DNA of 23,840 bases, from IMG/VR virus record IMGVR_UViG_3300035698_007793, positions 1-23,840 of that record; one strand, 5' to 3'. The position numbers were made by a program, and so were the translations under genes. Positions within the stretch are counted from its first letter, which is position 1. Every line of letters starts with the position of its first letter. The stretch comes from a virus. Below, one piece after another: positions 1 to 23,840 of this stretch. The notes beneath the pieces are model-generated. The model made no database searches. It worked only from the letters and a program-made list of their open reading frames with translations, and had not been told where the DNA came from.

Positions 1-153
1 CGGGTCTGTTTTCGCTTTTGTTTCAAGATTGTCAGCAAACCTTAATAGCCCTTGCCGGATAAGATCAATTCCGAGGAAGTGCGATTCAAAGCCGAGCTTG
101 CCGGCCGCTAAGTCGATGGCCCGTTCAAGATTTTTTGATATCGCAAGTTTCAT
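1..153 (-). CDS. Hypothetical protein, partial (runs off left end)
   Basis: Minus-strand reading frame from the ATG at 153 stays open for 51 codons to the window edge, so the C-terminus is missing. The start follows a GAGGAG ribosome binding site five bases upstream and overlaps the stop of the preceding gene as ATGA, which strongly supports translation. The visible N-terminus (starts MKLAISKNLERAIDLAAGKL) is predicted helical with alternating charged and hydrophobic residues. I do not recognise a family. It is the most distal gene seen in the leftward block. Confidence 0.6.
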   Translation of the reverse strand, partial: MKLAISKNLERAIDLAAGKLGFESHFLGIDLIRQGLLRFADNLETKAKTDP

Positions 154-320
154 ATTTCTCCTCTATTGAAGGCTGCTTCTAATCTATGTACAGCCTGGCT
201 AACACATTCGCTACGACAGGCCCATTCCATATCTTCTCCGGTGTCGCAGTAGTCTCCTCCCTCGTCTTCGGTATGGGTAGAAATAATTTCTATTATTTTA
301 TCAAAAGTAGTTTGATCCAC
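150..320 (-). CDS. Small acidic hypothetical protein, GTG start
   Basis: 56-residue product from a GTG start at 320, preceded by a textbook AGGAGG six bases upstream; no ATG start with a ribosome binding site exists in this frame, so GTG is the real start. Acidic (EDEGGDYCDTGEDMEW in the middle), with two Cys. The stop TGA overlaps the ATG of the next gene (ATGA), indicating translational coupling. Function unknown. Confidence 0.65.
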   Translation of the reverse strand: MDQTTFDKIIEIISTHTEDEGGDYCDTGEDMEWACRSECVSQAVHRLEAAFNRGEI

Positions 321-329
321 GTTGCCTCC

Positions 330-548
330 TTAGATAGTTACGACGAAATGAGTTCTGCCGGGAGTAGTTGGGCAGGCTTTTGGGCCAAAAACGCTAATAT
401 CCTCCCTAACAACTCTCTGCCAGCCATGAGCAAGCTCAATAGGCGATTCTTCGTTTGCTGTTTTTATGATTTCAGCATCACTGGCATCATTCACAGCGCA
501 GACAACGAGCGTAACGTATGCCTTGCTGAATATTTCAATCCGGTCCAT
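330..548 (-). CDS. Conserved small phage protein ('GWQ-V ... RTHF' type)
   Basis: 72 residues from the ATG at 548, chosen because GGAGG lies seven bases upstream; the in-frame ATG 12 codons earlier has no such site and lies deeper inside the upstream gene. The sequence pattern (AYVTLVVCAVNDASDAEI near the N-terminus, GWQRVVRE in the middle, then a Cys-Pro and RTHFVVTI at the end) resembles, from memory, a widespread family of about 70-residue phage hypothetical proteins whose function is unknown. It overlaps the upstream winged-helix-like gene by 14 bases, as in a coupled operon. Confidence 0.7.
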   Translation of the reverse strand: MDRIEIFSKAYVTLVVCAVNDASDAEIIKTANEESPIELAHGWQRVVREDISVFGPKACPTTPGRTHFVVTI

Positions 549-753
549 TGTCAGCCTCCAGGTGGTAGGAATATTGTGTGCCAATACTCCAGGTGCAGGT
601 AATATGCCCCTCGCTGTTCTGTTCTGCGATTGCCCGGGCTTGCCGGATATATTCGCTAAATCTATGCCCGAACAGCCGGATCAATTCATTCGTTCCAGCG
701 TCACGATCCTTTAGGAGATTAAGTATCTCTCTCGCTTTCTGGCGTTTTCGCAT
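535..753 (-). CDS. Small winged-helix/HTH-like protein
   Basis: 72 residues from the ATG at 753, which has AGGAG five to six bases upstream; an upstream in-frame ATG at 783 lacks one. The N-terminal half (AREILNLLKDRDAGTNELI, then a second helix FSEYIRQARAIAE) has the spacing of a helix-turn-helix, followed by a strand-rich tail (ITCTWSIGTQYSYHLE) like the wing of the small phage winged-helix proteins. Such proteins are usually assumed to bind DNA as regulators; that role is inferred here. It overlaps the neighbouring gene on both sides. Confidence 0.6.
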   Translation of the reverse strand: MRKRQKAREILNLLKDRDAGTNELIRLFGHRFSEYIRQARAIAEQNSEGHITCTWSIGTQYSYHLEADNGPD

Positions 754-976
754 TTTCAGCTCCTTCCATATCACGCTCGGCATCTTTCATTGCTTCGCCC
801 ATTTCATCATCAAGCCTAGTCATTTCATCTTTGATTTGGTTAAATGCAAACTGATACCCAATCTGGCAGCAGAGCATTTGATCTTCAGAAAAATGCTTCA
901 GCCCTGCTTGTGTCTTAATCAAAGCGATTAATGGTTCGTCTTCAAGTATGATGTGTCTTAAATCTCCAATATTCAT
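719..976 (-). CDS. Hypothetical helical protein
   Basis: 85 residues. The ATG at 976 has AGGAGG five bases upstream. Predicted mostly helical, with a strongly charged C-terminal third (DEMTRLDDEMGEAMKDAERD). Contains one CC pair in the middle (QMLCCQIGYQF). No family recognised. Its 3' end overlaps the winged-helix-like gene by 35 bases, in keeping with the tight packing of this block. Confidence 0.7.
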   Translation of the reverse strand: MNIGDLRHIILEDEPLIALIKTQAGLKHFSEDQMLCCQIGYQFAFNQIKDEMTRLDDEMGEAMKDAERDMEGAENAKTPESERDT

Positions 977-984
977 ATTACCTC

Positions 985-1299
985 CTATACCTGAGTAATT
1001 TTGTAGGCAACGGCTGAACAGGGGCCGGCGCCAGAGTTAATAACGATTGTTGCCCATGCAAGGGTAGCATCCCAAACGCATACAAGTTTGTCATGTCCGA
1101 ATTTGCGGATCATTGGCCCCGTTAGTTTCGTTGGGAGTCGATCACCGTCAAAATCAAAGGGGATTACAAGTGTCTGGTCTACGATAGTAGCACCATCATC
1201 ATAATAGATGGTCGGTTGTAGAATCTCCTCGATTTGCTCCTTGAGATAGAGGCGAAAGTTTTCATCGCCTTGTTCGTCTCTTGTTGTTTTGCCGTTCAT
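985..1299 (-). CDS. Hypothetical protein
   Basis: 104 residues. ATG at 1299 preceded by GAGGG; start overlaps the stop of the preceding (frameshifted) small gene as ATGA. The N-terminus is charged (helix), the rest alternates hydrophobic and polar residues (DQTLVIPFDFDGDRL, KLVCVWDATLAWATIVINSG), suggesting a compact beta-rich fold. No family recognised. Confidence 0.65.
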   Translation of the reverse strand: MNGKTTRDEQGDENFRLYLKEQIEEILQPTIYYDDGATIVDQTLVIPFDFDGDRLPTKLTGPMIRKFGHDKLVCVWDATLAWATIVINSGAGPCSAVAYKITQV

Positions 1300-1476
1300 A
1301 GTCCCTCACTTTCTTTCCATTGGTCAAGGTTGAGATAGCCTGTCTGGCAGTAGATAACATCGTTCAAAGTGTCCACTGAGTTTCCGTTAATATTTGTAAT
1401 TAATCATTAACCCTCCTTCTGTAGCCACGCCTAATTCAAGCATGGCTTCCCATAGTTCATCAAACGAGTATTCCAT
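1296..1476 (-). pseudogene. Small conserved phage protein split by a frameshift
   Basis: Two pieces in different frames make one recognisable small protein. Piece one starts at the ATG at 1476 (GGAGGG upstream) and reads MEYSFDELWEAMLELGVATE before stopping at 1387-1389 after 29 residues. Piece two, in the next frame, reads LITNINGNSVDTLNDVIY then CQTGYLNLDQWKESEGL and stops at 1296-1298, overlapping the next gene's ATG. Together they match, from memory, a family of about 60-residue phage proteins with a 'NINGYS-ETL-DVLY--TGY' motif. Skipping one base near 1398-1404 joins them without a gap. It could be a real mutation, a programmed +1 shift or a sequence error. If unspliced, piece two might start at a GTG at 1376. 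Confidence 0.6.
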
Positions 1477-1484
1477 AATCCCTC

Positions 1485-2231
1485 CTACGCTCTTGAAAAG
1501 AAGCGTTTCCAGAATGGTTTCGGGTCAACTTGCCGGGACCGCACTTCAGCATCGCAAAACTCTTTGAGCCTTGGAGTAGAAGAAGCAATCGAAAACAGGT
1601 TGTCGTTTCGCATTAGCCGGGTCATTCCTGAATGGAAAGTATGTACAGAAAATTCTTCTGCCAGTCGCTTCTCCTCATTTATGCACTCAAGGAATGGTTT
1701 GATTTTGTTGGGAGTTAATATCCCGGCTTTGATCGCCCTGAAACTGATTGCATCAACATCGTTTTCACGAATAGATACATCTTTCAGGCTGTCATGCCAT
1801 ACCTGCAAAGACTTCTGTTCAGTAGCGATGGCATCCCATGTGTTACAGGCCATCTGAGTGAGAAGATCGTCAGTTAAACCGTTTGTGTGCTTTCTGAAGG
1901 TCTTGAAATCGCCGCTAAACATCATGTTTGAGCAGACAATTACATAAAGACCAGAACAGAAACCAACAGACATAGAGGCATCGATTGAATTGCGGAAGCC
2001 GACCATAAAGCGCCGATCAACTCCGTTGGCGATGGTCCAGCTACCGAATAGCTTTGCTCCATTTTTGGTTAAAGTGTAACTTCGGTCAACAATCTCAGCA
2101 TCACGGCTGCGAACAGTTGTCTCCATTGCATCCAAAAGCCTTGCGTGACTTATGGGGTTCCATGTTTTTGTACCCTGAGGTTCGGGCACAGCCCTTACGA
2201 TGGTTTCAGTTTCTCGAATTAATGATTGCAT
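1485..2231 (-). CDS. DUF932-like phage protein
   Basis: 248 residues. The sequence shows the layout typical of DUF932 proteins of phages and plasmids: an N-terminal 'PISHARLLDAMETTVRSRDAEIV' type region, a strand 'YTLTKNGAKLFGSWTI', then a FMVGFRNSIDASMSVGFCSG segment, a VIVCSNMMFSGDF segment and a FRKHTNG motif. The family's biochemical role is not established; it is often found beside replication or recombination genes. The ATG at 2231 has GAGGAG eight bases upstream and lies inside the end of the upstream zinc-ribbon gene, suggesting coupling. Confidence 0.75.
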   Translation of the reverse strand: MQSLIRETETIVRAVPEPQGTKTWNPISHARLLDAMETTVRSRDAEIVDRSYTLTKNGAKLFGSWTIANGVDRRFMVGFRNSIDASMSVGFCSGLYVIVCSNMMFSGDFKTFRKHTNGLTDDLLTQMACNTWDAIATEQKSLQVWHDSLKDVSIRENDVDAISFRAIKAGILTPNKIKPFLECINEEKRLAEEFSVHTFHSGMTRLMRNDNLFSIASSTPRLKEFCDAEVRSRQVDPKPFWKRFFSRA

Positions 2232-2497
2232 TCGTCATGCTCCTCGTGAATTATGTCTCTGATAATTTCGTCAAGAGTAGGCCTAGCCATATATTGCTCG
2301 GTAGTTTCCTTTTTTGGTTTAGGTTTGATATGTAATTTCCCGAAGCACCCATCACAATATAGCTGTGAAGCACAAACATTGTTATAGCCTGTATGTGTTT
2401 GTACTCCATTAACAACATAGATTTCTATTGTTTTCATATCTCTTGCATTGGTGAATGATTTCCCACATTTATCGCAAATATATCTGGTGTAAATCAT
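2219..2497 (-). CDS. Zinc-ribbon-like small protein
   Basis: 92 residues from the ATG at 2497, chosen over an ATG five codons earlier because GGAAAGGA precedes it and because the upstream gene stops at 2500. Four cysteines in two pairs (CDKC at residues 8-11, CDGC at 48-51) form a likely zinc ribbon spanning a strand-rich loop. The C-terminal half is acidic and helical, ending in EEHDECNH. Probably a DNA-, RNA- or protein-binding early protein; the partner is unknown. Confidence 0.65.
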   Translation of the reverse strand: MIYTRYICDKCGKSFTNARDMKTIEIYVVNGVQTHTGYNNVCASQLYCDGCFGKLHIKPKPKKETTEQYMARPTLDEIIRDIIHEEHDECNH

Positions 2498-2499
2498 TT

Positions 2500-2823
2500 T
2501 TATCCTTTCCATTTCATTTCAGATATTGCTTTAGCGAATTGTTTCTTTTGGAAATTACCTTCAGCTATTGTAACCCACTTATAATAAAGTGAATCAGTAT
2601 GCAAACAAGGACATGATCCGTTTTCCCTTGGCAGTTCGCTCCATTTAATCGGGCAGTAATCACAGTTGTCAGGGTTATGCTCGTCTACCTCAATACAGGC
2701 GTAACAACATGTTGAGCCAGCATGAGGCATATCGTATTTGTTTATGGGAATCTTTTTATCTCGACCCCCTGTTTTTGCCAATTCTTGCCACATGAAACGA
2801 TGGTTTTTTTCGTTTTCAGTCAT
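2500..2823 (-). CDS. Cys-rich hypothetical phage protein
   Basis: 107 residues, ATG at 2823 with GGAGATAAGC upstream. Contains a dense cysteine cluster between about residues 39 and 75 (CCYAC, then CDYCPIKW, then CPC), enough for one or two metal sites, followed by YYKW and a basic helical tail ending KWKG. The pattern 'W-ELA ... CC-AC ... C-YCPI-W' resembles hypothetical proteins common in phages, function unknown. It is the first gene after copy D of the repeated 32-bp motif (2850-2881), so it may be transcribed on its own. Confidence 0.7.
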   Translation of the reverse strand: MTENEKNHRFMWQELAKTGGRDKKIPINKYDMPHAGSTCCYACIEVDEHNPDNCDYCPIKWSELPRENGSCPCLHTDSLYYKWVTIAEGNFQKKQFAKAISEMKWKG

Positions 2824-2849
2824 GCTTATCTCCGTTTGTTTTAATTTTT

Positions 2850-2881
2850 AAATTCAAAAAATGAATTCTTCTGACTTTTGC
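2850..2881 (-). promoter_or_regulatory. Repeated intergenic motif, copy D
   Basis: On the minus strand the site begins GCAAAAGTCAGAAGAAT and ends TTGAATTT, 32 bases in all, immediately after the stop of the clamp-like gene (2885) and 27 bases before the start of the Cys-rich gene (2823). It matches copies A-C in both end blocks and in spacing, with changes in the central AAGGAT block. This copy also holds an AT-only inverted repeat (AATTCA/TGAATT). Likely a promoter or regulator site; see the finding on the motif. Confidence 0.5.
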
Positions 2882-2884
2882 TTT

Positions 2885-3412
2885 TTAGGAATTCATGGCC
2901 ATAATAGTGGCTGAAACTTTAAGCTCCTCAATGCTTAAAATGATTTGATTTCCGGTACTGTTTGTATGTAATTTATGCACATATCCGTGAAGGACTGCAT
3001 CCGAAAGATAGCCTAGGTTTGCATATTGATTTGTTTCAGTAAGGATATCTTTGATTATCAGGCTTTTTGATTGAAAATCAACATAGTCATGCTTAATTTT
3101 GATTTCTGTTTTTTCTCCATCAAGTATGCTCCAGTTAGGCCACTTTATTTCTTGATCTGCTGGTAAAAGCTCAATAAGAGACTTTGTACATTTAACAACA
3201 CGATAGCTTCCAGAAAGGAAGAAAATTCCAGCTAGGGCATGGATCCGATAGCCGTCAGTTGTTTTCACTTCTCCATTATGAGCAAGCACATAGCCTGAGA
3301 AACTTCGTGCTATCTTGGCTTTTGTGTTTGCCAATTTGCACACATAATGCAGGGCCCTAAAAAGGTCAGTTTCCTCTTTATCGCTCCATTTCTTTCCGAT
3401 CCGAAAGATCAT
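2885..3412 (-). CDS. Sliding-clamp-like protein
   Basis: 175 residues, ATG at 3412 with GGAGACACC upstream and ATGA overlap with the gene before it. The stretch VLAHNGEVKTTDGYRIHALA, then FLSGSYRVVKC and EIKWPNWSIL, follows the pattern of N-terminal domains of DNA polymerase III beta-subunit-like proteins of phages (a 'ATDGHRLH'-like turn, then a 'G-Y-V' strand, then a 'YP-w' strand). At 175 residues it holds at most about half of a full clamp. A role in holding replication or late-transcription proteins on DNA is inferred from that likeness; I would want a profile search before accepting it. Confidence 0.5.
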   Translation of the reverse strand: MIFRIGKKWSDKEETDLFRALHYVCKLANTKAKIARSFSGYVLAHNGEVKTTDGYRIHALAGIFFLSGSYRVVKCTKSLIELLPADQEIKWPNWSILDGEKTEIKIKHDYVDFQSKSLIIKDILTETNQYANLGYLSDAVLHGYVHKLHTNSTGNQIILSIEELKVSATIMAMNS

Positions 3413-3714
3413 GGTGTCTCCTTTTTGCCAAAGAGATTATTGATCGTTTCACGATAGTGTTTAGTCTCAGCGGTTAAATCGCTGTCCATTGTGATAATGG
3501 GGCCCTTGTCGTTGCAAAGGCTGGGAAGCTGTCTCTCTTTACGCTTACCATCACAGAAGGCAGCTATCATCCAGCAAGCGTTTGAGCATAAGGTTACGGC
3601 TCCAAGCGCCAAATCTGCTGTCTTGTAGACCAGTTTAGCGCCAAACCTGATAACGAAGTACCCCGTTAAAAACAAAGTCTTCACGGTTGCCCAGGTGTTT
3701 CTCAAGATTTTCAT
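3409..3714 (-). CDS. Hypothetical membrane-associated protein
   Basis: 101 residues. Two hydrophobic stretches in the N-terminal half (TLFLTGYFVIRFGAKLV and ALGAVTLCSNACWMIAAF) could be membrane segments or amphipathic helices; the C-terminal half is charged and soluble. The ATG at 3714 overlaps the preceding stop (ATGA); the nearest ribosome binding site (AAGGAACC) is about 13 bases off, so translation probably depends on coupling to the gene upstream. Family unknown. Confidence 0.6.
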   Translation of the reverse strand: MKILRNTWATVKTLFLTGYFVIRFGAKLVYKTADLALGAVTLCSNACWMIAAFCDGKRKERQLPSLCNDKGPIITMDSDLTAETKHYRETINNLFGKKETP

Positions 3715-3935
3715 TTTTTGTTTTGGTTCCTTTCTATTTCTTTTGCTTTTTCTATTATTAAATTCGGGAAATTCTTCGCTGGACGGAATTTAAAGACTTT
3801 TTCACAGTAATTCCGAACAAATTGTTCAGCACCTTCCCATGAGTTGTTTTTTTTTGCATGTTCCAGGCAACGCAGCGCAATCATTTTTACTCTGTTAGAG
3901 GGTAGCTGAAATTTTTCTTTTTTTTGTCTTTTCAT
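3711..3935 (-). CDS. Small basic hypothetical protein
   Basis: 74 residues, lysine-rich (starts MKRQKKEKFQLPSNRVKMIA, ends in ERNQNKK), predicted all-helical. Such a basic, helical product could bind nucleic acid, but no motif proves it. ATG at 3935 with GGCGGA upstream; ends in an ATGA overlap with the membrane-associated gene. Confidence 0.6.
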   Translation of the reverse strand: MKRQKKEKFQLPSNRVKMIALRCLEHAKKNNSWEGAEQFVRNYCEKVFKFRPAKNFPNLIIEKAKEIERNQNKK

Positions 3936-3944
3936 AATTTCCGC

Positions 3945-4037
3945 CTAACTATTAAAGAATTTAACTACTTCATAAGATGCCCATACCCAACTAGATACGT
4001 TCACGATTGACATAAATAGGAAACATTCAAATGTCAT
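3945..4037 (-). CDS. Tiny hydrophobic hypothetical protein
   Basis: 30 residues (MTFECFLFMSIVNVSSWVWA then a short tail). The ATG at 4037 overlaps the stop of the upstream membrane gene as TAATG and is preceded by CAGGAGAG, a good ribosome binding site. About 20 consecutive residues are mostly hydrophobic, so a single membrane segment is possible. Function unknown. Confidence 0.5.
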   Translation of the reverse strand: MTFECFLFMSIVNVSSWVWASYEVVKFFNS

Positions 4038-4231
4038 TATCTCTCCTGGCGTAAGAATTCACCGATTCGTGCGCTAAGACACACAACCAGCATTATTGCT
4101 GCTATCACGATAATAACTGCAGGGAACCACGGCAAAGCATAAAGCATGATAAGGCACTCAGTACCTACTATCATGCAAGCTACGCCTATCAAGATTGCTG
4201 CAGACGTCAAGATTGCTTTAAGTTTGCCCAT
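4037..4231 (-). CDS. Small two-pass membrane protein
   Basis: 64 residues, with two strongly hydrophobic segments at about residues 7-30 and 36-54 separated by a short turn containing Pro-Trp, and a charged C-terminus (RIGEFLRQER). ATG at 4231 with AAGGAGTAAAAC upstream, almost the same leader as the next gene upstream. Size and topology would fit a class II holin, but the gene lies among early-type genes and there is no endolysin beside it, so I leave the function open. Confidence 0.6.
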   Translation of the reverse strand: MGKLKAILTSAAILIGVACMIVGTECLIMLYALPWFPAVIIVIAAIMLVVCLSARIGEFLRQER

Positions 4232-4241
4232 GTTTTACTCC

Positions 4242-4625
4242 TTAGTACTTTGAAAGAAGGCGACTGATTCTGGTGTCTTCTGCTATTTCTTTGGCCCTTC
4301 GAGTTTCTTTGGTTGTTTTATTTTGCTCTTGCAAGGCTTTTACCCGGGCGCGCCAAAGATTATTAAAATCTTCTTGCCATTTACCACTATGCAGCCAGCC
4401 ATATTCTTCCGTCCACCCTGGCTGCCCGGAAATGATTCCATATACTTCAACTGAGTCTTTATTTAATGGGGGGTTTATACCTCCATTTTCAATGACTTTT
4501 TCATCATGAGGTAAAACATACAACTGAAAAGTTGCTCCTCTTTCGTGGCTTGAAGGAAGAATATAAAGATTTTCAACTTGTTCCGCATTAGTAAAAATGC
4601 GACAAAATTCATCTGCACCCTTCAT
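4242..4625 (-). CDS. Hypothetical protein with WTEEYGWLHSGKW motif
   Basis: 127 residues, ATG at 4625 with AAAGGAGTAAAACC upstream. The first 90 residues look like a compact mixed fold (FQLYVLPHDEK, VEVYGIISGQPGWTEEYGWL), followed by a long charged helix rich in Lys, Arg and Glu. No family recognised by me. It is preceded by motif copy A (4640-4672), a 14-base perfect palindrome and a copy of the scattered short repeat, so it probably has its own transcription start. Confidence 0.65.
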   Translation of the reverse strand: MKGADEFCRIFTNAEQVENLYILPSSHERGATFQLYVLPHDEKVIENGGINPPLNKDSVEVYGIISGQPGWTEEYGWLHSGKWQEDFNNLWRARVKALQEQNKTTKETRRAKEIAEDTRISRLLSKY

Positions 4626-4639
4626 GGTTTTACTCCTTT

Positions 4640-4672
4640 AAATTCAATTAAGATCGATCCTTTGACTTTTGC
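4640..4672 (-). promoter_or_regulatory. Repeated intergenic motif, copy A
   Basis: Minus strand: begins GCAAAAGTCAAAGGAT and ends TTGAATTT, 33 bases, one longer in the middle than the other three copies. The ATG of the gene it precedes is at 4625, and the ribosome binding site directly abuts the TTGAATTT end. If TTGAATTT were a -10 box the transcript would begin inside the ribosome binding site, so the start may lie within or upstream of that block. Confidence 0.5.
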
Positions 4673-4675
4673 TAC

Positions 4676-4689
4676 TGGCGCTAGCGCCA
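4676..4689. repeat. 14-bp perfect palindrome
   Basis: TGGCGCTAGCGCCA is a perfect self-complementary sequence in the 102-base spacer between the genes at 4242-4625 and 4730-4927, four bases outside motif copy A. It could be a protein binding site or a short cruciform; no T-tract follows, so it is unlikely to be a terminator. Confidence 0.5.
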
Positions 4690-4702
4690 TAACGCTACTG
4701 TT

Positions 4703-4726
4703 TGGCTGAACGCAAGTGAAGTACGC
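4703..4726 (+). repeat. Scattered short repeat, copy 1
   Basis: TGGCTGAACGCAAGTGAAGT followed by ACGC. Shares the core TGAACG--AGTGAAGT with the copies at 5591, 7040 and 7134, all in intergenic spacers. No inverted symmetry of its own. Confidence 0.6.
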
Positions 4727-4729
4727 TTA

Positions 4730-4927
4730 TTAACTATTTATAGCCATTGAATAAATACAGGGCTTATTCTCGGGCATTATAGCGTTTCCATCATAATCAC
4801 AAAGGCGTAGAGGAATCCGTATTTTATCACCAGTATTATTGATTTCTGAACAAGTCGGGCTGTTGGGGTTTTCATGGTTTAAGAAAGGACATTCTTGGTC
4901 ACATACATTAAATCCAAATTCGTTCAT
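4730..4927 (-). CDS. Cys-rich small hypothetical protein
   Basis: 65 residues with six cysteines: CDQECPF near residue 9, CSEI near 26, LCDYDG near 43 and KPCIY near 57. The spacing suggests one metal site or disulfides. Translation starts at the ATG at 4927 behind AAAAGGAG. Preceded by motif copy B (4957-4988). Function unknown; one of several small Cys-rich products in this arm. Confidence 0.65.
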   Translation of the reverse strand: MNEFGFNVCDQECPFLNHENPNSPTCSEINNTGDKIRIPLRLCDYDGNAIMPENKPCIYSMAINS

Positions 4928-4956
4928 AACGACTCCTTTTTATGTTTTGATTCTAA

Positions 4957-4988
4957 AAATTCACTAAATAATATCCTTTGATTTTTGC
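4957..4988 (-). promoter_or_regulatory. Repeated intergenic motif, copy B
   Basis: Minus strand: begins GCAAAAATCAAAGGAT and ends GTGAATTT, 32 bases. It lies between the stop of the pentapeptide gene (4997) and the start of the 65-residue Cys-rich gene (4927), leaving a leader of about 29 bases that carries the ribosome binding site. Confidence 0.5.
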
Positions 4989-4996
4989 TCCTTTTA

Positions 4997-5494
4997 TTAT
5001 TTAACTATTAATTTTGTTGCATCCTTGCGATAAATATCAATAAACTCTTGTGCATATTTTCGCAAAGGCTTGATAGCCTTAAGTATTTCTTTGTCCTGGT
5101 GTTCCTGATTATAAAAATGATAAAGCATTTGTAGCGATATTCTTCGGTCAATCTTTGCCATTATTCCGCCACAATGGAAAGGTATGCCACTCGACATATC
5201 AAGGTCAGCACCGCGCAGGTTAACACCGCATAGGCCAGCATTGCGCAGGTCAGCATAGCGCAGGTTAGCATCGCATAGGTCAGCATTGCGCAGGTCAGCA
5301 TAGCGCAGGTCAGCATCGTGCAGGTTAGCATAGCGCAGGTCAGCACCGCTCAGGTCAGCATAGCGCAGGTCAGCATTGCGCAGGTCAGCATCGTGCAGGT
5401 TAGCATCGCGCAGGTCAGCATTGCTCAGGTAAGCATAGCGCAGGTCAGCGAGGCTTCCAAAACCACTATTTATCCAAACTTTCAAATCTTTCAT
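4997..5494 (-). CDS. Pentapeptide-repeat protein
   Basis: 165 residues from the ATG at 5494 (GAGGAGATTAAA upstream); an in-frame ATG at 5524 has no ribosome binding site and falls in motif copy C. Residues 16-100 are 17 consecutive A(D/N)LxX pentapeptides ([15 protein letters not shown]...), which fold as a right-handed quadrilateral beta helix. The first and last repeats are degenerate ([15 protein letters not shown]). A helical C-terminal domain of about 65 residues follows. Known members such as Qnr and MfpA mimic DNA and bind gyrase; whether this one does is untested. The DNA itself is a 15-base tandem repeat (5195-5449). Confidence 0.9.
5195..5449 (-). repeat. 15-bp tandem repeat array within the pentapeptide gene
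   Basis: Seventeen units of 15 bases, on the plus strand recurring as CAGGTCAGCATAGCG with few variants (TAGCG, TTGCG, TCGTG endings; GTTAGC for GTCAGC). The units are much more alike at DNA level than the protein fold needs, which points to recent copy-number change by slippage or unequal exchange. It encodes the beta-helix of the pentapeptide protein and gives spurious repetitive open frames on both strands. Confidence 0.85.
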
Positions 5495-5523
5495 TTTAAT
5501 CTCCTCTTTTGGTTTATTTTTCA

Positions 5524-5555
5524 AAATTCAATAAAAAATATCCTTTGATTCTGGC
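5524..5555 (-). promoter_or_regulatory. Repeated intergenic motif, copy C
   Basis: Minus strand: begins GCCAGAATCAAAGGAT and ends TTGAATTT, 32 bases, same spacing as copies B and D. It precedes the pentapeptide gene start at 5494 by 29 bases. Copies A and C also share CAGTAGC just outside the motif. Confidence 0.5.
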
Positions 5556-5590
5556 TACTGTTCCGAAGGAACTAATATCCACTATCTCGA

Positions 5591-5609
5591 GTGAACGAAG
5601 TGAACTGCG
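5591..5609 (+). repeat. Scattered short repeat, copy 2
   Basis: GTGAACGAAGTGAACTGCG, the most diverged copy (AACTGCG for AAGTGCG), in the origin-like spacer 18 bases left of the DnaA boxes. Confidence 0.5.
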
Positions 5610-5626
5610 AAATTTTACAGATTTAG

Positions 5627-5649
5627 CCTGTGGATAACCTGTGTATAAC
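5627..5649 (-). other. Two tandem DnaA boxes
   Basis: The plus strand reads TGTGGATAA at 5629-5637 and TGTGTATAA at 5640-5648. Their complements are TTATCCACA and TTATACACA, both perfect fits to the bacterial DnaA-box consensus TTATNCACA. They are in the same orientation and start 11 bases apart, one helical turn. They may mark a phage origin that uses host DnaA. Confidence 0.5.
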
Positions 5650-5725
5650 TGCATAGCTATCGCCCTGGGGCCGAAGGCTCTAGCGAGCGAGCGGAGCGAG
5701 CAAAAAATTTTTTTTAGAAATAGGT

Positions 5726-5750
5726 AAAAAAAGACCCTCAATTAAGAGGG
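5726..5750 (-). terminator. Rho-independent terminator, leftward
   Basis: On the minus strand, a CCCTC stem arm, six-base loop and GAGGG arm are followed directly by seven Ts (plus-strand A tract 5726-5732). It sits 10 bases past the stop of the zinc-ribbon gene ending at 5761, and would end transcription coming from the 6821 side before the origin-like spacer. Confidence 0.75.
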
Positions 5751-5760
5751 CCGAGAGGGA

Positions 5761-6381
5761 TTAGTAAATTATACCCAAATTTGGTGCATTGTCATAGCAA
5801 TGGGGACATAAATGGTGATCGGGGTCTAATTCCCATGTGCTGAAGGTACTCCCGCAACCCTTACAATCCATTATAATGGGGTTGTCTGCACCTCTGGCGC
5901 AGTCATGGCAATATATTTTACTCTCAAAGAGGTAGCCAACTTTGCCAAAGCTGCCACATTCCGAGCATTTTATATTCTCTTTGTTACTGGTTATATATTT
6001 GGGTTTGACTATTTGTTGCGGTGCAATGTAGGAACAATCAGCACACATACCGCCAGTGAGATTCTCTTTCTTCTGAAGTGTCCCACATTCGGTACAGTAT
6101 GAAAGATTTTGGATATAACATACCCAGCAGTAGCATTTTCCATCACACATATAAATCTCGTGCGTGTCGTGGTCGCATATTTCGCAATGAAATTTTTTCT
6201 CTGGTTGTGGGTCTGCTGAATCCGCAAAGTATATTCGTAAACAATGCAGATTAAAAGATTTGCAGGTTTTCTCAATAGCTGATCGAGCTTGTGCGAAAGT
6301 GAGCCGTTGAGCTACTTTATATGTCCAAACGTGATTTTTGCCAGATTCGATTGTATATGTATATGTGGGTTGTGTAGACAT
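5761..6381 (-). CDS. Multi-zinc-ribbon protein
   Basis: 206 residues. Eight CxxC pairs lie at about residues 66/69, 85/88, 96/99, 113/116, 139/142, 158/161, 173/176 and 192/195, enough for four zinc ribbons in a row; an extra Cys is at 83. The first 60 residues form a separate Cys-poor domain. Tandem ribbons usually bind nucleic acid or RNA polymerase, so a regulator or host-takeover factor is a reasonable guess, not more. ATG at 6381 with GGAGGAAAACTAA upstream; the preceding gene stops at 6382 with no gap. A terminator follows. Confidence 0.75.
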   Translation of the reverse strand: MSTQPTYTYTIESGKNHVWTYKVAQRLTFAQARSAIEKTCKSFNLHCLRIYFADSADPQPEKKFHCEICDHDTHEIYMCDGKCYCWVCYIQNLSYCTECGTLQKKENLTGGMCADCSYIAPQQIVKPKYITSNKENIKCSECGSFGKVGYLFESKIYCHDCARGADNPIIMDCKGCGSTFSTWELDPDHHLCPHCYDNAPNLGIIY

Positions 6382-6528
6382 TTAGTTTTCCTCCATGTAT
6401 GCGGGAAGTTTAATTTTAATAGCATAAGGGCAAGTGTCGCAAGATTTAAAACCCAAAGCGCAATCATTAATCACATAAAGTGGTAATTTGTATTCTGTGC
6501 AATAGTTAATGTCTTTATCATTCGGCAT
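6382..6528 (-). CDS. Small Cys-rich hypothetical protein
   Basis: 48 residues from the ATG at 6528, with CAGGAGATAG upstream. Cysteines at about residues 10, 23, 30 and 33 (ending in SCDTCPYAI) could form a single metal site. Stop codon is directly followed by the ATG of the multi-zinc-ribbon gene, so the two are probably co-translated. Function unknown. Confidence 0.55.
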   Translation of the reverse strand: MPNDKDINYCTEYKLPLYVINDCALGFKSCDTCPYAIKIKLPAYMEEN

Positions 6529-6551
6529 GGTCTCTATCTCCTGAAGTGGGT

Positions 6552-6821
6552 TTATAGATTCTCTATAAAATTAATTAGCTCAACTTCTTCCACAATAACA
6601 ATGCTTTTATCTGCCCAAGGTGGCAAGTGTGCTGGTATAATTCTAAATTTAGTCGAAGAAAAAGTTGTAAAATCCTCCGTAGGGTATAATGAGTGCAAAG
6701 GGGCTATTGATAAATAATAAGTAACCTCTGTAGCCCATAGCTCTTTAATTTCTACGTCTTTTCTGGTGTCTATCAACTTTGTTTTTTTGGTTGCTCGGTA
6801 GATTGTTGTTGTTGCTTCCAT
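6552..6821 (-). CDS. Hypothetical protein, first gene of the leftward block
   Basis: 89 residues, ATG at 6821 with AAGGAGGAAACAAC upstream. Mixed alpha/beta composition, with a hydrophobic strand near the end (KSIVIVEEVELINFI). No family recognised. It is the first gene left of the divergent control region, so it is likely to be among the earliest expressed; its presumed promoter carries an inverted repeat (6855-6876). Confidence 0.65.
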   Translation of the reverse strand: MEATTTIYRATKKTKLIDTRKDVEIKELWATEVTYYLSIAPLHSLYPTEDFTTFSSTKFRIIPAHLPPWADKSIVIVEEVELINFIENL

Positions 6822-6854
6822 GTTGTTTCCTCCTTAAAAAGTGTTATATTGTTT

Positions 6855-6876
6855 GTACTACATACAATTATAGTAC
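6855..6876 (-). promoter_or_regulatory. Leftward -10 box inside an inverted repeat (possible operator)
   Basis: GTACTA at 6855-6860 and TAGTAC at 6871-6876 are perfect inverted arms with a 10-base spacer. On the minus strand a consensus TATAAT (6872-6867) lies across one arm, 46 bases from the start of the gene at 6821. A second nested inverted repeat, TTGTA/TACAA, is at 6853-6867. No good -35 box is present at 16-18 bases (AGGTTA at 17), so the promoter may need an activator or be repressed by a protein bound to the repeat. Confidence 0.4.
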
Positions 6877-7039
6877 TTTTATATGTAAGTAACCTGCTTA
6901 TTAGGTAAATAAAGTGTAAAGTATTTGTAAGCATGAAATTTTCTAATTTAATTAATCCGTCTAAACTTTTGCCGTTGACACTATTGCTTATAAGCGCTTT
7001 TATCTTTTGACCTTTTAAGACGCTTGCGTCTATGCGTAC

Positions 7040-7062
7040 TGGCTGAACGAACAGTGAAGTGC
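7040..7062 (+). repeat. Scattered short repeat, copy 3
   Basis: TGGCTGAACGAACAGTGAAG followed by TGC, in the divergent control region; closely similar to copy 1, with which it shares the TGGC prefix. Confidence 0.6.
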
Positions 7063-7133
7063 CTTGCTCAATAAGATAAAGGCTCTATTATTAGTGGTTC
7101 CAGTGACGTAGGAACAAATGCTATCTTGGGGAA

Positions 7134-7152
7134 TGAACGTAGTGAAGTGCGC
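7134..7152 (+). repeat. Scattered short repeat, copy 4
   Basis: TGAACGTAGTGAAGTGCGC, 72 bases right of copy 3 in the control region and 38 bases left of the rightward promoter. Confidence 0.6.
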
Positions 7153-7189
7153 CTCAGCTGGCCAGAGCCAGAAACGCCTAAATAATTAC

Positions 7190-7218
7190 TTGACACCTGT
7201 AAAGAAATTATCTATATA
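7190..7218 (+). promoter_or_regulatory. Rightward sigma70-type promoter
   Basis: Consensus TTGACA at 7190-7195, a 17-base spacer and TATATA at 7213-7218, giving a transcript start near 7225, about 25 bases before the first rightward gene and its AAAGGGGG ribosome binding site. It is the best sigma70/sigmaA match I see in the window and probably drives the packaging and structural operon with host polymerase. Confidence 0.75.
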
Positions 7219-7249
7219 AGAGTAAAACATAAACCTAAAGGGGGACTAC

Positions 7250-7471
7250 ATGGCAAAAGGCACTCCAAAGAAGGCGAAATCGCCAGAAGAAGTACTTCAT
7301 AAGTTAACAGAGAAAGTGATTATCTTAGAGGGGAAGTTATCTATTTATGTGGAAGTGATCCAAGAGTTATGTGCAATGGGTGGATTGCAGAAAGCATTAA
7401 CAAAACGTGGGCTAGAAGTATTGCCACATGACTTCAAAGGTAAGAAGTATGACAGCGGGAAGACCAACTAA
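7250..7471 (+). CDS. Small hypothetical protein upstream of TerS
   Basis: 73 residues, ATG behind AAAGGGGGACTAC. Basic N-terminus (AKGTPKKAKS), then a heptad-like helical segment (VLHKLTEKVIILEGKLSIYV) that could form a coiled coil. Its end overlaps the start of the TerS gene by 23 bases. First gene of the rightward operon. Function unknown; a packaging or regulatory accessory role would be a guess from position only. Confidence 0.6.
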   Translation: MAKGTPKKAKSPEEVLHKLTEKVIILEGKLSIYVEVIQELCAMGGLQKALTKRGLEVLPHDFKGKKYDSGKTN

Positions 7472-8102
7472 GATGACACCAGCTTGTATTAAGCTGATTG
7501 AACAAGCATGGATGCTCGGATGTACTGACGAGGAAGCCTGTCTTAGTGCTGATATTTCACGCCAAACACTCAATACTTACCAACAAGCGAATCCTTCATT
7601 TATTGACAGAAAAGCACTGCTGAAGACTACTCAGGTATTAAAGGCGCGCCAAGTCATAGCATCTAAGCTAGATAGTAAAACACCTTGGGAAGCACTGACA
7701 ACCGCTAAGCATATCCTTGAGAAGCACGATGGTAAAGCACCACAGAAGATAGACATAGCTGTGAAGGGCATTATTATCCACAGGAAGGTCTATGAATTAC
7801 CAGGAAGCGCTAAGGCAATAGATGTTGTCACACCTGTCACACTGTCACAGTTAGAGCAAGACACTGAAGCGATGGCATTGCATGAGTTGGATAGTAGTAG
7901 TAGTAGCCTTGATGATAATGTGCGCCAAGACAAGGCACCTGTTCAAGTAGAGACTATAACAACAGCAGGTAGTAGCTTAATACCCTCGGCAGGTAGTAGC
8001 TTAATACCCTCGGCAGGTAGTAGCTCAATACCCTTGGCACCTGCGAGTATCAACAAAGGGGAAGCAGTGGGTGGCACAGATAGTAGCGAAACAAAGCAAT
8101 AA
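7449..8102 (+). CDS. Terminase small subunit (TerS)
   Basis: 217 residues from the ATG at 7449 (AAAGG eight bases upstream); an in-frame ATG at 7428 lacks a site. The first 90 residues follow the small terminase pattern: AGRPTKMTP, a helix IKLIEQAWMLGCTDEEACL, the recognition turn SADISRQTLNTYQQANP and KALLKTTQVLKARQVI. TerS recognises the packaging site and loads TerL. The tail beyond residue 140 is low in complexity: a run of Ser, then three AGSSLIPS-type repeats encoded by 24-base DNA repeats, then a polar end. The identification rests on the N-terminal domain and the nearby TerL. Confidence 0.75.
   Translation: MTAGRPTKMTPACIKLIEQAWMLGCTDEEACLSADISRQTLNTYQQANPSFIDRKALLKTTQVLKARQVIASKLDSKTPWEALTTAKHILEKHDGKAPQKIDIAVKGIIIHRKVYELPGSAKAIDVVTPVTLSQLEQDTEAMALHELDSSSSSLDDNVRQDKAPVQVETITTAGSSLIPSAGSSLIPSAGSSSIPLAPASINKGEAVGGTDSSETKQ
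7965..8036 (+). repeat. Three 24-bp direct repeats in the TerS tail
   Basis: Units at 7965-7988, 7989-8012 and 8013-8036; the first two are identical (begin GCAGGTAGTAGCTTAATACC), the third has two changes. They encode AGSSLIPS, AGSSLIPS and AGSSSIPL. Near-identity suggests recent expansion of a disordered tail. Confidence 0.85.
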
Positions 8103-8274
8103 CAGGCAGTTAGAGCAAGCGAGTGCTAGTGATAATGCTCGCAAGCTCGCATCACAGCCGGCGGGAGGACAGTTATTTTTACACGAGGGGGCCTGTAGGG
8201 ATCGGCTTGGAGTTAACAAGTACTCGTATACTCGTACCTTCCAACATGTACGAAACATAAGAAAAGGGTTTTAA
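8071..8274 (+). CDS. Doubtful small open frame
   Basis: 67 codons from a GTG at 8071 inside the end of TerS. A GGGGAAG lies about 10 bases upstream, so translation is possible. The product is polar and has no recognisable motif. Codon choice in the second half (TGT AGG, CGG, ACT CGT) is irregular. It may be noncoding sequence downstream of TerS; I keep it only because the frame fills most of an otherwise empty 274-base stretch. Confidence 0.2.
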   Translation: MAQIVAKQSNNRQLEQASASDNARKLASQPAGGQLFLHEGACRDRLGVNKYSYTRTFQHVRNIRKGF

Positions 8275-8376
8275 AAAAAAGGAGAGAGGGGGGTAGCTAA
8301 AGAGGAAGGGCCGAATTTTTAAAAGTAAATCTTTTATGGCTTTAAAGAAAGTGTTATAGCAGTAGTCGGAGGCATT
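8275..8376. other. Purine-rich spacer
   Basis: Starts with an A8 run and a G-rich purine tract (8273-8310), then an AT-rich stretch. A weak promoter-like pair (TTTATG, 15 bases, TTATAG, near 8334-8360) precedes the next gene, but its spacing is poor and I do not call it. Confidence 0.3.
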
Positions 8377-8672
8377 ATGAAAAAAATGAAGACAGCTACC
8401 TTAATTTTGATATACGTTGCGATACTGGCATGCCTATGCTACGCGCTGAACGCTGAGGCAAACCCCGGCACAGACCCTTCCTCTCCGGGCCCAATAACCT
8501 GCGATGGGCAAATCATCTACAACCTAGAGCTACATGAAACCTACTTTGATATCTGCCTTAATAGGAGTATCTTGAGAGTTCCCGGCGGATGGATATATGG
8601 AAGGAAAATACAAATTCGGGGAAGAAACTGCCCGGCGTGTTTGTCCCCTACGATGAAGACTTGAAAGAATAG
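8377..8672 (+). pseudogene. Signal-peptide protein with a frameshifted C-terminus
   Basis: The frame from the ATG at 8377 (CGGAGGCATT upstream) gives MKKMKT, a hydrophobic segment (residues 7-25, ILIYVAILACLCYALNAEA) that looks like a signal peptide with a possible lipobox-like LAC, then YFDICLNRSILRVPGGWIYG. After that the frame turns implausible and stops at 8664. In the -1 frame the sequence continues as KLPGVFVPYDEDLKE and stops at 8670-8672. A 'RVPGGWIY ... GVFVPYD' pairing is, from memory, the ordinary end of a family of phage hypothetical proteins. One extra A in the run at 8605-8608 would restore it. Either a pseudogene, a programmed shift or a sequence error; unshifted product is 95 residues. 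Confidence 0.55.
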
Positions 8673-8688
8673 GAGCTAATAATGACAA

Positions 8689-8856
8689 ATGGACGCTGTA
8701 AGAGATCGAGAACGAGGCCTGATCCACCTTTTCGGTAACTGCGATTCACTTCATACGAAAGCATACGCTTACGCTTTGGCATGGTCGCATAGTAATGAAC
8801 TATCGCCCGGGGGTGAACACGATGATTCGGAGCAAGTAGAACCGGAAACCGTATAA
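8689..8856 (+). CDS. Small acidic hypothetical protein
   Basis: 55 residues (MDAVRDRERGLIHLFGNCDS onward, ending in an acidic DDSEQVEPETV). The AGGAG at 8671-8675 is 13 bases from this ATG, too far to be ideal; it is better placed for an ATG at 8682 in another frame that stops after 18 codons. Losing one base between them would fuse the two starts, so the true N-terminus is uncertain. Function unknown. Confidence 0.45.
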   Translation: MDAVRDRERGLIHLFGNCDSLHTKAYAYALAWSHSNELSPGGEHDDSEQVEPETV

Positions 8857-8879
8857 CCGTAATAAAACCAGGAGGCAAA

Positions 8880-9122
8880 ATGTTAAAATGGATACCAGCA
8901 GGAGAAATTGCTGCCCATAAAGAAGCATGGGCAGACCACAGCGTGGTAAAAGAAATACTGCTGTGCCTTTCTAATGGAATCGTTACCGTCGGAGTCTATG
9001 ATGTGCAGAAGACTTCTTTTTTTGCCAATTCATTTTGGGATGGTGAAAAATGCTGCTATGGCTATACTGATGATGTTGTAATGTTCGCAATGTTTAACAG
9101 GCCACTACAGGAGAAGCACTAA
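8880..9122 (+). CDS. DUF551-like small protein
   Basis: 80 residues, ATG behind CCAGGAGGCAAA. An N-terminal KWIPAGE, a central hydrophobic strand pair (GIVTVGVYDV, SFFANSFWDGE) and a C-terminal DDVVMFAMFNRPL recall the layout of DUF551 phage proteins, which usually end in a 'VTHWMPLP' strand; the match is loose. Stop overlaps the next ATG (TAATG). Confidence 0.55.
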   Translation: MLKWIPAGEIAAHKEAWADHSVVKEILLCLSNGIVTVGVYDVQKTSFFANSFWDGEKCCYGYTDDVVMFAMFNRPLQEKH

Positions 9123-9292
9123 TGGAAATGTCCACTATACCAAAAGCAATCCTTTCTAAACTGGCAGACGTAATCGACAACCTCACCAATATCTCAGTAA
9201 CTATCGAAGAACCGAAATACGCTCTAGGCGTAGTAAGCGCCAAAGCGGTAAAGTTTGACTTAGGTGGAATTAAAAATAAGGAGGCCAAATGA
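9122..9292 (+). CDS. Small hypothetical protein
   Basis: 56 residues (MEMSTIPKAILSKLADVIDN onward). The start overlaps the preceding stop as TAATG and the end overlaps the next start as ATGA, so all three genes are probably translated in sequence. The last codons (AAT AAG GAG GCC AAA) themselves provide the AAGGAGG ribosome binding site of the next gene. Function unknown. Confidence 0.55.
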   Translation: MEMSTIPKAILSKLADVIDNLTNISVTIEEPKYALGVVSAKAVKFDLGGIKNKEAK

Positions 9293-9705
9293 GAGAGTAT
9301 GTAACCGATCCAGTATTTTATAAGTTCATTGAGGATTTTACGGCGCTGAAAGAAGTAACGCCAAGTAAGGTTCAGCAGAATGTAGCCGGAGAACCATATA
9401 CCGCATGGGTATGGCAGAATAAGAATAGTCTTGACGAAATTGCCGGATGGGATCAGGCACAGCAATCATTCTTCATCCACAAGAAGTTTCGCGCTGATAT
9501 TGATAGCGCGCCAAAATGCGGAACGTGCGGGAAGTTCCTGTTTGACAGGGATGGCTTTATAATCACGCATGAAAGCGAGAGAGCAAAAGCCGGGCTATTT
9601 TGCAATAGCTGTTTCGGTGCTATTCTTCGCAAAACGCAACCAGCCAAGACAGAAGCGAACGGTGATGCCATACTGCAGGTGATCCCCAAGGGTAGCGAGA
9701 AATAA
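9289..9705 (+). CDS. Hypothetical protein with C-terminal zinc ribbon
   Basis: 138 residues, ATG behind AAGGAGGCCAA. The first 75 residues are Cys-free and look globular; CGTC at 77-80 and CNSC at 105-108 form a likely zinc ribbon near the C-terminus. Its stop is directly followed by the TerL start. Position just before TerL would fit a packaging accessory factor such as an HNH-less partner, but nothing in the sequence proves it. Confidence 0.65.
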   Translation: MREYVTDPVFYKFIEDFTALKEVTPSKVQQNVAGEPYTAWVWQNKNSLDEIAGWDQAQQSFFIHKKFRADIDSAPKCGTCGKFLFDRDGFIITHESERAKAGLFCNSCFGAILRKTQPAKTEANGDAILQVIPKGSEK

Positions 9706-11082
9706 ATGTCTGATATCCTTCAAATGCCAAACGGATGGGACTGCTACGCACATCAAGCAGAACTATGGAACTATCTGGACGAGAGGGGCCCTGATGGAAA
9801 GATGCTACCGGGCAAGCGTGCTGATTGCTGTTGGCATAGGAGAGGCGGCAAAGACGCGACATGCCTCAACTATGAAGCCACAGAATCGATCACCGATCCC
9901 GGGCTTTATTTCCACATGCTTCCAACGCAACGCCAGGCCCGTAAGGTTATATGGGATGGATTTACCCGCGATGGTATAAGGCATATCAATCAAGCCTTCC
10001 CCGAAGAAATCAGATCAAACACACGTTCACAGGATATGCAGATAGAGTTGAAAAACGGCGCTATCTGGCAATTATGCGGATCAGACAACTATGATGCTCT
10101 CGTGGGATCAAACCCCAAGGGCATTGTCTTTTCTGAATGGGCATTATGTAATCCGGCCGCATGGGACTTCTTGAGCCCTATTTTGGCTGAGAATGGCGGA
10201 TGGGCAATATTCATCTACACAGCCCGGGGAAAGAATCATGCATTCCACCAGCACGAAATGGCTAAAAAGAATCCAGCATGGTTTTGTTCCAGAAAGACAG
10301 TAGACGATACATATAAACATGACGGATCACCGATTGTCACGCAAGAGAGAATACAGGCCGAGCGAGATGCAGGAAGATCAGAAGATTTGATCCAGCAAGA
10401 ATACTATTGTTCGTTTGATGTTGCTGTCAAGGGCGCTTATTTTGCGGACGAGATCGCAAGGGCAATCGCTTCTAAGCGGATATGCAGCATTCCAATCGAG
10501 CGCCATATCCCTGTACATACGTTTTGGGATTTAGGACTATCAGCTGGGAACGCCATGAGCGTATGGTTTGTTCAGGCAATCGGCAAAGAGATTAGGGTTA
10601 TCAACTATCTGGAAAAGGAGAATTCAAACATCCCTTGGTTTTGGGCTCAACTGCAAGAGTTCGAGAAAACGCATGGTATCTTCTGGGGGACACATCACGC
10701 ACCGCATGATATCAACGTGAGAGAACTTTCATCTGGTAAGACCAGGCTGAAGACTGCTAAAGATATGGGCCTGAAATTCTTCATGGTAGAACGAACCAAA
10801 GACTTAAACGAATCAATAGAGGCAGCACGGCGTTTATTTGATAGATGTTGGTTTGACAAAGACCGCTGCAAAGCTGGCATCGATGCGCTTGGATCGTACT
10901 ATAGAAAATGGGACGAGAAGAACCAATGCTACCACGATCAACCTGTGCATAATTGGGCGAGTAACGCTGCAGACGCTTTCCGGCAAATGGCACAAGCATG
11001 GCATGATCGCCTGGCGCTTGGCAAACCAACCGAAACAAAACCCGGGAGCATGAACGGGCATTTTAATATATTCGACCAATGA
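9706..11082 (+). CDS. Terminase large subunit (TerL)
   Basis: 458 residues: the ATPase/nuclease motor that pumps DNA through the portal and cuts the concatemer. Visible motifs in order: an adenine-motif-like WDCYAHQAELW near residue 11, Walker A WHRRGGKDAT (Lys49), Walker B GIVFSEWA (Glu144; a Ser precedes the Glu where Asp is common), coupling motif YTARG (171-175), then the RNase H-like nuclease with FWDLG (Asp275), HAPHD (Asp335) and ASNAADAF (Asp423). All three nuclease acids are present. The ribosome binding site is weak, and translation likely couples to the gene that ends one base earlier. Confidence 0.95.
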   Translation: MSDILQMPNGWDCYAHQAELWNYLDERGPDGKMLPGKRADCCWHRRGGKDATCLNYEATESITDPGLYFHMLPTQRQARKVIWDGFTRDGIRHINQAFPEEIRSNTRSQDMQIELKNGAIWQLCGSDNYDALVGSNPKGIVFSEWALCNPAAWDFLSPILAENGGWAIFIYTARGKNHAFHQHEMAKKNPAWFCSRKTVDDTYKHDGSPIVTQERIQAERDAGRSEDLIQQEYYCSFDVAVKGAYFADEIARAIASKRICSIPIERHIPVHTFWDLGLSAGNAMSVWFVQAIGKEIRVINYLEKENSNIPWFWAQLQEFEKTHGIFWGTHHAPHDINVRELSSGKTRLKTAKDMGLKFFMVERTKDLNESIEAARRLFDRCWFDKDRCKAGIDALGSYYRKWDEKNQCYHDQPVHNWASNAADAFRQMAQAWHDRLALGKPTETKPGSMNGHFNIFDQ

Positions 11083-11468
11083 ATGATGGAAAAGAATTTC
11101 AAAAAAGAAAATATTATATAGTCTTCAAAAACTCTAGTTCTCCAAGATGGTTTATGCGCTATATAGACAAGTATATGGGGCATGTAATCGTTTTAAGGGT
11201 AAGTGATGATGGTGAGTCTTGGCTATACACAGAAGCTACTGGCGGGAATATAATCCTTGACAAGTTCCCTATTTGTAATCTAAGAGATATTTATGAGGAC
11301 TGTGTTATTATCGATTGCTGGTCAAAGTACATAGAAAAACCGACAATAAAGATATGGCATCTAAATTGCGTAGAACAAGCAAAACTAATTCTCGGTATCC
11401 AAAAGTGGTGGGTAATCACCCCTCGACAATTATACAATCACATCATAAAAATCAGAAAGAGTAGGTAG
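11079..11468 (+). CDS. Conserved small phage protein between TerL and portal
   Basis: 129 residues; start overlaps the TerL stop (ATGA) and has no clear ribosome binding site of its own. Pattern RYIDKYMGHVIVLRVSDDGE, then HLNCVEQAKLILGI and VITPRQLYNHI resembles, from memory, small proteins found beside the terminase and portal genes of podoviruses, where 'C-E-VK--LGI' and 'TP-QLY--L' recur. Function unknown. Its base composition is visibly more AT-rich than TerL and portal, suggesting a different history. Confidence 0.7.
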   Translation: MNDGKEFQKRKYYIVFKNSSSPRWFMRYIDKYMGHVIVLRVSDDGESWLYTEATGGNIILDKFPICNLRDIYEDCVIIDCWSKYIEKPTIKIWHLNCVEQAKLILGIQKWWVITPRQLYNHIIKIRKSR

Positions 11469-11470
11469 CT

Positions 11471-11659
11471 ATGGGAAGTAGCGATGGTGGTGGCGAAAGC
11501 AAAGCTATAAAAAAACAAAGAGCGGACGAGAAGGCCCGGCTTGCACAAGAGAAGTCAGATATTAGTGAAAAAAAAGCACTTTCATCTTCCGGCCTTGCTG
11601 GTAGAGCTATGCTTATGAAGTCCAATCAAGCTCAACTTAAAACCAAAGCAGGACAGTAG
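11471..11659 (+). CDS. Small charged hypothetical protein
   Basis: 62 residues, glycine/serine start (GSSDGGGESK), then a highly charged helix and a SSGLAGRAMLMKS segment. A weak ribosome binding site (GTAGGT) precedes it. Small polar proteins of this kind often lie before the portal gene in T7-like heads; function not known. Confidence 0.55.
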   Translation: MGSSDGGGESKAIKKQRADEKARLAQEKSDISEKKALSSSGLAGRAMLMKSNQAQLKTKAGQ

Positions 11660-11668
11660 GAGGGAAGC

Positions 11669-11884
11669 ATGGGAGACACGAGCGCGCTTAAAAAAATCTA
11701 CGACCACAACAAAAGCTCAAGCTCGAAGCCAAAACCACCACTTATTGCAAGAGGGACATCTGAGCCAAAAGACCTTGGTGGCGGTGATGCAAGCTTGCCT
11801 GACGGAGGCCTTAATCCAACACTGAAGAAATCGAAGCAGCAATCACTCAACGCATTGGCATCTAATAAGTCGGGACTTATGTAA
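11669..11884 (+). CDS. Small polar, probably disordered protein
   Basis: 71 residues, ATG behind GTAGGAGGGAAGC. Rich in Ser, Lys, Pro and Gly (HNKSSSSKPKPPLIARG, KDLGGGDASLPDGG), with no obvious fold. Stop overlaps the portal start (TAATG). Function unknown. Confidence 0.55.
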   Translation: MGDTSALKKIYDHNKSSSSKPKPPLIARGTSEPKDLGGGDASLPDGGLNPTLKKSKQQSLNALASNKSGLM

Positions 11885-13467
11885 TGAAATATCAAGTCGA
11901 TACCTACTTCAAGGATGTTAAGGCGCTTGTAAAGCGGTATGCTAAAGCCCGATCCTTGTTTGAAGAATGGCGAGCGATCCACGAAGAAGCCTATGAATAT
12001 TCAATGCCGGATAAGGAAACTTTCAGCACCCACGCGCAGGGATCGAAGAAGAATAGGCACGTTTACGATTCAACTGCAATAAACGGGCTTGAAGTATTCT
12101 CAAACAAAATACAGTATGGTTTCTTCCCGGCATGGATGCACTGGGCTGAATTCAAACTAGGCGATGATATACCCAAAACAAAAAAACGAGTAATGGAGCA
12201 AGACCTCGCCAAGGGCCAGAAAGCCTTCTTTGATGAATTCCAGAGAACAAACTTCTCGACCGAAATCAACCCATCGCTAAAGCAGTATGGAATCGGAACA
12301 GGGTGCATTGAAATTGAGTCCGGGGTTTTTGGACGCAAAGAGCCGGCCTTTCACTTCATCTCCGTTCCGCTACCGGAGCTGTGTCTTGAGCCCTGCGCGT
12401 ATGGCGTTATTAAGAACTCCTGGCGGAAGCACAAAATCTCACTTGAGCAGATAAAGCATATCTGGCCTAAAGCTGATTTTGATAAATCAATGCAAACATC
12501 TTACGACAAAGATCCAAACACAGAAATCGAAATTATAAATGGGCATTTGTATCAGCCAATCAAAGATAGGTATTTCCAGTACATCTTGCTTGATGGTAAG
12601 AGCCATCTTATTTTCGCGCAAGACTTTGCAACTATTCGCCGGATCGTATTTAGAGAGTCAGTCACCCCGGGCGAGCCTTACGGCCGCGGGCCGATTATCA
12701 GGATGCTTCCCGATATTCAAACGCTAAACCTTGTAAAAGACTTTACGCTCAGAAATGGCGCTATACAAATGAGTGGGATGTACACCGCGGTAGACGATGG
12801 CGTATTTAACCCCTATACCGCTAAAGTCGCGCCCGGCACGATTCTACCTGTTGCCTCCAACTCCTCGCAGAACCCAACACTTCAAAGACTTGAGTCTTCA
12901 GGCGATATTGGGCTTGGACAGCTAATTATTAAAGACTTGCAAGACGGAATTAACATGGCACTGTTTGCCCAACCGTTAGGCGATGCAGGGGCTCCTGTAA
13001 AATCCGCAATGGAGAATCTTCTCCGGCACCAAGCGGATGCCAAGCGAAGCGGCACATCTTTCGAGCGCCTGTTCACCGAACTAATTATCCCCATTATCGA
13101 AGCCGGAACAGATATCCTCCGTCAGAGAAACATGTTCCCCGATATTCTGGTAGACAATAAGCAAGTCAAGATCAAAATGGTGTCTCCACTTGCGAAACAA
13201 AAGGAATTAGAGGACTTCCAAAATTCCCAGATATATCTTGAGAACGTGCTTCAGTTGCCAAAAGAAGTAGCCATGGTATCAGTTCCCTTTGAGAAGTTCC
13301 CCGCATATTGGGCTGAAAAACTAAATATCCCGGAAGAACTCACAAGGTCCGATGAAGAAATAAAAAAAATCACAGAAACGATTGCCGGGATGCAGCAGGA
13401 TATTCTGAGCCAACAACAGGAGCAAGAACAGCAAGCGCAACCTCCGGCACCGGGCCCGGGCATGTAA
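11884..13467 (+). CDS. Head-tail connector (portal) protein
   Basis: 527 residues, the size of T7 gp8-type portals. The 12-subunit ring sits at one head vertex, passes DNA and binds terminase and tail. Typical marks: the N-terminal helical RYAKARSLFEEWRAIHEEAYEY region, NRHVYDSTAINGLEVFSNKI, the family signature TPGEPYGRGP at residues 261-270, LPDIQTLNLVKDF next to it, and AQPLGDAGAPVKSAMEN further on. The C-terminus is Gln/Pro-rich. Start depends on coupling (TAATG). Identification is by these motifs and by neighbours. Confidence 0.95.
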   Translation: MKYQVDTYFKDVKALVKRYAKARSLFEEWRAIHEEAYEYSMPDKETFSTHAQGSKKNRHVYDSTAINGLEVFSNKIQYGFFPAWMHWAEFKLGDDIPKTKKRVMEQDLAKGQKAFFDEFQRTNFSTEINPSLKQYGIGTGCIEIESGVFGRKEPAFHFISVPLPELCLEPCAYGVIKNSWRKHKISLEQIKHIWPKADFDKSMQTSYDKDPNTEIEIINGHLYQPIKDRYFQYILLDGKSHLIFAQDFATIRRIVFRESVTPGEPYGRGPIIRMLPDIQTLNLVKDFTLRNGAIQMSGMYTAVDDGVFNPYTAKVAPGTILPVASNSSQNPTLQRLESSGDIGLGQLIIKDLQDGINMALFAQPLGDAGAPVKSAMENLLRHQADAKRSGTSFERLFTELIIPIIEAGTDILRQRNMFPDILVDNKQVKIKMVSPLAKQKELEDFQNSQIYLENVLQLPKEVAMVSVPFEKFPAYWAEKLNIPEELTRSDEEIKKITETIAGMQQDILSQQQEQEQQAQPPAPGPGM

Positions 13468-13476
13468 AGGAGACAT

Positions 13477-13776
13477 ATGGGCAGCATCAGAGACGAACAC
13501 GACAAATTAATAAATGAGACGGAAGAAGCGCAAAGACTCCAGGCGGAGCGCCAAGAAACAGCCGTTAGGACAGACAAGCTGATACATCAGGTCTTCCGGC
13601 AATCGCCAGAAGGCAGAGACTTGCTTGAGATATGGACAGAACGTAATTTAATAAACCATGACCCAATAAGGCATGGAGAGGCGCATGATCCGTATGATAT
13701 TGCTCTCGAAGTTGGGACGCAAAACTTTATCCGCGAAATCATCCGAACATGCAAACGTGTAGACGAAGGACATTAA
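13477..13776 (+). CDS. Bbp19-like small virion-cluster protein
   Basis: 99 residues, ATG behind AAAGGAGACAT. The segment VFRQSPEGRDLLEIW, followed about 30 residues later by ALEVGTQNFIREII, fits the 'SPEGR--L--L ... GRR-v---i' pattern of Bbp19-like phage proteins, which lie between portal and scaffold in Bordetella phage BPP-1-type genomes. The canonical 'EGRR' is replaced here by EVGTQN. Role unknown; location suggests head assembly. Confidence 0.6.
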   Translation: MGSIRDEHDKLINETEEAQRLQAERQETAVRTDKLIHQVFRQSPEGRDLLEIWTERNLINHDPIRHGEAHDPYDIALEVGTQNFIREIIRTCKRVDEGH

Positions 13777-13790
13777 CTGAGGAGGCAAAC

Positions 13791-14609
13791 ATGTTGGGCG
13801 ATACAGTGACAGAAGAAACAACAACAGAGGAAACAACTACCGAAGAAACAGGAGTTATCCCTGCTGAAGAAACGGGCACTATCGAAACCGCAGCCGTGCC
13901 TGAAGTAGCGGCCCCTGAAGAATGGTACCTTCGGGAAGGGATTAAAGGCGAAGGAGACAGGCCCGATTATTTTGATGCCAAATACAAAACGGTAGAGGAA
14001 CAGGCAAAAGGATATAAGGAGCTTGTCAGTAAACTAGGAGCGTTCACAGGCGCGCCTGAAGGAGGGTATAAACTACAAATCTCCGATGCTGCCAAAGAAG
14101 CCGGGTTTAACATTGAGACTGACGATCCGCTGTTTTCTCTAGCGACCGATTTCGCTAAAGAGAAGCAAATGAATCAAGAAGGCTTCGATGACATGGTAGA
14201 CGTTTATGCCCAAATCAGAACTGCTGAGGCAAAACTGCAAGAAGAATATGTCGCTGACCAAGTAAAAGAGTTGGGACCAAGGGGGCAAGAACGAATTGAC
14301 GATCTGAAGAAATGGGGAGCCGGGGCGCTTGCAGAAGATATGCAGGAAGGCTTTCAATCTCTATTCAGCAGCGCCGCAAACATAGAAGTAGGCGAACAAC
14401 TTGTAGCAATGCTCCTTGAAAAAGGGACAAACCCCGGGGCTGGACTTGATGTTGACGGTCACACTGAAGCAGACGTTCAGGCAATGCAGTTTGAAAAAGA
14501 CGAAAACGGGAACCAGCGCATACGCACTGATCCTGAATTCCGTAAAAAGTACGAAGAACTGTCTAATAAAGTGCGAGGCACACACGAAGCCCGTCAAATG
14601 ATAGGATAA
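13791..14609 (+). CDS. Capsid scaffolding protein
   Basis: 272 residues. Start set at the ATG at 13791 because CTGAGGAGGCAAAC precedes it; the frame is open further upstream without a site. Acidic N-terminal tail with TEETTTEE repeats, then helices (WYLREGIKGEGDRPDYF, YKTVEEQAKGYKELVSKLGA, a common scaffold motif followed by GAPEGGYKL), and a charged helical C-terminus that would contact the capsid protein. Scaffold guides head assembly and is lost from the mature particle. Position between portal and capsid supports the call. Confidence 0.9.
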   Translation: MLGDTVTEETTTEETTTEETGVIPAEETGTIETAAVPEVAAPEEWYLREGIKGEGDRPDYFDAKYKTVEEQAKGYKELVSKLGAFTGAPEGGYKLQISDAAKEAGFNIETDDPLFSLATDFAKEKQMNQEGFDDMVDVYAQIRTAEAKLQEEYVADQVKELGPRGQERIDDLKKWGAGALAEDMQEGFQSLFSSAANIEVGEQLVAMLLEKGTNPGAGLDVDGHTEADVQAMQFEKDENGNQRIRTDPEFRKKYEELSNKVRGTHEARQMIG

Positions 14610-14788
14610 AAAAGCTTGCAATGATGTTTTGCATGTGATAGCAGTACCGTAAATCTCGCCGATACCTCTCTTGAGAGCCGGTATTTAAGATTTGCTTAAC
14701 GGCAACACTTAATGCCCCCGGTAAACCGGACACGGTATTAAAAGCCGAAACAAGGTTTTTAATATTAATTCTCAGGAGAGGTCTCACC
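14610..14788 (+). promoter_or_regulatory. Structured leader of the capsid gene
   Basis: 179-base gap, the longest in the structural operon. Two inverted repeats stand out: ATACC/GGTAT enclosing CTCTC/GAGAG (14662-14684), and CCGG-TAAA-CCGG (14718-14729). Neither is followed by a T tract, so they are more likely an mRNA-stabilising or processing leader for strong capsid expression than terminators. I see no consensus sigma70 promoter in it. Confidence 0.4.
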
Positions 14789-15661
14789 ATGTCTAAGTAC
14801 CTAACCAACGCAGCAGTAACCGAGTTTGATGCTGAAGTAAAACATCAGTATCAGGGAATGGGCTCGCTCAGAAACGCCGTTACAGTTCGTAACAACGTTA
14901 AGGCTGAAGCCTACAAATTTGCCCGGATGGGCCGCGGAATGGCTATGCAGAAAGCCTCCGGCGCTGACGTTACCCCGATGGACGTATCACACGCTCGCCA
15001 GACTGCCTACCTCGCAAACTGGTATGCAGCAGAGTACACTGATATTTTCGACCAGGCGGAAGTGAATTACGATGAAAAGTCCGAACTGGCAACCACAATC
15101 GCTAAGGGCCTCAAACGCCGTACCGACCAGATTATCATCAACACGCTGGCTGGTGCATCCTTCGCGAGCACAAACGATCAGGACCCGGATACCGCATTAA
15201 CTGTCGATCTTGGCGCTGTCAATTTCATTATGTCCGGTGTTCACCGCGTAGTGCGTCATTTCCAAGAGCTTGAAATGATGGGCGATACGGAAATCCACGC
15301 TGCAGTTACCGCACAGGCTGTTCAGAATCTCTTGCAGGTTGATAAGGTTGGTTCTCAGGACTATAACGGAATCCGGCCCCTGCTTGAAGGCGAATTGAAT
15401 GTGAAGTGGATGGGAATAATCTGGAATACAATCGGTGTACGCGAAGAAGGCGGACTGCCTATTATCGACTCCACTAACCATTATGGTTATTTCTGGGCAA
15501 AAGACGCTATCGGCCTGGCAGTTGGTATCGACCAGCGCACAGAAGTAAATTACATCCCCGTGAAAACCTCATGGTTGTGTAATGGTCTGATGAAGATGGG
15601 CGCTGTCTTGCGCGAACCGCAGGGTGTTGTTCGTATTCAGTACGACCCGACTGCAACATAA
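14789..15661 (+). CDS. Major capsid protein
   Basis: 290 residues, ATG behind AGGAGAGG. Recognisable features: N-terminal EFDAEVKHQYQGMGSLRNAV, the KFARMGRGMAMQKAS segment, VTPMDVSHARQTAYL followed by ANWYAAEYTDIFDQAEV, and the helix GLKRRTDQIIINTLAGA. This matches the HK97-fold phage capsid group found behind T7-like portals and scaffolds. C-terminus ends in a beta segment (REPQGVVRIQYDP). Forms the icosahedral head. Position after scaffold supports the call. Confidence 0.92.
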   Translation: MSKYLTNAAVTEFDAEVKHQYQGMGSLRNAVTVRNNVKAEAYKFARMGRGMAMQKASGADVTPMDVSHARQTAYLANWYAAEYTDIFDQAEVNYDEKSELATTIAKGLKRRTDQIIINTLAGASFASTNDQDPDTALTVDLGAVNFIMSGVHRVVRHFQELEMMGDTEIHAAVTAQAVQNLLQVDKVGSQDYNGIRPLLEGELNVKWMGIIWNTIGVREEGGLPIIDSTNHYGYFWAKDAIGLAVGIDQRTEVNYIPVKTSWLCNGLMKMGAVLREPQGVVRIQYDPTAT

Positions 15662-15687
15662 TAATAATTTAGCAGAAGGAGGGCCAA

Positions 15688-15936
15688 ATGGCTTTCACGC
15701 CCGGTACATTTCTACCTGCATCGTCTATGATTAATAGCGATTCAGTCCGCCTGTGGTCTTACAAGTCTGCAGACGCAGTAAACACAGTCATCGCAGACGA
15801 TTATTTCCTGGCAAAATATGACCAGTTGAATGTCGGTGACATGATAATCGCCAAAACCTCAACCACGACTATACTGCTTTATGTGGTTGCTTCAACGTCC
15901 ATTACTGTGACAACGGCTTATTGCGCTGTAGCTTAA
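15688..15936 (+). CDS. Short head decoration-type protein (paralogue 1)
   Basis: 82 residues, ATG behind GAAGGAGGGCC. Its N-terminal half (FLP-S-M-NS, R---YK, DDYFL--Y--LNVGD-I) matches the start of the next gene almost position for position, so the two are tandem duplicates; this copy has only the first domain and a short hydrophobic beta tail. Such domains occur in capsid cement or decoration proteins next to capsid genes; that role is inferred from location. Confidence 0.7.
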   Translation: MAFTPGTFLPASSMINSDSVRLWSYKSADAVNTVIADDYFLAKYDQLNVGDMIIAKTSTTTILLYVVASTSITVTTAYCAVA

Positions 15937-15956
15937 TGGCATGAAAGGAGTTAACT

Positions 15957-16598
15957 ATGGCTTTTGATCTTGACTATTTTTTACCCTTATCAGCAATGGC
16001 CAATAGTAACGTGCCCCGGGTTTTCCTCTATAAGGATGACACCGACTCGCTTGCTACTATTGTGACCGATGACTATTTCCTCAATCAGTATCTTACGCTG
16101 AATGTAGGCGATATTATCCGCGTATGGGCTGCTGGTGCAGTCAATTCTGTTGATCTTATCGTTACAGCAACGGCTGTAGGCGGAGTAACTGTTGTGGTTG
16201 GTGCTGGCGGGACTGCAGACCTTATCGCAACTAACGCTCTTGTGGCAAGCCAAAGCGGTGGCGTGTTTTTCCTCAACGCTGCTACCGAGTTTGTCACTAC
16301 GCTGCCGGCCCCTGCTCCCGGGCTGAGGTTTACATTTATTTGTAAAACGGCCCCGGTTGGCGCGAGTTACACTATTGTAACCGAAGATAGTGACAATATT
16401 ATCATCGGGCACATTAACGAAGTCACTGTAGACGATACTGTTGACGGTGATATCGCTACTGCGGGCGACACTATTACTTTTACAGATGGCGCGGCCGCTG
16501 TGGGTGACAGGGTTGACCTTATCAGTGACGGTACAAGCTGGTATGTTGTCGGCCAGTGTGCGATAGCTACTGGTATTGCTCTTTCAGCAGCAAGTTAA
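15957..16598 (+). CDS. Longer head decoration/fibre-type protein (paralogue 2)
   Basis: 213 residues, ATG behind GAAAGGAG. Residues 1-60 repeat the domain of the preceding gene. Residues 85-213 form a second beta-rich, Gly/Thr/Val-rich domain (FVTTLPAPAPGLRFTFICKT, SDGTSWYVVGQCA) like the receptor-facing or beta-sandwich regions of head fibres. Probably binds the capsid through the first domain and displays the second. A strong terminator-like hairpin follows. Confidence 0.7.
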   Translation: MAFDLDYFLPLSAMANSNVPRVFLYKDDTDSLATIVTDDYFLNQYLTLNVGDIIRVWAAGAVNSVDLIVTATAVGGVTVVVGAGGTADLIATNALVASQSGGVFFLNAATEFVTTLPAPAPGLRFTFICKTAPVGASYTIVTEDSDNIIIGHINEVTVDDTVDGDIATAGDTITFTDGAAAVGDRVDLISDGTSWYVVGQCAIATGIALSAAS

Positions 16599-16609
16599 AC
16601 TGATCTACT

Positions 16610-16632
16610 CCCCGCCTTCGGGCGGGGGGTCT
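16610..16632 (+). terminator. Rho-independent-type terminator after the head genes
   Basis: CCCCGCC stem arm (16610-16616), TTCG tetraloop and GGCGGGG arm (16621-16627), followed by GGTCTTTC. The stem is very stable; the T tract is weak, so read-through into the tail genes is likely. It would cut head from tail gene transcript levels. Confidence 0.7.
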
Positions 16633-16652
16633 TTCATCTTGAGGAGAGCAAC

Positions 16653-17246
16653 ATGAGCATGACCACAGTAGGTCTTTCAAGTAACGCCCTCGTATTAATT
16701 GGCGATTCCCCAATAGCAACCTTTTCTGACTCCGACGGTGGTGTAGCAGCCGAAGCATTTTACCTTCCGACAAAGCACTATTTACTCTCGCTTCATCCTT
16801 GGACTTTCGCCAGAAAGAATTTTACACCAAGCCTTCTATCCGAAACCCCGGATGAATTAACCGGATATTCTTATTATCACCAGATACCATCAGACCTTAT
16901 TAAGCTATGGTGGGTGTTCCCTAAAGGCATGGTCTACGATATATATCAAGACAAAATCGTTTCAAATTATGACGAAATTCTTATTTCCTATGTCTATGAC
17001 GTTGATCTTTCAACGATAGCCCAATTATCCCCGGCCTTTATATTCGCCTTTGAATGTTTAATGGCAAGCAAGCTCGCTCAATCTATAACGGAAAATTCAA
17101 CGTCATCGCAAACATGGTTAGCCGAATATAAGCTCGCAATAGCTCAGGCTAAAAGCATGGATAGCCAGCAAAAACCTCCTGTCTCTATTCTGGACGCTCC
17201 CTTTAATGAAGTCAGGGGCGGTGGCAGTAGCGAAGGATTTTATTAA
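16653..17246 (+). CDS. Tail tubular protein A (gp11-like)
   Basis: 197 residues, ATG behind GAGGAGAGC. The N-terminal NALVLIGDSPIATFSDSDGG segment, followed by LLSLHPWTFARKNF and later YHQIPSDLIKLW, is the characteristic opening of gp11-type tail adaptor proteins. It forms a ring under the portal that joins it to the nozzle. Stop overlaps the next start (TAATG). Length matches T7 gp11 (196). Confidence 0.9.
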   Translation: MSMTTVGLSSNALVLIGDSPIATFSDSDGGVAAEAFYLPTKHYLLSLHPWTFARKNFTPSLLSETPDELTGYSYYHQIPSDLIKLWWVFPKGMVYDIYQDKIVSNYDEILISYVYDVDLSTIAQLSPAFIFAFECLMASKLAQSITENSTSSQTWLAEYKLAIAQAKSMDSQQKPPVSILDAPFNEVRGGGSSEGFY

Positions 17247-19411
17247 TGCCTAAACGCAAATGGCACCTCCAATCAAACATGAACCGGGGTGAAGTTTCCC
17301 CGCTGTTTCATGGACGCAAAGACCTTCAGACCTATTTTAACGCCCTCGACAAAGCGCGTGATGTTCGGTGTCAACCCCAGGGAGGCTTAGCCAAAAGATA
17401 TGGGACATACTATCTAGGAGAAACCCCAAACGCAATAAGGTCTGAAACCTTCTCGTTCAATACAGAGCAAAACTATCTTCTCGTTTTCGCTCAATATAGA
17501 ATGTATATCTTCAAGGATTTTGTTCTGTTGGACAACTTAATACAAACTATTAACGGCGTAACCACTTCTGGTCTAGACTATATCACTGTTCCATGGTCTG
17601 TTTCAGAAATTGCTACATTTGATTATTTTCAATCACTTGATACTGCAATCATCTTACATGAAGATGTTAGAAGCAGGGTAATAACCAGAACATCAGATAC
17701 CGTATGGAGTGTTGACTATCTCCCCTTTGTAACTGACGGTATTCCTCAGTGGGATTATAACGATGATGATTCTCCTCAGCCGGGAACGGGAGTAGGAGAT
17801 GTGAAAGACGAAGTGCAAACAATACAATTCAACGACGTCGATGAAAAAACAGGAGACACGTTTAAAATCGCCTTAGATGAAATATTAACGGACGAAATTT
17901 CATATTCAGGAGAAGATGCTACCAATATTATAAATATTCAAGAAGCGCTCCTTAACCTATCAAATACGGGAACCGATGGAATTGAGGTCATAAATACAGG
18001 TTCAGAAGGTGATAACCCACATATTTACCAAATAACATTTTCTGGCGCGTCTACAAGTAACTGGCGATTAATGACAGTAACTCCAGTGACGACCAAAAGC
18101 GCAGGATTCCAACCGCAAGTGGTGAGGGTCTCTGCTGGATCATCTAGGAAAGAAAATGTCTGGGGTACGACAAGGGGCTGGCCACGGTGCGGTACTTTCC
18201 ACGACAATAGAATGTGGTTAGGTGGTAGCAAATCAAGACCGACTACTCTGTGGGGATCAAGAGCGCAAGAACTTTTTAATTTTAAAAAGGGTCGATCACT
18301 CGACAATGAAGGCATTGAATACACGCTTGACACAGATCAGCTTAACGCTATCCAGCGCATATTCTCAAATAGATCGCTGCAGGTATTTACTTCAGGGCAA
18401 GAATTCTTCTGCCCGGAGACACCAATAACTCCAGCTAAAAGTACCTTTGTTCCACAGACAAATATAGGATCGGGGATGATAAGGCCAGTCGTAATAGACG
18501 GTGTAACTCTTTTTGTGAATGAAACTGGCAAAGGCCTATATCAGTTTGTCTATAACGATGAATACAAGGCAAACCAAGCAAGTTCAATCTCTTTCATGGC
18601 AGACCATTTAATAGATAACCCCGTTAGTCTGGTAGTCCAAAAAGGAACAACAAGCCGGGATGCTGTCTATCTCTACATGAATAATGAAGATGGATCGGTG
18701 ACAGTATTTAATAGCCTTGCAAAAGAGGAAGTAGCAGGTTTCACGTTATTTAAAACGGCGGCGGATAGTTCCGATGCAGCATTTATTTCGTGGACAAGTG
18801 TCGTAGATAATGACGTTTACCATGTAATCAAAAGAAGGATTGATGGTGCAGATGTTACCTCAGTAGAGGTAGAGACTCCCCCGGGAAGTTCCACAAGTAG
18901 TTTTGATGACGAATTCCTCGGAGGGTATTTTCTCGATGGGTATGTAAAGTACAATGGTGCATTAACAAGAACCATGACTGGCCTTGACCACTTAGAAGGT
19001 GAGCAGGTTTATCTGATAACGGCTGAAAAGTTTCTGGGCCTTCACACTGTCTCAGGTGGATCAATAACTTCAGCATACTACTTCACTACCGCCTATGTAG
19101 GACTCCCGTTTTTCCCTGTTGTAAAAACACTTGATGCCACTTTTGATGCAGCGGGCGGATCGGTTGCTTTTAAAAATAAAAAGTGTTCAAGGGTTGCTAT
19201 ACAAATGGTAGAGACCAACGCACTTGTCGTAAATGGTAGGGCTGTCCCCGATACGCTTGTAAGCGATGCCGTGTTCTCCTCACCAGTGCCGTTCACCGGA
19301 ACAAAGAGGCTACGATTCCTTGGGTGGGGCCTAGAGGCTAATGTGGAAATCACTCAAAATCTACCAAGCCCATTTAACCTAATCAACATTGGGATGGAGG
19401 TTGCATACTAA
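17246..19411 (+). CDS. Tail tubular protein B (gp12-like nozzle)
   Basis: 721 residues, close to T7 gp12 (794). Beta-rich throughout, with the gp12-like N-terminus (NMNRGEVSPLFHGRKDL, then RDVRCQPQGGLAKRYGT) and a middle RTTLWGSRAQELFNF-like segment (here SRPTTLWGSRAQELFNFKKG). An acidic central region (DEVQTIQFNDVDE, FKIALDEILTDEISY) fits the extra domain seen in some homologues. Forms the tail nozzle below gp11. Stop overlaps the next ATG (TAATG). Confidence 0.92.
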   Translation: MPKRKWHLQSNMNRGEVSPLFHGRKDLQTYFNALDKARDVRCQPQGGLAKRYGTYYLGETPNAIRSETFSFNTEQNYLLVFAQYRMYIFKDFVLLDNLIQTINGVTTSGLDYITVPWSVSEIATFDYFQSLDTAIILHEDVRSRVITRTSDTVWSVDYLPFVTDGIPQWDYNDDDSPQPGTGVGDVKDEVQTIQFNDVDEKTGDTFKIALDEILTDEISYSGEDATNIINIQEALLNLSNTGTDGIEVINTGSEGDNPHIYQITFSGASTSNWRLMTVTPVTTKSAGFQPQVVRVSAGSSRKENVWGTTRGWPRCGTFHDNRMWLGGSKSRPTTLWGSRAQELFNFKKGRSLDNEGIEYTLDTDQLNAIQRIFSNRSLQVFTSGQEFFCPETPITPAKSTFVPQTNIGSGMIRPVVIDGVTLFVNETGKGLYQFVYNDEYKANQASSISFMADHLIDNPVSLVVQKGTTSRDAVYLYMNNEDGSVTVFNSLAKEEVAGFTLFKTAADSSDAAFISWTSVVDNDVYHVIKRRIDGADVTSVEVETPPGSSTSSFDDEFLGGYFLDGYVKYNGALTRTMTGLDHLEGEQVYLITAEKFLGLHTVSGGSITSAYYFTTAYVGLPFFPVVKTLDATFDAAGGSVAFKNKKCSRVAIQMVETNALVVNGRAVPDTLVSDAVFSSPVPFTGTKRLRFLGWGLEANVEITQNLPSPFNLINIGMEVAY

Positions 19412-19857
19412 TGGCAACTGCAATGGTCATAGGTGGGATCGTAATGATGGCTGGTACTGCCTACCAGAAAATACAACAAGGGAAGAATGAAGCTGAAGCT
19501 CTTTCCATGGAAAATAAGCTAGATACGGTTGCCACCATAGGCGCTGAAGCAGACCGGAAATACGAGCTGAATAAAGCCCTTGGCACACAAATGGCAAACC
19601 AAACAGGCCAGTTCTCAGGATCGGCTACGGGTATCTTTGAAGAAGATATGCGTTTAGAGCGAAAAGATACAGACCGCGCTAATTTCAACCTGAAACTACG
19701 AAAATCAATCCGCAGCACAAAAGCTAAAAATGCAAAAAAAGCCGGGTATATTGGTGCTGGCCTTGGCGCGGTTAAAAGCGGAATGAGCATGATGGAATCA
19801 ATGGGCGGCGGAGCCAGCGGTGTTGCTGTAAACAACCAGGCTAAAGCAACAACATAG
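19411..19857 (+). CDS. Internal virion protein, gp14-like
   Basis: 148 residues. N-terminal hydrophobic glycine-rich segment (TAMVIGGIVMMAGTAYQKI), a charged helix (KNEAEALSMENKLDT), then QMANQTGQFSGSATGIFEED and a Gly-rich GAGLGAVKSG end. This is the pattern of gp14-type internal or ejection proteins, which sit inside the head and are released into the outer membrane with the DNA. Position after the nozzle and before two large proteins fits T7 order. Confidence 0.7.
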   Translation: MATAMVIGGIVMMAGTAYQKIQQGKNEAEALSMENKLDTVATIGAEADRKYELNKALGTQMANQTGQFSGSATGIFEEDMRLERKDTDRANFNLKLRKSIRSTKAKNAKKAGYIGAGLGAVKSGMSMMESMGGGASGVAVNNQAKATT

Positions 19858-19866
19858 GAATATAAA

Positions 19867-21948
19867 ATGGCTGATCGATATCAGGGCGGGAAAAAACAAA
19901 TAGATGTAGTCTCTATGGATAAAGGTGGTGGCAAAGTAACCGATGCTATCCTTGGCGGGATTGCTCCAATCCAAGTTAAAAACCAAAAGAACCTCGATAA
20001 TCTTGCGGTAAAACGAGGCCAAAAAAGTGCCGGAAAAGTAAAGCTGAAGAAAGACCCCAAAACGGGAATCACCCAAGCGCCTGAAATGCCAAACGCTAAT
20101 TCTGTGTGGGGACGAACAGCAAACCAAACAGCAGAAGAAGTTTTGACTAAACGGTATATTGCTTCAATCGAAACTGATATATCAACAAAAATGGGCGAGC
20201 TCGCCTCAAGGAATCCAACCGATCCCGCAGCGTTTCAAGAAGCAGCCGACTCTTACCAAGAAACATTAACGGATTCAGTGGACCCTATTGCCCTTGCTGA
20301 TGCTTCGCTTATAGCGGAGCAAACTAAAGGCGCCGCATCCCGGCAAATTATTTCCAATGCCTATAATTTAGAGCTGAAGAAAACGATAGCAACGTATAAA
20401 GATACGATGGGCATGGCGGATCAAGACGCTGCCAACGCTGCCTATAATCAAGACCCTGTCGCCGAAAAAGAAGCAACAGCACGTTACTTGATTGCAATGA
20501 ATAACAAATTTGAGCTCGATCCATCAAATACCGATCGGATGAAGCTTAGTACCGATTTCAATGAGAACATCTACCTCCAGCGCGGAATGGGTAAAATTGT
20601 CCCAATGATCGAAAAAGGCAATTTTGACAGTGCTGAGTTCGAGATTAATGATTTTGATGCGAATATGCCGGAAGGATTTGACCGAAAGAAACACCAAAAA
20701 ATAACCAAGAGCATGAAGACGCTTCTTAAAAATGAGCGTACGTCAGACAGCCTTATCCGTGAACAAAAAAGCAATATCGAATACGACAGTATGCAGCAAG
20801 ATTTAATCAAAGGGGAAACATTCACCGACACACAATTAGCGGCAAATGAGGATATCCGAGCCGAAGACTTGCCTCGATTCCAGAAGCTCCGCGATATGTA
20901 CACCTACGGGGATGATAAGCGAATCCAGCTTGAAATAAAACAAGCGAAAGAAACCGCCGATAACGAAAGGACGAGAGAGCAGCAAGACCTCATTGACAGC
21001 CAGAAGGAAACAGAACAATGGGCTCGCCGTTACGGAATGGTTAAGGGCCCCGAAGTGATAAGGAGCGTCCTGCTTGACAACCAGATTGACCCTGCCCCTA
21101 TTATGAACCAGCTAGACAAGGAAAAAAAAGCGGGGATTCTTACGAGGCAAACAAAGCCCTGGGCTGAAATGCTTTCTCTTATAGACGGACACGAAGAAAA
21201 CGGCGACTACTCCCAGCTCACAAGAACTGGAATGTTCGGAACCCGATCCCGGAACATTCGGGATATTAAAAATGACAAACAAATAAAAATACAAGTGCTG
21301 GAAAAGGTTGAGAGGCTGTTTAGGCAAGATGTTCAAAATATAATTTCTGGGAAGAAAACTGATGAAATAGATGTAATGTCAATATACCGAACTGCACATT
21401 CAGAACTAATCGCCAGTAATATAATGGACGCTGGTGACGTTATGAGTGGGATATTCCAAGGGCATCCCGTTGCCGCTGTTTCAGAATATCTCAAAGCTCC
21501 CTTCCAGCGGCAAAAAATGGAAGCAAGAGAAAACGAGCTTGCTGGGCTAAGAAAGCCGGAGAGTACACCGTTTGTAGAACCGCCCCCGGCTCCCTACGAT
21601 CCAAACAATGTTACTCTTAGTACATACGGGGAAAACTTTGGAATCAGTGGGCAGCCTGGCACAGCAGCAGATATCAACTACAACCCTGACGCAAAGAAAT
21701 CAGAGCATATTTATCTTTTTAATGGTGGCCGGCCGACCAAGGCACAAAAGGCCGGAATTGAAATGTATAAAATGCAAAACCAAAATAAAGGCGAAGATAG
21801 GGATGCTTTTCTTAAAAGAGACATCTTGAGTAAAACGGAGATGGACCAAGCGGATCTCTCCTATTATATGAAACAAACAGGGAAAAATGAAATCGAAACC
21901 CTTATGTTCATGTTTAGGCAATTTTATATAGAGAAGCCCGGCGAATGA
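19867..21948 (+). CDS. Internal virion protein, gp15-like by position
   Basis: 693 residues (T7 gp15 is 747), ATG behind AGGAATATAAA. Strongly charged and mostly helical, with long stretches suited to coiled coils (EIKQAKETADNERTREQQDL) and no membrane segment. Nothing in it is a specific signature, so the call rests on size, helical content and place between the gp14-like and the next large protein. Probably part of the ejected channel or periplasmic tunnel. Ends in an ATGA overlap. Confidence 0.6.
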   Translation: MADRYQGGKKQIDVVSMDKGGGKVTDAILGGIAPIQVKNQKNLDNLAVKRGQKSAGKVKLKKDPKTGITQAPEMPNANSVWGRTANQTAEEVLTKRYIASIETDISTKMGELASRNPTDPAAFQEAADSYQETLTDSVDPIALADASLIAEQTKGAASRQIISNAYNLELKKTIATYKDTMGMADQDAANAAYNQDPVAEKEATARYLIAMNNKFELDPSNTDRMKLSTDFNENIYLQRGMGKIVPMIEKGNFDSAEFEINDFDANMPEGFDRKKHQKITKSMKTLLKNERTSDSLIREQKSNIEYDSMQQDLIKGETFTDTQLAANEDIRAEDLPRFQKLRDMYTYGDDKRIQLEIKQAKETADNERTREQQDLIDSQKETEQWARRYGMVKGPEVIRSVLLDNQIDPAPIMNQLDKEKKAGILTRQTKPWAEMLSLIDGHEENGDYSQLTRTGMFGTRSRNIRDIKNDKQIKIQVLEKVERLFRQDVQNIISGKKTDEIDVMSIYRTAHSELIASNIMDAGDVMSGIFQGHPVAAVSEYLKAPFQRQKMEARENELAGLRKPESTPFVEPPPAPYDPNNVTLSTYGENFGISGQPGTAADINYNPDAKKSEHIYLFNGGRPTKAQKAGIEMYKMQNQNKGEDRDAFLKRDILSKTEMDQADLSYYMKQTGKNEIETLMFMFRQFYIEKPGE

Positions 21949-23840
21949 AAGAACGAATCCCGCTTAGAGTAGATAACAATTTCGTGGAAGCGGTTGGGCC
22001 TGATCCCGTTGTGCCTCCTGCGGAACCCGGCCCGGCTGCCTACACGACCAATATCGATGAAGTGCAGCAGTATCCCCAGCTCGATGTATCTGATAGCCCC
22101 CAAGACAAGCCCTCTTTTTTCTCCCAAGGCAAAGAAGTCTCTTGGATGCAAGAAGCCAGTGACAAAATTAAGGACGCTTTAAAATCAGCGGCCGGAATCG
22201 ATAAAGACGGAACCCTTAATAAGAAGACTCTCCTAGCGCTTGAAAGAGGAGAAAGGAACAATATCTCTTTTGGCGAAGCATTTGAGAATAGCGAAGCATG
22301 GGACGAAATAGAGAAAAGTGGTGCTGGAGTTTTCTACAAAGGCATGGAGAATCTAAAGCCCGAGGAAAGCGAAGAATCTGATCCTAAAGATAATAACATC
22401 GGACAGGATGTAGTAAAAGCACTTCAGGGTGGCGGAATAGACGTTCTACACGACTTAGCGGCAATATCTGATATGGTGGCCCCCGGATCAGCCAAAGATG
22501 CTCTGACGGACTTAATGGGCAGCATGGCACCCGTAATAGATACGTTCCTTCCTGGCGAACCTGTTAAGGAAGCACACGAAGACCGCATAGAAGACCGGAT
22601 GCGCTTAAATGGTTATATTGCTGAAAAGTTTGGAGATACGGCCGTTGCCCCGGCAATGATGAAATACCTTGAGAAATATAGAGCTACTGAGGGGCTCAAC
22701 ATGCTATCTCAGGGTGAAAAGGATGGAAACCTACGCCGATGGTTCACCCAATCGATTAGAAGCAATGTAAGAGCTGCTGTTCCTATGATAGTTGGCGCTC
22801 CGCTTGGCAAGTTTGGCGCGGCTACAGCATCAGCGCTTTGGTATGGAATGTCGTCTTTTCACCGGACAATGGAAACAGCAACGATCTATAAGAAGGATGG
22901 TGTGCGCTTATCTTATGATGAAGCATTCGCATTGTCGGCACAGGTAGCTCTTTCTGAAGGTGGGTGGCAGGGACTTGAATCCCTCGCCTTTATGTATATA
23001 GCATCTAAGGGCGGAATGGCCTGGGCAAATTCAGGTGGATTTGTAAAGGGAATAAAAAAAGCATTTTCGCCAAAGAACCTGTTTAGCAAGCAGGGGTCAG
23101 TCTGGAAAACGCTAAAGACTGACGTTAAAGAAGTTTATAAAATGCCGGGGGTTAAAGAATGGCTTAAAGCATACGCATTAAAACAGATACCTTCGGGTAC
23201 TGAGGTAGCGCAAGAACTCACTGAAGGGTATCTCCTAAAAAATAAGGGGCTGAATCCCGACTTCGATCCTTACGCAGCAGCGGTAGAAGCTATCGGGGTT
23301 TCTTCCATGTCATCCCTACTGTGGGGAGCTGCAGGAACAACCCGGGGCATGGTTGGAAGCGCAATGCAGTATAAGCAAGATATCCGCACAACCAGAGATA
23401 AGACCCGGGCTTTAGTTGAAACCGGAATGGTAGAGACTCCAGTTATCCACAAAAAAAGCATCGAGGATGACCCGAAGGCGCAGAAGTGGGCCGAGGAGAA
23501 TCTAACCTTTGATGAAAACGGCGAAGCAAAACTGGAATCACTTGACGAGAATGTGCCGGACAAAATAGTTCATGTAATGGAAGTAAAATTAACGCCTAAA
23601 GCATTTGAAGAAAAGACCGCTGCTGAAGACGCAGACGCTATTCTTAACGAAACTGTTAAAGCAGAATTTCCAGAAGGCCAGCCAGCATCCGAAACTGGAG
23701 AGCTAACCAATGGGAAAGTACCTCTTGCAGATGAAACAACAACTAGCCGGATCAATGAAAGCGACCTCAATACGTCCCGGCCCGTTGATTGGGTGTGGCA
23801 AGAAGGCCCCGATGGAAGCTTAAAGTTATCGATCGGCGCC
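21945..23840 (+). CDS. Large internal/ejection protein, gp16-like by position, partial
   Basis: Open frame from the ATG at 21945 to the window edge (632 codons, no stop). N-terminus is polar and Pro-rich; I see no lysozyme or transglycosylase motif in it. A hydrophobic stretch RSNVRAAVPMIVGAPLGKFG with ATASALWYGM (about residues 269-305) and a second GLESLAFMYIASKGGMAW may contact membrane. The segment SGTEVAQELTEGYLLKN recurs in large phage internal proteins. Assigned as the third ejection protein from gene order; the C-terminal part lies outside the window. Confidence 0.65.
   Translation, partial: MKERIPLRVDNNFVEAVGPDPVVPPAEPGPAAYTTNIDEVQQYPQLDVSDSPQDKPSFFSQGKEVSWMQEASDKIKDALKSAAGIDKDGTLNKKTLLALERGERNNISFGEAFENSEAWDEIEKSGAGVFYKGMENLKPEESEESDPKDNNIGQDVVKALQGGGIDVLHDLAAISDMVAPGSAKDALTDLMGSMAPVIDTFLPGEPVKEAHEDRIEDRMRLNGYIAEKFGDTAVAPAMMKYLEKYRATEGLNMLSQGEKDGNLRRWFTQSIRSNVRAAVPMIVGAPLGKFGAATASALWYGMSSFHRTMETATIYKKDGVRLSYDEAFALSAQVALSEGGWQGLESLAFMYIASKGGMAWANSGGFVKGIKKAFSPKNLFSKQGSVWKTLKTDVKEVYKMPGVKEWLKAYALKQIPSGTEVAQELTEGYLLKNKGLNPDFDPYAAAVEAIGVSSMSSLLWGAAGTTRGMVGSAMQYKQDIRTTRDKTRALVETGMVETPVIHKKSIEDDPKAQKWAEENLTFDENGEAKLESLDENVPDKIVHVMEVKLTPKAFEEKTAAEDADAILNETVKAEFPEGQPASETGELTNGKVPLADETTTSRINESDLNTSRPVDWVWQEGPDGSLKLSIGA

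What the first reader, a model, noticed from the sequence alone, without database searches (positions are those of the whole stretch)
5556..5732. Tandem perfect DnaA boxes beside an A6T8 tract: candidate phage origin
Two sites fitting TTATNCACA exactly, same orientation, 11 bases apart, lie in a noncoding spacer with GC-rich repeats and an A6T8 tract within 70 bases. Two exact adjacent boxes by chance are unlikely. Most podoviruses of T7 type do not use DnaA, so an origin that recruits the host initiator would be notable. It could also be a DnaA-controlled regulatory site or a host-DnaA sink.
Basis: partly seen in the sequence, partly recalled or inferred. Interest (0 to 1): 0.5.

Follow-up and report, generated by a model that had tools for sequence, protein, structure and literature searches.

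The report
Host-type DnaA box pair in phage
A phage genome carries, in a short non-coding gap, the same twin docking site for the bacterial replication starter protein DnaA that bacteria carry at their own replication origins; similar twin sites in many other virus sequences tend to sit in gaps and near the place where strand composition flips, so this is a credible but unproven phage replication start.

Summary
TTATCCACA (5629-5637) and TTATACACA (5640-5648) lie on the minus strand, 11 bp start to start, in a 266-bp non-coding spacer (5495-5760). A tandem pair this close is expected about 2e-4 times in such a sequence.

The window is a 23.8-kb virus fragment with no close relative found. None of 80 terminase relatives (20 also searched as whole records) and none of 5 related named phages has an exact 11-bp pair, so conservation within the lineage is unsupported.

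The motif itself is informative. In two samples of longer viral contigs it is intergenic in 21/25 and 14/17, and in 7 of 35 non-redundant contigs it is within 350 bp of the detrended GC-skew minimum (1.4 expected). The window's pair is about 50 bp from its own skew minimum, but gene orientation can explain that minimum.

Best reading: an origin, or origin-adjacent site, recruiting host DnaA (about 0.5). Regulation, DNA-entry signalling and titration remain open.

The parts
5629..5637 (-). DnaA box TTATCCACA (exact TTATNCACA)
   Evidence: sequence
5640..5648 (-). DnaA box TTATACACA (exact TTATNCACA), start-to-start 11 bp from the first
   Evidence: sequence
5628..5650 (+). extended pair CTGTGGATAACCTGTGTATAACT; carries the majority base at the four columns that the search pattern left free (C before, C spacer, C and T after)
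   Evidence: column frequencies from 127 viral contexts: C 68%, C 66%, C 71%, T 81%
5495..5760 (.). non-coding spacer that holds the pair
   Evidence: start of the pentapeptide gene taken at the RBS-preceded ATG 5494
5481..5551 (.). AT-rich stretch of low duplex stability (top 0.3% of 40- and 60-bp windows), about 80-150 bp 3' of the boxes as they read; candidate unwinding element, partly over the start of the pentapeptide gene
   Evidence: less stable windows exist at 6833-6960
5704..5717 (.). A6T8 tract, other side of the pair
5733..5752 (-). intrinsic terminator (GGCCCTCTTAATTGAGGGTC then T7) just downstream of the 5761-6381 gene
   Evidence: 2 terminator-like sites found in 4900-7500 against 2.3 in shuffles, so called on position
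5592..5609 (+). copy of a dispersed non-coding repeat TGAACGNAGTGAAGTGCG (others at 7134; looser copies at about 4707 and 7044)
4997..5494 (-). pentapeptide-repeat protein gene, whose upstream region is the spacer
   Evidence: PF00805 E 1.5e-26
5588..5588 (.). cumulative GC-skew minimum of the window

Best explanation
The spacer holds a host-type pair of DnaA boxes, of the kind that bacteria carry beside dnaA at oriC, and acts as (or within) a replication origin of this phage: host DnaA binds the two boxes side by side on one face of the helix, helps open the neighbouring AT-rich DNA (5481-5551 is the likeliest spot), and a helicase, the host's or one coded in the missing part of the genome, is loaded there. 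Shown: the boxes, their spacing and extended motif, the non-coding position, the nearby unstable DNA, and the tendency of such pairs in other viral contigs to be intergenic and near the skew minimum. Inferred: DnaA binding, strand opening, helicase loading and that replication starts here.
For: Chance of such a pair about 2e-4. The four columns left free in the pattern are conserved in 127 viral contexts and the window has the majority base at all four. In bacteria the 22-mer TGTGGATAACYTGTGKATAACT sits with dnaA: 53 of 113 stretches hold a DnaA homologue, 50 within 1 kb; 0 of the 120 viral loci do, and a DnaA domain over the cut-off is coded in 1 of 43 and 0 of 17 longer viral records, so the viral hits are not stray oriC fragments. 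First sample, all 25 contigs of 24-58 kb among the 120: intergenic 21/25 (4.6 expected); mean circular distance to the detrended skew minimum 0.118 L against 0.203 L for random intergenic points (8 of 20000 draws as low) and 0.256 L for 40 isolated boxes of the same contigs. Second sample (other first box, 17 contigs): intergenic 14/17 (2.9 expected), mean 0.165 L against 0.242 L (55 of 5000). Together, 35 non-redundant contigs: within 350 bp of the minimum 7 against 1.37 expected, P 2e-4; near the maximum 2 against 1.12. Window pair about 50 bp from its skew minimum, rank 0.003-0.004.
Against: No conservation in the lineage: 0 of 80 terminase-relative loci, 0 of 20 whole relative records and 0 of 5 named phages has an exact 11-bp pair; one relative has a 12-bp pair (L052) and one a one-mismatch 11-bp pair (L278:1931), both inside ORFs. 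The window's skew minimum is on a plateau and its codon-3 skew goes the opposite way, so gene orientation explains it. With raw instead of detrended skew the class signal is weak (168 of 5000, 65 of 5000), and in the second sample the rank test is not significant (356 of 5000). Most pairs (28 of 35) are not within 350 bp of the minimum and 3 of 17 in the second sample lie near the maximum. Cut-offs were chosen after seeing the data. Only two boxes here, where bacterial pairs have a mean of 5.1 exact boxes within 300 bp and viral ones 3.6. No trio-like repeat next to the boxes. The exact 23-mer of the window was not in the bacterial collection.
Confidence: 0.5

Rival explanations
1. A DnaA-controlled regulatory site: host DnaA bound 135-155 bp upstream of the pentapeptide-repeat gene tunes transcription of the leftward genes to the host's replication state.
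For: The pair is in the upstream region of a minus-strand transcription unit and follows the terminator of the previous one. DnaA as a transcription regulator is established in bacteria (recalled).
Against: No promoter-like site was found in 5525-5733. It does not predict the skew-minimum tendency of pairs in other viral contigs.
Confidence: 0.2
2. A mark for DNA entry, packaging or concatemer handling rather than initiation, as for the T5 injection stop signal, which has been described as carrying repeats and DnaA boxes.
For: PMC13250531 (passage read) states that the T5 injection stop signal is characterised by repeats, palindromes and DnaA boxes. T5-like phages are among the GenBank hits (T5 kinship recalled). 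Pairs are somewhat enriched near contig ends: 22 of 120 within 5% of an end against 12 expected; in G002 they lie inside 221-bp terminal repeats.
Against: The window has podovirus-type head and tail genes, not T5 ones, and the pair lies 5.6 kb inside the record; the median pair is not near a contig end (0.235 of length).
Confidence: 0.09
3. An iteron-type phage origin in which a phage-coded initiator binds the dispersed 18-bp repeats and DnaA is only a helper, as in P1 oriR or RK2-type plasmids.
For: Four intergenic copies of a TGAACG..AGTGAAGTGCG-like repeat in 4.7-7.15 kb, two of them within 3 mismatches of the consensus (0.06 expected). Nearest relatives code own initiators (L276:6880-7581 O-like/DnaD-like next to a DnaB-like helicase).
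Against: The repeats are not tandem and are spread over 2.4 kb; no initiator gene is in the fragment.
Confidence: 0.1
4. A DnaA sink that titrates host DnaA to stop new rounds of host replication.
For: Six exact boxes in 23.8 kb against 0.96 expected.
Against: Six sites, four of them single, are few against the hundreds of DnaA molecules in a cell (recalled); the spacing and extended motif are those of cooperative oriC sites.
Confidence: 0.05
5. Chance or a decayed relic with no function.
For: No conservation in relatives.
Against: Pair probability about 2e-4 plus a match at four further free columns; choosing the pair after looking at 24 kb of sequence weakens but does not remove this.
Confidence: 0.06

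Closest known systems
Bacterial oriC / dnaA-upstream DnaA-box pairs
   Same: same 22-bp extended pair, same spacing and orientation; next to dnaA in 50 of 113 bacterial stretches
   Different: two boxes only, no dnaA gene, weak unwinding evidence, no trio-like repeat
P1 oriR-type replicons (tandem DnaA boxes plus iterons; recalled)
   Same: tandem DnaA boxes in a phage genome, AT-rich DNA and repeats nearby
   Different: no Rep gene in the fragment; repeats dispersed, not tandem
T5 injection stop signal (PMC13250531, passage)
   Same: DnaA boxes with repeats in a non-coding phage region
   Different: different phage type; no evidence for two-step DNA entry
Ori-Finder-type predicted phage origins, e.g. 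Pseudomonas phage vB_PseuGesM_254 (PMC11512268, passages)
   Same: AT-rich region with DnaA boxes called as putative phage origin
   Different: that is a single-genome prediction in a phage with DTRs, without a cross-phage test
DNA-polymerase-less podoviruses, e.g. MPP-C cyanopodoviruses (PMC9860041, passages)
   Same: host replisome recruitment is proposed there; a DNA polymerase A is missing from 17 of 20 relatives of the window's phage
   Different: that paper's text held no mention of DnaA; whether the window's phage lacks a polymerase is unknown

Membership tests
DnaA-dependent (oriC-like) replication origin | two or more DnaA boxes in one non-coding region | tested here: met
DnaA-dependent (oriC-like) replication origin | box pair in the bacterial oriC configuration | tested here: met
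   full match to TGTGGATAACYTGTGKATAACT, which lies within 1 kb of dnaA in 50 of 113 bacterial stretches; the exact 23-mer was absent
DnaA-dependent (oriC-like) replication origin | AT-rich unwinding element next to the boxes | tested here: inconclusive
   5481-5551 in the top 0.3% least stable windows, but 80-150 bp away and not the least stable
DnaA-dependent (oriC-like) replication origin | DnaA-trio-like repeat beside the boxes | tested here: not met
   no run found in either flank; a crude pattern that was also rare in the bacterial set; not present in all oriCs (recalled)
DnaA-dependent (oriC-like) replication origin | position at the strand-composition switch | tested here: inconclusive
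   minimum at 5588, confounded by gene orientation and by the record being a fragment
DnaA-dependent (oriC-like) replication origin | binds DnaA and supports autonomous replication | not testable with these tools
   -
DnaA-dependent (oriC-like) replication origin | conservation in close relatives | tested here: inconclusive
   no relative with an alignable spacer; distant relatives lack the pair
Iteron plasmid-type phage origin (P1 oriR-like) | tandem iterons | tested here: not met
   repeats dispersed over 2.4 kb
Iteron plasmid-type phage origin (P1 oriR-like) | Rep initiator gene | tested here: inconclusive
   none among the ten proteins scanned or the ten left-arm ones, but the record is a fragment
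T5 injection stop signal | T5-like phage with two-step DNA transfer | tested here: not met
   podovirus-type connector, capsid and tail tube families; no T5-like gene among the proteins scanned

The most novel reading that the evidence does not exclude
A large and phylogenetically mixed set of bacterial viruses, most without an obvious DNA polymerase A and all but one of those searched without DnaA, has independently taken up the bacteria's own oriC box pair as the entry point of replication, so that host DnaA, and thus the host cell cycle, licenses viral replication; the window is a podovirus-type example.
Probability: 0.3. Interest if true: 0.75.

Novelty: new member of a known kind. Interest (0 to 1): 0.5.

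Why it matters
If right, host DnaA would be the initiator, or one of them, for many environmental viruses known only as contigs, and a 20-base pattern would locate their origins. That gives a testable route to how phages without a polymerase or initiator of their own start replication, and a reason why host cell-cycle state could decide the course of infection. DnaA boxes in phage and plasmid origins are known in single cases; what is added here is a cross-contig test with controls.

Tried and rejected
Conservation: terminase relatives (80 loci; 20 whole records) and five named phages gave no exact 11-bp pair and no aligning left arm (only the pentapeptide repeats matched). The zinc-ribbon-like neighbour found no relative in viral contigs. 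DNA-level search of GenBank phages with the whole window found nothing.

Structure: the spacer does not fold better than shuffles as DNA (z -0.34) and only slightly as RNA (z -1.52); no Rfam family, no tRNA. So an RNA-based origin was not pursued.

The idea that phages with the pair lack a DNA polymerase more often was not supported: DNA_pol_A in 5 of 30 pair-bearing records against 3 of 20 relatives without an exact 11-bp pair; DnaB_C in 10 of 30 against 4 of 20. Contig-end bias of pairs was looked for and is real but small. Flanking genes of the ten contigs with the pair nearest the minimum were mixed (20 proteins): a short O-like initiator-domain protein in one, a DNA primase in one, terminase in one, HNH endonuclease in one, mostly unknown.

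Literature: ten searches were allowed and eight were answered, none listing a paper on widespread DnaA-box pairs in phages; most listings were judged from title and abstract start only. Passages only were read of PMC13250531, PMC9860041, PMC5835720, PMC11512268, PMC3931495 and PMC11853086. Subscription papers and preprints are not held, so this is weak evidence of novelty.

Full report
Observation. The two boxes exist as described: TTATCCACA 5629-5637 and TTATACACA 5640-5648, both minus strand, starts 11 bp apart. They lie in a spacer whose left neighbour is a pentapeptide-repeat gene (PF00805; start taken at the RBS-preceded ATG 5494) and whose right neighbour is a zinc-ribbon-like gene (5761-6381) with its terminator at 5733-5752. 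The A6T8 tract and GC-rich direct repeats are present. A tandem pair with a pitch of 9-20 bp is expected 2.3e-4 times in such a sequence.

The window. It is a whole virus record of 23,840 bases, a fragment, with podovirus-type portal, capsid and tail-tube proteins and a terminase of the phrog_2/phrog_2472 kind. No replication gene was found among the proteins scanned. No close relative exists in the collections searched: best terminase identity 63% in viral contigs and 44% in GenBank phages.

Conservation. Of 80 terminase-relative loci none has an exact 11-bp pair; of 20 whole relative records none has one, one has a 12-bp pair, which lies in an ORF. Five named phages from the two protein searches have none. 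One relative has a one-mismatch pair at 11 bp inside an ORF.

Skew. The cumulative minimum is at 5588, about 50 bp from the pair. But the curve is flat from 4800 to 6400, genes read leftward on the left and rightward on the right, and at codon position 3 the skew changes in the opposite sense, so gene orientation suffices to explain the minimum. On its own this is weak support.

What the motif is. In 127 contexts the columns that the pattern left free are conserved: C 68% before, C/T 97% in the spacer base, C 71% and T 81% after. The window has the majority base in all four. So the pair is a dnaA/oriC signature in bacteria of many phyla. None of the 120 viral loci holds a DnaA homologue; a DnaA domain over cut-off is in 1 of 43 longer viral records and in 0 of 17 of the second sample.

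Where the pair sits in viruses. First sample: all 25 contigs of 24-58 kb among the 120 (seven larger ones and all shorter ones were not taken). Intergenic in 21 of 25, 4.6 expected from ORF coverage. Mean circular distance to the detrended skew minimum 0.118 of the length; random intergenic points 0.203 (8 of 20000 draws as low); 40 isolated boxes of the same contigs 0.256. The rank of the skew value at the pair is low in 1 of 5000 draws, after removal of four related contigs 3 of 5000; with raw skew 168 and 65 of 5000. Second sample: a pattern with the other first box, all 17 contigs of 25-59 kb among the rows shown (the rows beyond those shown were not used). Intergenic 14 of 17 (2.9 expected), mean distance 0.165 against 0.242 (55 of 5000); rank test 356 of 5000; three pairs lie near the maximum instead. 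Related contigs found in this sample were then removed (three), leaving 35 in both samples: within 350 bp of the minimum 7 against 1.37 expected for intergenic points (P 2e-4), within 100 bp 4 against 0.46, near the maximum 2 against 1.12. These cut-offs were set after seeing the data, and 28 of 35 pairs are not within 350 bp.

Mechanism. The most economical reading is that host DnaA binds the pair, as it does at oriC, and that this marks or forms a replication origin. DNA of low stability lies at 5481-5551, on the 3' side of the boxes; flanks of viral pairs are only slightly AT-enriched. Whether the phage uses DnaA as sole initiator or as helper of its own initiator is open: the nearest complete relative examined codes an O-like/DnaD-like initiator beside a DnaB-like helicase and has no box pair, and the window itself has a dispersed 18-bp intergenic repeat.

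Rivals. A regulatory site upstream of the pentapeptide gene, a DNA-entry signal such as the T5 injection stop signal, which PMC13250531 (passage) describes as carrying DnaA boxes, an iteron-type origin, a DnaA sink, and chance are listed with weights. None is excluded.

Novelty. DnaA boxes in phage and plasmid origins are known in single cases (P1 oriR recalled; a software-predicted origin in PMC11512268, passages). Eight answered literature searches listed no paper on widespread DnaA-box pairs in viral contigs; the library leaves out most subscription papers. I therefore rate the window's site a new member of a known kind and the class-level observation as the more interesting part.

Noticed in passing
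window 4707, 5592, 7044, 7134 (+ strand): Four intergenic copies of an about 18-bp repeat (TGAACG..AGTGAAGTGCG), two within 3 mismatches of one consensus (0.06 expected), two with small insertions; absent from the 80 terminase-relative loci. Possible iterons or regulator sites.
   Followed up: partly
window 5560-5572 and 5670-5678: Two small perfect hairpins with a GAA loop (GTTCCGAAGGAAC, GCCGAAGGC) on either side of the box pair.
   Followed up: no
window 4997-5494: Pentapeptide-repeat protein next to the boxes; some proteins of this kind mimic DNA and act on gyrase (recalled), which could matter at an origin.
   Followed up: no
window 15688-15936 and 15957-16598: Two neighbouring ORFs after the major capsid gene have similar first 60 residues and hit the same relatives: a likely tandem duplication.
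   Followed up: no
L212:54-250 and L213 end (record G002, 36.3 kb): Arrays of DnaA-box pairs lie inside the 221-bp direct terminal repeats of a contig that codes a DNA polymerase A and a DnaB-like helicase, next to terminase.
   Followed up: partly
L093, L130, L176, L425, L435: Large arrays of exact boxes in viral contigs (10-12 within 300 bp or 10-11 within 500 bp in L093, L130, L176, L435; three pairs in L425).
   Followed up: no
L518 (G065), L541 (G074), L550 (G078): Three related contigs keep the pair within 54, 19 and 139 bp of their skew minimum: a good set for a conservation test of the spacer.
   Followed up: no
H61-H120: In GenBank phages the pair-like matches are mostly in unannotated gaps, among them T5-like, Streptomyces and Autographiviridae phages and two Microviridae-type records.
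   Followed up: partly
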